Of a stretch of 64,000 nucleotides of DNA, positions 1 to 64,000 are shown piece by piece. The notes under the pieces are model-generated. The model worked only from the letters and a program-made list of their open reading frames with translations, had not been told where the DNA came from and searched no databases. The position numbers and the translations under genes are program-made. This DNA is from Pirellulales bacterium. Lineage in GTDB: Bacteria; Planctomycetota; Planctomycetia; Pirellulales; Lacipirellulaceae. The stretch lies in assembly GCA_019636345.1 (NCBI GenBank), contig JAHBXQ010000002.1, positions 248,001 to 312,000 of the forward strand, read 5' to 3'. Each line of letters begins with the position of its first letter. The stretch's first letter is position 1.

Positions 1-1
1 G

Positions 2-1492
<1,491 letters not shown>

Positions 1493-1854
1493 CTGACGCA
1501 CGCTGGGGGATCGGAGCCGGCCGGGCCGCTGGTTTGCGGGGTGACGCACGTTCTGTTAGCCTAGCAAACGCTGGAAACTGGGACTGACACGGGGGCCAAG
1601 ACCACGAGCCCCTTGGAAACGGCGCGCCGTGAGCGTGCCTGTCCCCCCTTTTTCAGCCGCGCTTGGCTTGGCCCCAAGGCATGCACCGCAGGCGCTCGCC
1701 CCATGTCCGGTTCAGGCTTGTGAACGGGAACAGCCGTCGCTCGAGATACGGAATTATGGGATTTTGGCGTTCTTTGCGCGCAAGTTCCATTTGCCCCAAC
1801 TGCTAGCGCTCTCGGCTGGTGACTTCCTAGAATCCGCTCCTTCGAGTTGCTCCG
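1493..1854. other. intergenic gap with one REP-like inverted repeat
   Basis: No credible gene lies in these 362 bases. They separate the RND gene from the PEP-CTERM gene. Apart from the imperfect inverted repeat at 1580-1645 there is only a TAGAAT-like -10 hexamer near 1829, without a good -35 partner. The frames that run through here on either strand are continuations of shadows of the neighbouring genes. Confidence 0.6.
1580..1645. repeat. REP-like imperfect inverted repeat
   Basis: The ends GGGACTGACAC (1580-1590) and GTGCCTGTCCC (1635-1645) pair at 9 of 11 positions. Inside them is a smaller CCAAG/CTTGG stem. Ends of the form GGGACAGGCAC are reminiscent of repetitive extragenic palindromes. 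There is only one copy in this window, so membership of a repeat family is inferred. Confidence 0.4.
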
Positions 1855-3027
1855 ATGATTTCGCCCCGCTGCGTGAGACCTTGGCTTCGCTGTTGTACGC
1901 TCGTCGTGCTCGGAGCGCTGACGGCGGGCCGGGCCGCTGCTGCCGAATACTTGGTCGCCGATCGGGCGACCAACCGCGTCTTGGCGTTTGACGCCGCCAC
2001 GGGGGCCTTCAATCGCGTGGTCCTGGCCGAAGACGCCGGGCTCGACGAGCCGACGGCCATGGCGTTCGGCCCCGACGGCGACCTGCTGGTCGCCAGCCTG
2101 CAATCGAACCTGATCCTGCGCGTGAATCCCGCCACCGGCGCGTCGTCGACCTATTTGTCGACCGGCAGCGTCGTCCCCGGCGGGCTCGCTTACAACACGG
2201 CGACGGGCGATCTGCTGGTTTCGCAGTTCACCACGGGGCCGTTTCCGCCCGACGGTCAGGCCGTGTTTCGGTACGACTCCGGCGGGACGCTTGTCGGAGC
2301 GTTCGCGTTCGAGGCAGGCCCGAGCGGGCGGACCGGCATGGCCTTCGACAGCGCGGGAGATCTCTACGTCAGCGCCTTCTTTGCCGACATGTCCGGCAAC
2401 GGGCTGGTCATGAAGATCGATCCTCAGAACAACTACGGTTTCAGCAGCTTCTTCGCCTCGGGCGCCGCTGTCGCGCAAGGTGGGCAAGGGTTCAACGGCC
2501 TGACGTTCGACGCTGCGGGCAATCTGTACGTCGCCGCCCTTGCAGGGCAAAGCATCCTGAAGTTCGAAGTCGACGCCGGCGCCGTCGTCGGGGCGGGCAT
2601 CTTGAGCGCCCCGATTGCTTACCCCTCGGGCGTACTTGTCGGCGATGACGGGCGGTTGTTGGCCACGAGCCTTGGGAACAACAACCCGGCTGATCCCATC
2701 TACGGCGCATTCCTGTTCCCGGGAAGCATTCGGCGGATCGACGTTGAGACCGGCGAATCGTTGCCGTTTCTCAAGGGGGACTCCAACGCCGATACGGTCG
2801 TCGACGGCGGCGACTTCCTCGCGCTGCAGCGCTCCGGCTCGGTTGCGGGGATCGCCGACTGGAAGGTCGGGTTCGGCATGTCGGGATTGGCGGGCGATTT
2901 CCAACCCACGGCGATCGTGTATTACAACCCCGTCGCGGCGACCGCTCCTGTGCCCGAGCCGGCCTCGATCGTCTTGGCCGCGGGGCTGGCGCTGGGCGGC
3001 TTCATGGCGCTGCGTCGATTCGCCTAA
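1855..3027 (+). CDS. PEP-CTERM sorted beta-propeller protein with dockerin-like loop
   Basis: This 390-residue exported protein has a signal peptide ending near AGRAAAAE (residue 27). It then carries a run of NHL/SMP-30-like blades (repeats of the type AFGPDGDLLVAS, AFDSAGDLYVSAF, TFDAAGNLYVAAL), which suggests a six-bladed propeller. Around residues 308-341 is a segment of the form GDSNADTVVDGGDFLALQR, the calcium-binding dockerin-like motif common in planctomycete exported proteins. The C-terminus has the PEP-CTERM signal: VPEPAS, a hydrophobic helix and a terminal RR. That signal implies exosortase processing and surface or extracellular matrix sorting. The substrate or ligand is unknown. 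It lies 39 bases upstream of a pseudopilin gene on the same strand. Confidence 0.85.
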   Translation: MISPRCVRPWLRCCTLVVLGALTAGRAAAAEYLVADRATNRVLAFDAATGAFNRVVLAEDAGLDEPTAMAFGPDGDLLVASLQSNLILRVNPATGASSTYLSTGSVVPGGLAYNTATGDLLVSQFTTGPFPPDGQAVFRYDSGGTLVGAFAFEAGPSGRTGMAFDSAGDLYVSAFFADMSGNGLVMKIDPQNNYGFSSFFASGAAVAQGGQGFNGLTFDAAGNLYVAALAGQSILKFEVDAGAVVGAGILSAPIAYPSGVLVGDDGRLLATSLGNNNPADPIYGAFLFPGSIRRIDVETGESLPFLKGDSNADTVVDGGDFLALQRSGSVAGIADWKVGFGMSGLAGDFQPTAIVYYNPVAATAPVPEPASIVLAAGLALGGFMALRRFA

Positions 3028-3066
3028 AGTCCGCGACCGCGGCCGTCGCCGCTTCAGGAATGCACG

Positions 3067-4092
3067 ATGCCGCGTCGCCGGTGGTCCTTGTCGAGTTCGC
3101 CCGCGGGCTTTACGCTCGTCGAGTTGCTGACCGTCATCGCGATCATCGGCGCATTGTCGAGCCTGCTGCTGCCGGCGGTGCAAAACGCGCGGGAGGCGGC
3201 ACGCCGGGCGGAATGCGCGGTCAAGTTGCGGCAAATCAGTCTCGCGGCGCTCAACTACGAATCGGCGCGCGGGGTCTTGCCGCCCGGCTCGGTGGCGAAG
3301 GAGTATCCCGCCGACGTCCGCACTCCTCATACGTTTTACCGGTGGTCGGCCCTGGCCCATTTGTTGCCGTACATGGAGGGGGCGCCGGTCGTCAGCCAGC
3401 TTGATCTGGAGACGCCGCTCTACTCGCGCACCTTGACCGTCAGCGAAGTGAACCGACCTGGCGTGGCGCAGCTCGTTTCGGCGTTCTTGTGTCCCAGCGA
3501 TCGCGGCGCGCCGGTCAACGAGTCGTTCGGGCCGACGAACTATGCGACCTGCACCGGGTCGGGGCTCGACGGCGGGGCGCCGTTCGAGGCCGACGGGTTG
3601 TCGTTCATCAATTCTCGAGTGACGTTGGCGCAGGTCGTCGATGGGACGAGCTACACGCTTTACGCCTCCGAGACCCTGCTGGGAGAGACTCCCCCGGCGA
3701 GCACCCCGCGCGAGCAGGTCGATCCACGGCTCGTGTACGGCCTGGCGGCCGCCGTGCCGCTGACCGATGGTGCATGCAGCGAGCTGGGGGTCTGGAATCT
3801 GACCGATCCCCCGGGCTTTTCCTGGGCCAACGGCGAGTATCGCACGACGCTTCTGAACAACTACCGAACGCCCAATGCGCGCGAGTTCGACTGCATCTCG
3901 ACGCAACTCATCGGCTCGCTGGAAGTGCGGTACGTCGCCTACGGATGGCGCACGGCGCGGAGCAATCACCCGCGCGGGGTCAACGCCGCGGCGGCCGACG
4001 GCTCGGTGCGATTTGTCGGCGACGCGGTCGACGTCGAGGCTTGGCGGGCGTTCGGCGCCCGCAACGGCGGCAAAGCGGCAAGCGTGCCGTAG
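3067..4092 (+). CDS. DUF1559 pseudopilin-like protein (prepilin N-methylation signal, H-x9-DG)
   Basis: This 341-residue protein opens with a short basic leader and the prepilin cleavage/methylation motif GFTLVELLTVIAIIGALSSLLLPAV. A planctomycete DUF1559 domain follows (REAARRAECAVKLRQISLAALNYES). Near the C-terminus is the H-x9-DG signature, NHPRGVNAAAADGSVRF. DUF1559 proteins are a very large planctomycete family related to the type II secretion/type IV pilus pseudopilins GspG/H; their individual roles are mostly unknown. The gene follows the PEP-CTERM gene closely and converges on the cyclophilin gene. Confidence 0.92.
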   Translation: MPRRRWSLSSSPAGFTLVELLTVIAIIGALSSLLLPAVQNAREAARRAECAVKLRQISLAALNYESARGVLPPGSVAKEYPADVRTPHTFYRWSALAHLLPYMEGAPVVSQLDLETPLYSRTLTVSEVNRPGVAQLVSAFLCPSDRGAPVNESFGPTNYATCTGSGLDGGAPFEADGLSFINSRVTLAQVVDGTSYTLYASETLLGETPPASTPREQVDPRLVYGLAAAVPLTDGACSELGVWNLTDPPGFSWANGEYRTTLLNNYRTPNAREFDCISTQLIGSLEVRYVAYGWRTARSNHPRGVNAAAADGSVRFVGDAVDVEAWRAFGARNGGKAASVP

Positions 4093-4123
4093 CAACGCGA
4101 GCGCGGGCCGACGACGATCCCCC

Positions 4124-4558
4124 CTACTCGTCGGCGACGCTCGCCTTTTCGATCTTGTCCCCTTGGCGAATCGCGTCGACGACCTTCTGGCCGTCGTCGA
4201 GCACCTTGCCGAAGACCGAGTGCTTGCCGTCAAGCCAGGGGCAGGGGACGTGAGTAATGAAGAACTGCGACCCGTTCGTGTTCGGGCCCGCATTGGCCAT
4301 CGAGAGGATTCCCGGGCTGTCGTGCTTGAGGGTCGGGTGGAACTCGTCCTCGAACGTATAGCCCGGGCCGCCGGTGCCGTCGCCGCGGGGGCAGCCCCCC
4401 TGAACCATGAAGTCCTCGATGACCCGATGGAACTTCAGCCCGTCGTAGTACCCCTCGCCGACGAGCTTTTCAAAGTTGGCGACCGTCTGGGGGCACTTTT
4501 CGGCGTACAGTTCCAGGCGGATGTCGCCCTTGTTGGTCTTGAGCGTGGCAACCTTCAT
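4124..4558 (-). CDS. peptidyl-prolyl cis-trans isomerase, cyclophilin type
   Basis: A 144-residue single-domain cyclophilin, about the minimum length of bacterial PpiB. The family catalyses cis-trans isomerisation of Xaa-Pro bonds. Visible hallmarks are [15 protein letters not shown] (active-site Arg and Phe), [28 protein letters not shown] and [11 protein letters not shown]. There is no signal peptide, so it is probably cytoplasmic. It lies 165 bases downstream of the LptF/LptG-family gene on the same strand; the gap holds a small GC-rich hairpin (about 4633-4657), so co-transcription is uncertain. Confidence 0.95.
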
Positions 4559-4723
4559 GACAGGCCGGGTCCTCGGGAGCGAACGGGGGAGAGCTGATTC
4601 AAACCGCCCAGCATCGCCTCTGCCAAGCCCGGAGGCAACCCCCGGAGGAACCGGGGTTGGGGGACGGCTTGCGACGATCGCCCGGGGCGAGCGTCGTCGC
4701 TGTGCGGCCTCGTCCGCATCGGC

Positions 4724-5860
4724 TTAGGTTTTGAGCGTGTCGTACATCGCCGCGGCCAGGGGGACGAACGCCAACAGGGGCAACCAAGCGGCCAAGGCGG
4801 GCTCGAGCAGTCCTGTTCCTCCCAGGGCTTGGCAGGCGAGCCCCAGCAGCGAGAAGCTTGTCGCCACGACGAGGCAGATCCCGATCGACAGAAACACGTT
4901 GCGGCTCGAGCGCGAAAACATCAGCGGCAATCCCAGCATGAGCAGCATGCCGTCGAACAGCGGCTGGACCAAGCGGGCGTGGACGGCGACCCGGACGTCG
5001 GCCCCCAGGTCAGTGCTGGGGCGATTGAGCTCGGCGACGAGCTCCTTGGTCGAGGCGAAATTGCGCCAAGTCGATCCCGTGGCGAGCACCTCGAACGGGA
5101 TTTCGCTGACTACGAACACTTCGTCGGGGGCGAGCCAATGGGCGTCGGAGGGCGTGACGACCACCGCCTCGTCGTCCAAGCGGAGCGAGGGTTGGCCGAG
5201 CAGCGTCTCGGGGGCCGTGACGCCCATCAGATGAAACCCCGCGGGACGATCAGGCCGAGCGTCGGCGTACTGGGCCTCGACCGCCGTCAGTTGTTGGCCG
5301 TACCGCGAGAGGGCCGGAGGGAGCACGAACGCCGGCCGAAGGATGCGTCGCGTTCCGACGACGACCCGGTCGCCGCCGATGAGTACGTCGCTCTTGGTGT
5401 CGAATCGGGCCTCAAGCTCGCGGGCGTTCTCGCCGGCGAGGTCCCGCGTGTCGCGGTTCAGTTCGTCGCGGACCTGCGGGACGACCAGCTCGCGATTGGC
5501 AACCCCGAGAAAACTGATGGCCAAGGCGGCTCCGATCAGCGGGCGAGCGACGCGCACCTTCGAGATCCCCGCGGCCATGATCGCCGTCAGTTCCTGGTGC
5601 CGGGCGAGCCACGCCACGGTGAACATGGCCGAGATCATCGCCAGGACGCTGCTGGTGCGATCGAAGAATCCGAGGCTTTGGTAGGCGTAGTATCGCGCGA
5701 CGATCGCCCATACGCTTCGCCCCTCGCCCTCGGCGAACGACGAAAAGTGGTCGAGATGCCCGAACGCGTCGATCACCACGTACAGCCCGGTCAGGCTCAG
5801 AAAGCAGATGATGAAGATCTGCACGAACTGCCGGAGCATGTAGCGATAAAGGATGAACAT
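4724..5860 (-). CDS. LptF/LptG family permease (YjgP/YjgQ)
   Basis: A 378-residue membrane protein of the family that, with the ATPase LptB, extracts lipopolysaccharide from the inner membrane. The start at 5860 gives the typical opening MFILYRYMLRQF followed by the first helix (FIICFLSLTGLYVVIDAF). Longer upstream translation is low-complexity and runs over the comF start, so it was discarded. Three helices lie in the first 125 residues, then a periplasmic jellyroll-like domain of about 170 residues. The last third has three more helices (GMLLMLGLPLMF, VFLSIGICLVVATSFSLLGLA, LAAWLPLLAFVPLAAAMY). The sequence does not decide between LptF and LptG. It is divergent from comF with 190 bases between the starts. 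Confidence 0.85.
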   Translation of the reverse strand: MFILYRYMLRQFVQIFIICFLSLTGLYVVIDAFGHLDHFSSFAEGEGRSVWAIVARYYAYQSLGFFDRTSSVLAMISAMFTVAWLARHQELTAIMAAGISKVRVARPLIGAALAISFLGVANRELVVPQVRDELNRDTRDLAGENARELEARFDTKSDVLIGGDRVVVGTRRILRPAFVLPPALSRYGQQLTAVEAQYADARPDRPAGFHLMGVTAPETLLGQPSLRLDDEAVVVTPSDAHWLAPDEVFVVSEIPFEVLATGSTWRNFASTKELVAELNRPSTDLGADVRVAVHARLVQPLFDGMLLMLGLPLMFSRSSRNVFLSIGICLVVATSFSLLGLACQALGGTGLLEPALAAWLPLLAFVPLAAAMYDTLKT

Positions 5861-6050
5861 GAGCGGCGGCCGGGAAGGTTGGGAAGGGGCGGCAGGGTAC
5901 CGAACCCCTCGTGAGCCGGTCAAGGCGGTCGCGGCAGCCGGCAAGCTTGGACCAATCTCGGGAGAAAGTTTGACGCGGACCGGGTCGGCGAGCGACAATC
6001 GACGAGGCTCGCTGCTAGCATTGCCGCCGCGTCTCGCTTCCGTCGCGCCC

Positions 6051-6839
6051 ATGCCGCTCGTCCCGCGCCTGAGTTTGGGAATCGCTCGCGCCGCCGGCGC
6101 GGTGCGCGATCTGGTGCTCCCGCCGCGGTGCGCGGCCTGCGACGGCGATTTCGACCCTCGCGATTCGTCGTCCTCCCCCGGCGATCGGGACGACGGGGTT
6201 CAGATTTGCGAGTCCTGCCGCACGCGGGTTCCGCGGTTCGAGTTCGAGCCTTGCCCGCGATGTCTCGCCCCGCTGCCGCGAGCCGGAGAGCAGCTTCTGG
6301 CATGCCGGTACTGCTTCCGCTGGAAGCCGCGATTCACGCGGGCGTTGGCCCTGGGGCCCTACGAAGGGCTGCTTCGCGACTTGGTGCTGCGGAACAAGAT
6401 CGACGCGACGGGGGTGTTGTCCCGAGCGCTTGCCGGGTTGGCCTGGGAGCGACTGGGGGAGGAACTGCGGGCGCTTCAGTTCGACGTCGTCGCCGCCCCG
6501 CCGATGCACTGGCGCCGCCGTTGGCAGCAGGGGTTCAATCCCCAGGCCGCGCTGGCTCGGCAAACGGCGGCCCGGCTGCGGGCGCCGGCCGACCCGGACT
6601 TGCTGCGGTTGCGGCGCGACGTCCCGCGACAGGTCGGCCTGTCGCACGCGGGGCGGTTGCGGAATCTCCACGGAGAGATGGAACTGGGCCGGGGCCGGAG
6701 CCTGGCGGGGGCCCGGGTGCTTGTGGTCGACGACATCCTAACCTCCGGGGCCACCTGCAGCGAGGCCGCTCGTGTGCTGCTGGCCGCCGGGGCGAGCGAA
6801 GTCGCCGTGCTCGTCGTGGCTCGGACGCCGCCGGGGTGA
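6051..6839 (+). CDS. ComF family protein (phosphoribosyltransferase-like)
   Basis: A 262-residue ComF homologue. The N-terminal zinc-finger region is visible (LPPRCAACDGDF, ICESCRTRVPRF, CPRCLAPLP, LACRYCFRWKP), followed by the PRTase fold with the PRPP-binding segment VLVVDDILTSGATCSEAARVLL near residues 222-243. ComF proteins take part in DNA uptake during natural transformation in some bacteria; the biochemical activity is not established. The start at 6051 was chosen because upstream codons give low-complexity Arg/Gly sequence and enter the divergent promoter region. A DUF502 gene follows 89 bases downstream. Confidence 0.88.
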   Translation: MPLVPRLSLGIARAAGAVRDLVLPPRCAACDGDFDPRDSSSSPGDRDDGVQICESCRTRVPRFEFEPCPRCLAPLPRAGEQLLACRYCFRWKPRFTRALALGPYEGLLRDLVLRNKIDATGVLSRALAGLAWERLGEELRALQFDVVAAPPMHWRRRWQQGFNPQAALARQTAARLRAPADPDLLRLRRDVPRQVGLSHAGRLRNLHGEMELGRGRSLAGARVLVVDDILTSGATCSEAARVLLAAGASEVAVLVVARTPPG

Positions 6840-6928
6840 CCAGCGGCCTCCCTGCGGATCGCGCAGCGAGCCGGCGCGCGGGGGAGTCGCACTTGTGTCT
6901 CCGCGGGGGATACGCAGAATAATCCGGC

Positions 6929-7843
6929 ATGGAAATCGCACCTCCGAGCCCGCATCGCAAACCGAGCGCCCTGGACCCCTTTCGGCGGGCGGTCCTCCGC
7001 GGCCTGGGGGTGTTGCTGCCGCCGCTGCTGACGGTGGTCATTTTCCTGTGGATCGGCAACACCGTCGCCAATTACCTGTTGGACCCGGCCGAGCGACTGA
7101 TCCGCGGGATCCTCGTCGACCGGTACCAGTCGAACGTCGTCCCGGCGTCCCGCAAGCCCGATGGCGAGCCGGTCGACGGCGTCTTTCTGTTCGAGGGCGT
7201 GCCGTACCATCGGATCGGCAACCGGGGCTACGTCCCGGCGGACCACTACGAAGACGCCCTCCAGTACCTCGGCGCCAGTCGGATGCCCGAGACGCCGGCC
7301 GAGTTCTACCGGGCCTATGTCGACCGCAAGTGGTTGTCGCGGTGGATCGTTCTGCCGACGTTTACGCTGCTGTTCGTTCTGCTGTTGTACCTGTTGGGAA
7401 AATTTCTCGCGGCGGGGGCGGGGCGGTTTTTCTGGAATCAGTTGGAACGGTTGATCAACCGGGTGCCGCTCGTGCGAAACGTCTATTCCTCGGTCAAGCA
7501 GGTGACCGACTTCGCGTTCAACGAGCGGGAACTCGAATATACCCGCGTCGTGGCGATCGAATACCCGCGCAAAGGGATCTGGTCGTTGGCGATGGTCACC
7601 GGCGAGAGTCTTCACGATATTTCCTGCGCGGCGAACGAGCCGGTCGTGTCGCTGCTGGTCCCTACGTCGCCCATGCCGTTTACGGGGTTCACGATCACGG
7701 TCAAGAAGAGCGAGATCGTCGATCTCAACATCACGGTCGACCAAGCGTTTCAATTCATTGTCAGCTGCGGCGTCGTCTGTCCGCCGCCGCAACATGGGGG
7801 CGACCGCGGCCCCATCACGTTGCCGCCGCCGAACCAGTCGTAA
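6929..7843 (+). CDS. DUF502 family membrane protein
   Basis: A 304-residue protein with two membrane helices: VLRGLGVLLPPLLTVVIFLWIGNTVANYLL near residue 30 and WIVLPTFTLLFVLLLYLLGKFL near residue 145. Between them is a region of about 90 residues that is longer than in most DUF502 proteins. The conserved DUF502 core follows the second helix (INRVPLVRNVYSSVKQVTDF, then VVAIEYPRKGIWSLAMVTGE and VSLLVPTSPMPFTGF). The function of the family is unknown. hemC begins 18 bases after its stop, so the two are probably co-transcribed. Confidence 0.88.
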   Translation: MEIAPPSPHRKPSALDPFRRAVLRGLGVLLPPLLTVVIFLWIGNTVANYLLDPAERLIRGILVDRYQSNVVPASRKPDGEPVDGVFLFEGVPYHRIGNRGYVPADHYEDALQYLGASRMPETPAEFYRAYVDRKWLSRWIVLPTFTLLFVLLLYLLGKFLAAGAGRFFWNQLERLINRVPLVRNVYSSVKQVTDFAFNERELEYTRVVAIEYPRKGIWSLAMVTGESLHDISCAANEPVVSLLVPTSPMPFTGFTITVKKSEIVDLNITVDQAFQFIVSCGVVCPPPQHGGDRGPITLPPPNQS

Positions 7844-7861
7844 TCCGCGGGGCAAGCTGTC

Positions 7862-8818
7862 ATGGCGCTTGATCGTACGCTTCGTATTGGGACCCGCGCC
7901 AGTCGACTTGCGCGCTGGCAGGCGGATTGGGTCGCCGCGGAACTGACCGCGCGGGGCTTGCGCGTCGAGATCGTCGAGATCAGCACGCAAGGAGACCGCG
8001 AGCAGCGCGGCCCGGTCGTCGCGCTCGGCGGGACGGGGGTGTTCACCAAGGAGATCCAGTCGGCGGTCCTGGCCGGGGTCGTCGACGTGGCGGTTCACAG
8101 CCTGAAAGATCTGCCAACCGCGCAGGCCGGAGGGCTGGCGCTCGCGGCGACGCCTCCGCGGGAGGAACCCGTCGACGCCCTTGTCGGGAGTCCGCTCGTC
8201 GAGCTGCCGCCTGGGGCGCGCGTCGGGACCGGCAGCCAACGGCGGCAAGCCCAGCTCAGGACGCTGCGGCCTGAGCTGCAACTTGCCGGCATCCGCGGCA
8301 ACGTCGATACGCGACTGGCCAAACTCGATGCGGGCGAGTACGACGCCATCGTCCTGGCCGCGGCCGGTTTGCGGCGACTCGGGTGGGGCGAGCGGATCGC
8401 CGAGTTGCTCGCACCCCCTCGCATGCTCCCCGCGCCGGGGCAGGGGGCCTTGGGGATCGAGTGCCGCGAGGATGACGCCGCCGGTCGTGCGGCGCTCGCC
8501 CCGCTCGACGATCTGCCGACGCGGTTGGGCGTGACCGCCGAACGGGCGTTCCTGGCGGCGCTCCACGGCGGGTGCTCGGCGCCGGTCGCCGCGTGGGGGC
8601 GGGTCGAAGGGGACCTGCTGCGGCTCGACGGGCTCGCGGCCGATTTGAACGGCGTCGTCGTGCTCCGGGGTTCGCATGACAGGGAACTGACTCCCGGCGT
8701 CGCTCCTGCAGAGGCCCTTGCCGCAGCGGAACAACTCGGCGCGGAGCTTGCCGAGGAACTCATCGCCCAGGGCGCCGCAGAGATCATCGCGGCCGCCAGA
8801 CAAGTTTCCCCGGGCTGA
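7862..8818 (+). CDS. hemC: hydroxymethylbilane synthase (porphobilinogen deaminase)
   Basis: Polymerises four porphobilinogen molecules into hydroxymethylbilane in tetrapyrrole (heme) synthesis; cytoplasmic. The 318-residue protein is full length. Key features are IGTRASRLARWQ at the N-terminus, FTKEIQSAVL, the catalytic Asp83 in VAVHSLKDLP, GTGSQRRQAQL, IRGNVDTRLAKLD, and Cys238 in LHGGCSAPVAA, which anchors the dipyrromethane cofactor. It sits 18 bases behind the DUF502 gene. The flagellar locus begins after a 251-base gap. Confidence 0.97.
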   Translation: MALDRTLRIGTRASRLARWQADWVAAELTARGLRVEIVEISTQGDREQRGPVVALGGTGVFTKEIQSAVLAGVVDVAVHSLKDLPTAQAGGLALAATPPREEPVDALVGSPLVELPPGARVGTGSQRRQAQLRTLRPELQLAGIRGNVDTRLAKLDAGEYDAIVLAAAGLRRLGWGERIAELLAPPRMLPAPGQGALGIECREDDAAGRAALAPLDDLPTRLGVTAERAFLAALHGGCSAPVAAWGRVEGDLLRLDGLAADLNGVVVLRGSHDRELTPGVAPAEALAAAEQLGAELAEELIAQGAAEIIAAARQVSPG

Positions 8819-8848
8819 CGCGCTGAAGGGCGTCGCTGCGTGTCGCGC

Positions 8849-8915
8849 AGTTCCTGCCGATCAGCGGCAGTCGATCGGCAATCTCTGCCGATGACCTCGC
8901 GCAGTCGATTGCCGC
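8849..8915. promoter_or_regulatory. cluster of short direct and inverted repeats, candidate enhancer (UAS) for the sigma-54 promoter
   Basis: TGCCGAT occurs at 8855-8861 and 8886-8892, and its inverse ATCGGCA at 8874-8880. GCAGTCGAT occurs at 8867-8875 and 8901-8909. The block lies about 90-150 bases upstream of the -24/-12 promoter at 9001. That is where enhancer-binding activators of sigma-54 usually bind. The repeats are seen directly; the regulatory role is inferred from position. Confidence 0.4.
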
Positions 8916-9000
8916 TAGCACCGCACGTCTTGAGCGTCTTGGTCGGGGCCGGGGCTGAATCGACGGCATTCAGCGATGCCAGCGATTCCCCCGGCGGTCC

Positions 9001-9017
9001 TTGGCACGCTTCGTGCA
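9001..9017 (+). promoter_or_regulatory. sigma-54 (-24/-12) promoter for the flagellar operon
   Basis: TTGGCACGCTTCGTGCA matches the RpoN consensus TGGCAC-N5-TTGCA, with the invariant GG and GC separated by exactly ten bases and the extended ACG after TGGC. Only one core position of the -12 element differs. It lies 53 bases before the flgF ATG, leaving a short leader. This implies that transcription of the locus needs RpoN and an enhancer-binding activator, neither of which is in the window. Confidence 0.7.
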
Positions 9018-9069
9018 TGAGCAAGGGGCCGTGACCGCAGGGGGGCGACCTGCGACACGCTAGCTTGCC

Positions 9070-9825
9070 ATGCCGCTGGGACTCTATCTTGCCGCCGAAG
9101 GCGCCCTCGTGCAGCAACAGCGGCTCGAGGTGATCGCCAACAACATGGCGAACGTCAACACGGCCGGCTTCAAGCGGGACGTAGCGACGTTCCAGGCCCG
9201 TTTCGCCGAGGCGATCCAGCAGGGTCAGGACTACCCGGGCAGCTACTCGGTCAACAACGTCGGCGGCGGCGTCAAGATGATCGAGACGCTTACCGACTAT
9301 TCGCCCGGGGCGTTGCGGCACACGAGCATGCCGACCGACTTCGCGATCAACGGCGAGGGGTTCTTCACGGTTCGTTCGCCGCAAGGCGAGACGTTCCTCA
9401 CCAAAGCCGGCAATTTCGTCATCGACGCCCAGGGGCGGTTGCTGACGCAAACGGGCGACTTTGCGGTGCTCGACGACGGCGGGGCGCCGATTCAGATCGA
9501 CGGCACGCTCCCGTTCGAGGTCGAGGCGGGAGGGCGGATCGTCCAGGACGGATCCGCCCAGGCGATCGGGCTCGTCGCCCCGCAGTCGCTGGGCGATCTG
9601 GTCAAGGTCGGCAGCAACATGTTCCGTTCGCTCGGGCCGACGACCCAAGTCGCCGCCGAGGCTCGCGACGTTCGCCAAGGTTTTCTGGAAGACTCGGGCG
9701 TCAACTCGACGCGCGAAATGATGGCGATGATCGAAACGACCCGCGCCTTCGAGGCGAACACGAAACTCATCCAACACCAGGACGGCATGATCAGCGGACT
9801 GATCGGCCGACTGCTGACGGCGTAA
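9070..9825 (+). CDS. flgF: flagellar basal-body rod protein FlgF-like (FlgF/FlgG family)
   Basis: A 251-residue proximal-rod protein. The N-terminal rod signature is EVIANNMANVNTAGFKRD (residues 23-40). The central region has FAINGEGFFTVRSPQGETFLTKAGNF, and the C-terminal helix is LEDSGVNSTREMMAMIETTRAFEANTKLIQHQD. FlgF and FlgG are paralogues; this first copy, ahead of a canonical FlgG, is called FlgF from gene order and slightly shorter length. It is the first gene of the flagellar run behind the sigma-54 promoter and is exported by the flagellar type III apparatus. Confidence 0.85.
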   Translation: MPLGLYLAAEGALVQQQRLEVIANNMANVNTAGFKRDVATFQARFAEAIQQGQDYPGSYSVNNVGGGVKMIETLTDYSPGALRHTSMPTDFAINGEGFFTVRSPQGETFLTKAGNFVIDAQGRLLTQTGDFAVLDDGGAPIQIDGTLPFEVEAGGRIVQDGSAQAIGLVAPQSLGDLVKVGSNMFRSLGPTTQVAAEARDVRQGFLEDSGVNSTREMMAMIETTRAFEANTKLIQHQDGMISGLIGRLLTA

Positions 9826-9906
9826 CGTGCCGCTTCGAGCGAGCTGACGCTTCTCGACTTGGAACGCTCAGATTTCCGACCTCTCACCCCCGACTCCTCT
9901 TCCGCC

Positions 9907-10710
9907 ATGTCAGTCCAAACGCTTTACACCGCCGCCACGGGGATGGAAGCCCTCGAGACGAAGCTTGACGTGATCGCCAATAACATGGCGAACATCAACA
10001 CGACCGGCTTCAAGAAGGATCGGGCGAACTTCGAGGATCTGTTCTACCGACAGATTCGCATGCCGGGCGCCCGCGACGCCGACGGCAGCATCACCACGAC
10101 CGGCATCGACGTGGGACTGGGCGTGCGCGTGTCGAGCACGCAGACCAACCACACCCAAGGGGCGATGCAGATCACCAACAATCCGCTTGACTTTGCGATC
10201 GAAGGGAACGGGTTCTTCCAAGTGCAGAACCCCAACGGCGGGTTCTTCTACACTCGAGCCGGCAACTTTGGCCTGAACGCGAACAACCAATTGGTCCTCG
10301 GCTCGGCCCAGACCGGGTGGATCATCGATCCGCAGATTTCGATTCCGCAGGACGCGACCAACGTGGTCGTAACAAGCGACGGTCAGGTGCAGTTCAACAC
10401 GAGCACCGACCCCACGTTGCAGACCGCCGGCCAGTTGCAGGTGGCGACGTTCATTGATCCGGACGGTTTGCTGAAGATGGGAGACAACCTCTACCAGCTT
10501 ACCGACGCCTCCGGTCCCGCGACGCTGCTGAACCCGGGGCAGCAAGGCGCCGGTTGGCTTCGCCAGGGGGCGCTCGAGGCCTCGAACGTCGAACCGGTGC
10601 AGGAACTGATCGATCTGATCACGACGCAACGGGCGTTCGAACTCAACTCGCAAGTCGTCCAAGCGGGCGACCAGATCATGCAGACCGCCACCCAGTTGCG
10701 GCGGTTCTAG
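9907..10710 (+). CDS. flgG: flagellar distal rod protein FlgG
   Basis: A 267-residue distal rod subunit. The start at 9907 (MSVQTLYTAATGMEALETKLDVIANNMANINTTGFKKD) gives the canonical FlgG N-terminus; an upstream ATG at 9859 adds an unconserved tail. Also visible are FAIEGNGFFQVQNPNGGFFYTRAGNF and the C-terminal LEASNVEPVQELIDLITTQRAFELNSQVVQAGDQIMQTATQLRRF. The gene lies 81 bases downstream of flgF and is followed by flgA, as in many flg operons. Confidence 0.95.
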   Translation: MSVQTLYTAATGMEALETKLDVIANNMANINTTGFKKDRANFEDLFYRQIRMPGARDADGSITTTGIDVGLGVRVSSTQTNHTQGAMQITNNPLDFAIEGNGFFQVQNPNGGFFYTRAGNFGLNANNQLVLGSAQTGWIIDPQISIPQDATNVVVTSDGQVQFNTSTDPTLQTAGQLQVATFIDPDGLLKMGDNLYQLTDASGPATLLNPGQQGAGWLRQGALEASNVEPVQELIDLITTQRAFELNSQVVQAGDQIMQTATQLRRF

Positions 10711-10811
10711 GACTCTGAGCGCTAGTGCACGCGCGACAAACGCCATGGCGACGACCCGCTGACCGGTCTCGCCCGACTCCTTCCGAACTCTTCCGACGTC
10801 GCCTGTTCCGG

Positions 10812-11837
10812 ATGCTTGCCATGTTGCTGCGAATCGCCGTCTTGTCGACCGTGGGCCTGATCGCGGGATCGGCTGCCGCCGCCGAGATCGCGCTGCGGGA
10901 GCGCTGCCTGCCCGCCGGGCCAGTGGTGCGGCTGGGCGATCTGGCCGACGTGGCGGCAGCGGGTCCGGCCGAACTCGACGAACTGATCACCACCCCGTTG
11001 GCGCCTGCCCCGGCGCCGGGGGTGGTCCGCTATCTGCGGGCCAGCGAGGTTCGCGATTTGCTTGTCCTCCGCGGAGTCGACGTTTCGCGTTTGCGGTTCG
11101 GCGGGGCCCCGGGCGTAGAAATCGGTTCGGCGCCCGAGTCGGCGACAAGCTCGGTTCCGCTTGTCCGCACGAACGACGTCGAGGCGGTCAAGGCCGAAGT
11201 CGAACAGCGGATTGTCGAGTACTTGGTCGCGAAGACGGGCCACGATTTATGGCGCGTCGAGGCGACCGGCGACGCACAATTCTGGTCGGTGCTCTCGTTC
11301 GCCGCCGCCGAGGCTCGGGTCGCCGGCGGGGACGCCCCTTGGACCGGTCGACAGAAGTTTCTGCTCGCGGCCCGCGCCGGCGACGCTCCGACGGCAGTTC
11401 TGACCCGCGTGACTCGTCAGGAGTTGGTCGTCGTCGCCCAACGGCCGATCGCACGGGGCGAACTGATTCGCGCCGCCGACGTCGAGATTCAGCCGGTCGA
11501 CAATGCCGTCCCCGCTGCGGCCGTCCGGAACCTCGCCGAAGTGGTGGGCAAGGAATCGGCCACGAACATCGCCGTCGGGACGATGGTCATGTCCGGCGCC
11601 GTGCGGGCGCCGATCGTCGTCCGCCGCGGCGAACTGGTGACGGTGACGGCCCGCACGGGGGGCATCACCGCGCGGACGGTCGCCGTCGCGCAGCAGGACG
11701 GCGCAGCGGGCGAGTTGGTGCTCGTCGAGTCGGGCGCCAAGCAGAGAAAGCGGCGCTTCACCGCTCGCGTCACCGGCTATCGCGAGTTGGAAGTGTTCGT
11801 CGCCCCCGCGGCAGCCGCAGAGTTCGCCCAACGGTGA
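10812..11837 (+). CDS. flgA: flagellar P-ring assembly chaperone FlgA
   Basis: A periplasmic chaperone for P-ring (FlgI) assembly, about 341 residues, longer than the roughly 220 of enteric FlgA. The start is uncertain: ATG at 10812 or 10821 both give a signal peptide (LLRIAVLSTVGLIAGSAAAA, cleavage before EIAL). The upstream extension to 10725 would bury it. The C-terminal SAF domain contains RPIARGELIRAADVEIQPVDN, VGKESATNIAVGTMVMSGAVRAPIVVRRGELVTVTARTGGI and ends in an OB-like segment. The N-terminal part holds an additional domain of about 120 residues. It lies immediately before the ring genes flgH and flgI. Confidence 0.88.
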   Translation: MLAMLLRIAVLSTVGLIAGSAAAAEIALRERCLPAGPVVRLGDLADVAAAGPAELDELITTPLAPAPAPGVVRYLRASEVRDLLVLRGVDVSRLRFGGAPGVEIGSAPESATSSVPLVRTNDVEAVKAEVEQRIVEYLVAKTGHDLWRVEATGDAQFWSVLSFAAAEARVAGGDAPWTGRQKFLLAARAGDAPTAVLTRVTRQELVVVAQRPIARGELIRAADVEIQPVDNAVPAAAVRNLAEVVGKESATNIAVGTMVMSGAVRAPIVVRRGELVTVTARTGGITARTVAVAQQDGAAGELVLVESGAKQRKRRFTARVTGYRELEVFVAPAAAAEFAQR

Positions 11838-11916
11838 CGGCCGAGCAACCGAGCTCGATTCGTTCGCAGTTCGCCAAGCCGTTCGTCAAGACACCAGCAT
11901 CCCGCTCGACAGAATC

Positions 11917-12606
11917 ATGAATCGAATGGCCAATACCCGCTGCCTGATCGCCTCCGCGTTCGCGACGCTCGTCGCCGGGGTCGCCGCCGCCCAAGACGGG
12001 AGCCTGATGCTCCGCGGTCCCGATCCCGCTCAGGCGAACGGCCTGACGCTGCAGAACGGGTCGTTCATCTACCGGCAGCTTCCCCCCGGCGCACGGCCGA
12101 GAGATTTGGAAATCCACGACAGTATCACCGTGCTGGTCGACTACCGGGTCATCACCCAGAGCGAAGGGAACACCCAGGCGCGAAAGACCTCGTCGATCCA
12201 ATCGGTGCTGACCGACTGGATCAAGTTCGACGGCAAGAATCTCAAGCCGGCGGAGATGGCCGACGGCGACCCGGCCGTGGGCGGGACGAACAACCAACAG
12301 TATCGCTCGCAGTCGAACATGCAGCTTCGCGACACGATGTCGTTCCGCATGGGGGTCGAGATCGTCGAGATCCTTCCCAACGGCAGCCTCCGGGTCGAGG
12401 GGAGTTCCGAGGTGACGAGCAACGAAGAACGGTGGCGGATCGAGCTGAGCGGCACCGTCCGCCGCGAGTCGATCCAGCCCGATCGCACCGTGGGGAGCGA
12501 CGCGATGACCGACTTGCGCGTCATCAAACGCGACGCCGGCATGGTCCGGGACGGCTACGCCCGAGGCTGGCTGGCCATGTTGATCGACAAGTACAAGCCG
12601 TTCTAG
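11917..12606 (+). CDS. flgH: flagellar L-ring protein FlgH, without lipobox
   Basis: A 229-residue outer-membrane ring protein. The signature region reads HDSITVLVDYRVITQSEGNTQARKTSS, then MGVEIVEILPNGSLRVEGSSEV, and the end is YARGWLAMLIDKYKPF. In most bacteria FlgH is a lipoprotein. Here the signal peptide (MNRMANTRCLIASAFATLVAGVAAAQ) ends in an AAAQ-type signal peptidase I site. Its only cysteine is residue 9, before the hydrophobic core, so no lipobox is present. A second ATG at 11926 would not change this. Confidence 0.92.
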   Translation: MNRMANTRCLIASAFATLVAGVAAAQDGSLMLRGPDPAQANGLTLQNGSFIYRQLPPGARPRDLEIHDSITVLVDYRVITQSEGNTQARKTSSIQSVLTDWIKFDGKNLKPAEMADGDPAVGGTNNQQYRSQSNMQLRDTMSFRMGVEIVEILPNGSLRVEGSSEVTSNEERWRIELSGTVRRESIQPDRTVGSDAMTDLRVIKRDAGMVRDGYARGWLAMLIDKYKPF

Positions 12607-12683
12607 GGAAGTCAGGCGGCCGAAAGCATCCGCCGCCCGCCAGTCACGAATCGCCAATCACCAGTCACCACCGACCAGTCGCC

Positions 12684-13733
12684 ATGCTCCGCCGCATCCT
12701 AATCCTCGCCGCCTTGCTTGCCGTCGCTGTCGCTTCGTCAGCCTCCGCCCGGACGCCGCTGCGAAACATCTGCCGGATCAAGGGGCAGGAAGAGAACGTC
12801 CTGCGCGGGCTGGGGCTGGTCGTCGGTTTGGCCGGCACCGGCGAGGCGGCCGACGCCGCGACGATGCGGGCGTTGGCGCGGGCGATGGAACTGATGGGGA
12901 GTCCCGTCCCCGAGGCCGCGTTCGGAGCCCCGGGGAGCCGCAACGAGCTCGACAAGATCAAGAACGTCGCCCTGGTGATGGTGACCGCTCGCGTCCCTGC
13001 GACCGGCGCCCGCCGCGGCGATAAGCTCGTCTGCCACGTGAGCGGCATCAACGGCAAGAGCTTGGCCGGGGGCCGGTTGGCGTTCGCCGCCTTGCAGGGT
13101 CCCAACACGCTCGACCAGCGGGTTTACGCCCTGTGCGAAGGTCCGATCGAACTCGACAACCCCACCCAACCGTTGGTTGGTCGCGTCCACGCCGGGTGCC
13201 AGATGGAGGAGGACGTTCTCACCCCCTTCGTGCAGGACAACCGGATCACGCTGATCCTCGACAAGAACCACGCCAACTTTACGACCGCCAACGACGTGGC
13301 CGAGGCGATCCGCAGCCGGTTCTCGAAGGAAGACGAATCGATGGTGCAGGCCAAGAACGCGGCCAATATCGTCGTGACCGTCCCTGCCGAGTACGGCTCC
13401 GACCCCGTGCAGTTCGTGGGGGACGTGCTCGACATCCCGATCTACTCGGCCGAGCCCGAGGCTCGCGTGGTCGTGAATCAGAAGACCGGCAGCATCGTGA
13501 TCAGCGGCAGCGTGACGATCGGCGACGTCGTCGTCTCGCACCGGGACGTGGTCGTCGAGGCTGTGACGCCGGTCAAATTCGCCCGCGTCGGCACCGAGAT
13601 CACGGACGACGCCAAGCTCGACTCGCTGGTGAACGCCCTGCGAGCCCTTGAGGTCCCGGCCGAGGAGGTCATCGACATCATCAAGGGAATCGAACGCAAC
13701 GGCAAGCTGCACGGCGTCCTGATTATGGAGTAG
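12684..13733 (+). CDS. flgI: flagellar P-ring protein FlgI
   Basis: A 349-residue periplasmic P-ring subunit with a signal peptide (LRRILILAALLAVAVASSASA). Conserved features are the N-terminal LRNICRIKGQEENVLRGLGLVVGLAGTG, DKIKNVALVMVTARVPATGARRGDKL, and the C-terminal VVVNQKTGSIVISGSVTIGDVVVSHRD, where families usually have RTGTIVIG. The start at 12684 is the only ATG that yields a signal peptide; translation upstream is low-complexity. It lies between flgH (77 bases upstream) and flgJ. Confidence 0.95.
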   Translation: MLRRILILAALLAVAVASSASARTPLRNICRIKGQEENVLRGLGLVVGLAGTGEAADAATMRALARAMELMGSPVPEAAFGAPGSRNELDKIKNVALVMVTARVPATGARRGDKLVCHVSGINGKSLAGGRLAFAALQGPNTLDQRVYALCEGPIELDNPTQPLVGRVHAGCQMEEDVLTPFVQDNRITLILDKNHANFTTANDVAEAIRSRFSKEDESMVQAKNAANIVVTVPAEYGSDPVQFVGDVLDIPIYSAEPEARVVVNQKTGSIVISGSVTIGDVVVSHRDVVVEAVTPVKFARVGTEITDDAKLDSLVNALRALEVPAEEVIDIIKGIERNGKLHGVLIME

Positions 13734-13814
13734 GCGTCGACGATTGTCCGTTGTCAGAACGCATTCTGACGACCGCCCCCGACTCCCCGCCCCCGACCGC
13801 TGTCCGACCCCGCC

Positions 13815-14192
13815 ATGCAAATCAATCCCGCCCAACTCAGCCAAGTGAAACCCCTTCGCGGGGCAGTCGCGTCGCATGCCGAACAGATCGAGTCGGCCGA
13901 ACAGCTTCGCGACGTGTATCGCGAGTTCGTCGGGAAGACGTTCTTCGGCCAGATGCTCAAGAGCATGCGGACCACCGTGGGCGAGGCCGCCTACTTCCAC
14001 GGCGGGCAGGCCGAGAAGGTGTGGCAGAGTCAGCTCGACGAGCAACTCGCCGAACACATGACCGTCGCCAGCGCCGACAAATTCGCCGACCCGATGTTCC
14101 GGCAGCAGTTTCCCGCGCAGGCGAAACTGTTGGACGAGGCCGCGGGCAAACAGGCCTCGTTGGCCGACCTGGGATCTTTGCGACGCCGCTAA
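13815..14192 (+). CDS. flgJ: flagellar rod assembly protein FlgJ, rod-binding domain only
   Basis: A 125-residue protein matching the N-terminal rod-binding domain of FlgJ: EQLRDVYREFVGKTFFGQMLKSMRTTVGEAAYFHGGQAEKVWQSQLDEQLAEHM. It acts as a rod cap/scaffold. The C-terminal muramidase domain of enteric FlgJ (about 310 residues in total) is absent, so peptidoglycan opening must be done by another enzyme. The gene lies 81 bases after flgI. Confidence 0.85.
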   Translation: MQINPAQLSQVKPLRGAVASHAEQIESAEQLRDVYREFVGKTFFGQMLKSMRTTVGEAAYFHGGQAEKVWQSQLDEQLAEHMTVASADKFADPMFRQQFPAQAKLLDEAAGKQASLADLGSLRRR

Positions 14193-14274
14193 CGCTGCAC
14201 CGCGACTCCGCCGACTGGGACCGGACCCCTCGCCGTTCGACACTTCCCGCGACAACGCGGGCTCTCTAGCAAGG

Positions 14275-14784
14275 ATGATCATCGCCGTGAGCGCAGCCGT
14301 GACGACCGAGTGGGAAAGTGACATTGCCGGACTGCTGGCGCGGTTGGCCGACGCCCAAGGCGGCTTGCTGGCGCTGCTGGCGGAGAAGCGGCGCTTGATC
14401 ATCGCCCGCGATCACCAAGCGCTGGCGTCGCTGGCGCCGATGGAACGCCAGTTGGCCGCGGAGCTGCAGGCTTGCCAGGAGCAGCGGCGCGGACTGCTTG
14501 ACCGCGCCACGGACGCGGGATTGCCGCACGAATCGCTGACGGACCTCAATGGCGCCTTGTCGGCGGCGGCTCGCGGGAGACTGGCGGAGCCGCTCGCAGA
14601 GGCCCGCAAGCGGTCGGAGTTGGTGCGGCACGAGTGCCTCGCCCAGTGGGTCGCAGTGCAGCGGAGCGTGCTCCACTTGGCCCAACTTCTGGAAATCTTC
14701 GCGACCGGCGGTCAGGCGCGACCGACATATGGAAGTGGGATTGGCTCTCAAGCGAGCGGTTCGCTTATCGATCAGGCAGTGTGA
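14275..14784 (+). CDS. flgN: FlgN-like flagellar export chaperone
   Basis: A 169-residue, mostly alpha-helical protein (LLARLADAQGGLLALLAEKRRLIIARDHQALASLAPMERQLAAELQACQEQR) with the heptad-rich pattern of FlgN, the chaperone for the hook-filament junction proteins FlgK and FlgL. Sequence conservation in FlgN is low. The call rests on the helical profile, the length and the position directly before flgK and flgL. The start could be the ATG at 14275 or a GTG a few codons later. Confidence 0.7.
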   Translation: MIIAVSAAVTTEWESDIAGLLARLADAQGGLLALLAEKRRLIIARDHQALASLAPMERQLAAELQACQEQRRGLLDRATDAGLPHESLTDLNGALSAAARGRLAEPLAEARKRSELVRHECLAQWVAVQRSVLHLAQLLEIFATGGQARPTYGSGIGSQASGSLIDQAV

Positions 14785-14934
14785 CGCGAGGCAGCCGCTT
14801 CGCCGCCGAGGGCGTCGACGTGCACCGGCGACGCGTGCAGCGTCGATTCCGGACGGGGCCTTGCGCGGTGCGCGCGAATTCGGCGGCTTACGAACCCGCA
14901 CCCGGAATTTGAGACAGCGCAGGGAACGCGCGAC

Positions 14935-16632
14935 ATGTCGCTCTTCGGCTCCATTCAGATGGCGGGGAACACCCTGCAGGCCATGCAATTGGGCTTGCAC
15001 GTGGTGGGCAATAACATTGCCAACTCCAACACGCCGGGCTACATCCGCGAGCGGACGATCTACACGACCGCGCCGGTCCAGCGCAAGGGCAACCTCAGCA
15101 TCGGTCTCGGCGTGCAAATCGCCGGGATCGTGCAAAGCGTCGACCGCTTTATGGTCGACCGGTTGCGGAATGCAGGGAGCGATCGGGCGAGCGCCGACGT
15201 GCAGGACGGCGTTTACCGCGATCTGCAGTCGATCTTGGGCGAGCTCTCCGACACCGACATCAGTACGCAAACCGCCAATTTCTTCAACAGCATCAATCAG
15301 ATTCTGGATTATCCCGACGACATCGCAATGCGGAATCTGGCCGTGCAGAGCGGCAAGACGCTCGCCACGTCCGTCAACGCGATGCATCGCCGGGTGGCGA
15401 CGGTGTACACGGATCTCAGCAAGCAGGTCGACAACCTCACCCGCGAAATCAACACGCTATCCAACCAGGTCGCGAAGCTGAATCTGCAGATCGTCACCCT
15501 CGAAGGCGGGAACGCCACCGGCAGCGAGGCGGGGGGACTGCGGAGCCAGCGGGACGCGGCGCTGCAGCGGCTTGCCGAGATCGCCGACGTCAAGATCAGC
15601 GAAGGTCACACCGGCGCCGCCAACGTGTCGCTGGCCGGCGAATTCCTGGTTTTCGAGGGGACGCGCCGGCAGGTGGAAACCCAGTTCGGCGCCGAGAACG
15701 GGCTCCAGACCGCCAAAATCCGCTTCAGCGACAACAACAGCTCCCTCCGAGTCGGCGGCGGCGAGTTGCACGGCTACTACGAGGCCCGCGATTCGATCGT
15801 CGGCAAGTTTCTCGATCGGCTCGACGAATTCGCCGGCTCGCTGGCCGCGGAGTTCAACAAGATTTACTCGCAGGGTCAGGGCCTCAGCGGGTTCAAATCG
15901 ATTACCAGCGTCAACCGCGTCAGCGATCCGGGGGCGACCCTCGACGAGGCGGGGCTCGCCGTCACGCCCACGACCGGCGATTTCGATCTCCTGGTGCGCA
16001 ACAGCGTGTCAGGACTGACTGAGACTCATGCCGTGCATGTTGATCTCAACGGCATCGACGGCGACGACACCCTGGCCTCGATTGCGGAGAAGCTTAGTGC
16101 GATCAATGGCGTGACGGCCTTCGTCACCAGCGACAATCGGCTGAGCATCCAAGCCGCCTCGGCGGACAATCAGATCGCCTTTTCAGGCGACACCAGCGGC
16201 GTGCTGGCGGCGTTGGGAATCAATACGTTTTTCACCGGATCGAAGGCTTCGGATCTCGCAGTCAACGAGATTCTCGTGGCCGACGGGTCGAAGTTCGCCG
16301 CATCCGACGCCGGCATCGGCGCCGGGACGGAGAACGCGGTCAAGCTCGTCGCCTTGCACGACCAGAGTCTCGACAGCCTCAACGGCAACACGGTCACCGG
16401 CGTCTACGACCAGTTGATCAACGACACGACCCAGGGCGCCACAGTGGCCAAGGCCGTCGCCGAGGGGTTCCGCGTGTTCGAGGGGACGTTGCAGGCGGCC
16501 GTTCAGGAGACCAGCGGCGTCAATCTGGACGAAGAAGCCATCGACATGATCATGCTGCAACGCACCTACCAAGCGTCGGCCAAGTATATCGCGACCATTT
16601 CGGAGTTGTTGGACGTCTTGGTGGCGTTGTAA
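14935..16632 (+). CDS. flgK: flagellar hook-associated protein 1 FlgK
   Basis: A 565-residue hook-filament junction protein of normal length. The N-terminal D0/D1 region reads MQLGLHVVGNNIANSNTPGYIRERTIY and the C-terminal region EEAIDMIMLQRTYQASAKYIATISELLDVLVAL. The middle has a flagellin-IN-like segment (residues about 360-430, including DGDDTLASIAEKLSAINGVTAFVTSDNRLSI). An AGGG element lies about ten bases before the ATG. It is followed 62 bases later by flgL. Confidence 0.95.
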   Translation: MSLFGSIQMAGNTLQAMQLGLHVVGNNIANSNTPGYIRERTIYTTAPVQRKGNLSIGLGVQIAGIVQSVDRFMVDRLRNAGSDRASADVQDGVYRDLQSILGELSDTDISTQTANFFNSINQILDYPDDIAMRNLAVQSGKTLATSVNAMHRRVATVYTDLSKQVDNLTREINTLSNQVAKLNLQIVTLEGGNATGSEAGGLRSQRDAALQRLAEIADVKISEGHTGAANVSLAGEFLVFEGTRRQVETQFGAENGLQTAKIRFSDNNSSLRVGGGELHGYYEARDSIVGKFLDRLDEFAGSLAAEFNKIYSQGQGLSGFKSITSVNRVSDPGATLDEAGLAVTPTTGDFDLLVRNSVSGLTETHAVHVDLNGIDGDDTLASIAEKLSAINGVTAFVTSDNRLSIQAASADNQIAFSGDTSGVLAALGINTFFTGSKASDLAVNEILVADGSKFAASDAGIGAGTENAVKLVALHDQSLDSLNGNTVTGVYDQLINDTTQGATVAKAVAEGFRVFEGTLQAAVQETSGVNLDEEAIDMIMLQRTYQASAKYIATISELLDVLVAL

Positions 16633-16694
16633 GCGACCGCCGAAGCGCTCCTGAACTCGAGATCCTGACCCCTTGCCCCTGACTCCTGCGTCGT

Positions 16695-19385
16695 ATGGCC
16701 GGAATCGTTCCCATCCCGAATTCCCGCATCAGCGGCCTGCTGGCGCGCGAGCGACTGACCAAACAGTTGCAGGCGGACCAGCTTGACGTGTTCCGACTGC
16801 AGGAGCAGATCAGCACGGGCCGCCGGATCACGCTCCCCAGCGAGGACGCCCCGGCCGCGTTGCGGGCGATTACGCTGCAGCGCCTGATCGAGCGGAAGAC
16901 GCAGATCAGCTCGAACGTCTCCACGGGGTTGTCTTATCTGGACGCCACATGGCAGTCGCTCTCCGACGTCTCGACGCTGCTGGGGGACATTCGCGGCGCC
17001 GCCGTCGGCGTGTCAGGCACCGCCACGACCGAAGAGCAGCGACAAACAGTCGTCAACGACATCAATCGGGCCATCGAGCAACTGGTCAATATCGGCAACA
17101 CGCGGTTTCGAGGACGGTATCTGTTCGCGGGGTCGCAGACGAACGTCCGGCCTTACACGATCGCGGGGGACAAGGTCCTCTACGCAGGCGACAGCAAGTC
17201 GATCCGCAACTTCTCGGACATCGGCGTGCTGTTCGAGTCGAACGCCACTGGCCAGGACGTGTTCGGCGGGATTTCGGCCCAGGTCCTCGGCGGGACGGAT
17301 CTCAACCCGCAGGTCACGGCCAGCACCCGGCTCAGCTCGCTCAACGGCGGCAGCGGCGTCAGTCCCAACGGGGCGCTGCAGATCTCCGACGGCTTCAACA
17401 CCGTGATCGTCGACGTCAGCAAGGCGACGACGGTCGGCGACGTGGCGCGGTTCATCGAATCAAGCGGTCTGCCGGGGCGCGCGTTGTCGGCGACGATCAC
17501 AGGCAGCGGGCTGGTCGTCGATATTGACGACGCCGGCGGGGGCAATCTTACGATCACCGAAGTCGCCAGCGGGCGAGCGGCCCGCGAACTGGGGATCCTC
17601 AACCGAACCGGAGTGCTGACCGGCCCGCTCGTGGGGAGCGACCTCAATCCGGTCGTCCTCAAGACGACGCGCCTCGACGACCTGCTCGGCTCCAAGGCGA
17701 CGACTCGCCTCGAATCGCCGGGGTCGAACAACGATCTGATCGTCTCCGCGGCCGCCAACGGCGCCGCGTTCAACGACGTGACGATCCAGCTCGTCGACAG
17801 TGCGCGGCACTCGCTCGCACCGGGAATCTCGGCGGGCGACGAGTACGTGCAGTACTCGGAGACGGCGCGGGCGGCGACTGCCGGAGTGCGATTCGGGGGA
17901 GCCGGCAACGATCTCGTGCTGCAAGCGACCGCCCCCGGGGTCGACTTCAACAACGTGCAAATCTTCGTCGCGGGGGCTCCCGGCATCGGCCCCGGGGCGG
18001 CGGCCGCGTACGATCCGATCACCAAACGGCTGACGATCACCGTCGACTCGGCGGGGACGACGACCATCGACGAAGTCGTCAACGCCGTCAACGCCGAGGG
18101 GACGTTCACCGCCACAGGCGAATCCGCCTACGATCCTGCGGCGACGATCCCCGCGACGGATATCGGCAGCTTCGTCGGCGACACGGGCAATTCGGGCGGG
18201 GCTGCAAAAACCCTGTACGTCTACGTCGAGAACGGCCGCTCGACCGCCAACCACGTGGCGGCCGCGATCAACGCGGAAGGGACGTTCACCGCGTCAATCG
18301 ACGCGCGCGATTCTCAGAATCTCGCTTCGGCAGGCGTCGGCGTCGTGTCGCTCGCGGCGACCGCGACGACGGCGGCGGGCAGCGGCACGACGTTCGACAA
18401 GGCGTCGGGGATTCGGGTCGTCAACTCGGGCCAGACGTTCGACCTTGACTTCAGTCTTGCCGAGACCGTCGACGAGTTGCTGAACATCCTCAACGGCTCC
18501 GACGCGGGCTTGCTGGCCGAGATCAACGAGGCGGGCAACGGAATCAACATCCGTTCGCGGCTGAGCGGCGGGACCTTTCAGATCGGCGAGAACGGCGGCC
18601 AAACGGCCTCTCAGCTCGGGGTTCGCACGTTGACCGGAGAGACCAAGCTCGCCGAACTCAACGATGGGATCGGCGTCCTCACCAAGCGCGACTCGCTGAT
18701 CGAGCCCCCGGCGCCCTCGACGACGTTGACCGACGTGACCATCGTGGTCGACGACGGGGCGGGGGGGACCGTCGAGCTGGCCCTCGATTTGTCGACCGCC
18801 AAGACGATTCAAGACGTGCTCGATCAGGTCAACAATCACCCCCTGAACAACGCGGCGGGCGTGGCGATCCGAGCCCAGTTGACCTCGGTCGGAAACGGAG
18901 TCGAGATCGTCGACTTGAACGGGCGGCCGCTGGAGATTCAGCAGGAGTTCGGCAGCCACGCGGCGGAACACCTGGGCTTGATTCCCGCCGGCCAAACGTC
19001 GGCGACCGCCTCGAACGGGGTGATCGTCGGTCGCGATACGCACGTTCTTCGCACCGACAGCGTGTTCACGACGCTCGTGCAGCTTCGCGACGCGATTGCG
19101 GCCAACGACGTCGAGGCGATGGGACGAGCCATCGCCAAGATCGATGCGGACCTGAATCGGGCTTCGTTCGCCCGCTCCGACGTCGGCGCCCGTCAACAGG
19201 CGCTGGAACTGAGCCAGCGCAATCTGGAGGACGAGGACGTGCGGCTCCGCTCGGCGTTGTCCGACGCGATCGACGTCGATCTGGTCGAGGCGATCAGCAA
19301 TCTGGTGGCGCGCCAAGCTTCGCTCCAGGCGTCGCTGCAGACGACTGCCAGCATTCTGCAGATGTCGCTGTTGAACTTTCTGTAG
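16695..19385 (+). CDS. flgL: flagellar hook-associated protein 3 FlgL, giant form with repeat insertions
   Basis: An 896-residue protein; FlgL is usually about 300-500. Residues 1-150 form the D0/D1 helices (RLTKQLQADQLDVFRLQEQISTGRRITLPSEDAPAALRAITLQRLI) and FRGRYLFAGSQT. The last 100 residues are the C-terminal helices, ending LQTTASILQMSLLNFL. Between them lie about 640 inserted residues. Residues 208-302 and 648-763 are flagellin-IN-type units (start RLSSLNGGSGV or KLAELNDGIGV, centre TVGDVARFI or TIQDVLDQVN, end ARELGI or AEHLGL). Residues 570-645 resemble a partial unit. Residues 345-535 hold another beta module (NDLVLQATAPGVDFNNVQI, RLTITVDSAGTTTIDEVVNAVNAEGTFTA) that resembles parts of the flagellin insert. 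It probably forms outward-facing domains at the junction. Confidence 0.9.
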   Translation: MAGIVPIPNSRISGLLARERLTKQLQADQLDVFRLQEQISTGRRITLPSEDAPAALRAITLQRLIERKTQISSNVSTGLSYLDATWQSLSDVSTLLGDIRGAAVGVSGTATTEEQRQTVVNDINRAIEQLVNIGNTRFRGRYLFAGSQTNVRPYTIAGDKVLYAGDSKSIRNFSDIGVLFESNATGQDVFGGISAQVLGGTDLNPQVTASTRLSSLNGGSGVSPNGALQISDGFNTVIVDVSKATTVGDVARFIESSGLPGRALSATITGSGLVVDIDDAGGGNLTITEVASGRAARELGILNRTGVLTGPLVGSDLNPVVLKTTRLDDLLGSKATTRLESPGSNNDLIVSAAANGAAFNDVTIQLVDSARHSLAPGISAGDEYVQYSETARAATAGVRFGGAGNDLVLQATAPGVDFNNVQIFVAGAPGIGPGAAAAYDPITKRLTITVDSAGTTTIDEVVNAVNAEGTFTATGESAYDPAATIPATDIGSFVGDTGNSGGAAKTLYVYVENGRSTANHVAAAINAEGTFTASIDARDSQNLASAGVGVVSLAATATTAAGSGTTFDKASGIRVVNSGQTFDLDFSLAETVDELLNILNGSDAGLLAEINEAGNGINIRSRLSGGTFQIGENGGQTASQLGVRTLTGETKLAELNDGIGVLTKRDSLIEPPAPSTTLTDVTIVVDDGAGGTVELALDLSTAKTIQDVLDQVNNHPLNNAAGVAIRAQLTSVGNGVEIVDLNGRPLEIQQEFGSHAAEHLGLIPAGQTSATASNGVIVGRDTHVLRTDSVFTTLVQLRDAIAANDVEAMGRAIAKIDADLNRASFARSDVGARQQALELSQRNLEDEDVRLRSALSDAIDVDLVEAISNLVARQASLQASLQTTASILQMSLLNFL

Positions 19386-19619
19386 GGCGGTCGGCGTCGT
19401 CTCCGGCGTCGCGCTTCGGCAGAGTTTGCCTAACCCGCACGATCGCTGGTTTGGGAATTTTCTCGCCCGGCGGCGCCTGTGCATGCCGATCCTGTCTGCG
19501 GAGCATAGTCCCTGGATTCGGGGCCCCGAGCTCTGGTCGCGGACTGAACTTGCCGGAGATGGCGAGCGGTGCGCCGCCCCGGGGGACTTGCGCCGACATG
19601 GAAGCAGGAGGCACGCGAA

Positions 19620-20057
19620 ATGGACGTCATGACGACGCGCTTTGGCGCCCTGCGGGCGACGCCCGGGGATCTGATCACGTTCGACCACGGCCTGATCGGG
19701 CTGCGCGAGTGCCGTCGTTGGCTGCTGCTGGCCGACGCCAAGAACTCGCTCTTAGGTTGGCTGCAGTCCGTCGACGATCCGGAAGTCGCCGTCGGGTTGG
19801 TGGCCCCGCGACGGTTCGTGCCCGACTACCAGCTCCGCGTCTCGCGGGGCGAGTTGCAGCCGTTGCGGCTCGAGAACCTCCGCGACGCCCAAGTGGCGGT
19901 CATCGTCAGCCGCCAGTCGGAGGGCTTGTCGCTGAACCTGCGGGCGCCGCTGGTGATCAACGTCGAGACCCGCCGCGGCCGCCAAGTGATCGCCAAAGAC
20001 GCGCTGCCTGTGCAGCACCTCTTGCCGCACCTGGAGCCGTTGCGTCGCTCAGCATGA
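19620..20057 (+). CDS. fliW: flagellar assembly factor FliW
   Basis: A 145-residue FliW. It binds free flagellin and the regulator CsrA; when flagellin is exported, FliW is released and inhibits CsrA. Visible features are TTRFGALRATPGDLITFDHGLIGL at the N-terminus, VGLVAPRRFVPDYQL, VIVSRQSEGLSLNLRAPLVIN and GRQVIAKD. The start at 19620 is supported by a good Shine-Dalgarno sequence AGGAGG at 19606-19611, eight bases upstream. csrA follows 130 bases later and flagellin is next. Confidence 0.93.
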   Translation: MDVMTTRFGALRATPGDLITFDHGLIGLRECRRWLLLADAKNSLLGWLQSVDDPEVAVGLVAPRRFVPDYQLRVSRGELQPLRLENLRDAQVAVIVSRQSEGLSLNLRAPLVINVETRRGRQVIAKDALPVQHLLPHLEPLRRSA

Positions 20058-20187
20058 CGCTCGGTGCGCCGCCGGTCGTCGTTTTGGTTGTTCGTTTTAG
20101 TCGTTCGTTGACTTCGTCGAGTTTCCGAAATCCCCGCCCCTCGATCCCCCCGCGGCCTCGGTCCGCCTGTCTTGGAGTCGTCCCGCC

Positions 20188-20421
20188 ATGTTGGTTCTCT
20201 CACGGCAACGCGATGAAAGCATCATCATCGGCGACAACGTGGTCGTCACCGTGGTGGACGTTCGCGGGGACAAGGTGAAGCTGGGGATCGAAGCTCCGCT
20301 GGAAGTCTCGGTCCATCGCCGCGAGGTGTACGAGGCGATCCGTCGCGAGAATCAGCAGGCCGCGAAACTGCGACCCGAGGACGCCCGCGAACTGGGGAAC
20401 TCCTCGAACGGGAAACAGTAG
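20188..20421 (+). CDS. csrA: carbon storage regulator CsrA
   Basis: A 77-residue RNA-binding translational regulator that recognises GGA-containing hairpins. The sequence is canonical: MLVLSRQRDESIIIGDNVVVTVVDVRGDKVKLGIEAPLEVSVHRREVYEAIRREN, including Arg44-type RNA-binding residues (VHRREV). The C-terminal extension of about 20 residues is longer than in E. coli CsrA (61 residues), as in FliW-responsive CsrA proteins. It lies between fliW and flagellin, the expected target. Confidence 0.97.
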   Translation: MLVLSRQRDESIIIGDNVVVTVVDVRGDKVKLGIEAPLEVSVHRREVYEAIRRENQQAAKLRPEDARELGNSSNGKQ

Positions 20422-21087
20422 GACTGCTGCGGGACGACACGGCCCGATTCGGCGGTTTTCCGCACGGGCGTCGCCGTGGTTTTCTTTGCCGGCCGGCGGA
20501 CGGCGTTCGTCGGCGTCGGCCCCTTTGAGGGCTGCGAATCGTCTTCTGCCGGTCGCCGTTTTGACTGCGCCGTGTGAGCGGTTCGTATGTCGGAACGGCA
20601 CAGTTGGTTGTTCAAGCTGTGCCGCTTAGCAGGACTTTGCCGACCGTTCCGTCGCGACGCGGATCGATTGTTCCGGCTGGGCGATCTGGTCGGTCGCGCC
20701 CCGGCGAGTTCCGCAAAAAATGCTGTCTTACTGGCTCATGGCCTCTCCTGACGGCGACGATATCAGCCCGTAGACGGTCCGCAGATCAGCGGCGAGGCTC
20801 CGGCCGCGCCGCCGAAAAGCGACCGCCGCAAGATTCCGCCGTGATTCGTCGCCGCCGCTCCCGGGTGCATTTTGCAACCTACGCTTGGCAGGACGAGTCG
20901 TGGCGAATCCTTGTGGTAGGCGAGGATGCCGAGGGCCGTCGGCGGATTTGAACCACGGTGTGACAACTCGCGAGGCGGGTGACCTCGGCGCCGTAACCTT
21001 ACCCAACAGACAGGCCGGAGTCGTCGACTCCCCAGAAGTCCCGGTCTCAGTTGGAAACTGGCTTTCCTTAGATCAGGGGTGTTTGAA
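20422..21087. other. long intergenic region upstream of flagellin
   Basis: These 666 bases contain no credible gene. An 8-bp perfect inverted repeat, CGGCACAG (20596-20603) and CTGTGCCG (20617-20624), is present. No clear sigma-54 or sigma-28 promoter was recognised. On the minus strand 20943-20953 reads GGTTCAAATCC like a tRNA T-arm, but no complete cloverleaf could be built. The length suggests that the flagellin promoter and a regulated leader are here, possibly with CsrA sites; one GGA lies near 21053. Confidence 0.5.
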
Positions 21088-23916
21088 ATGACTCGGATTA
21101 ACACAAACGTCAGCTCGCTGGTCGCCCGCAATACGCTGGGTCGGTCCAACGCAGCGTTGGAGCAAGCGCTCACTCGCCTCAGCACCGGTTTGCGGATCAA
21201 CACCGGCAAAGACGACCCGGCCGGTTTGATCGCCAGCGAGAACCTGCGATCGGACATCACGTCGATTCGCCGCGCGATCAGCAACACCGATCGCGCCAAC
21301 CAGGTGATCGCCACCGCCGACAGCGCCCTGGGGCAGGTGAGCAACCTGCTGAACGACATCCGCGGGTTGGTGACCGAGTCCGCTAACGCCGGCGCCTTGT
21401 CCGACGCGCAGATCGCCGCGAATCAGTTGCAGGTCGACTCGTCGCTCGAAGCCCTCAACCGGATCGCCCAGACGACGACCTTCCAGGGTCGCCGGCTGTT
21501 GGACGGCAGTCTCGATTTCGTGACGAACACCTCGGACAGCGACTTCTCGAACGTGCAGTCGCTGAAGATCGACCAGGCCAACCTCGGCGCCACCGGCACG
21601 GTTCCGGTGAGCTTGAGCATCTCGACGGCCGCCACGCGGGCCCAGGTCAACGTGGCCAACGTCCCGGGCGGTTCCGGCACGGGCGTGGCTGCGTCGACGA
21701 CGATCACGCTGAGCAGCCAAACCGGCGCCGGCACCGCCGCCGCGGGCACCGTTGACTTTACCGTCCAGACGGCTGCGGCCCAGGCCGCCTCGGGCAACGT
21801 CGCCATTGACTTGGTCGAGTTGCAGGCGTCCGGTACGGTCACGATCGATTCGACCAACAGTGCCTCGTTCACCCTGACCGCCGTCGCATTGGGCGACGCC
21901 GCAGGCGACGAGGGCAACGGCGCCAAGAGCTTGGTGATCGTCAACGACACAACGGAAGGCGCCGTCTACGACGCCAATACGAACACGCTGACCGTGACGA
22001 TGGACATCACCGGCGGCAACAACACGGTGACCTATCTGGCCGGCCTCATCAGCGCCGGCAGCGACTTTACCGTCAGCGGCATCACCGACGGTGCGGACAC
22101 GGTGACGGCCTCGAACACGGGCGCCGGCACCTTGGCCGGCGGGCGCGACGCCTCGACCGAAACGATTGCCGTCACCTCGGTCGCGGGCGACAACAACATC
22201 TCGATCACGATCGCCGAAGGGAACGGCATCGGCGCCACGCCGAGCGTCTCGGGCGACGCGACCAACGGTTACGTGATCACGGTCGACGATGCGGGATCGA
22301 CCACGATCGCCGACATCGCCACAGCCATCCAGTCGATTTCCGAGGTCGCGACCGCGGTCTACAGCGGATCGGCGACGTACGAGGGCGCCGACGACGCTGC
22401 CCCCGGTTCGCCGACGGTGCTGACCGGCGGCGACGACGCGCAGACCGCCACCCAGTCGATCGACATTGCGTCGCTGGCCACCTCGGCCGGCGGAAACCTG
22501 AGCCTGACCTTCGCAGTCGGCGGCACCGCCGGCGTCGCGGCCGGGTCGGGCGCGGGCGAGTACACGGTGACCTACACCGCCGGCTCGTCGCTCAACGACA
22601 TCCTCACGCTGCTTGAGAACGGCACGATCACGGAACTCGACGCGACTGCGACCGGTCTCGCGACCGGCGCCGTCGGCACGAACGTGATCACCGCCGGCCC
22701 TTCGGGCGCCCAGGCGATCTCCGGTTACGACGCTCCGACGACCGGCAATGACGTGATCACGCTGACCGCGGCCAACGTCGGCACGGCCGGCAGCGGGCGG
22801 ACGGTCACGATCAACGAGACGAGCAACAGCTCGCTGTTCGACGCCGGCACGGGCGTCGGCGTGGCGGTCGACACCAACGGCAACGTCGTGATCAGCCTGA
22901 ATTCGGCTGCGACCGCGATCAACGTCAGCGACATCGTCGCCGCGCTCGAAGCCACCACCGAGTACACCGCTTCGCTGACCACCAGCGGCGGCTCGGGGGT
23001 CTACAACTCGACCACCCAGGCGCCTCCCACCGTGGCGAACACCGCCGGCGGCGAAGCCGCGGGCGGGTTGGCCGGAGCGGTCGTGTTCGAACTGGCCGGG
23101 CTGACCGGGTCGGAAGTGCTCAGCTTCGGCGCCGGGACCAGCATTTCGCAGCTCGTGACTGGCATCAATCTGGTGAGGGACGCCACCGGCGTCGAGGCCG
23201 TCGCCAACGGCACGACCCTCGAACTGCGGTCGACCGAGTACGGGTCTTCGGCCCTGGTCGACCTGAAGGTCATTTCCGAAGGCTCGGGATCGACCCCGTC
23301 GGGCATCTTCTCGACCGCCACGGCGACCCAGTCGCGCGACACGGGCACCGACATCGTGGCCACGGTCAACGGCATTGCGGCCAACGGCAAGGGCAACACC
23401 CTGCAGATCAACACCGCGACGCTCGACCTGACCTCGACCATTACGGCGGGCTTCACCGGCTCGATCGACTTCACGATCACCGGCGGCGGGGCCCTGTTCC
23501 AACTCGGTCCGGACGTCGTCAGCAACCAGCAAGCTCGGCTGGGCATCGGCAGCGTGAACACCGCCCGCCTCGGCGGCGTCAGCGGCAAGCTGTTCCAGCT
23601 CGGCACCGGCAACGACGCTTCGCTGTCGACCGACACGAACGTGGCCGCCCGCATCGTCGAAGAGGCGATCGATCAGGTCACCTCGCTTCGCGGTCGATTG
23701 GGCGCCTTCCAGCGGACGACGCTCGAAACCAACAAGCAGGCCCTCAACGACACGTTGACCAACCTGACCGAGGCCGAGAGCTCGATCCGCGACGCCGACT
23801 TCGCTGAAGAATCGGCCCAGTTGACCCGGGCTCAGATTCTGGTGCAGTCCGGCACGACGGTGCTCCAGATCGCCAACCAGAACCCGCAGAACGTGCTGGC
23901 CCTGCTCCGGGGTTAA
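21088..23916 (+). CDS. fliC: flagellin, large form
   Basis: A 942-residue flagellin (typical 270-550). The N-terminal D0/D1 region is canonical (MTRINTNVSSLVARNTLGRSN, LSTGLRINTGKDDPAGLIASENLRSDI), as is the C-terminal region (residues about 800-942: ARIVEEAIDQVTSLRGRLGAFQRTTLETN, ESSIRDADFAEESAQLTRAQILVQSG, ending NPQNVLALLRG). About 620 residues between them are Thr/Ala/Gly/Asp-rich beta repeats, including units like VITVDDAGSTTIADIATAIQ and VVISLNSAATAINVSDIVAAL, and should form a large surface domain. The ATG at 21088 has AGGGG eight bases upstream; the GTG at 21079 is less likely. Strongly enriched ACC/GCC/GGC codons suggest high expression. A terminator follows. Confidence 0.95.
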   Translation: MTRINTNVSSLVARNTLGRSNAALEQALTRLSTGLRINTGKDDPAGLIASENLRSDITSIRRAISNTDRANQVIATADSALGQVSNLLNDIRGLVTESANAGALSDAQIAANQLQVDSSLEALNRIAQTTTFQGRRLLDGSLDFVTNTSDSDFSNVQSLKIDQANLGATGTVPVSLSISTAATRAQVNVANVPGGSGTGVAASTTITLSSQTGAGTAAAGTVDFTVQTAAAQAASGNVAIDLVELQASGTVTIDSTNSASFTLTAVALGDAAGDEGNGAKSLVIVNDTTEGAVYDANTNTLTVTMDITGGNNTVTYLAGLISAGSDFTVSGITDGADTVTASNTGAGTLAGGRDASTETIAVTSVAGDNNISITIAEGNGIGATPSVSGDATNGYVITVDDAGSTTIADIATAIQSISEVATAVYSGSATYEGADDAAPGSPTVLTGGDDAQTATQSIDIASLATSAGGNLSLTFAVGGTAGVAAGSGAGEYTVTYTAGSSLNDILTLLENGTITELDATATGLATGAVGTNVITAGPSGAQAISGYDAPTTGNDVITLTAANVGTAGSGRTVTINETSNSSLFDAGTGVGVAVDTNGNVVISLNSAATAINVSDIVAALEATTEYTASLTTSGGSGVYNSTTQAPPTVANTAGGEAAGGLAGAVVFELAGLTGSEVLSFGAGTSISQLVTGINLVRDATGVEAVANGTTLELRSTEYGSSALVDLKVISEGSGSTPSGIFSTATATQSRDTGTDIVATVNGIAANGKGNTLQINTATLDLTSTITAGFTGSIDFTITGGGALFQLGPDVVSNQQARLGIGSVNTARLGGVSGKLFQLGTGNDASLSTDTNVAARIVEEAIDQVTSLRGRLGAFQRTTLETNKQALNDTLTNLTEAESSIRDADFAEESAQLTRAQILVQSGTTVLQIANQNPQNVLALLRG

Positions 23917-23950
23917 GCGACGCTCGCGGACGGATAATTCGTCGCCACGC

Positions 23951-23990
23951 CAGCCGGCTCGGTCTTCGCAGACCGAGCCGGCTGTTTTTT
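23951..23990 (+). terminator. intrinsic terminator after flagellin
   Basis: A perfect 14-bp stem, CAGCCGGCTCGGTC (23951-23964) with GACCGAGCCGGCTG (23971-23984), six-base loop TTCGCA, and six T directly after it. It lies 35 bases past the fliC stop and separates fliC from fliD. Confidence 0.95.
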
Positions 23991-24036
23991 GGGCCGCCGT
24001 CGTTCGCCGCGGCCTCCCTCGGCACAGGCGCCAGCA

Positions 24037-24078
24037 GGCGCCGTTTGACTGATCCGGCGAGGCAAACGGCGCCGATAA
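24037..24078 (+). promoter_or_regulatory. inverted repeat with a sigma-28-like -10 element upstream of fliD
   Basis: GGCGCCGTTTG (24037-24047) and CAAACGGCGCC (24063-24073) form an 11-bp perfect inverted repeat. The right arm overlaps GCCGATAA (24071-24078), identical to the -10 element of FliA (sigma-28) promoters. There is no TAAA-type -35 element at the correct distance, so promoter assignment is tentative. It could equally be an operator. Confidence 0.4.
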
Positions 24079-24186
24079 TTCCTAATGAGTACGCGCCCCC
24101 GTCGGACCCCGCTGACGACCTAAACTTGTCGCACACGGCCTTCCCTTCGGTCAGGCCTGCTTCGGCGTACTTCCGAGCTCTGCGCC

Positions 24187-27100
24187 ATGTCACGCATCAC
24201 CTCCAGCATTGGTCTGATCACCGGGATCCCGATCGAGGATACCGTGAATCAGCTCATGCAGCTCGCGGCCCGGCCGCGCGATTTGCTGGTGTCGCGCAAC
24301 AAGTCGATCCAGGACGAGCAGACGGCGGTCAACACGCTCAGCACGCGGTTGTTGGGGTTCCAGTTCGCGATCAACAAGCTGAAATCGACGACAGTCTACT
24401 CCTCGCGCACGGTCACGAGCAGCAACAAGGACGCGCTCTCAGCCGCCGTTCCTTCGGGCACAACGCCCCCCGCGGGGACGGTCGTCGTGCGACCGGTGCG
24501 AACCGCCTCGTCGCAGCAACTGCTGAGCCAGCGGTTCGAGAGTCTCGACGCCAGCCTCTCGACGGGGTCGCTCAGCCTGCGGATGGGGGGCTTCGTCAAC
24601 AAGGGGGCGGCGCTGGAGGTCCTCAACGGCGGGGCCGGCGTGCCGGCAGGCAAAATCAAGATCACCGATCGCAGCGGCGCTTCGGCCACGATCGACCTGA
24701 CCTACGCACAATCGGTCGACGATGTGCTTGTCGCGATCAATCAGAACGCTGAGATCGGAATCCAAGCCTCGGTCGTCGGCGACTCGTTCCGTTTGACCGA
24801 CGTCAGCGGCGGGTCGGGGAACTTGATCGTCGCCGAAGTGGCCGGCGGTTCGACCGCCGCCGGGTTGGGACTGGCCGGCATCAATACGGCCGCCTCGGTT
24901 GCGACCGGGGGAGACGTCTTCCGGCTCTACGATTCCTTTCGTTTGGCACAGCTCAACGACGGCAACGGCGTCGACTTCAATGCCGCCGGCATCGCCGACG
25001 TCGAGATCGCCCACCGCAACGGCACGACGACAGCCGTCGATCTGAGCGGCGCAGCGACAATCAAGGACGTGCTCGACAAACTTAACGCGGCCGGCGGCGG
25101 CAAGGTCGCCGCGACCATCGCCAGCGACGGCAACCGGTTGCAACTGGTCGACCTGACCACGGGGGGCGGGACGTTTGCCGTCGCTAACGGCACGGCCGGC
25201 AGAGCGGCGACCGATCTGGGGCTCGACGCGGCGGCGAGCGGGGGAACGATCGCCGGCAAGCGGATCGTTTCCGGCTTGGCCGACTCGCTGCTCTCTCGGC
25301 TCGGCGGAGGCGCGGGGCTGGGATCGCTCGGCACGCTGCAGATCACCGACCGCGGCGGCGCCGTCGCCACGGTCAATCTCGCCTCGGCCGAGACGCTCTC
25401 CGACGTTCTCGAACTGATCAACGCCTCGTCGGCGAGCGTGACGGCCGCGGTGAACGAAGCCCGGAACGGCATCGTCGTCGTCGACGAGAGCGGCGGCAGC
25501 GGATCGCTGACGATCGCCAGCGGCGACGCGACCAACGCCGCCGAGAAGTTGGGGATTGCCTTCGACGCGGCGGCCGGCTCGACCGACGGCGGATCGCTCA
25601 ACCGGCAAATCGTCAGTCGCGCAACCTTGCTCTCCTCGCTCAACAGCGGCAAGGGGGTCAAATTCGGCGACGTGCGCATCACCGACACCGCCGGAGTCTC
25701 GCGAGTCGCGGACTTCAACACGGTCGGCAGCGAGCCGAAGACGCTGGGAGACGTGATCGACGTCATCAACGCGCTCGACAACGGCGTCGAGGCTCGTATC
25801 AACGACACGGGCGACGGGATCGTGCTCGTCGACACGGCCCGCGGCTCGGGCAAGCTGGCGGCGGTCGACGTCGGGGGCGACATCGGCAAGACGCTCGGAC
25901 TGACTCGGCCCAGCAAGGTCGTCTCGATCGACGGCGTCGATACGCAGGTCGTCGACGGCTCGGCGACGCGCTCCATCGATCTGACCAACCTGGGCTCGAC
26001 GGCCGACTCCGTCTTGCTCAGCTCGCTCAACAGCGGCGCGGGGATCGCGTTGGGGGACGTGCGGATCGACGACTCCAACGGCAAGTCGATCTACCTCGAC
26101 CTCAACGGCGGCGATGCGGGGATCTCGACCGTCGGCGATCTGATCAACCTGATCAATCAGCGGGCCGAAGCCACGACGGGGTTCTCGGTGCGCGCCAAGC
26201 TGAACGCCGCCGGGACGGGCATTCTGCTTGAAGACGACGGCGGAGGGAGCCAGACCATCAAGGCGGTCGATCTCAACTCGACGACGGCCGCCGATCTCAA
26301 GCTGACCGGGTCGGTCGTTCGCTCGGGGGGCAAGCAACAGCTCGCCGGCAACGGCCTGTTTCCTGCCGTCGCCAGCGCCGGGGACGGTCTGTCCGCCCTA
26401 GCCAAACGGATCAATGAGCTCGGCTTGGGCGTGACCGCCGGGACCCTCTTCGACGGCGTCGGCTACCGGCTCAGCCTGACGGTCGACGCCTCCGGCAGCG
26501 CGAACGAACTGCTGGTCGACGCCCTTGGGACCGGCTTCAAATTCACGGAGAACTCCCGGGCTCAAGACGCCCTGCTCGCGTTCGGCGAAGGCAACGTTCT
26601 CGGCAGCGGCGTGCTGCTCAGTTCGTCGACGAACTCGTTTAAGAATTCGATCGGCGGACTTGACCTGACCATCGCCGCCGGCAGCGACAAACCGGTGACG
26701 CTCACCGTGGCGAGCTCCGACTCGTCGCTCGTGAGCACCGTTCAAGAGGTAGTCGACGCCTACAACAGTCTGCGTTCCGATCTGGGCGAGTTGACCTCGT
26801 TCGACGCGAGCTCGCTGACCACGGGGCTGTTGTTCGGGACGCGCGAGGCGATCGCCGTCGACCAGTTGGTGTCGCGCGTGCTCACGGACCGGTTCTTCGG
26901 CGTCGGCAATTTCCAGGCCCTGGAGCAACTCGGCCTGAGCGTCGGACAAGACGGCAAAATGGAACTCAATCGAACGCGATTGCAGAACGCGTTCGCCGAG
27001 GACCCCGCCGGAGTCGAGCAGTTCTTTACGAACGCCGATCGCGGATTCATCACGAAGCTCAACGCGCAAATCGATCGGCTGATCGACTCCAAGAACGGGG

Positions 27101-27315
27101 CGTTCGGCGCCCGGTTCGATGCGCTGCAGTCCAAGGTCGACGCCAATCTCTTGCGGATCGACCAGTTGGCTTCGCAGCTCGATCGGCAGCGCGAGCGGCT
27201 GTTGCTGCAGTTCGCTCAGCTCGAGTCGATCATCGCCCGCATGCAGTCGAATCAGCAGGCGCTTGAGAATCTGCAGATCATCCCGCCCTTGACCAGCTCG
27301 CGCAGGTCGAGCTAA
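24187..27315 (+). CDS. fliD: flagellar filament cap protein FliD, giant form with five repeats
   Basis: A 1042-residue filament cap (typical 450-700). The N-terminal domain is canonical (ITSSIGLITGIPIEDTVNQLMQLAARPRDLLVSRNKSIQDEQTAVNTLSTRLLGFQFAI, given in two parts of the same helix). The C-terminal domain from about residue 830 is also canonical (VTLTVASSDSSLVSTVQEVVDAYNSL, LGLSVGQDGKMELNRTRL, ending LQSKVDANLLRIDQLASQLDRQ and LESIIARMQSN). Residues 146-710 contain five flagellin-IN-type units of about 95 residues, starting near 146, 255, 368, 481 and 610. Each has a start like LLSSLNSGKGVKFGDVRITD, a centre like TLGDVIDVIN, then GIVLVDTARGSGKL and a terminal LGL. fliS follows 54 bases later. 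Confidence 0.93.
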   Translation: MSRITSSIGLITGIPIEDTVNQLMQLAARPRDLLVSRNKSIQDEQTAVNTLSTRLLGFQFAINKLKSTTVYSSRTVTSSNKDALSAAVPSGTTPPAGTVVVRPVRTASSQQLLSQRFESLDASLSTGSLSLRMGGFVNKGAALEVLNGGAGVPAGKIKITDRSGASATIDLTYAQSVDDVLVAINQNAEIGIQASVVGDSFRLTDVSGGSGNLIVAEVAGGSTAAGLGLAGINTAASVATGGDVFRLYDSFRLAQLNDGNGVDFNAAGIADVEIAHRNGTTTAVDLSGAATIKDVLDKLNAAGGGKVAATIASDGNRLQLVDLTTGGGTFAVANGTAGRAATDLGLDAAASGGTIAGKRIVSGLADSLLSRLGGGAGLGSLGTLQITDRGGAVATVNLASAETLSDVLELINASSASVTAAVNEARNGIVVVDESGGSGSLTIASGDATNAAEKLGIAFDAAAGSTDGGSLNRQIVSRATLLSSLNSGKGVKFGDVRITDTAGVSRVADFNTVGSEPKTLGDVIDVINALDNGVEARINDTGDGIVLVDTARGSGKLAAVDVGGDIGKTLGLTRPSKVVSIDGVDTQVVDGSATRSIDLTNLGSTADSVLLSSLNSGAGIALGDVRIDDSNGKSIYLDLNGGDAGISTVGDLINLINQRAEATTGFSVRAKLNAAGTGILLEDDGGGSQTIKAVDLNSTTAADLKLTGSVVRSGGKQQLAGNGLFPAVASAGDGLSALAKRINELGLGVTAGTLFDGVGYRLSLTVDASGSANELLVDALGTGFKFTENSRAQDALLAFGEGNVLGSGVLLSSSTNSFKNSIGGLDLTIAAGSDKPVTLTVASSDSSLVSTVQEVVDAYNSLRSDLGELTSFDASSLTTGLLFGTREAIAVDQLVSRVLTDRFFGVGNFQALEQLGLSVGQDGKMELNRTRLQNAFAEDPAGVEQFFTNADRGFITKLNAQIDRLIDSKNGAFGARFDALQSKVDANLLRIDQLASQLDRQRERLLLQFAQLESIIARMQSNQQALENLQIIPPLTSSRRSS

Positions 27316-27369
27316 CCGTTCCGTCGCCGCACGCGACGCGTCCGTCCCCATCCTCGCTCCCCAGCCGCC

Positions 27370-27888
27370 ATGACTCTCCACCGTCAGACCGTCCCGAACG
27401 CAGGCCAGTACCTGGAGTCGCGGGTCACGACCGCTTCGTCCGCCGATTTGCAGTTGATGCTGTTGGACGGCGCCCTGCGGTTCGCCCGCAAGGCGCAATC
27501 GTTGTGGGACGATCCGGCGCACGCGGGCGAGGTGCACCAGTTGCTGCTGCGCGTCGTCGACGTGATGGAAGCGGCCACGATGGGAGTCGCCGAGTCGACC
27601 GACCCAATCGCTCAGCGGTTGGAAGAGCAGTACGCGTTCCTGTTCCGCGAATTCGCCGCGGTGAGCATGGGATACGACCGAGCCCAATTCGATCGGGCCG
27701 TCGAGCTGTTGGCGTTCGAACGCGAGACCTGGCGCCTGGCGTGCGAAAAGGCCAAAGGAACGTCGGCCGAGTCTGCCGGGGCGGAGCCCGCCGCTCCGGC
27801 GGTCGTCGAGGCGCCCCCGCGTCGCCGACCCTTGGCTCCGCCGATCGACGCAACGCTTCCCAGCGGCGGCTTCTCGATGCAGGTTTGA
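27370..27888 (+). CDS. fliS: flagellar export chaperone FliS
   Basis: A 172-residue flagellin chaperone that keeps the flagellin C-terminus unfolded before export. The FliS core is residues 1-120: YLESRVTTASSADLQLMLLDGALRFARKAQSL, LLLRVVDVMEAATMGVAESTDPIAQRLEEQYAFLFREFAAVSMG. A Pro/Ala-rich tail of about 45 residues follows. Position directly after fliD fits the usual fliD-fliS pair. It is the last recognisable gene of the flagellar run. Confidence 0.9.
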   Translation: MTLHRQTVPNAGQYLESRVTTASSADLQLMLLDGALRFARKAQSLWDDPAHAGEVHQLLLRVVDVMEAATMGVAESTDPIAQRLEEQYAFLFREFAAVSMGYDRAQFDRAVELLAFERETWRLACEKAKGTSAESAGAEPAAPAVVEAPPRRRPLAPPIDATLPSGGFSMQV

Positions 27889-28155
27889 CGCCCCTGGCGG
27901 CCGGTGAACGGGCGACGGGACTCGCGGTTTTCACTGAGCGGGAGCATGCGCTCGGGCCGGCGGCGATGCCGCGCGTCCCCAGCCGCCCCCCTGGTCGTTC
28001 CCATGGCATTGCAACCCTCGGGACCGCGTGTTGACCTCGCGGGCTGCGGTCGTATCATCGGGGTTTGCGCTCGCCCCGCGGGGGCTGAGCAGGGGAGCCG
28101 CTCGGCGTCGTCGGGTGTCGCTCCTTGTCGTTCGGCCCGTCGATCCGGAGTCCTC

Positions 28156-29034
<879 letters not shown>

Positions 29035-29084
29035 TTCGCTTGCCAAGGTCGCAGAACCCTGGTGAGCCGTTGTTGCCGCCCGCG

Positions 29085-29237
29085 AGCAAAACTACGTTAT
29101 TTTTTGGAGCAAAACTCCTGCCGGCAGCGCGACGGAAACGCTTGCAACTGCTTGAGCGCCATCGACTTGCGCGAGACGCTGTCTGATTGGAGAGGCCCTT
29201 TTTTGCCAGCAAAACTCGCGTCCCTCGAGCAAAACTC
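29085..29237. repeat. four copies of the AGCAAAACTC motif
   Basis: AGCAAAACT at 29085-29093 and AGCAAAACTC at 29108-29117, 29208-29217 and 29228-29237, all in the same orientation. Three of them are flanked so that GAGCAAAACTC reads as an imperfect palindrome. Its role is unknown. Confidence 0.5.
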
Positions 29238-29371
29238 GTGACAAGCCTCTCACCGGCGTCCGTAGCTTAAACGATGTCGTGGCTCATTTTCGATAAGAAT
29301 TCCGCCAGAGCGAAGCAGATTCACGGAGTCGTTTCGTGACCGTTCGGGCGGCTTGAGATCAGCCTGACAGG

Positions 29372-29400
29372 GTCGCCCAGGTTCTTCGAACCTGGGCGAC
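29372..29400. repeat. palindromic repeat, family A copy 1
   Basis: GTCGCCCAGGTTC (29372-29384), loop TTC, then GAACCTGGGCGAC (29388-29400): a 13-bp perfect inverted repeat. It shares the CCAGGTTC/GAACCTGG core with copies at 29459-29488 and 30591-30626. Confidence 0.6.
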
Positions 29401-29458
29401 ACGAGGGGACGAGATCGATGCAACTTTGCGAGTGATGCGACCTCGACGCGGCGCCGTT

Positions 29459-29488
29459 GGCCGTCCAGGGCGGAGAACCTGGACGGCC
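29459..29488. repeat. palindromic repeat, family A copy 2
   Basis: GGCCGTCCAGG (29459-29469) and CCTGGACGGCC (29478-29488) form an 11-bp perfect stem around GCGGAGAA. The GAGAACCTGG half matches copies 1 and 3. Confidence 0.55.
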
Positions 29489-29708
29489 CGCTTGGAGACT
29501 GAATGCGATCGAGGTCGGCAAATCCTCGCATTCAGGGGGCGTCGCGACGGCGACTTCCCGGCGATCAGCGGCTGCATTGTTGTTGCCCGCTCCGCTGCCG
29601 AGTAAGCTGTCAGTATTGTCGCGGCAACCTCGGCGTGTTCTTCCTCCTTCGTCGTCGACCAGGACGATGCAGCGTCGCGACGACGAATCTCATTCGGTGA
29701 GAGTGCTC

Positions 29709-30542
29709 ATGCTTACGCCCTGCGCCCGAATCAGCATCCTCGCGGGCCTCTTGTGCACGGCGTCCGTTTGTCGGGCCGACTTTCAACTTGTCGAGTCGCT
29801 CAGCATTCCGCCGTTCAATTCGCTGGCCCGCGGCGACGGCCAGTGGCACGCGGCGGGCATCACGGGTTGGTGGACGGTCGACGACTCGTTTTCCGCGCCG
29901 TACGCGATGACGGTCGCCAGCGGCTCGTTCAACGTGCTCGAACTCGCCTACGACGGCGCCCACAATCGGATGGTTTTGCTGGAGTTCAGTACAGGCGAAG
30001 TGCGGTTCCACGGAATGGACGGCAGCTTTCAGAGCTCGTTCGACACGGGGCTGGTCAGCGCCAACGGCTTGGCCCGCGATCCCCGCGACGGCAGCCTTTG
30101 GGTGAGCAACTTCAGCGGTTTCGTGCGCCACTACTCGGAGTCGGGCTCGCTCCTGAGCGGCTTCAACGCCGGCATGCTGCTTTCGGGCCTGACCTTCGAT
30201 CCGCGCAGCGATTCGCTGCTCGTCTTGCGGGCCGACGGTCCCGGCGGCATTGGCGGCTCGCTCGACGACGAGTTGTGGGAGTATTCCGCCACCGGCGCCA
30301 ATCTCGGCCGGCTTTGGAGCAGCGGCGAAATCCCCGGCAACGGCCACGGCCTGGAGTATCTCCCGGACGAGGGCAAGCTGTACGTGAAGTCGGGCGTCAA
30401 CCCGCAGCAGCCCACTGCGCCGTATAACGCGACGCGCATCTATCAGGACCTGGGGCGAATTCCCGAACCGCCGACCGCGGCGGGGGCGCTGGTCACGATG
30501 GCGGCGGTTGGCGCTTGGCGGATGCGACGGCGGATCGGTTGA
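29709..30542 (+). CDS. PEP-CTERM protein of unknown function
   Basis: A 277-residue exported protein. The signal peptide is ARISILAGLLCTASVCRA. A run of beta-propeller-like blades follows (FNVLELAYDGAHNRMVLLEF, GLARDPRDGSLWVSNFSG, GLTFDPRSDSLLVLRADG, GHGLEYLPDEGKLYVKSG). The end is a PEP-CTERM tail: RIPEPPTAAGALVTMAAVGAWRMRRR. It therefore resembles the protein at 1855-3027 but lacks the dockerin-like loop. The start at 29709 gives the signal peptide; ATG 29667 is possible. It converges on purQ. Confidence 0.8.
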   Translation: MLTPCARISILAGLLCTASVCRADFQLVESLSIPPFNSLARGDGQWHAAGITGWWTVDDSFSAPYAMTVASGSFNVLELAYDGAHNRMVLLEFSTGEVRFHGMDGSFQSSFDTGLVSANGLARDPRDGSLWVSNFSGFVRHYSESGSLLSGFNAGMLLSGLTFDPRSDSLLVLRADGPGGIGGSLDDELWEYSATGANLGRLWSSGEIPGNGHGLEYLPDEGKLYVKSGVNPQQPTAPYNATRIYQDLGRIPEPPTAAGALVTMAAVGAWRMRRRIG

Positions 30543-30590
30543 TCCACTGCGGTGCAGGCAGCGGCAGGATCGCGTTGCGACGTTTCTTGA

Positions 30591-30626
30591 GGCTGCTCCG
30601 TTCAGGTTCGAGAACCTGGGCGGCCC
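30591..30626. repeat. palindromic repeat, family A copy 3, between convergent genes
   Basis: CAGGTTC (30603-30609), GA, GAACCTG (30612-30618) form the perfect core, extended imperfectly by GGCTGCTCCG on the left and GGCGGCCC on the right. It sits between the convergent PEP-CTERM and purQ stops, so it may also act as a bidirectional transcription stop, although there is no T tract. Confidence 0.5.
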
Positions 30627-30628
30627 GG

Positions 30629-31411
30629 TTAGGCGAAGCAAGCCACTGCGTTCTTGAAGATTCTCAGGCCGGCGCCTTCGCTCAATTCCGGCTTGCGCGT
30701 CCACTGCGGGTGCTGCGTGCGGTCGATGAAGCGTTCCGGGTGGGGCATCAGACCGAAGACGCGGCCGGAGGCGTCGCACACGCCTGCGACGTCGGCGGTC
30801 GCGCCGTTGGGATTGTACGGTCGCGCGCTGCAGTCACCGCTCGCGGTCTGGTCTCCCGCAACGTACCGAAGCGCGAGCTGCCCCGCCGCTTCGAGTCGTG
30901 CGAGCGTCGCGTCGTCGCGGACGAGGAACCGCCCTTCGGCGTGAGCGATCGGCAGTTCCGCCGTGTCGATGCCGGCGAGGAACAAGCATTTCGGGCTCGT
31001 GTTCTTGAGCCGCACCCAGCGGTCCTGGTAGCGATGCGATTCATTCCAGGCGAGCGTCGCGGTCGGGCCTGCGGCGTCGTCGACGTCCAACAGGCCGCTC
31101 TTGATCAGGATCTGAAATCCGTTGCAAATGCCGAGGATCAATTTCCCCGCCTCGCGAAACGCGGCGAGCGACTCGGCGAGGTGATGGCGTAGCTGGTTGC
31201 CGTAGATGCGGCCTGCGGCGACGTCGTCGCCGTAGCTGAACCCCCCCGGCAAGCACAGGATCTGGAACTCCTCGGCCAGCCGCGGCGACTGGAGCCAGCG
31301 CCCCAGGTGGACGACCGTCGGTGCGCCGCCGGCGCGCTCGAAGGCGTAGGCGGTTTCGGCATCGCAATTGGTGCCGGGGGCGCGAAGGACAAGCACGCGA
31401 GGTGAGGCCAT
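30629..31411 (-). CDS. purQ: phosphoribosylformylglycinamidine synthase, glutaminase subunit PurQ
   Basis: A 260-residue class I glutamine amidotransferase that feeds ammonia to PurL in the fourth step of purine synthesis. The nucleophile is Cys96 in LGICNGFQIL; the catalytic His/Glu are in MPHPERF near residue 224. The N-terminus VLVLRAPGTNCDAETAYAFERAG is typical. The start at 31411 was chosen because upstream codons are low-complexity. It lies 112 bases downstream of purL on the same strand. Confidence 0.95.
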   Translation of the reverse strand: MASPRVLVLRAPGTNCDAETAYAFERAGGAPTVVHLGRWLQSPRLAEEFQILCLPGGFSYGDDVAAGRIYGNQLRHHLAESLAAFREAGKLILGICNGFQILIKSGLLDVDDAAGPTATLAWNESHRYQDRWVRLKNTSPKCLFLAGIDTAELPIAHAEGRFLVRDDATLARLEAAGQLALRYVAGDQTASGDCSARPYNPNGATADVAGVCDASGRVFGLMPHPERFIDRTQHPQWTRKPELSEGAGLRIFKNAVACFA

Positions 31412-31523
31412 GACAAACCGCAAAATGAATGACGCCAGTTGATTCGCTCGATACTCGTCACGCCGGCGACTTCGGCCGCGCCGGCCGTCGCAACTCGGCT
31501 GCACGCCGCTTGTTATCCGTCGC

Positions 31524-34460
31524 TCATGCCAACGCCGCCGACTGCCAGGCACGCTTCAACTCGCCGAGTTCCGCATCGACGAGCAGGTCCTCGCCCAGCG
31601 CGATTCGCAGCCGGTCGTCGCCGCTCACGACGCCGATCCGGGCATGCGGCACGCCGGCCGACAATTCGGCGAACCGAGGCGCGTCGGCGGCCGCGACCTC
31701 GCAGAGGAAACGGGTGTTCGATTCGCTGAACAATCGCCCGGTCGGCGTAACGGTTCCCTCGACCACGAGCGCGGCCGCGTCGACCGAGGCCCCGAGGCCG
31801 CCGGCGAAGGCCATCTCCGCGAGCGCTGCGGCGAGCCCCCCTTCGCTCAAGTCGTGGCACGCGGCGACCAGCCCCACGTCGATCGCGGCATGGATCGCCG
31901 CGAACGTCGCTTTGGCCCGCTCGGGGTTCACTTTCGGCACGTCGCCGCCGGTCGACTGATTGACCAGAGCGTAATGCGACCCGCCCAGCTCTTCGCTCGT
32001 CACGCCGACGACGAAGAGCAGATTGCCCGGCGCCTTGAGATCCATCGTGACGCACTTCGCGACGTCGGCGACCTGGCCCATGGCGCTGATCAGCAGCGAC
32101 GGCGGGATCGCGATCGTGCGCTTCCGGCCATCGTCGCCGACATAGCTGAATTCGTTGTTGAGGCTGTCCTTGCCGCTGATGAACGGGGTTTCCAGCACGA
32201 GCGACAGGTCGTGACAGGCGAGTGCCGCCCGGACAAGCGATCCTAGCGTGTCGTTCTTTTCGCAATCGCCCCAGCAGAAGTTGTCGAGCACCGCGATTCG
32301 CCGGGGATCGGCGCCGACCGCGACGCAGTTGCGGATTGCTTCGTCGATGGCGCTGGCGGCCATGTGGTACGTGTCGAACTCGCCGTAGCGGGGATTCATG
32401 CCGCAGGAGATCACGACGCCGCGGGGCGACCCGAGCACGGGACGAACGACCGCCGCGTCGCCGGGGCCGTCCTCGCAAACGCCCACCAGCGGTTTGATTG
32501 CGCTGCCCCCCTGCACTTCGTGGTCGTATTGGCGAATGATCCCTTCTTTGCTGGCGACGTTAAGCGAGCCGAGGATCAAGCGCAGCGACAAAGTGAAATC
32601 GACGTCGCTCGGCGCACGGAACGGCTGCGTCGCTTGCGGTTCGTACGCCGCTTGGCGGACGACCGGCGGCCGGCCGTTGTGAAGCAGGTCCATGGCCAGA
32701 TCGCCGACGACCGCGTCGTGATATTTGAGCACGAGGCGCCCCGTCGGCTCGAACCGTCCGATGACCGTCGCCTCGACCCCCTCGGCGGCGCACAAGTCGT
32801 GCAGCGCCTGCCAGCGCTCCTCGGGGACGCTCAGGACCATTCGCTCCTGGGCCTCGCTGATCCAAATTTCGGTGTAGGAGAGCCCGGCGTACTTGAGCGG
32901 GGCCTTGTCGAGCCACACCTCGGCGCCGATCTCCTCGCCCATCTCGCCGACGGCGCTGGAAAACCCGCCGGCGCCGCAGTCGGTGATCGCGGTGAACAGC
33001 CCCCGATCGCGGGCCGCGAGCACGACGTCGAGCACCTTCTTTTCCTCGATCGCGTTGCCGATCTGCACGGCTCCGCCGGAGAGGGACTCGCTCTCGTGGG
33101 TCAGCTCGGCGCTGGAGAACGTGGCCCCGTGGATGCCGTCGCGCCCGGTGCGGCCGCCGAGAGCGACGATCAGGTCGTGCGGCTGCGGCTGCTTGAACGA
33201 CTTGTCGCGCGGGATGAGTCCGACGCTGCCGCAGTAGACCAGCGGGTTGCCCAGGTACCGCTCGTCGAAGTACACGGCGCCGTTGACGGTGGGGATTCCC
33301 ATCCGGTTGCCGTAGTCGCGGACCCCCTCGACGACTCCGCGCATGACGAGTTGCGGGTGGAGCACCCCGGGGGGAAGCGTGTCGGCCGCGGTCTCGGGGG
33401 GAGCGAAGCAAAAGACGTCGGTGTTGGCAATCGGCTTGGCGCCCAACCCTGTGCCGAGCGTGTCGCGGATGACCCCTCCCAGCCCCGTGTTGGCGCCGCC
33501 GTACGGTTCCAGGGCCGACGGGTGGTTGTGGGTCTCGACTTTGAAGCAAATGTTGTGCTGGTCGTCGAATCGCACGATGCCGGCGTTGTCCTTGAACACG
33601 CTGACGCACCAGTCGTCGTCTCCCCAGCGGCGGCGCAGCTCCTGGGTGGCGGCGAAGATCGTCTCCTTGAGCATGTTGTCGAATCGCCGCTCGCCATGCT
33701 CGTCCCGATAGGCGATCCGCCCGGCGAGCGTCTTGTGGCTGCAGTGTTCGCTCCAGGTCTGGGCGAGCGTCTCCAACTCGACGTCGGTGGGGTCGCGGCC
33801 CAACTCGTCGAAGCAGCGCTGGATCGTATGCATCTCGGCGAGCTGCAGGTAGAGCTGTCCTTCGCGGGAGAGCCGCAGGAGCCCCTCGTCGTCGAGCCCC
33901 GCCAGCGGGACGTGCTGCAGCTCGAAGCGGTATTCGCTCCCCGACTCGAGCCGCTCGAAGGGGAGCGGCCCGACGACGGATCGCTCGATCGCGTCGTTGG
34001 CCAGCACCTTGGCCGCGATTCGCTCGACGTTCGGCCGATCGACTCCGGCGAACCAGTACTTGCGGAGGGTGCGGACCGCGTCGACCTCGACTCCCAGGTC
34101 GCGGGCCGCGGTCTCGGCGGTCTGGGCGACAGGGTCCATGACGCCCGGCTTGAGCAGCACTTGGACGAGCAGCACGGGCTCGTCCAACCCGCCGGCGGCC
34201 AGCCGCGCCGGGGGAGCGACCAGATCCGCATGCCCGATCGGCGCGACGACCGATACCTCGGCCACCGCGTCGGCGAACAGTTCCCGCGCCAGTTTGCGGG
34301 CGGCCGCCTCATCCAATTTCGGGCCTTGCACGAGATACCCGTGACACGCGGCGACGCGCAGCTCGTTTGCCAATCCCAGCGCCGCGGCGTCGGCGGCGAC
34401 CGCGGCCGCGGCCCCGTCGCGCTCGCCGGCCCGGCCGTGCAGGTCAATCTCCCAAAGCAT
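31524..34460 (-). CDS. purL: phosphoribosylformylglycinamidine synthase PurL with N-terminal PurS-like domains
   Basis: A 978-residue FGAM synthase. Residues 1-75 (containing [32 protein letters not shown]) and 92-170 ([42 protein letters not shown]) look like two PurS units fused to the small PurL architecture. The PurL core follows: [66 protein letters not shown], and in the second half [11 protein letters not shown] and [15 protein letters not shown]. No glutaminase domain is fused; purQ supplies it. The start at 34460 overlaps the end of tyrA by 17 bases, which supports translational coupling. Confidence 0.95.
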
Positions 34461-35310
34461 CGCGGATCCGTTTAGCGTCTTGCAGTTGTTCAGTGAGGGC
34501 CGGTCGATCGTCGGCGTCGATTGCGCGGGCGATCGATTCGAGCCGGTGCTCGAACCGCCGCAGCGCATCGAGCACCGCCGCCCGGTTTTGAGTGAAGATT
34601 TGCGTCCACAGGTTTGCGTCCCCGGCAGCGACGCGGGTCGTGTCGCCCCAGCCGGTCGCGGCCAGTTGCAGCCAATCCTCCGGCGTGGCCGCGGCGAGCG
34701 CGGAGGCCACGAGGTGCGGCAAGTGGCTCGTCGCCGCGACCGCCTGATCGTGGTCGTGGGGGGAGAGCCGGACGACGTCCGCTCCGAGAGCTTCCCAGAA
34801 CTCGGCGATCCGCTCGACCAGCGCCGGGGCGGTGTCGTCCTCCGGGGTGACCACCACGGTTCGGCCCTCGAACAAATCAGCCCGTGCGAACTCCGGCCCC
34901 GTCCGGTGATCCCCCGCCAGGGGGTGGCTCCCCACGAACCGGTTCGGCCCGGGGCGAAGCTGGGGCAAGTCGGCGGAAACGGGCTCGCGCAACTCACGGC
35001 AAATCGCCGCCTTGGTGCTCCCCGCGTCGGTCATCAGGGCCTTGGGGGCGAAGAAAGCGGCGGATCGCAAGGCGTCGACGATGCCGTCGACCGGGGTGGC
35101 GACGATCACCAGGTCCGCCTCGGCGACCCCCTCGACGAAGCGGGTCGTCGCCCGGTCGAGCGCCCCGCGGTCGAGGGCCTTGTCGAGCGACCCCTGCCGC
35201 CGGCCGACGCCGATCACTTCGCCGGCGACGCCCCGGCCGCGCGCGGCCAACCCGATCGACCCTCCGATGAGGCCGACGCCGACAATCGCCACTCGGTGGA
35301 ACAGAGGCAT
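34444..35310 (-). CDS. tyrA: prephenate dehydrogenase (TyrA family)
   Basis: A 288-residue NAD(P)-dependent dehydrogenase of tyrosine synthesis, acting on prephenate or arogenate. The Rossmann motif is [21 protein letters not shown] near residue 7; then come [62 protein letters not shown] and the substrate-binding region [21 protein letters not shown]. There is no ACT or chorismate mutase domain. The start at 35310 removes an unconserved N-terminal extension. Its last 17 bases overlap the purL start, giving a tyrA-purL-purQ order on the minus strand. Confidence 0.93.
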
Positions 35311-35806
35311 CGGTTCGTGCAGGGGGAGGGGGGCTTGTGCTTTGACGCAGGCAGATCTCGGGCTGGCGACGCCCGCTCGATGGCAGCCTCTCGCTCGAGT
35401 CGGGCGAAAACGGCCAAGTCGGTCGCCGTCGTGTTGCACATGGCGCTTGCCGCCGCTTAGGCATGCAGACGCGACAGGGCCGGCATTCTAGCAAAATGGC
35501 AGGCCCTTGCAGGGGGGCGCGTCGGGCGTTCAATTGTCCCGCGTCGCAATCGTCGCAAACGGAGTCGTCGCATGCAAACTGCCGCGAAAAGAAGGATTTT
35601 CTTTCTGAACCGACTTGCCAAATCGGCTTCCATACCGCTTCTGCGGTAGAATATCGAACGCCGGGGAGCGAATTGGGGGCGACGCTCAAGCCGCGAGCTA
35701 GCACGCCCGATTAATCCACGGCGGACAACCGCAATCGCCGGACCCAAGCCGTCGCGTTGGCGTCGTTTTGGTCCGCTGGGTCGTTCACTCTGAAAGGGTC
35801 CGTTCC
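35311..35806. other. divergent intergenic region between tyrA and the DUF1573 gene
   Basis: These 496 bases hold no recognised gene. A small perfect palindrome TACCGC-TTCT-GCGGTA lies at 35633-35648, directly before a TAGAAT hexamer (35646-35651) that could be a -10 element for the plus-strand gene; no good -35 was found. Promoters for both divergent genes should be here. Confidence 0.5.
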
Positions 35807-36910
35807 GTGGTCCGCACGCTCAGTTTTTCGACATGGGTCCTGAGTCTGGCGACGCTGCTGGGATTGCCGCCGGCGGTCGTTTCCGCCCAAGAATGGGCCG
35901 AGAAAATGTTCGGAGCCCGCGAGCACGACTTCGGTTCGGTCGCCCGCGGCGCCGACACCGAGTACCGGTTCGAGATCACGAACATCTATAAGCAGGACAT
36001 GAACGTCGTGGGCGTGCGGTCGAGTTGCGGCTGCACGAGCCCGTCGCTGGAAAACGCCAAGGGCGAGGCGGTCCAGCAAATGACCCTCAAGACCTACGAG
36101 AAGGGCTACGTCGTCGCCAAGTTCAACACCCGGACCCACCTGGGGATGAAGGGGGCGACATTGACCGTCACGTTCGGCTCGCCCTACATCGCCGAGGTCC
36201 AGGTCCGCGTTCACGGGAACATCCGCAGCGACGTGGTCTTCACGCCCGGCGCCGTCGAGTTCGGCGAGGTCGACGAAGGGGCCGCCCACGAGGCCCGCGT
36301 CAACGTGACTTACGCCGGTCGTTCCGATTGGGCGATCACCGACGTCCTGAACGACAACGACAATTTCGAGGTCGAGCTCAATCAGGTTGAACGGACCGGC
36401 GGGCGCGTGACCTACAACCTGCTGGTCCGGCTGCGGCCGGAGGCGGAGGCGGGCTACGTCAAGGATCAGCTCACCGTCGTCACGAACGACGCCGTTGTCA
36501 GCAATCAGCGGATTCCGCTCTACGTCAGCGGACACGTTCGGCCCGAGTTCTCCGTGAAGCCGGAGATGCTCGTCTTGGGCGACATGCCGCCGGGGACCGA
36601 GGTAACCAAGAAGATCGTCGTCCGCGGGCGCGAGCCGTTTAAGATTCTCGACGTTTCCTGCGGCGACGAGTGCTTCGCCTTCCAGACCGACAGCCAATCG
36701 AAGACCGTCCATCTGGTCGACGTTACGTTCCGCGCCGGGGACGCCCCGGCGAAGTTTTCGACCCCCATCACGATCGTCACCGATCGGGGCGAAAATCGCG
36801 GCCCGAGGTTCACCGCCACCGCCAATGTCGTCGCCCCGGCGCCGGTGTCGCCGGCTCCCGTCGACGACGACGCGGTCGAGCCCGCGGCCCGCATCTCCGC
36901 CGCCCGATAA
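35807..36910 (+). CDS. DUF1573 exported protein
   Basis: A 367-residue protein with a signal peptide (LSFSTWVLSLATLLGLPPAVVSA) and an N-terminal DUF1573 domain: HDFGSVARGADTEYRFEITNIYKQDMNVVGVRSSCGCTSPSLE, with the characteristic SSCGCT. Further Ig-like beta segments follow (VEFGEVDEGAAHEARVNVTYAGRSDWAI, LVLGDMPPGTEVTKKIVVRGREPFKILDVSCGDECF). The function of the family is unknown. GTG at 35807 was preferred over TTG at 35768 because it places the signal peptide at the start and has AAAGGG eight bases upstream. Confidence 0.85.
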   Translation: MVRTLSFSTWVLSLATLLGLPPAVVSAQEWAEKMFGAREHDFGSVARGADTEYRFEITNIYKQDMNVVGVRSSCGCTSPSLENAKGEAVQQMTLKTYEKGYVVAKFNTRTHLGMKGATLTVTFGSPYIAEVQVRVHGNIRSDVVFTPGAVEFGEVDEGAAHEARVNVTYAGRSDWAITDVLNDNDNFEVELNQVERTGGRVTYNLLVRLRPEAEAGYVKDQLTVVTNDAVVSNQRIPLYVSGHVRPEFSVKPEMLVLGDMPPGTEVTKKIVVRGREPFKILDVSCGDECFAFQTDSQSKTVHLVDVTFRAGDAPAKFSTPITIVTDRGENRGPRFTATANVVAPAPVSPAPVDDDAVEPAARISAAR

Positions 36911-37113
36911 GCTTTACGCGCCCGCTTGTTCCTCCCTAGCGGCGTGCGACGTCGCACGCTTGCGCAACTCTCGCCACGGGCGAAACTGGCCGGGGCGCCG
37001 GCGCTACGCTACCATGGTCTCAAGCGACGCGACGTGTGTCGCCCGCGTTCGTCTGCGGGTGAGCGCCGTGGTTCGGTCGTCTCTTGTTCCGGCGTCTGGT
37101 CTTGGGGGCAATC

Positions 37114-37824
37114 ATGCGGTCTTCGGTTCTCGGTTTTGCGGCGGCAGGGGTCATGTGCGCGGCGGCGACCGCTTCGGCCCTTGAGTTCGTCCCCCTGTTC
37201 GACGGCAAGTCGATCGACGGCTGGATCAAGCGGGGCGGCAAGGCCGAGTATCGCATCGAGGAGGGCGCCATCGTCGGCGTCTCGCAGACGAACACCGAGA
37301 ATACGTTCCTCTGCACCCCCCGCGACTACGCCGACTTCGTCCTTGAGGTCGAGGTGAAGGTCGACGCCGGGCTCAATTCCGGCATTCAGATTCGCAGTCT
37401 GTGCAAGGACGAACCGCAGGAGTTCGCAGCGACCGACGCCAAAGGCAAGCCGATCCAGGTCAAGATTCCGGCCAAGCGAGTGCACGGCTATCAGGTTGAG
37501 ATCGATCCCTCGGAGCGGGCTTACTCGGGGGGCATTTACGACGAGGCCCGTCGCGGGTGGCTCTTCGATCTCCCGGGGGACGAACACAAAGCGGCTCGCG
37601 GGGCCTTCAAGGTCGGCCAATGGAACAAGTACCGCATCGAGTGCCGCGGTTCTTCGATCAAGACCTGGATCAACGGCGTCCCGGTCGCCGACCTTTCGGA
37701 CGAGATGACTCCTGCGGGCTTCATCGGGCTGCAAGTCCACTCGATCGGCGGCGACGAGAAGCTCGCCGGCAAAGAAGTCCGGTGGCGCAACCTGCGGATC
37801 GCGGAAATCAAGGCGGAGGAATAA
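37114..37824 (+). CDS. DUF1080 (3-keto-disaccharide hydrolase-type) exported protein
   Basis: A 236-residue exported protein with a signal peptide ([20 protein letters not shown]). It has a single DUF1080 concanavalin-like domain: [109 protein letters not shown] and GFIGLQVHS. Some family members hydrolyse 3-keto-glycosides; whether this one does is unknown. It lies 203 bases after the DUF1573 gene. Confidence 0.9.
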
Positions 37825-37856
37825 CCGGCCGCCGCGTCGGCTGCGTCTGCGAATTG

Positions 37857-39215
37857 CTACAAATTCTTGCACCGCGAGCAGGGACAGCGATCCGGGCAGC
37901 AGGTCGGCGGTTGGCACTGGGTGCATGGGCCGTTGCAGCAGCCTTCGGTGCAGAGCGACGGGGCGAAACCGCACTCCAGCGCGAGCACGCCCTGGGCCCG
38001 CTTGAGTTGCGTCTCGGCCAGCTTCAGGGCCGTCACCCGAGCGACCAGTTCGCCTTCCGCCTCGTAGAGCAGGGTGCGAGCCTGGCTGATCTCCAAGGCG
38101 CTGGAGTCGTCGACGTCCCGCTTGGCGGTGAGCCGGTAGAGTTGCTCGCGGCGTTGGGCGACCCGCTGTCGGGCGTACAGCACGCGCTGCTGCTGCGAGG
38201 CGATTTCGTAGGACGCCCCTTTGATCTCGCCGATCGCAAGATTCTCGGTGTCGGTGAGCAGCATGGCGACCTGTCGGCAGCGGATCGGCAGTTCCGACTC
38301 GTAGCAATTCAAGCACCGGAGCCGGTGGACGAGCCCTTCGGTCGGCTCGACCGCCCCGAGCGTGCCGTCGGCCATCTGCAGCACTCCGCGAGCGACACGC
38401 AGGGTGCGCCGCTCGAGATTGCAGTGCAGCAGGTAGAGTCCTCGCAGGTCGTAGCGGGTGGCCAGCCCCTCGGCGACGTCGTCGGCCGGGTCGCGCGGCG
38501 TCAGGTCGGGTCGCCAATCGATCCGCGGCCACACGAACGGCTGTTCTTCGACGGGGCAGCCGACCAGTTTCTTCACCTGCCCGTTGAGCTGCAGCCGCTG
38601 CAGTTGGAGTTGAACGCGGCGGTCGAGGAGGTCGTAATAGCTGGCCGCGACGTCGCCGCGATTGACGCTGATCGGCAGGCCCGACTTTTCGATCTCCTCG
38701 GCCCGTTCGAGCGACGTGCGCGACTCGTCAATCGCACGATCGAGGAAGAACGACTGGGCCTCGAGCCCGGCCAGTTGATAGTAGGCCGTCAGGGCGTCGG
38801 CAGCCGCCTTGTTCCGCAGGTCGATCGCGTGGAGCGACAACAGGTCGCGGAACAGACATTGATTGCGAGCCACGTACTTCGAGTCGCACTCGATGATCAC
38901 CTTGGCCCAATGTCGCTCGAGCTCGATCATGTTGGCCGTGTTGCAGTTGGCGGCCGCGGTGCATTGGCACTCGTCGGGGGCGAGCACCATGTAGGTCTCG
39001 CTCGGCGTGGGCAGCGGCGTAACGATGCAGGTCTCGGTCGCGCACTCGGGGACCAGCCGGGCAAGTTCGGGGGGCTCACCGTCGGCGAATCCCAGTTCCT
39101 GGCGGCATGGGATCGTCGGCGTGGCAGGCACGCACCCCCCGTTGGGGCACTTGCAGCCCGTTACGATCGCTGCGGCGAGCAGGATCGGAATGACAGCATT
39201 TTGCGGTACAGACAT
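37857..39215 (-). CDS. TolC-like outer-membrane lipoprotein, Cys-rich
   Basis: A 452-residue predicted lipoprotein (lipobox IVTGC near residue 21). The body has two long heptad-rich helical regions (about 105-210 and 290-420), as expected for TolC/outer-membrane efflux proteins: YYDLLDRRVQLQLQRLQLNGQVKKLVG and LYEAEGELVARVTALKLAETQLKRAQGVLAL. The N-terminal 60 residues and the last 30 are unusually rich in cysteine (CTEGCCNGPCTQCQPPTCC). The start at 39215 gives the lipoprotein signal; the 33-codon extension upstream does not. No pump or fusion-protein gene is adjacent. The partner is unknown. Confidence 0.65.
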   Translation of the reverse strand: MSVPQNAVIPILLAAAIVTGCKCPNGGCVPATPTIPCRQELGFADGEPPELARLVPECATETCIVTPLPTPSETYMVLAPDECQCTAAANCNTANMIELERHWAKVIIECDSKYVARNQCLFRDLLSLHAIDLRNKAAADALTAYYQLAGLEAQSFFLDRAIDESRTSLERAEEIEKSGLPISVNRGDVAASYYDLLDRRVQLQLQRLQLNGQVKKLVGCPVEEQPFVWPRIDWRPDLTPRDPADDVAEGLATRYDLRGLYLLHCNLERRTLRVARGVLQMADGTLGAVEPTEGLVHRLRCLNCYESELPIRCRQVAMLLTDTENLAIGEIKGASYEIASQQQRVLYARQRVAQRREQLYRLTAKRDVDDSSALEISQARTLLYEAEGELVARVTALKLAETQLKRAQGVLALECGFAPSLCTEGCCNGPCTQCQPPTCCPDRCPCSRCKNL

Positions 39216-39520
39216 AACGATCGCTGAAATAGGCGTGATCGGACCCGTTCCCCCCTGGTTATCGTGTGCCGGTGGTTCCCGAAGCACGCGTCGTCCGTGA
39301 TTTTCCGCATGCACCGCTCGGGCAATTCTTGCCGGTTGTCCTCACGGCGCCGGCTGTCGCGGTCGTGCGGGCCCGATGGCCGAACTCGCGCCGGCGCGGC
39401 CTCGGTCGGCATCCGCCGCTGGCGCCGCTGGCGCGGGGTTCGCCTTGTCCGTACCGGCGAGTTTTCCTACCGTTCGCACGCAACTTCTCCAGTTCAGGCC
39501 CGTTTTCTTCGCCCCCGCTC
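39216..39520. other. divergent intergenic region
   Basis: These 305 bases lie between the starts of the TolC-like lipoprotein gene (minus) and a conserved hypothetical gene (plus). They are very GC-rich and no repeat, hairpin or consensus promoter stands out. Confidence 0.45.
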
Positions 39521-40006
39521 ATGCCCTTCGATCTGGAAGTCCCCGTCGCGGCTCGCATTTGCCACGCCACCGGGCGGCCGATCGATGCGGGAGCGGCGTT
39601 TTACTCCGAGGCGACGCTGGAAGCGGGCATCCTGGTCCGGCGCGACGTGGCCGCCGAAGCGTGGACGGGTCCCGGCCCGCACGTGCTGGCATGGTGGAAA
39701 TGTCAGGCCCTGGAAGCCGCCGCCAAACCCAAGCTCGCCCCGCACGAGGTGCTGCTCAATCTGTTCGCCGAGTTGGCCGACCAGCCCGCCGAAACCGAGT
39801 TCCGCTACGTGTTGGGGTTGCTCTTGATCCGCCGCCGACTGCTCCGGTTGGAAGAGACGCGCCGCGACGGCGCCGGGGTCGCGTGGATGCGACTCGACTG
39901 CCCCAGCCGCAAGGAGCAATTCGAACTGGCGGTCGTCGAACCGTCCCCGGAGCGCATGGCCGAGGTCGAGGCCCGGCTCGTCGAAACCCTGTACGCCGAG
40001 GCGTAA
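39521..40006 (+). CDS. conserved hypothetical protein
   Basis: A 161-residue soluble protein with no signal peptide. The N-terminus DLEVPVAARICHATGRPIDAGAAFYSEATLEAGILVRRDVAAEAWTGPGPHVLAWWKCQ looks like a small beta domain with a possible metal- or nucleic-acid-binding CH/C pattern. The rest is helical (NLFAELADQPAETEFRYVLGLLLIRRRLLRLEETRRDG). The start at 39521 drops an unconserved 85-codon Arg/Pro-rich lead. It ends one base before the next gene, which implies an operon. Function not recognised. Confidence 0.7.
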   Translation: MPFDLEVPVAARICHATGRPIDAGAAFYSEATLEAGILVRRDVAAEAWTGPGPHVLAWWKCQALEAAAKPKLAPHEVLLNLFAELADQPAETEFRYVLGLLLIRRRLLRLEETRRDGAGVAWMRLDCPSRKEQFELAVVEPSPERMAEVEARLVETLYAEA

Positions 40007-40007
40007 G

Positions 40008-41213
40008 TTGACGACCCGCACGCCCCTCACTGTGCATGAAGCGCGGCCTGTCCGGCGATTCGCCGTCCGGGCGGCTTGGCTCGTGATGACGGCGTGCACC
40101 TGCGGGGCGTCCTGCAATCAGCCGCTGCGGAACCCCTTTCGTTCCGCGGGGCCGCCGCCTCCCGAGGTGCTCATGGCGGGCGCCTCGCTGCAGCAGATCA
40201 TCGACGCGGTGAACCAGAACTCTGCCCGCGTGCGGACGTATCAAACCGACAACGCCTCGATCGCCGTTCCGGGAATGCTGGGCGTGCCGATGCTGTCCGG
40301 GAAGATCCGCGCCCAACGCCCCGGACGGCTGCGGCTGCAGGGGGCGACGAGCATCACGGGCCCCGAGGTGGATCTTGGCGCCAACGACGAACTGTTCTGG
40401 TTCTGGATCCGTCGCAACGAGCCCCCGGCGCTCTACTTCGCCCGGCACGATCAGTTCGCCGGTTCGGCAGCCAGCCAAGTCGTGCCGATCGAACCGCAGT
40501 GGTTGCTCGACGCCCTCGGGTTCGCCGAGTTCAAGCCGACCGACGTGCACGACGGACCGCTGGTCCGCGGCGGCGGGCTCGTCGAGATTCGCTCGGTCGT
40601 CAACGCCCGTGGCGGCCAACTTGCGAAATCGACGGTCGTCAACGCCAAGACGGCTTGCATTATGGAGCAGCACATCTACGCCCCCGACGGGCGAATTCTC
40701 GCCTCCGCGATCGTCCGCTCGCACAAATTCTATCCCGAGGCGGGCGTGGCGTTGCCGCAGAAGATCGACGTACAGATGCCCTCTGCGGAGCTGTCGCTGT
40801 CGATCGACGTGGGGACCGTCCAGCTCAACAATCTGCCCGAGAGCCCCCAGATTTGGGCGTTGCCCACGCTGCCAGGGACGCCGACGGTCGACCTGGGGGC
40901 GGCCCCCGCAGGAACGGCCGGATCGCTGGGGGGACAGTTAGGCCGAGCCGATTGGACCTCGCCGGCGCCCGTGTCCAGCGTGGCCGAGCTCCCCGAGATG
41001 AGCCCCTCGCCGGGAGTCTCGGCGTACGGGGTCCCGAGCGAACCGTCGGCGCCAGTCCCCGCGGCCGGGCCGGTCTACAGCCAGTTGGCGCCGCAGACGC
41101 CGCTGTTTACCTCGCCGGGGGCCGCAGGGGCGAATCTTGGCAACCTTCCCAACTACCCCGCTGCGGCCCAGAGTCTCCCCTCGGGGGGAGTGCCGGCGAC
41201 GTTGCCGCGGTAA
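40008..41213 (+). CDS. putative lipoprotein, LolA/DUF4292-like
   Basis: A 401-residue protein. The N-terminus carries a hydrophobic signal with several cysteines (RRFAVRAAWLVMTACTCGASC), consistent with a lipoprotein although the lipobox is not classical. The domain at about residues 55-275 (IIDAVNQNSARVRTYQTDNASIAV, MLSGKIRAQRPGRLRLQG, DLGANDELFWFWIRRNEPPALYFARHDQF) resembles the LolA-like lipoprotein-sorting fold seen in DUF4292 proteins. The last 110 residues are Pro/Ala/Ser-rich and disordered. The TTG at 40008 lies directly after the upstream stop; GTG 40032 is an alternative start. Confidence 0.6.
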   Translation: MTTRTPLTVHEARPVRRFAVRAAWLVMTACTCGASCNQPLRNPFRSAGPPPPEVLMAGASLQQIIDAVNQNSARVRTYQTDNASIAVPGMLGVPMLSGKIRAQRPGRLRLQGATSITGPEVDLGANDELFWFWIRRNEPPALYFARHDQFAGSAASQVVPIEPQWLLDALGFAEFKPTDVHDGPLVRGGGLVEIRSVVNARGGQLAKSTVVNAKTACIMEQHIYAPDGRILASAIVRSHKFYPEAGVALPQKIDVQMPSAELSLSIDVGTVQLNNLPESPQIWALPTLPGTPTVDLGAAPAGTAGSLGGQLGRADWTSPAPVSSVAELPEMSPSPGVSAYGVPSEPSAPVPAAGPVYSQLAPQTPLFTSPGAAGANLGNLPNYPAAAQSLPSGGVPATLPR

Positions 41214-41349
41214 GGTCCGGCGAGGGGGGGCGTTCGGGTTGAGAACGCTGTTTTGGGGGGGAAACGAGCCCAACGGGCCCCGTTCCGCGGGGATTCCGCG
41301 GCAATTACTGGGGGATTCTTGGTGGGATCGCGTTTTTTCGAAGGGCAGG

Positions 41350-41377
41350 TTGACACAAATCGAGGAGGGGAGATAAT
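41350..41377 (+). promoter_or_regulatory. sigma-70 promoter before the second DUF1559 gene
   Basis: TTGACA (41350-41355), 16-base spacer, GATAAT (41372-41377): a full -35 consensus and a five-of-six -10 element. It lies 84 bases upstream of the ATG at 41462 in a 248-base gap and is the best sigma-70 match noticed in the window. Confidence 0.75.
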
Positions 41378-41461
41378 CCGCGGGAGTGATTTGATACTGA
41401 GTCTCGGTAACATCGATTGCCGGCCCCGACTCGGTGGAAACCGCCTCGGAGATCCCCTTCC

Positions 41462-42487
41462 ATGCCGCTGCTTGGCCCCTCCCGTCTCCGCCGAACCCCC
41501 GCTCGTTCGGCCTTTACGCTCGTTGAACTCTTGGTGGTGATCGCCATCATTGGCGTGCTCGTGGCCCTGCTGCTGCCGGCGATCCAGGCCGCGCGCGAGG
41601 CGGCTCGCCGGATGAACTGCGCCAACAATGTCCGGCAGTTGGCGCTGGCGACGCTCAACTACGAGAGTTCCAAGAAGCGGTTTCCTCCGGCGATCATGAT
41701 CAACCCGTCGGCGACCTCGCAATTCCGCTGGTCAGCCTTGGCGCGGGTGCTCCCCTACTTGGAGCAGGCGAACGTCGCTTCGGCGTTCAAATTCAGCGAC
41801 GATTACAACGCGACCGCCGCCATCAACGGCCAGCCGATTCGCACGCTGCGGATTCCGGGTTACATCTGCCCGAGCGAGGCCCGGGATGAACAACGGCTGG
41901 ACTCCACGGGCGCCCCCGAGCACTACCTTGCGAACTACGCCTTCAACGGCGGAACCTGGAAGTTCTACGATCCGGTGACGAACACCCCGGGGGACGGGGC
42001 TTTTTGTCCCGGCACAGGGTTCACGGCAAGCAACTTCAGCGACGGGTTGTCCAACACGCTCATGGTCGCCGAGGTGAAGGGATGGCAGCCCTACTACCGC
42101 GACGGCGGGCAAGGAACTGACGCGATCCCAACGCAGACGAGCCAGATCTGTTCGTTGGCTGGCGACTTCAAAGCCGATTCCGGGCACACCGAGTGGGTCG
42201 ACGGCCGCGTCCATCAGGGGGGCTTCACTGCGACCTTCCCGCCGAACGCCCAAGTGCTCTGCACGGCGGGGGGGCAGCAGTACGACGTCGACTTCAACAG
42301 CAATCGGGTCGGGGTCGACAACACGCGGCCCACCTACGCCGCGATCACCTCGCGCAGCTACCACCCAGGACAGGTCAACGCGGCGATGATGGACGGCTCG
42401 GTCACGAGCATCGCCAGCGACGTCGACGTGATCGTCTGGCGAGCCTTGGCGACCCGCGACGGGGCAGAAATCGCGACGCTGGACTAA
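41462..42487 (+). CDS. DUF1559 pseudopilin-like protein
   Basis: A 341-residue protein. The prepilin motif is [37 protein letters not shown] (residues about 17-53). The DUF1559 body has [23 protein letters not shown] and [20 protein letters not shown], then [12 protein letters not shown], and [21 protein letters not shown]. The H-x9-DG signature is [15 protein letters not shown]. The ATG at 41462 is preferred over an upstream TTG at 41417. It is similar in size and layout to the protein at 3067-4092, but sequence identity outside the motifs looks low. It converges on tyrS. Confidence 0.95.
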
Positions 42488-42514
42488 CGCCGTGCTTTGG
42501 CAGCGTCCCCCGCG

Positions 42515-43813
42515 TCACGCGTCGAACTTGAGCAGCGCGTACCGTTTCTTGCCGCTGCGGAGCACGGCCACGGTTTCGCTCGCCAGATTGGCCGACGTGA
42601 CGAACGCTTCGAGCCCTTCGATGCGCCGGTTGTTGAGGTAGACGCCTCCTTGCTCGACCGCTCGTCGGGCTTCCCCTTTGCTCTTGGCGAGCCCCGCCTC
42701 GACCAGGGCGTCGACGATCGGCAGGCCTGCGCCGGCCAGCAGCGACGCGGGGAGCCGTTTGCTGGGGACGTCGGCGAAGATCTGCCCCAGTTGGGCGTCG
42801 TCGAGATCGCTGATCTCGGCCCCGAAGAAGATCTGCGTCGCCCGCTCCGCGGCGGCGAGTCCTTCTTCCCCGTGGACAAGCCAGGTCAGCTCTTCCGCGA
42901 GTCGTCGCTGGCTGGAGCGCTTGGCGGCGTCGGTCGCCCGCTCGGCGTCGAGGGCTTCGATCTCCTCGTGCGAAACGTCGGTGAGCATCCGCAGGCAGCG
43001 TCCCGCGTCGGCGTCGTCGACGTTGACCCAGTACTGGAAGAACTGGTAGGGGCTGGTCCGCTCGGCCGACAGCCAGACGGCGCCGCTCTCGGTCTTGCCC
43101 ATCTTCGAGCCGTCGCTCTTGGTCAACAGCGGCCATGTGAGCCCGTAGAGTTGCACGCCGTGCATCCGGCGGGCCAAGTCGATTCCTGCGGTGATGTTGC
43201 CCCACTGGTCGCTGCCGCCGGCCTGCAGTTCGCACCCCGCCGACTGATGCAAATGCACGAAGTCGTACGCTTGCAGCAGCATGTAGCTGAACTCGGTGTA
43301 GCTCATCCCGCCCGAGGAGTTGTCGTCCTCGCCGCGGCCCAGTCGGCTTTTCACCGAGTCCTTGGCGAGCATGACGTTCACGGGGAAGTTCTTGCCGACG
43401 TCGCGCAAGAAATCGAGGTAGCTCCACGGCCCGGTCCAGTCGAAGTTGTTCACGAGGGACGCTTGGCTCGGCCCGGGGTCGAAATCGAGGAACCGCCGCA
43501 TCTGGGCGGCCATTCCTTCGATATTGGCCGTGAGTTGTTCCTTGCTGAGCAGGTTTCGCTCGGAGCTCTTGCCGCTGGGATCGCCGATCATCCCCGTGGC
43601 GCCCCCGACGACGGCGATCGGTTTGTGCCCCGCGCGCTGAAACCGCCGCAGGACGATCAGGCCCATCATGTGCCCCACGTGGAGGCTTTCGGCGGTGGGG
43701 TCGAACCCGGCGTACACGGTCCGCGGCTGCGCATCGAGCCAGGCCTCGATGCCGGCGTCGTCGGTGGTTTGGTGAACAAGCCCGCGCCAGCGGAGATCGG
43801 AGAAAAAAGACAT
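42515..43813 (-). CDS. tyrS: tyrosyl-tRNA synthetase
   Basis: A 432-residue class I aminoacyl-tRNA synthetase that charges tRNA-Tyr. The HIGH-type motif is HVGH (residues 45-48), the KMSKS-type motif is KMGKT (237-241), and the tyrosine/ATP pocket includes YAGFDPTAESLHVGH and AGGSDQWGNITAGIDLARR. The C-terminal S4 RNA-binding domain is KSKGEARRAVEQGGVYLNNRRIEG. Length and layout are those of the bacterial TyrS form. It converges with the DUF1559 gene, leaving 27 bases. Confidence 0.97.
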   Translation of the reverse strand: MSFFSDLRWRGLVHQTTDDAGIEAWLDAQPRTVYAGFDPTAESLHVGHMMGLIVLRRFQRAGHKPIAVVGGATGMIGDPSGKSSERNLLSKEQLTANIEGMAAQMRRFLDFDPGPSQASLVNNFDWTGPWSYLDFLRDVGKNFPVNVMLAKDSVKSRLGRGEDDNSSGGMSYTEFSYMLLQAYDFVHLHQSAGCELQAGGSDQWGNITAGIDLARRMHGVQLYGLTWPLLTKSDGSKMGKTESGAVWLSAERTSPYQFFQYWVNVDDADAGRCLRMLTDVSHEEIEALDAERATDAAKRSSQRRLAEELTWLVHGEEGLAAAERATQIFFGAEISDLDDAQLGQIFADVPSKRLPASLLAGAGLPIVDALVEAGLAKSKGEARRAVEQGGVYLNNRRIEGLEAFVTSANLASETVAVLRSGKKRYALLKFDA

Positions 43814-43898
43814 GCGATGGGAGTCGGCTGGATGACGGCGGTTGAATTGCGTGAGCGACGGACGCGAGTCAGCTCAGCGTCGCTCCGCGGGCTTACGC

Positions 43899-43952
43899 CT
43901 CGCGGCTCGATTCATTCTCGCGGTTCGAGCCATTCTCGCGGCTCGATCCGTT
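43899..43952. repeat. 18-bp tandem repeat, three copies
   Basis: Three consecutive 18-base units start at 43899, 43917 and 43935; the first reads CTCGCGGCTCGATTCATT. They differ at a few positions. The array lies between the tyrS start and the cupin stop, in a stretch without a gene. Confidence 0.7.
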
Positions 43953-43965
43953 CTTGGGGAGCGGG

Positions 43966-44361
43966 TCACCCGTCGGCAGGTTCGATGCCGCATTCGGGGG
44001 CGTTGGTCACCGGCAGGTCGTACGCGGCGTTGGGGATCAGGCACAGCATCTTGAACGGCCCTGCGCCCGTGTTGCGAAATTGGTGGACGTCGTCGGGCGT
44101 GACGTAGACCACGTCGCCGGGACGCAAGGGGCGGGGCTGGTCGCCGTCGATGATCTCGCCCTCCCCCTCCAGCACGTAAATCTCGTGCTCGTAGGGGTGA
44201 AAGTGCCGCGGCGTGTGTCCACCGGGAGCGAGTTCGAACTGACGCATCGCGAAGTTCGCCGCCTGGTCGTCCTTTCCCACGAGCCATCGCACCTGACATC
44301 CCGCGGCCCCTTCCATCGTGACCTCGTTCAGGGGGACGTCGGCCGAGCGTTTGATTTTCAT
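43966..44361 (-). CDS. cupin domain protein
   Basis: A 131-residue single-cupin protein. Cupin motif 1 is FELAPGGHTPRHFHPYEHEIYVLEGEGEI, with metal ligands of the HFHPYEHE type, and motif 2 is LRPGDVVYVTPDDVHQFRNTG. The N-terminus (MKIKRSADVPLNEVTMEGAAGCQVRWLVG) is shared with cupins of unknown function in many bacteria. It probably binds a divalent metal; no substrate can be inferred. It lies about 65 bases downstream of the small membrane protein gene on the same strand. Confidence 0.88.
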   Translation of the reverse strand: MKIKRSADVPLNEVTMEGAAGCQVRWLVGKDDQAANFAMRQFELAPGGHTPRHFHPYEHEIYVLEGEGEIIDGDQPRPLRPGDVVYVTPDDVHQFRNTGAGPFKMLCLIPNAAYDLPVTNAPECGIEPADG

Positions 44362-44428
44362 CGCGGTTGCCGGGGCGGGTTGAGCAGCGAACTGGGAACA
44401 GGAAAGCCGAATCGGCGTCGCGACGGCG

Positions 44429-44713
44429 CTACTGGGGGGGCTCGCGGTCGGCCGGCTTCGCCCAGTGGTCGTCCGTGGCGATCGCCGCGATCGTCAGCAC
44501 GGCGAGCACCGCGAGTTCGACCAGCAGCGCCGTCGTGCCGTGGGCGTCGAGCCAACGGTACAGCGGATGTCCGGCGTGGCGGGTCGCCTCCCCGCGGACG
44601 GCGTTGACGGCCTGAAACGCCATGTACCCGTAGGCGAACGCCGTCACGCAAAACGCCATCCCCGCCGGAATCAGCAGGGCGTAGAACGGGTTGCGGCGTT
44701 TGGCGGCGGGCAC
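44429..44713 (-). CDS. small membrane protein, conserved hypothetical
   Basis: A 94-residue protein read from a GTG at 44713 (VPAAKRRNPFYALLIPAGMAFCVTAFAYGYM). It has two hydrophobic segments, LLIPAGMAFCVTAFAYGYMAF and ALLVELAVLAVLTIAAIA, with a short basic N-terminus and an acidic C-terminus. The open frame extends far upstream but only across the start of the opposite uvrA-like gene, so the extension is rejected. Function unknown. Confidence 0.6.
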   Translation of the reverse strand: MPAAKRRNPFYALLIPAGMAFCVTAFAYGYMAFQAVNAVRGEATRHAGHPLYRWLDAHGTTALLVELAVLAVLTIAAIATDDHWAKPADREPPQ

Positions 44714-44890
44714 GGCAGCGCTCAGGCGGCGGTCGCGGGAAACACGCGGAACCAGCCATTGTAGCAAATCGCAGTCCGCGGCAAATCGGCCACGGCGGCC
44801 CCGGCCGGCACGGGGCGCGGCGCGATCCTGTCCCCCGCCGCCGGGGCGTGGTAGACTGCGGGATTCGTCCCCCGCTGATCCAGGCATGCT

Positions 44891-47884
44891 ATGGCGAGCA
44901 CCTCCGGACAGAACGGCCAGCCGGCGTCGCGCAAGGGAGCCGCGCCCGGCGAAACGCCCCTCATTCGCCTGCGCGGGGTGGCCGTCCACAACCTCAAGGA
45001 CGTCGATCTCGACCTGCGGCACGGCCAGCTCATCGCCTTTTGCGGGGTGAGCGGCAGCGGCAAGACGAGCCTCGCCCTCGACACGCTCTACGCCGAGGGG
45101 CAGCGCCGCTACATCGAGAGCTTCTCGACTTACACGCGGCAGTTCCTCGAACAGCTCGACAAGCCCGCGGCCGACAGCATCGAGGGGATCCCCCCGTCGG
45201 TGGCGGTGACCCGCTCGAGCATTAGCCGCAGCAGCCGGGCCACCGTCGGCAGCGCGACGCAGCTCAACGAGCACCTGCAGTTGTTGTTCGCGCGGATCGG
45301 CGAGGTGATCTGCCACGGCTGCGGGCGCAAGGTGAGTTGCGACTCGGCCGAATCGGCGGTGGACGAGTTGCTCAAGCAACCCGAGGGGACCCGTGCGATG
45401 GCAGGGTTCACCTCGCAGCGCGGCCCGCGCCGGACTCCGAGCGAGTGGCTGGGGGACCTGATTGCCTTGGGCTACCGGCGATGCGTCGTGGGAGAGGCGA
45501 CGGTCGATCTGGAGCCGGAACTCGCCGCGCGATTGAGCGAGGCGAGCCAGCTCGACGTGCTCGTGGATCGGGTCTCGCTGCGGCCCGACGCGGCGCCCCG
45601 GTTGCGCGACTCCTTGGAGACTGCGTTCCACGCCGGTCGCGGGGCGGTGATCGCGTGGATCGACTCAGGCGATGCCAAGGGCGACCATGCCGGCTCGACC
45701 GTCGCAACCCCCGAGGTCGTCGCCCCGGCCCCTGCCAGAAACGGCAACGGCCATGTGCTGCTCGACGGCCGAGCGTGGCGGCGGCGGGTCTTCAGCCACC
45801 GGCTGCGGTGTGAGGCGTGCGACGTCCAGTACGCCGACCCCGATCCGGCTCTGCTTAGCTACAACAATCCACAGGGCGCCTGTCCGGCGTGCGAGGGGTT
45901 CGGCAACGTGATCGACGTCGATCTCGCCCGGATCGTCCCCGATCCCAACAAAACGCTCCGTGAAGGGGCGATCGCCCCCTGGAACACCCCGGCCTACGCC
46001 CACGAGCTCAAGGAGCTGTTGGCGCTGGCCAAGGACTACGGCATTCCGGTCGACACGCCGTTTCGCGAGCTCGCCCCCGAGCATGTCGAGCTGATCCGTC
46101 GCGGCGTCCCCGAGCGCAGCTTCGGCGGGCTCGCCGGGTTCTTCGATTGGCTCGAACGCCGCAAGTACAAGATGCACATCCGGGTCTTCCTGAGCCGGTG
46201 GCGCAGCTACTATCCGTGCGAGACGTGCCGCGGCGCCCGGCTGCGGCCCGAGGCGCTGGCCGTGCGGATCGCCGGAAAGAACATCGCCGAGGTTTCGGCG
46301 TTGCCGATTCGCGAGGCGATCGCCTGGCTCGCGGCGCTGGAGCTTTCCCCCTGGCAGCGTCAGGTGGGGCGGCTGCTGCTCGATCAGGTGACGACGCGGC
46401 TGGAGTATCTCGACCGGGTGGGGGTCGGGCACCTGACCGTCGATCGCTCGCTGCGGACCCTCAGCGGCGGAGAGGCCCAGCGGGTTGCGCTGACCGCGGC
46501 GTTGGGGTCGAACCTCACCGGCATGTTGTACGTGCTCGACGAACCCTCGGCCGGGCTCCATGCCGCCGACATGCCGCGACTGGTCGAGGCGGTCCGACGA
46601 CTTCGGGATCGGGGCAACACGGTGGCCGTCGTCGAGCACGAGCCGGCCCTCATCCAAGCGGCCGACGACGTGGTCGAGCTGGGCCCGGGCGCCGGGGAGT
46701 TCGGCGGCAAGATCGTCTTCCACGGCTCGCCGGAGGCGATGCTCAAGCACCCCGACAGTCGTACCGGCGATTGGCTCGCCGGTCGCCGATCCGATGGAGG
46801 CCGCGGCTCGCGTCACGCGACCGACCAAGGGTGGCTGCGACTCGTGGGCGCCCGGGGGAACAACCTCCGCGATCTGACGGTCGAGTTCCCGCTGGGGGTG
46901 CTCTGCGTCGTGACCGGCGTGAGCGGCGCCGGCAAGAGCACGCTCGTGCAGCAGACCTTGTATCCCGCGGTCGCCCAGAAGCTCGGCAAGGAGGTCGAAC
47001 GCCCCGCCGAGCACGACGACCTGCTGGGAGCGGGCCACATCGAGGACGTGCTGCTGGTGGATCAAAGCCCCATCGGTCGCACGCCGCGCTCCAACCCCGT
47101 GACCTACGTGAAGGCGTTCGACCCGATCCGGACGCTGTTCGCCGAAACGGTCGAGGCCCAGGCCCGGGGATTCGGCGCAGGGCATTTCAGCTTCAACGTC
47201 GAGGGGGGCCGCTGCGAGGCGTGCCAGGGAGACGGCTGCCAGCAGATCGACATGCGGTTCATGGCCGACGTCTTCATGCGGTGTCCCGAGTGCGGCGGCG
47301 ATCGGTATCGTCGCGAGGTGCTCGACGTCAAGTACCGCGGGATGAGCATCGCCGACGTGTTGGACCTGTCGGTCCGCGAAGCGTTCACCTTCTTCCGCGG
47401 CCAGAAGAAGATCCTCGCCCGGCTCAAGTGCCTGATCGACGTCGGGCTCGATTACCTGCGACTGGGCCAGCCGGCGAACACCCTTTCCGGCGGCGAGGCC
47501 CAGCGGCTCAAGCTCGCCAACTACGTTTCGGCCGCCAAGCGGGGCCGCACGTTGTTCGTCCTCGACGAGCCGACGACCGGCCTCCACTTTAGCGACGTGC
47601 TGCAGTTGATCGACTGCTTCGACTCGTTGGTGGCGATGGGGCATTCCCTGGTGGTCGTCGAGCACAATCCGCTGATGATGCGGGCCGCGGACCATGTGAT
47701 CGACCTCGGCCCCGGCGCCGCGGAGGCAGGAGGGCGTGTCGTCGCCGAGGGGACTCCCGAGGAGGTCGCCGCCTGCGAGGCGTCGCTCACGGGGCACGTC
47801 CTGTCCGAAGAATTCACCGGACTTCGCGGTCCTCGGAAGCCCCCCCGCAACGGATCGCGCTTGCGCAACGAAGACGCCAAGTAG
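44891..47884 (+). CDS. uvrA: UvrA-family excinuclease ATPase, divergent
   Basis: A 997-residue double-ABC protein of nucleotide excision repair, the damage-recognition subunit that loads UvrB. Walker A motifs are GVSGSGKTS (residues 52-60) and GVSGAGKST. The ABC signatures are LSGGEAQRVALTAALG and LSGGEAQRLKLANYVS, with Walker B segments YVLDEPSAGLH and FVLDEPTTGLH. Zinc fingers are CEACDVQYADP...CPACEGFG and CEACQGDGC...CPECGGDRY. Two usually strongly conserved stretches are altered: the AIDQK region reads SVAVTRSSISRSS and the segment before the UvrB-binding domain reads AGFTSQRGP. It may therefore be a second UvrA-type paralogue. Confidence 0.85.
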   Translation: MASTSGQNGQPASRKGAAPGETPLIRLRGVAVHNLKDVDLDLRHGQLIAFCGVSGSGKTSLALDTLYAEGQRRYIESFSTYTRQFLEQLDKPAADSIEGIPPSVAVTRSSISRSSRATVGSATQLNEHLQLLFARIGEVICHGCGRKVSCDSAESAVDELLKQPEGTRAMAGFTSQRGPRRTPSEWLGDLIALGYRRCVVGEATVDLEPELAARLSEASQLDVLVDRVSLRPDAAPRLRDSLETAFHAGRGAVIAWIDSGDAKGDHAGSTVATPEVVAPAPARNGNGHVLLDGRAWRRRVFSHRLRCEACDVQYADPDPALLSYNNPQGACPACEGFGNVIDVDLARIVPDPNKTLREGAIAPWNTPAYAHELKELLALAKDYGIPVDTPFRELAPEHVELIRRGVPERSFGGLAGFFDWLERRKYKMHIRVFLSRWRSYYPCETCRGARLRPEALAVRIAGKNIAEVSALPIREAIAWLAALELSPWQRQVGRLLLDQVTTRLEYLDRVGVGHLTVDRSLRTLSGGEAQRVALTAALGSNLTGMLYVLDEPSAGLHAADMPRLVEAVRRLRDRGNTVAVVEHEPALIQAADDVVELGPGAGEFGGKIVFHGSPEAMLKHPDSRTGDWLAGRRSDGGRGSRHATDQGWLRLVGARGNNLRDLTVEFPLGVLCVVTGVSGAGKSTLVQQTLYPAVAQKLGKEVERPAEHDDLLGAGHIEDVLLVDQSPIGRTPRSNPVTYVKAFDPIRTLFAETVEAQARGFGAGHFSFNVEGGRCEACQGDGCQQIDMRFMADVFMRCPECGGDRYRREVLDVKYRGMSIADVLDLSVREAFTFFRGQKKILARLKCLIDVGLDYLRLGQPANTLSGGEAQRLKLANYVSAAKRGRTLFVLDEPTTGLHFSDVLQLIDCFDSLVAMGHSLVVVEHNPLMMRAADHVIDLGPGAAEAGGRVVAEGTPEEVAACEASLTGHVLSEEFTGLRGPRKPPRNGSRLRNEDAK

Positions 47885-48025
47885 CTTGCAGCTCGCTTGG
47901 CGGGGAGTCGGGGCGCCGCGCTGTATTTCTCCGCGACAATTCGTCCTCTCCACGTTCTGCTTCGGCTCCCAACAACAGCAGTCGGCCAACTCACCGTGAA
48001 GAATTCCCCGCTGCTGTTGCGTCGC

Positions 48026-48880
48026 ATGCAGTTGACCGAGTCGTCGGCGACGGTGCTCGTGGAACGGGTTCTCGGGGACGAGACCCGGGCCCCTGCGGGA
48101 ACGATTCGCGGACCGTTCTGCGAGTTCGCCCGAACGCTGCCGGCCGATTTTCCGCTGCGGGACTTGCCGCCGCTGCCCGAGCGAGCCCCCGCGACATCGG
48201 CGACGATCGTCGACCCGTGTTACTGGACCCCTGCGCTGCCGTTCGAGTACGAGTTGCGGCCGGCGGACGGTGCGTCGCCGCGGCGGTTTGCTTTGCGGCG
48301 GTGGTACGCGGTCGGCGACTCGTTCCGCCTCTCCGGCCGCCGCACCGTGCTTCGCGGCGCCGCGGTCGACAGCGTCACGGAGTCGGCATTAGCCGTCGCG
48401 CGGGCTAGCGCCGCGGTTCTGTGCGTGCCGACGCCCGCCGCCGAGCTCTGCGAACGCGCGGATCGAATCGGCGTGGCGCTGGTCGCCGATCTGCGGGGAG
48501 CGACGGACGCTCGCGATTGGTGGCAGGCCGCCGGATGGCGCGGGTCCGTCGTGGCGGCGCTGACGGACGAGTCGCAGGCGGTCGCCCTCGGACCGCTGGC
48601 CCGCGCGACGGGGATTGCGCTGGCCGTTGGCATCGCCGCCGAGGCGCCTGCTTTGTCCGCCGCCGTGCTCGACGAATGCGACGCCGTGGCCGTGGAACTT
48701 CAACCCGGCCAACGCCCGCCGACGTGGGCGGGGACCTGCGGCAAACCAGTCGTCGCGATCCGACGCGGCGACGCGGCGCCCGATCTCGCGGTCGCTCGCG
48801 CCGCCGCCGACGCCCTGCAGGCCGAGCTCGCCCCCCAGTTCAACCTCGCCGGCTACTTTGTCGCGGCCCGACCATCGTGA
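48026..48880 (+). CDS. conserved hypothetical protein
   Basis: A 284-residue protein without signal peptide or membrane segments. The first 110 residues look beta-rich (ESSATVLVERVLGDE, TIVDPCYWTPALPFEYEL). The rest alternates helices and strands as in a TIM-barrel or Rossmann fragment (AAVLCVPTPAAELCERADRIGVALVADLRG, GIALAVGIAAEAPALSAAVLDECDAVAVEL). The start is uncertain: ATG 48026 or GTG 47996. It lies between the UvrA-like gene and the ThiF-like gene on the same strand, 74 bases before the latter. Function not recognised. Confidence 0.65.
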   Translation: MQLTESSATVLVERVLGDETRAPAGTIRGPFCEFARTLPADFPLRDLPPLPERAPATSATIVDPCYWTPALPFEYELRPADGASPRRFALRRWYAVGDSFRLSGRRTVLRGAAVDSVTESALAVARASAAVLCVPTPAAELCERADRIGVALVADLRGATDARDWWQAAGWRGSVVAALTDESQAVALGPLARATGIALAVGIAAEAPALSAAVLDECDAVAVELQPGQRPPTWAGTCGKPVVAIRRGDAAPDLAVARAAADALQAELAPQFNLAGYFVAARPS

Positions 48881-48954
48881 ATACTGGATCTGGCTTTTAA
48901 CTCGCGAGCCAAGACTCGACCGCGAACTCCCGCCGTTTCAGTGAAAGCGCTCAC

Positions 48955-49989
48955 GTGCCCGATTCTTCTCTCGAACGCTATCGGCGGCAAATCCGCTTCG
49001 CCCCGCTCGGCGAAGCCGGACAGCGGCGGCTGCGCGACGCAAGCGTGCTGGTCGTCGGTTGCGGGGCGCTGGGATCGGTCGTGTCCGACTTGCTGGTCCG
49101 CGCCGGGGCGGGCCGGGTGCGGATCGTCGATCGCGACTTTCTCGAAGCCGACAATCTCCACCGGCAGGTCCTGTACGCCGAAAGCGACGTCGCGGCCCAA
49201 CTCCCCAAGGCGGTCGCCGCGGCCGAGCGGCTGCGGGCGATCAACTCCGACGTGACGATCGAGCCGGTCGTCGCCGACGTCTCGCCGGCGAACATCGCGA
49301 CCCTCGCCGGCGCCGTCGACGCGATCGTCGACGGAACCGACAACTTTGCCACGCGGTACCTGGTGAACGACTTCGCCGTCTCGACCGGCAAGCCGTGGGT
49401 TTTTGGCGGCGTCGTCGGGACCGAGGGGCAGGTGCTGGCGATCGTCCCGGGCGAGACCCCGTGCTTCGCGTGCCTCATGCCTGAGCCCCCTCCGGCCGAA
49501 CTGCAGCCCACGTGCGAAACCGCCGGGGTGCTTGGCCCCGCGGTCGGGGTAGTCGCCTCGCTCCAGGCGATGGAGGCCCTCAAGCTGCTCAGCGGCAACC
49601 GCGCCGCGGTCAACCCGCGGATGACGCTCGTCGACCTGTGGACGAACCAGATTCGCAACGTCGGCATCGCCGCGACGCGAAGCGCGACGTGCCGCGCTTG
49701 CGGCCAGCGCGATTTCGCCTGGCTCGCCGGCCGCCGCGGCGCCGCGACGACCGTCCTCTGCGGCCGCAACTCGGTGCAGATCGCCCCCGACGAATCGCGG
49801 CCCGTGGACCTCGCGGACCTGGCCCGCAAGCTCGCGGAGGCCGGCCCCGTCGCGGCGAACGCGTACCTGCTGCGGCTCGAGGTCGAAAGCTACCGCATCA
49901 CCGTCTTCGCCGACGGCCGCGCGATCATCGCCGGAACCGACGACCCGGCGATCGCCCGCGCGGTGCATGCGAGGTACTTGGGGGGGTAG
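48955..49989 (+). CDS. ThiF/MoeB/HesA family adenylyltransferase
   Basis: A 344-residue E1-like enzyme that would adenylate the C-terminal glycine of a ubiquitin-like sulfur carrier (ThiS, MoaD or similar). The Rossmann motif is VLVVGCGALGSVVSDLL (33-49), followed by VRIVDRDFLEADNLHRQVLY and the DGTDNFATRYLVND segment. The zinc-binding CxxC pairs are CFAC (170-173) and CRAC (246-249). Cys187 in TCETAGVLGP is the usual MoeB/ThiF position. The last 80 residues form a small extra domain. There is no rhodanese domain. A GTG at 48955 is the start. No carrier-protein gene is adjacent, so the pathway cannot be named. Confidence 0.88.
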   Translation: MPDSSLERYRRQIRFAPLGEAGQRRLRDASVLVVGCGALGSVVSDLLVRAGAGRVRIVDRDFLEADNLHRQVLYAESDVAAQLPKAVAAAERLRAINSDVTIEPVVADVSPANIATLAGAVDAIVDGTDNFATRYLVNDFAVSTGKPWVFGGVVGTEGQVLAIVPGETPCFACLMPEPPPAELQPTCETAGVLGPAVGVVASLQAMEALKLLSGNRAAVNPRMTLVDLWTNQIRNVGIAATRSATCRACGQRDFAWLAGRRGAATTVLCGRNSVQIAPDESRPVDLADLARKLAEAGPVAANAYLLRLEVESYRITVFADGRAIIAGTDDPAIARAVHARYLGG

Positions 49990-50261
49990 GGGCAACCTGA
50001 TCCATGCCCTCGCGCTCCCTGATCCATCGCCTGCTAGCACCGTCGCCCCGCAGTCTCTGCGCTGCTTCTCCATCTTGTCCGGGTCGAGCTTGCGATCCGA
50101 GATTTCCCCCTTTGCGGGTTGAGCCGACGCGGTTGGGCGGTCGATGAACCGGCAAGCGACGCCGATCCCGTTCCCGCGCGGTCGGCGCCGCCTCGCTGCC
50201 GGCCGCCGGTCTCGGTTTGCGGTCGGCCGACCCAGGTTCATCGCACAGACAGAACATCCGC

Positions 50262-51293
50262 ATGGCAATTGCTGAGAGTCCCGCGGCCGCCGTCGGGGCG
50301 GTTGCGTCACCGGTTCGTGGTGCTGGTCGTATCGCCGCTGAGGGCGAGCCAGGGGCGAGCGAGGCGAAAGCGGGGACCAACCCCCTGCCACCGGCCGCTC
50401 GCCGCGACGAACAAGGCGAGGGCGGAGCGCGCGAAGTGGCCGGGCGGCTTGGGCCCTGGCAACTGGTGAAGCTGATCAACGAGAGCGAACTGGCCCGCGT
50501 CTATCTCGCCCGCCCGGCCGAGGCGGGCGAATCCGTCGCTCCCGACTACGTCGTGAAGGTGCTGCGGAACCAGTGGTGGCGCGACTCGCTGGCGATCGAG
50601 ATGCAACGCCGCGCCGCGTGGGTGGGGCGCAAGGTCTCGCACCCCCACTTGCTGCCGGTGCTGAGCGCAAACGTCAAGCAGCCGCCGTTCTACATCGTCA
50701 GCCCCCGGCTCGAAGGGCATTCGCTGGCGGCGATCCTGCGCCGGCATCGCACGATTGCAACGCCTGCGGCGCTGTGGATCGCTCGTCAGGTGGCCGAGGG
50801 GCTCGATGCGCTCCACACGGTCACCCGCATGGTCCACGCCGACGTGAAGCCCGCGAACGTGGTCGTCGGCCCCGACGGGCACGCTACGCTGGTCGACCTG
50901 GGGTTTGTTCACACCCCGGCCGAGGCGCGGCATTGGACGGCGCGGCCGGTGTTCGGTACGCTCAATTACATGGCGCCCGAGACGATCTCGTCGGCGATCG
51001 CCGCCGACCAGCGGAGCGACCTGTACAGCCTGGGGGTGATGCTCTTCGAGATGCTGGCGGGCGAGTTGCCGCTCGCGTCGACCGACGCCCAGGAGCTGAT
51101 CCGGCTTCACCGCGAAGGAAAGCCGCAGTGTCTCAGCGAGCTGCGTCCCGGCACGCCGGCAGGGGTCGTCTCGCTGGTGCAGCGGCTGCTGGCCAAGGAC
51201 CCCTTGCGTCGCCCCGAATCGGCCGGCGAAGTCGCCGACCAGCTCATCAGGCTGGAGATCGAGTGCTTCGCCGCAGGACGCCAGTCGGCGTAG
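50262..51293 (+). CDS. serine/threonine protein kinase
   Basis: A 343-residue Hanks-type kinase with no transmembrane segment. The ATP lysine is Lys99 (DYVVKVL), the catalytic loop is HADVKPANVVV (192-202, Asp194), the metal-binding DFG is changed to DLG (212-214), and APE is at 238-240 with RSDLYSLGVMLFEMLAGELP after it. The glycine-rich loop is degenerate (LINESELARVYLA). The first 60 residues are low-complexity. Kinases of this kind are numerous in planctomycetes; the substrate is unknown. The ATG at 50262 was preferred to 50217. Confidence 0.85.
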   Translation: MAIAESPAAAVGAVASPVRGAGRIAAEGEPGASEAKAGTNPLPPAARRDEQGEGGAREVAGRLGPWQLVKLINESELARVYLARPAEAGESVAPDYVVKVLRNQWWRDSLAIEMQRRAAWVGRKVSHPHLLPVLSANVKQPPFYIVSPRLEGHSLAAILRRHRTIATPAALWIARQVAEGLDALHTVTRMVHADVKPANVVVGPDGHATLVDLGFVHTPAEARHWTARPVFGTLNYMAPETISSAIAADQRSDLYSLGVMLFEMLAGELPLASTDAQELIRLHREGKPQCLSELRPGTPAGVVSLVQRLLAKDPLRRPESAGEVADQLIRLEIECFAAGRQSA

Positions 51294-51366
51294 CGAGCAT
51301 GCGTCTCGGATCGGCACGGCGACGTTGCCGTGGCCGTTGTCGGAGCGCATCGCGGGGGAATGAAAC

Positions 51367-51825
51367 CTAGAGGTCTGCGAAGGACTTCTCGATCAGTTCA
51401 AAACCGTCTCGCTCGTCGTAGCCGTGTCGGCGGTAGAAGTCGCGCGCCTGGTTGTTGTCGCGCGACATTTGCAGCGAGACGTTCGTGCAGCCGGCGCGAG
51501 CGAACTCCGCCTCAGCCGCTTGGATCAAGGCGGCGCCAATCCCGCGGCCCCGCTGCGGCGGAGCGACGAACAACTCGTCGATCTCGGCCGTGAGCCCCAA
51601 ATGTTCGAGACTGAAGACGTAGACGCCGAGCAGATATCCCGCTGGTTCGCCGTCGGCGAAGGCGATCCAGCCCGCTCCCAGGCGCGGATTGGCAAGGAGC
51701 CGTTCGATCTCGGCCGCCAGCCGCCGCGGATCGCATCTCGGGAGCCGCTCGAACTCACGATAGGCCGTCGCCAACGGCAACAGCCGCGGTACGTCGCTCG
51801 CCGTTGCTCGCAGGATGTGCGTCAT
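51367..51825 (-). CDS. GNAT family N-acetyltransferase
   Basis: A 152-residue acetyl-CoA-dependent acetyltransferase. Motif A is IDELFVAPPQRGRGIGAALIQAAEAEFARAGC, with the pyrophosphate-binding QRGRGIG, and motif B is SLQMSRDNNQARDFYRRHGY. The start at 51825 (THILRATASDVPRLLPLA) matches usual GNAT N-termini; an upstream ATG at 51951 would add 42 residues. The substrate is unknown. It converges with the kinase gene. Confidence 0.85.
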   Translation of the reverse strand: MTHILRATASDVPRLLPLATAYREFERLPRCDPRRLAAEIERLLANPRLGAGWIAFADGEPAGYLLGVYVFSLEHLGLTAEIDELFVAPPQRGRGIGAALIQAAEAEFARAGCTNVSLQMSRDNNQARDFYRRHGYDERDGFELIEKSFADL

Positions 51826-51983
51826 GGCGTCGATGAGCGACTTTGGTGAGCCGCTGAAGAGATCGTATTCCGCCAACCTGAGCCAATTATCCGCTAGCGG
51901 CAGTGACAGGACGAGGTCCTTGACGGCCTTTGCCGTCGTTTCGTCCGGCAATTGTAAGCCGCCCCGTCAGCTTGCCGCCAGGT

Positions 51984-53558
<1,575 letters not shown>

Positions 53559-53910
53559 GGCGGCTTCCTCCGAGAAGACAAGGGCGATCGTTGTGATCGG
53601 AGGCCGCCAAATGCAGAGCCCGTGCCGCCGCCGGAAGGGCTGTAGGCGTCTTTGCGCAAGTCGCTGTCAGAACAGGGTTTGGAACGACAGTCGAACCCCT
53701 GGGTCGCCCCTTTGCGCCGTAGCCGGTCGAGAAATTGCCACGGTCGGGCCCCGGCGATGTGGCGAAAACTCAACCCGCCGCGATCGACTCGACTCAAACG
53801 GCAGTTGCATCCCCGCGTCGTTTTTGTTCCGCTGCCCACGAGCACTCGACACGCCTGCCGTTCGCCGCCGCCCTTGCTTCCTCGCCTCTGGTCCCTCATT
53901 CCCTCGCCCC
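53559..53910. other. divergent intergenic region between the sigma factor and AtuA-like genes
   Basis: These 352 bases carry no credible gene. No consensus promoter, terminator or repeat stands out. The long frame that enters from the sigma-factor side is low-complexity and ends in the real AtuA-like gene. Confidence 0.45.
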
Positions 53911-55224
53911 ATGCGTTTCATCCGCCTTGCCGCCGCCGCCGATCGTCCCGCCGTCGGCGTCGCCGAACTTGCGGCGCGCAGCGAGATCGATCTCCTGCAG
54001 CTCGACTATCGCCGCCCGCGCCGAGTTCCGGTCGGCAGCCAGGCGCAGGCCCCCGAGTTCGCCCCTGGCTTCATCGGCACGCTGGCCTCGCTGCAGAGCG
54101 CGATGTTCCTTGAGGCCGACTTCTGCATCGTCACCAGCGCCGGTTGGTCGAACGCCATGCACTGCGTCGAGGAGGCGGCCGGAGTCCTGTGCCGCAGCGG
54201 CGGCGAGGACGTGCCGATCAGCGCGGTTCGCGGGGCCAACGTGTTGCCGATCCTCGATTTCCTGGTGGCGAGCCGCGTCGACCTGTCGCACGCCGTCACC
54301 GGCCGACCGTTTCGCGAACTGAAATCGCCGATCGCGGCCGCGGATTTGGAGATCGGCGCCGGGCCGTTCGCCTTGGCCTTGGCCGAGGGAGCGCGGCTGC
54401 TGGTGGCGGGCTGCTACTGCGGCGCGGCGCCGGCGATCGCGATGGCCCGCGAGCGGCACGGCTGGGAGTGGTCGGAGTACGACAAACTGGCCGGGGCCGC
54501 GGCCGCGGCGCGCGGCGCCAGTTGGCCTGCCGGCATGGACGTGATCGTCGACGAAGGGGCCGGAAAGCGAACTCCGCGGTTGCGGCCGATGGTCGCCGAA
54601 GTCGAGTCGGCCGGCGAGTTCCTGCTGACCGGACCGGCCGCCAGCGAGCCCGGCGCCGAGAAGGTTTTTGAACGCTGGATCGCCAGCGACGCGGGTCCCA
54701 GCGGCAAGTTCCACGCAGCGGACGTTCACGGCCAGCTTGCCGGGTTGCGGGTCGAATTGGCCGGCAAGGACCGGCTCGCCGTCGCGGGCGCCGCCGGCGC
54801 CGGGCCAAGCGATCGATGGCGGCTCGACGTGTATTACCAACGCGGCTTCACCGCGGCGATGCTGCTGGAGGTGGCGAGCATCGACGGCATTCGTCCTCCC
54901 GAGAGCCTTGCTGAGGCGCTCGAGGCGACGCTGCTCGCCGCGGCCCGGCCCGGAGACGTGGTCGACATCGAGCGGCTGCAGTCGCAACGCGACCCCGGCG
55001 AGGCCCCGCGCTGGCTCAGCGTCGCCGTCCACGCGGCCACGCAGGGGGCGTGTGCGGCGATCGTCGACGCGGGGCTCGCCTTCGCGGCCCGCTATCACGC
55101 GCAACTGCAATTGGTCGGCTCGTCGCCGAAGGTGCTGGTCGACTACGAAGTCTGGCCTGCCTGGGTTCCCCGCGATGCGGTGGATTTGGCCGTGGACACG
55201 CGCCCCGCGAAGGAGTGGCGGTGA
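53911..55224 (+). CDS. AtuA-like (DUF1446) family protein
   Basis: A 437-residue protein. Segments resemble the AtuA/DUF1446 fold: DLLQLDYRRPRRVPVGS near residue 28, FCIVTSAGWSNAMHCVEEAAGVL near 73 (compare the NAGG-type region), RLLVAGCYCGAAPAIAMARERHGWEWSEYDKLAGAAAA near 165, and the C-terminal VDYEVWPAWVPRDAVDLAVDTRPAKEWR. AtuA is needed for acyclic terpene breakdown in Pseudomonas, but its reaction is not known. The match is by pattern and is divergent. An enoyl-CoA hydratase follows 170 bases later, which supports a role in acyl-CoA catabolism. Confidence 0.55.
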   Translation: MRFIRLAAAADRPAVGVAELAARSEIDLLQLDYRRPRRVPVGSQAQAPEFAPGFIGTLASLQSAMFLEADFCIVTSAGWSNAMHCVEEAAGVLCRSGGEDVPISAVRGANVLPILDFLVASRVDLSHAVTGRPFRELKSPIAAADLEIGAGPFALALAEGARLLVAGCYCGAAPAIAMARERHGWEWSEYDKLAGAAAAARGASWPAGMDVIVDEGAGKRTPRLRPMVAEVESAGEFLLTGPAASEPGAEKVFERWIASDAGPSGKFHAADVHGQLAGLRVELAGKDRLAVAGAAGAGPSDRWRLDVYYQRGFTAAMLLEVASIDGIRPPESLAEALEATLLAAARPGDVVDIERLQSQRDPGEAPRWLSVAVHAATQGACAAIVDAGLAFAARYHAQLQLVGSSPKVLVDYEVWPAWVPRDAVDLAVDTRPAKEWR

Positions 55225-55394
55225 CGAGCGGAGGGCGATTGGTCCGTGACCATTCGTAGAACCTGATGTGTTCCTTCCCGTGAAACGCACCCCCTGCAAC
55301 TGCACGTTCCCGTCGCCCCGAACCGCGCGGCGGTCCGGTTGAGTTTGAAGTTGAACGCCGCACGCCTCGCCCCTTTCCATTCCCAATTCCCCCC

Positions 55395-56186
55395 ATGTTC
55401 ATGCAAAGCAGCGCCGTCGAAGTCAAAGTCACCGGCGCCGCGGGCACGATCGTGCTCAACCGGCCCGACTTCGGCAACGCGCTCACCCGGGCGATGCTCG
55501 ATCAGTTCGCGGAGGCCCTCGACGATCTCTATCGCGAGCGGCGGGTGCGGGCGATCATCGTCACCGGAGCCGGCGACGCATTCTGCGAGGGGCTCGATTT
55601 GGCCGAGGCCCAGTCGACTGCCGCCGGCGACGACGCCCTGCAGCAGTGGGGCCGCGACGCCGAAGCGTGGCGCGACCTGATCGTGCGGCTCTTGGAAATC
55701 ACCAAGCCGATCATCGCAGCCGTGAACGGCCCGGCCCTGGGGCACGGGGCGACGCTCGTCGCCGCGGCCGACATCGTGGTCGCCGACGCGGGGGCGACCT
55801 TCGGCCTGCCCGACGTGCGACGGGGACTGGTCGCGGGGCTCGCCGGGCCGCTGTTGGCGTTTCGGCTCGGAGCCGGGCAGGCCGCGCGGCTGCTGTTGAC
55901 CTCGCAGGCGATCGACGCCGCCGAGGCCCATCGCGTCGGCGTGTTTCACGAGGTCGTGCTGCCGGAGAAGGCGTGGGCCCGGGCCGTGGAATTGGTCGAC
56001 CACTGTGCCGCCGGCGCCCCCGAGGCGATCCAACTCACCAAGCGGCTCCTCAACGAAACGCTCGCCGAGCAACTGCTCCTGCAACTCTCCAGCGGCGCCG
56101 CCATGGCCGCCACCGCCCATACGACCGCGGCAGCCGAGGAAGGAATCGCGGCGTTCCTTGAAGGCCGGCCGCCGGTGTGGCCGTAG
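55395..56186 (+). CDS. enoyl-CoA hydratase/isomerase family protein
   Basis: A 263-residue crotonase-fold enzyme acting on acyl-CoA thioesters. Visible landmarks are GTIVLNRPDFGNALTRAML, VRAIIVTGAGDAFCEGLDL (oxyanion-hole part one), KPIIAAVNGPALGHGATLVAAADIVVADAGATFGLPDVRRGL (part two) and AAEAHRVGVFHEVV. The usual catalytic Glu positions of hydratases are not both obvious, so an isomerase or hydrolase activity is possible. ATG at 55395 or 55401. It is probably co-transcribed with the AtuA-like gene. Confidence 0.85.
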   Translation: MFMQSSAVEVKVTGAAGTIVLNRPDFGNALTRAMLDQFAEALDDLYRERRVRAIIVTGAGDAFCEGLDLAEAQSTAAGDDALQQWGRDAEAWRDLIVRLLEITKPIIAAVNGPALGHGATLVAAADIVVADAGATFGLPDVRRGLVAGLAGPLLAFRLGAGQAARLLLTSQAIDAAEAHRVGVFHEVVLPEKAWARAVELVDHCAAGAPEAIQLTKRLLNETLAEQLLLQLSSGAAMAATAHTTAAAEEGIAAFLEGRPPVWP

Positions 56187-56223
56187 CGGGCAGGCTCGTT
56201 GGCGAAGCTTGTGGAGTTCGACG

Positions 56224-56304
56224 GGGTGGCCGGGGTCGTCGCGTAGCGAACCGAAGCCCCCGGCGACTGCAGTGGGGGCTCGCTTCGTTCTACCCCAGCC
56301 ACCC
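56224..56304. repeat. long imperfect inverted repeat, family B copy 1
   Basis: The left arm starts GGGTGGCCGGGGTCG and the right arm ends TACCCCAGCCACCC (56291-56304). The reverse complement of the right arm, GGGTGGCTGGGGTAGAACGA and onward through AGCGAGCCCCCA, matches the left arm of the element at 59977-60050 almost base for base. It lies between the convergent hydratase and acyltransferase genes. Confidence 0.6.
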
Positions 56305-56321
56305 GTTCGCCCTCAGAACGC

Positions 56322-57563
56322 TCACAGCCGCAGATAAATCTTTCGCCGCGCCATCCACCAGCAGACGCCCCAGATGCACGCCCCGACGGCCAGATTCTCC
56401 AGAAGCGGCGCGTAAGGGTCGCCCAGCGCGGCAAACGCCTGCTCGCCCAGGTGGCAGTGCAGGATGTCGAGCAGCCCCGGTTTGAGCGTGTGAACCATCG
56501 CGTAGGCCGCGATCGGATTGCGGCCGACGACCGTCGCCGGCATTGCCCAGCGGGGGCCGAGGCGCCCCTCGTCGAACAGCCAACTGCACGCGGCCAGGCA
56601 CGCCAGCGACAGCCCGCCCGCGACGAGCGCGAAGCTCGGGGTCCAGATCCGCTTCACGCAGGGACAGACCCCGGTCGCGTGCAGGATGAGTCCGAACGCG
56701 AGGCAGGCGCCGGCGAGGACGAGCATCTCGCGGAGCGGCGCCGCGCCGGGCCGCGTGCCCGACCCTTGCAAAATGTTCCCCGCGACGAGACCCAAGAGCA
56801 TCGTCGCCAGCGAGGGGACGAAATTGAGCGTGTGGTATCCGCCCCCGTTGGCGACGAACGACGCCGCGCGGGGGAACAGGTTCAACAGCCACGCGTCGAA
56901 CGCGCGGGCCGGGTCGGCATTCTTGTTCCAGTGGGCGGCGAATCCGTCGTAGTAGGCTTGCCCTTGGACGGCCGCCCAGTCGAAGCCCGCCGGCGGCAGC
57001 GGCCACGCGGCGTACAACAGCCAGTAGCCCGCCAGGATCGCCCCCGTCACTGCCAGCAGCGTCCGGTTCGACCGATCCCGCAGCGCAAACAGCGGCAGGT
57101 ACCCCAGCCCAATTTGCGACACCACGTCGTCGAATCGCCACGCGGTGCGGGGTTCGCCGATCGAGCGGAGAAACACCCCCAACAGCACCAGCGCCGCGGC
57201 GCGGTACGCGGCGTGTCCCCACATCCGCGCGGGAGACTGGGCCGCCTGCCGACGGGCCGCAGCCGACAGGGCGAGCGAGGTCCCCACGAGAAACATGAAC
57301 GACGGCTGGATGAAGTCCCACAGGCTCAGCCCGGCCCATTCGACGTGCTCGAACTGCCGGGCGAGCGCCCGCGCCCAGCGCGGGGCGGCCTCGTCGCCGG
57401 CGATCCGCTCCCACCAGTCGAAGCGCGGCCCGTCGAGAAACGCCAAGGGGAGCATCGCCAGCCCCCGGTAGACGTCGACCGCAGGCCGACGCCGGGGCGG
57501 TTGACGAACGGGCACGGGCGTCGTCGCTCCCCCAGCACTTTCTGGTGTGATGTGCGCCGCCAT
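56322..57563 (-). CDS. membrane acyltransferase, NagX/HGSNAT-like (DUF5009)
   Basis: A 413-residue membrane protein with about ten helices. The N-terminus RRPAVDVYRGLAMLPLAFLDG and WAGLSLWDFIQPSFMFLVGTSLALS match the family of heparan-alpha-glucosaminide N-acetyltransferase and bacterial NagX. The end (NPIAAYAMVHTLKPGLLDIL, ACIWGVCWWMARRKIYLRL) also fits. It would transfer acetyl groups across the membrane to a sugar; the substrate is unknown. The start at 57563 lies 32 bases after the leuA stop, so it may be read from the leuA transcript. The frame upstream of it is a shadow of leuA. Confidence 0.8.
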   Translation of the reverse strand: MAAHITPESAGGATTPVPVRQPPRRRPAVDVYRGLAMLPLAFLDGPRFDWWERIAGDEAAPRWARALARQFEHVEWAGLSLWDFIQPSFMFLVGTSLALSAAARRQAAQSPARMWGHAAYRAAALVLLGVFLRSIGEPRTAWRFDDVVSQIGLGYLPLFALRDRSNRTLLAVTGAILAGYWLLYAAWPLPPAGFDWAAVQGQAYYDGFAAHWNKNADPARAFDAWLLNLFPRAASFVANGGGYHTLNFVPSLATMLLGLVAGNILQGSGTRPGAAPLREMLVLAGACLAFGLILHATGVCPCVKRIWTPSFALVAGGLSLACLAACSWLFDEGRLGPRWAMPATVVGRNPIAAYAMVHTLKPGLLDILHCHLGEQAFAALGDPYAPLLENLAVGACIWGVCWWMARRKIYLRL

Positions 57564-57595
57564 GCTGAGAAACGACTCTCGTCCCTGTGAATCGG

Positions 57596-59146
57596 TCACA
57601 CCGTTTCCGGCCGCGTCTTCGGGTCGACGCCGGCGCCGGTGGCCACGCGGTTGATCGCGTTGAGGAACGCCCGCACGGCGGCTTCGACCGTGTCGGTGCT
57701 CACCCCCCGGCCGCGGACGAGTTGGCCGTTGTGCTCGACCTCGATAATGCTTTCGCCCTGGGCGTCTTTGCCGCGTGTCGCGCTCTGAACGCGAAAGTCG
57801 CGGACCACGACGGACACGCCCGTGATCTCCTCGATCGCGTGGAACAAGGCGTCGAGCGGCCCATCCCCCTCGGCGATCGAATGCGTGCGACTCTCGCCCC
57901 CGCGGGTGAGCGTGAGGGTCGCCCGCGGCGCCCCGGCCGACGAGGCCTGCACCTCGTACGCTGCAAGCTGCCACTGATCGCTCACCAGGGCGTTGCCCTG
58001 TTCGATCAGGGCCGCGATATCGCCGTCGTAGACCTCCTTCTTCTTGTCGGCCAGCTTCTTGAACTCGGCGAACACCTGATCGAGTTGGTCGCCCGAGAGG
58101 TGAAAGCCCAAGGCCTTCGCTCGATCGGCCAACGCGGCTCGGCCGCTGTGCTTGCCGAGCACAAGATCGGTTTGCGTGAAGCCCACGTCCTCGGGCCGCA
58201 TGATCTCGTAGGTGGTCGGCTCCTTGAGCATGCCGTCCTGGTGAATGCCCGACTCGTGGGCGAAGGCGTTGCGGCCGACGATCGCCTTGTTGCGCTGGAC
58301 TGTCATCCCGGTGATCCCCGACACCAGCCGACTGGTCGGGACGAGCCGGGGGGTGTTGATCCGCGTGTCGACGCCGTAATAGTCGTGCCGCGTGCGGAGG
58401 GCCATGACGATTTCTTCGAGCGAGCAGTTGCCGGCCCGTTCGCCGATGCCGTTGATCGTGCACTCGACCTGCCCGGCCCCCGCCTCGACGGCGGCCAGCG
58501 AGTTGGCGACCGCGAGCCCCAGGTCGTCGTGGCAGTGAACGCTGATGACCGCCTGATCGATGTTGGGGACCCGATTGCGGAGCGTCGCGATGACGTGGCC
58601 GAAATGAGCCGGAGTGGCGTAGCCGACCGTGTCGGGGATGTTGACGGTCGTCGCCCCCGCGGCGATCGCGGCCTCGACCACCTCGCACAGGAAGTCGAGT
58701 TCGGTGCGGGCGGCGTCCTCGGGCGAGAATTCGATGTTTGCACACCGATTGCGAGCCCGCGTCACCCCGGCGACCGCTCGCTCGACGATCTCCTTTTTAT
58801 CCATCCGCAGCTTGAACTCGCGGTGGATCGCGCTGGTGGCGAGGAAGACATGGATTCGCGGGTTTTCGGCATGGGCCAGCGCATCGGCGGCTCGATCGAC
58901 GTCCTTTTCGTTGCAGCGGGCCAGCCCGCAAATCGCCGCACCGCGGACCACCTCGGCGATCGCTTTGACCGCTTCAAAGTCGCCGGGGGAGGCGATCGGG
59001 AACCCGGCCTCGATGACGTCGACCCCCAAGTCGACCAGCGCGTGAGCGACCTCGAGCTTCTCGCTCAGGTTCATGCTGCACCCGGGCGATTGCTCGCCGT
59101 CGCGGAGGGTCGTATCGAAAATGACAATGCTGCGGGAAGTCGACAT
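57596..59146 (-). CDS. leuA: 2-isopropylmalate synthase
   Basis: A 516-residue enzyme that condenses acetyl-CoA with 2-ketoisovalerate in the first step of leucine synthesis. The catalytic domain starts [19 protein letters not shown] (Arg15, Asp16), has [33 protein letters not shown] and the metal-binding [13 protein letters not shown] (HxH at 204-206), [15 protein letters not shown]. The C-terminal LeuA regulatory domain (about 390-516, [43 protein letters not shown]) binds leucine for feedback inhibition. The ATG at 59146 is preceded by a leucine attenuator (59295-59490). Confidence 0.96.
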
Positions 59147-59294
59147 CGAACTTACGCGGTGCTGAAGGGGGTGATAGTGGGGCGTCGCCAGCGACGCCGA
59201 GGACTCCGATGCTGAGTGCAGGAGTTCGATCGAGTCAAACTCGCTTTGCGTCCTCGGCGGTGAAACGCCTGTGCGAGAACGGAAACCGACAAAC

Positions 59295-59325
59295 AAAAAA
59301 ACCCCGAAGCCTGCGGGCCCCGGGG
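59295..59325 (-). terminator. leuA attenuator terminator
   Basis: On the minus strand CCCCGGGGCC (59325-59316), loop CGCA, GGCTTCGGGG (59311-59302) form a ten-pair stem (two G-U in the RNA), followed directly by seven T (59301-59295). It lies 35 bases past the stop of the leucine-rich leader peptide and 148 bases before the leuA start, the standard arrangement of an amino-acid attenuator. Confidence 0.85.
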
Positions 59326-59360
59326 CGATGACGTACGAGCAAAATGCGTGCGAACGAACC

Positions 59361-59414
59361 CTAGGCCCTCGTTAAGGGTGCAAGTAGCAGCAGGCCTAGC
59401 AGGTCGAGCGACAT
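59361..59414 (-). CDS. leuL: leucine-rich leader peptide of the leuA attenuator
   Basis: Eighteen codons encode MSLDLLGLLLLAPLTRA and a TAG stop. Eight of 17 residues are leucine, four in a row at positions 8-11. The codons used are CTC, CTG (three times), CTA (twice), CTT and TTA; CTA and TTA should be rare in a genome this GC-rich. No strong Shine-Dalgarno was seen. It is too short for routine gene finding but lies exactly where a leu leader peptide should, between a promoter and an intrinsic terminator upstream of leuA. Confidence 0.8.
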   Translation of the reverse strand: MSLDLLGLLLLAPLTRA

Positions 59415-59458
59415 CGGCAGTGCTGAAAGGGCTGGAGGCGATCGGGCGAACTCTTGCT

Positions 59459-59487
59459 GTTGTAATCGACCCGCCGGGGATGGTCAA
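59459..59487 (-). promoter_or_regulatory. leuA sigma-70-type promoter
   Basis: On the minus strand TTGACC (59487-59482), 17-base spacer, TACAAC (59464-59459). The -35 has five of six and the -10 four of six consensus bases. A start about seven bases downstream would give a leader of some 38 bases before leuL. Confidence 0.55.
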
Positions 59488-59513
59488 GGTTCGCCTTGCT
59501 GGGCTGCCGGGAC

Positions 59514-59765
59514 TCACTCGACGCTAAAAAACCGGGAGTCGGTTCCTCCCGGGCCGATCTTGAATTGGACACGTCGGGCGCACTTGGGGCAGTGCCCCAC
59601 GAACGCGTCGCCCGCCCTGGTACGGTAGATCCGCGAGTACGCTCCGCAGCAGTCGAACCGTACGCCGAGGTACCTCTCGGACTCGGTCCGCTGTTGCGGG
59701 GCGATCGCGGGGGGGGCCGCGTCGGGGACGGGGCTGGCGAGGTCGAGATGTTGGCCGACGAGCAT
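59514..59765 (-). CDS. small conserved planctomycete protein, zinc-ribbon-like
   Basis: An 83-residue protein. The first 30 residues are Pro/Ala-rich. The core is YLGVRFDCCGAYSRIYRTRAGDAFVGHCPKCARRVQFKIGPGGTDSRFF, with a CC...CPKC arrangement that could bind zinc. I recognise the pattern as recurring in planctomycetes but know of no function. It lies upstream of the leuA promoter on the same strand. Confidence 0.7.
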   Translation of the reverse strand: MLVGQHLDLASPVPDAAPPAIAPQQRTESERYLGVRFDCCGAYSRIYRTRAGDAFVGHCPKCARRVQFKIGPGGTDSRFFSVE

Positions 59766-60188
59766 GGTCGTGGGGGGCCGGAGCGCCTGGGGAACGGTGG
59801 CGGAGCGAAGATCCCGTGCATGTCGCGCGGGGTTAGCCGTCGACTCTAGCTCGGTCGCCGACGGGGGCGTAGAGCAGTTTTCCTGCCGCCGGGCTTAAAG
59901 TCGGCAAGTTCGCTGTGGTCGGTCGTCCGCTTCCGGTTGCCGACGCCCGGTAGTGATACGATTTGCCAAATTGACGGGTGGCTGGAGTCGAACGAAGTGA
60001 GCCCCCAGCGGATTCCCTGGGGGCTCCGCTGCGCTGCGACCCCAGCCACCTTTCCAAGGCGCACTACCCGACGCCCGCCTCCCGTGGCGCATCGAGCCGC
60101 TTGCGATAAACTGGCGAAGTTGCCGTCAGAACGCCTCGCCGATTCGTCGCTGCCGACGCCCGATTTCCCCCTAGCCGAATCCTCTCCC
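59766..60188. other. divergent intergenic region with repeat B
   Basis: These 423 bases lie between the small protein gene (minus) and ispD (plus). They contain the 74-base inverted repeat at 59977-60050 and no recognised gene. The last 140 bases before ispD show no consensus promoter. Confidence 0.5.
59977..60050. repeat. long imperfect inverted repeat, family B copy 2
   Basis: The left arm is GGTGGCTGGAGTCGAACGAA and onward through GTGAGCCCCCAG; the right arm is CTGGGGGCTCCGCTGCGCTG and onward through CGACCCCAGCCACC (ending 60050). The arms pair over about 32 positions with a few mismatches around an eight-base loop. The left arm is nearly identical to the inverted right arm of the element at 56224-56304. 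Confidence 0.7.
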
Positions 60189-60938
60189 ATGCCCCGTTAC
60201 GCCGTCATCCTCCCCGCCGCCGGGCGCAGCGAGCGATTTCGCGATCCCGCGTACAAGAAGCCGTTTGCCCCGCTCGCCGGGCGGGCCGTCTGGCTCCATG
60301 CCGCCGAGCGGTTCCTGAGTCGCCCCGACGTGAGGCAGGTGATCGTGGTCATCGCCGAGGAGGATCGGGACGAGTTCCAGATGAAGTTCGGCGCCAACCT
60401 GGCGTTTCTGGGGGTGAAGGTTTGCGTCGGGGGCGCTGAACGAGCCGATTCGATCGCCGCCGCCCTCAAGCTCCTCGACGCGGAAATCGAGTTCGTCGCC
60501 GTTCACGACGCGGCCCGGCCCTGCCTCACCGACGCCGCGGTCGACGATGTGTTCGCGGCTGCAGCCAACTCGGGCGCCGCAATCCTAGCCATGCCGGTTG
60601 CGGCGACGCTCAAGCGGGTCGTCCCCGACAGTGCGCCGCCGACAATCGCCGAGACCGTCGACCGCCGCGGACTGTGGGAGGCTCAGACGCCCCAGGTGTT
60701 TCGCCGCGACTGGCTCGAAGCGGCGTACGCGGGCCGGACCGAACAGGCGCCGACCGACGACGCGGCGCTTGTGGAGCGACTCGGCCATGCGGTGACATTG
60801 GTCGAGGGTTCGCCGTTGAACATCAAGCTGACCGCCAAGAACGATTTGAAGCTGGCCGAGCAGATCCTCAAGGTGCTCCCCAAACCCCCGGCTGCCGGCG
60901 GAGCGCACCCCTTCGGCGACGACGACTTGTGGCGATAA
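60189..60938 (+). CDS. ispD: 2-C-methyl-D-erythritol 4-phosphate cytidylyltransferase
   Basis: A 249-residue enzyme of the MEP isoprenoid pathway that transfers CMP to methylerythritol phosphate. The nucleotide-binding start is YAVILPAAGRSERFRDPAYKKPFAPLAGR; further hallmarks are GAERADSIAAAL, VAVHDAARPCLT, AAILAMPVAATLKRV, LWEAQTPQVFRRD, TDDAALVERLGHAVTLVEGSPLNIKLTAKNDLKLAE. The final 25 residues are a short extension. The start at 60189 removes an unconserved N-terminal extension that runs through the repeat element. Confidence 0.94.
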   Translation: MPRYAVILPAAGRSERFRDPAYKKPFAPLAGRAVWLHAAERFLSRPDVRQVIVVIAEEDRDEFQMKFGANLAFLGVKVCVGGAERADSIAAALKLLDAEIEFVAVHDAARPCLTDAAVDDVFAAAANSGAAILAMPVAATLKRVVPDSAPPTIAETVDRRGLWEAQTPQVFRRDWLEAAYAGRTEQAPTDDAALVERLGHAVTLVEGSPLNIKLTAKNDLKLAEQILKVLPKPPAAGGAHPFGDDDLWR

Positions 60939-60995
60939 TTCGCCGTACGAGAAGTTGCCGTTTGAGGCCCGCGACCGGCGAATGCTTGCGAATGA

Positions 60996-63131
<2,136 letters not shown>

Positions 63132-63260
63132 CCGACGAGTCGAGGTCTCGACCTGACCGCGCTACTGTGCGGGTTGGAGCCGCGCCGCCCGCTTGTCCGC
63201 ACATCGCCATGCGAAACGCGGGCGATTACAGTGGAGATTCCGCCCGCCCCCGGTACGTCC

Positions 63261-64000
63261 ATGACCGCCGCCTTCGACGCCCGCGCACACTCGTACGCCA
63301 AGCACGCGTTCATTCAGCGTGACGCGGCGGCTTGGTTGGCCGAGTGGTTGGAGCCGCAAGGGAGCACCGCATCGCTTGCCGCGATCGAGTTCGGACCGGG
63401 GGACGGAGTCTTTACGCGCCGCCTGGCGGGGCGGTTCGCCTCGTTGCGGGCCGTCGAAATCGCCCCCCGGATGGTCGCTCGCGGCGCCAAGGCGCTCCCC
63501 GAGGTCGTGTGGAGCGTGGGAGACGCGTGGAGGCCCGAGCGACTTGGTCGGCAACTCGTCGACCGGCTCTACTCGTCCAGCATGCTCCAATGGTGTCCCG
63601 ACCCCACGGGCGTGCTCAGGCGGTGGCGCCGTCAGCTTCGCCCCGGCGGCAGGACGCTCAACGGGTTCTATGTGGCGCCGACGTTGTCGGAGTGGCGGTC
63701 GCTCGGCGCAGCTTGTTCGCCGTTCGTTTGGCGAAGTCCGCACGATTGGACGCGCACGTTCGCGGACGCGGGCTGGAGGGTGCTGCGGAGCGAGTCCCAG
63801 ACGCGCAAGTACTTGTTTCCCACAGCGCTCGACCTGCTGCGGTTTTTCCACCGCACCGGCGCCGTCGTGCCGCAGAAGACCCCTGCCGGCGCCGTCCGCA
63901 GGATGCTGCGCGAACTTGACCGCCGGTACGCGGCCTCCAGCACCGCCCGCGGGGTGCCGACGGAGTGGACGTTCTTCCGGATCGAAGCGGCGCGCGAGTG
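63261..64000 (+). CDS. BioC-like SAM-dependent methyltransferase (3' end outside window)
   Basis: At least 246 residues, open to the window end. The layout matches malonyl-ACP O-methyltransferase BioC, which primes biotin synthesis: FDARAHSYAKHAFIQRDAAAWLAEWL, the SAM-binding AIEFGPGDGVFTRRLAGRF, the acidic VEIAPRMVARGAKALPEV, VDRLYSSSMLQWCPDPTGVLRRWRRQLRPGGRTL, and the late segment LDLLRFFHRTGAV. The ATG at 63261 starts the protein. Other methyltransferases share this fold, so the biotin role is likely but not proved. No other bio gene is visible. Confidence 0.75.
   Translation, partial: MTAAFDARAHSYAKHAFIQRDAAAWLAEWLEPQGSTASLAAIEFGPGDGVFTRRLAGRFASLRAVEIAPRMVARGAKALPEVVWSVGDAWRPERLGRQLVDRLYSSSMLQWCPDPTGVLRRWRRQLRPGGRTLNGFYVAPTLSEWRSLGAACSPFVWRSPHDWTRTFADAGWRVLRSESQTRKYLFPTALDLLRFFHRTGAVVPQKTPAGAVRRMLRELDRRYAASSTARGVPTEWTFFRIEAARE

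Follow-up and report, generated by a model that had tools for sequence, protein, structure and literature searches.

The locus raises the question of whether a planctomycete adjusts its leuA gene through leucine codons in a short upstream leader. The window analyzed here, a whole stretch of 64,000 nucleotides, lies on one of the 15 contigs of a 5.18 Mb assembly; an earlier note had read a complete leucine attenuation leader upstream of leuA on its minus strand. Our analysis supports this reading. Judging from sequence, we put the probability that the leuA element is a ribosome-mediated transcription attenuator sensing the leucine supply at about 0.88; conservation in relatives, covariation of the RNA arms, and product-matched codons before the genes of citramalate synthase (cimA) and DAHP synthase all argue for it.

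The promoter, the Leu-rich frame with its CTA and TTA codons, the stem with its first arm in the Leu codons, the competing pairing, and the hairpin with a U tract, all named in the earlier note, were recovered in the window (Table 1). The eight Leu codons of the leader comprised three CTG, two CTA, one CTC, one CTT, and one TTA. CTAGGCC (59399–59393) is complementary to GGCCTAG (59367–59361), and GGGCC (59368–59364) to GGCCC (59319–59315). The terminator (59326–59295) consisted of a hairpin at 59326–59301 with the loop CGCA, followed by seven T; the hairpin had 11 pairs with the closing G-T pair counted, where the note had given 10 bp. The RNA end is predicted near 59295. The product of the downstream gene scored 760 bits with NF002086 (cut-off 532) and 720 bits with TIGR00973 (cut-off 598.7). 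Among the matches listed, its closest relatives in named genomes had 70–72% identity and were titled Planctomycetota, Pirellulales, Pirellulaceae, and, in one case, "bacterium". A longer leuA frame beginning with TTG at 59296 was rejected as an unlikely start, homologue comparison placing the ATG at 59146.

Table 1. Features of the leuA leader region in the window and related elements elsewhere in the same genome
Feature	Position	Strand	Basis
Leader promoter: TTGACC 59487–59482, 17-nt spacer, TACAAC 59464–59459	59459..59487	−	Sequence reading
Leader peptide frame MSLDLLGLLLLAPLTRA, 18 codons, ATG 59414, stop TAG 59363–59361	59361..59414	−	Sequence reading and conservation
Segment 1: CTAGGCC within Leu codons, able to pair with segment 2	59393..59399	−	Sequence reading
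Segment 2: GGGCCTAGGGTTC, includes amber stop; pairs with segment 3 (antiterminator) or segment 1	59356..59368	−	
Segment 3: GCCCCGGGGCC, terminator 5' arm; alternative partner of segment 2	59316..59326	−	
Segment 4 and U tract: 3' arm GGCTTCGGGG 59311–59302, seven T 59301–59295	59295..59311	−	
Regulated gene leuA, 2-isopropylmalate synthase	57596..59146	−	Family score; start from homologue comparison
Ile-rich leader element before citramalate synthase cimA; RNA core similar to that of leuA	G000:C2:164362-164440	−	
Phe/Tyr/Trp leader element (FWFTYT) before DAHP synthase	G000:C1:402813-402908	+	

Taken alone, the window would not settle the attenuator reading; conservation does. The folding energy of the whole window leader was unremarkable (z −0.25, single-sequence folding), and its own 2:3 duplex was unexceptional against shuffles of segment 2 (p 0.14); segments 3 of other loci paired with the window segment 2 at least equally well in 63% of cases (rank 0.63). 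A Shine–Dalgarno-like site before the leader ATG was not apparent to the eye in the window. Upstream of the leader lies a frame of 83 residues with a CPKC motif (59514–59765, minus strand). The same-genus relative (L004) has an equivalent frame; in the window, the end of the frame is overlapped by a terminator-like hairpin (59552–59532), a stretch that differs in L004 when compared by eye.

Leader and terminator were searched for upstream of leuA by one rule: a frame of 9–45 codons in which Leu occurs five or more times and makes up at least 22%, and a GC hairpin with at least five T within 110 nt downstream. The rule matched 35/37 loci of the strain's own family, 64/83 loci of other families of the order, and 17/17 loci of one additional class family. 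In two families of the phylum that are more distant, the counts were 2/2 and 3/6, and elsewhere in the phylum sample 2/44, with 0/15 in the largest such family. In total, 123/189 leuA upstream regions matched, 116/137 in the order together with the one further class family; leader plus terminator preceded leuA in 68 of 82 genera. Controls gave 3/580 matches in dinucleotide shuffles of the 116 positive regions and 0/116 on antisense strands, and both strands of the 64-kb window contained one match, at the leuA leader. These counts come from samples of the matching relatives: 37 loci of the own family and 83 of other order families, where 214 genomes of the order (own family included) had matches, and 69 usable loci of 70 outside the order, where 102 of 214 phylum genomes matched. 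Loci L003, L006, and L172, which had no start motif, and L002 and L005, the second, citramalate-synthase-like matches of their genomes, were excluded from the leuA counts.

In the same-genus relative, the one other genome of the genus in the set, MTLSLLPLLLLLPDARA, a TTGACC-N17-TACAAC promoter equivalent to that of the window, and a terminator were found in the same order. Alignment of leuA upstream regions, which the earlier note had proposed as a check, showed the Leu-rich frame, terminator, and promoter to be conserved in close and distant relatives. The rule was not matched in 19/83 loci of the other families of the order, including 5/5 of family f7 and 4/5 of family f3. Leader-like frames were visible by eye in L056, L079, and L116, which the rule had missed, and R1, a covariance model built from 60 leuA elements, gave matches upstream of leuA for the L079 genome (E 0.09) and the L116 genome (E 3.9e-5); many other rule-missed loci of the order look empty. 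Among LeuA loci from titled genomes of many phyla, 79 of 80 were usable and six matched: planctomycete L253, L254, L256, and L258, one Ghiorsea, and one Spongiibacter. Of the planctomycete records in this set, the rule missed L257, L263, L264, and L286. In one of these, the Limnoglobus locus L257, a short frame MRTLLRLEELPIPNFRGRFFTS and then a hairpin were read by eye upstream of leuA. The Ghiorsea leuA locus (L300) has a Leu-rich frame MKVFTLYLLLLSDALLLCRIGWLTD and a terminator whose end lies 58 nt upstream of the gene's DTTLRDG-type motif; it may be a separate leucine attenuator.

Across relatives, the stretch from the last leader codons through the stop to the bases after it is approximately GGC(C/T)TAGGGTTCG, and the terminator 5' arm with the preceding bases approximately CGAACCC(T/C)GAGGCC, close to the reverse complement of the former. 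TAG was the leader stop in 100/121 loci and sits within the antiterminator. In loci L052, L111, and L124, the stop lies further upstream and a segment 2-like sequence still follows it by eye, which suggests that RNA segment 2 is retained even where the stop moves.

Covariation was scored in an alignment of 60 sequences, one per genus, selected for TAG stops. The terminator (3:4) had 91.1% of cells paired and a covariation of 0.434, with both sides changed in 9/10 pairs; the antiterminator (2:3) had 71.2% of cells paired and a covariation of 0.213, with both sides changed in 9/14 pairs. For both helices, the covariation was reached in 0/500 shuffles, all 500 shuffles were also exceeded in cells paired and cells changed on both sides, and all slid registers were exceeded in cells paired and covariation score. 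The number of antiterminator pairs changed on both sides showed no excess over shuffles (9 against a mean of 8.9), and neither did its further pair types (74/500 shuffles as high), so the support for the antiterminator is real but moderate. The 2:3 helix is also imperfect: two of ten main-helix pairs fail in 26 and 35 of the 60 sequences. The compensating base changes that the earlier note had looked to are strong in the terminator and moderate, being weaker, in the antiterminator.

Swapping segments between families in 73 genera worsened both helices, from −17.3 to −14.0 kcal/mol for 2:3 (p 3.7e-9) and from −18.4 to −11.9 kcal/mol for 3:4 (p 1.0e-13). The control segment, for which ranks only were used, its mean energies being meaningless (empty segments), gave p 0.64. 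This test, one locus per genus, was a repetition of a version with 120 loci (2:3 mean rank 0.29) that had included the cimA locus L002 and the likely false matches L133 and L180. The 1:2 pairing over the Leu codons, present in the window, was predicted on average across the 73 genera without a ribosome. When nascent RNA was folded with ribosome-covered bases removed, a 2:3 helix of at least five pairs formed in 71/73 genera with the ribosome stalled on Leu, in 0/73 with the ribosome at the stop, and in 43/73 without a ribosome; the contrast between stalled and at-stop states follows largely from the masking, and the model indicates a workable geometry rather than serving as evidence.

A promoter-like site (TTGACN-N16-18-TANNN(T/C), within 130 nt upstream of the leader) preceded 91/115 leaders, compared with 22/2300 mononucleotide shuffles, and its spacer was 17 nt in 81 of these 91. 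A standard promoter scan of the window reported no promoter; it misses the site because it requires T at the end of the −10 hexamer. The −10 box ends 6–8 bases before the leader ATG in 12/91 loci (L014, L022, L026, L040, L076, L077, L080, L085, L092, L098, L157, and L158). This closeness suggests leaderless leader-peptide RNAs, and in these 12 loci the leader may be translated from such an RNA, given the start codon chosen by the rule.

The codon usage of the leaders was strongly biased. CUA accounted for 224/877 Leu codons (25.5%) among the 20 codons that precede the stop in 121 loci, a stretch that takes in a few codons preceding the start of shorter leaders, and for 17/1623 (1.0%) over codons 1–400 of the 57 leuA bodies with enough sequence. 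Leader Leu was preserved through six synonymous codons. Both traits point only indirectly to translation of the leader. CUA can also pair with UAG; since it was distributed across Leu positions with no single fixed site, its bias is better explained by decoding sensitivity than by one pairing site. In the leu attenuator of Salmonella, the control codons are CUA, and changing them to CUG lowered sensitivity (PMC1183508, in excerpt).

Similar elements were found before other biosynthetic genes. R1 was run on 19 genomes and recovered the leuA elements together with strong matches elsewhere; in the window it matched 59295–59372 with 54.8 bits (E 1.3e-11), the window being one of its own training rows. 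Of the first 11 matches read away from leuA, eight had leaders containing Ile and lay upstream of citramalate synthase, and three had aromatic leaders and lay upstream of a DAHP synthase, the genes being identified by position. A further 25, mostly weaker, included eight before citramalate synthase or DAHP synthase with matching leaders and 17 without a matching leader; R1 also matches plain GC-rich terminators. Of seven matches in the own genome, six were listed, three with and three without matching leaders. The citramalate synthase of this genome (TIGR00977, 646 bits, cut-off 450) is preceded by MMPAPIAMIPIIPRRRP and a terminator, and one DAHP synthase by MAHAFYRSFWFTYTCPGGRAGGCA and a terminator. 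The Ile-leader cimA element corresponds to loci L002, L364, and L409, and the DAHP synthase element to loci L379 and L426. The aromatic leaders of relatives share an FWFSFT-like core and a GGGCCGGAGG-like stretch.

The Ile rule was fitted by 17/30 cimA loci with at least three Ile (loose), 15/30 with four, and 9/30 with five. Of 67 DAHP synthase matches, 30 loci were examined and 22 had an aromatic leader, a split of 22 with and eight without made after the matches had been seen. The N-termini of the eight DAHP synthases without leader differ as a rule, that of L418 being ambiguous; at L422 and L425 the finder picked another frame and an FWF-like core is present. Specificity was examined with one threshold (five residues, 20%) and 19 residue sets. 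In leuA, one locus per genus of the order, Leu answered in 55/69 loci, Ile in 0, and Phe/Trp/Tyr in 3; in cimA, Ile answered in 9/30, Leu in 3, and Arg in 4; in DAHP synthases with leader, Phe/Trp/Tyr answered in 22/22, Leu in 5, and Gly in 5. The other eight DAHP synthases had no match for the pathway residue. At the same threshold, no leader of the pathway residue with terminator was found in ilvB (30 of 33 matches sampled), leuC (28 of 28; L252 with almost no and L247 with little upstream DNA), both from the own family, trpE (24 of 43), or hisG (24 of 25); when the threshold was relaxed to four residues and 15%, Leu gave a match at one leuC locus. Upstream of ilvB, a conserved MVVLYSFTIPKRV-like frame resembled a leader but was rejected, being the C-terminal end of a syntenic frame that lies upstream. 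For cimA, the swap test gave a weak result (mean rank 0.41 for 2:3 and 0.39 for 3:4, n = 17), perhaps because cimA arms are alike between species; DAHP synthase gave mean ranks of 0.30 and 0.13 (n = 22). The match of codons to product across genes is the strongest argument that codons, not RNA alone, carry the signal, and it is what ribosome-mediated sensing predicts.

At the level of sequence, the leuA element has the features of a classical attenuator: a promoter upstream of the leader, a short frame rich in codons of the pathway product, an intrinsic terminator between leader and structural gene, borne out by covariation, and an antiterminator using the terminator 5' arm, which has moderate support and is unexceptional in the window alone. 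To the observed parts, their order and conservation, the 3:4 and 2:3 covariation, the codon bias, the promoter-like site, and the product-matched codons elsewhere, the proposed mechanism adds leader translation, ribosome stalling, termination, a role of the 1:2 pairing, and a response to leucine, all of which we infer. RNA polymerase would start at the promoter, and a ribosome would translate the Leu-rich leader. With charged Leu-tRNA scarce, the ribosome would stall on the Leu run and cover segment 1, leaving segment 2 free; segment 2, including the stop codon region, would pair with segment 3, and transcription would continue into leuA. With plentiful leucine, the ribosome would reach the amber stop and cover segment 2, 3:4 would pair, and transcription would end near 59295. 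Without translation, the 1:2 pairing would free segment 3 for termination.

Three other explanations were weighed. The leader could exert translational or Rho-dependent control, which has been proposed for some leaders of actinobacteria, with the hairpin stabilizing the RNA or serving an upstream transcript. The hairpin ends 50–617 nt (median 153) before the LeuA DTTLRDG motif in the 116 positive loci, which leaves room for control of leuA translation, but the covariation of the GC hairpin and the T run after it (the T run being also required by the search rule) speak against this explanation, and a promoter-like site between the upstream frame and the leader indicates that the hairpin does not just mark where transcription of the upstream gene ends; we give this explanation a very small chance. 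A slightly smaller one is left to the frame encoding a functional small hydrophobic peptide, membrane or toxin-like, with its own promoter and terminator, and leuA being transcribed separately. The peptide is indeed short and hydrophobic, and its frame is accompanied by a promoter-like site and a terminator; however, the frame is conserved before leuA, the chief place examined, and found nowhere else in the window, the similar elements of cimA and one DAHP synthase encode Ile or aromatic residues, the CUA bias is strong, and the last codons with the stop fall in the segment covarying with a terminator arm.

Least likely of the three is a leader that senses a ligand or a protein (a riboswitch, a T-box, or a site resembling the LEU element), the Leu frame being incidental; the pseudoknot of the LEU element before actinobacterial leuA, reported not to act by classical attenuation (PMC1262725, in excerpt), would be a precedent. 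Against it, the elements matched no Rfam family at gathering score: a scan of 20 loci found only a tRNA and an RNase P gene, both outside the elements, a scan of 12 loci found nothing, and T-box, as one family in the whole Rfam scan, had no match. In addition, the alignment had no conserved block outside segments 2–4, and the identity of the leader residues tracks the pathway. A T-box survey likewise found none in the single planctomycete genome it covered (PMC2494555, in excerpt).

With ribosome-mediated attenuation preferred, these bacteria very probably tune the leuA, cimA, and DAHP synthase genes by the ease of reading the codons of the scarce amino acid. We also find it fairly probable that planctomycetes of the order hold related attenuators at three pathway-entry enzymes (leuA with Leu, cimA with Ile, and one DAHP synthase with Phe, Tyr, and Trp in one leader), that the similar leuA and cimA cores may derive from one another with re-tuned control codons, and that transcription in a subset of leuA loci apparently begins at or next to the leader AUG, which would yield leaderless leader-peptide RNAs. 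The set of three product-matched elements is of more interest than the leuA element alone. If the reading is true, classical attenuation extends to a phylum for which we found no described case and to citramalate synthase, for which we likewise found none; ribosomes would follow RNA polymerase closely in planctomycetes, whose cell organization has been debated; and the three elements would lend themselves to simple reporter tests and, as a native set, serve as sensors for leucine, isoleucine, and aromatic amino acids.

The mechanism is classical, and the phylum and target set appear new within limited searches of the open-access literature. The earlier note knew of no planctomycete case; none was found either among the open-access matches listed, an absence that is not proof. 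A cimA leader was not found in the open-access search, the one paper joining the topics not concerning such a leader in the part available. A 2016 paper, in the excerpt available, counts leader genes of Planctomycetes for the distance to the next gene and cites a 2010 comparative study of attenuation (PMC4833913).

Among known systems, the leu attenuator of Salmonella and E. coli (leuL) is close. The planctomycete element differs from it in phylum, in the amber stop within segment 2, and in matching no Rfam leader family. Alternative hairpins and an intrinsic terminator are common to both. The enteric arrangement is a leuABCD operon, whereas leuC and leuA lie on different contigs in the own genome, so the enteric operon is not present here. 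Both have a Leu leader with CUA control codons (for the role of CUA, PMC1183508, in excerpt). The Leu-rich attenuator peptide of Staphylococcus aureus is reported as a case of leader-peptide branched-chain control outside Proteobacteria and Actinobacteria (PMC5794164); it belongs to an ilv operon, whereas none of the 30 own-family ilvB loci has such a leader. The actinobacterial LEU element shares the position upstream of leuA and includes Leu codons, but it is a pseudoknot reported as unlikely to act by classical attenuation (PMC1262725, in excerpt). In Corynebacterium glutamicum, the leuA leader has four consecutive Leu codons (PMC4046766, in excerpt), and the aroF (aroR) leader, which precedes a DAHP synthase gene, contains Phe-Tyr-Phe and allows read-through when Phe is limiting (PMC11802643, in excerpt). 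In contrast, the planctomycete aromatic leaders combine Phe, Tyr, and Trp, and are accompanied by an Ile-codon element before citramalate synthase.
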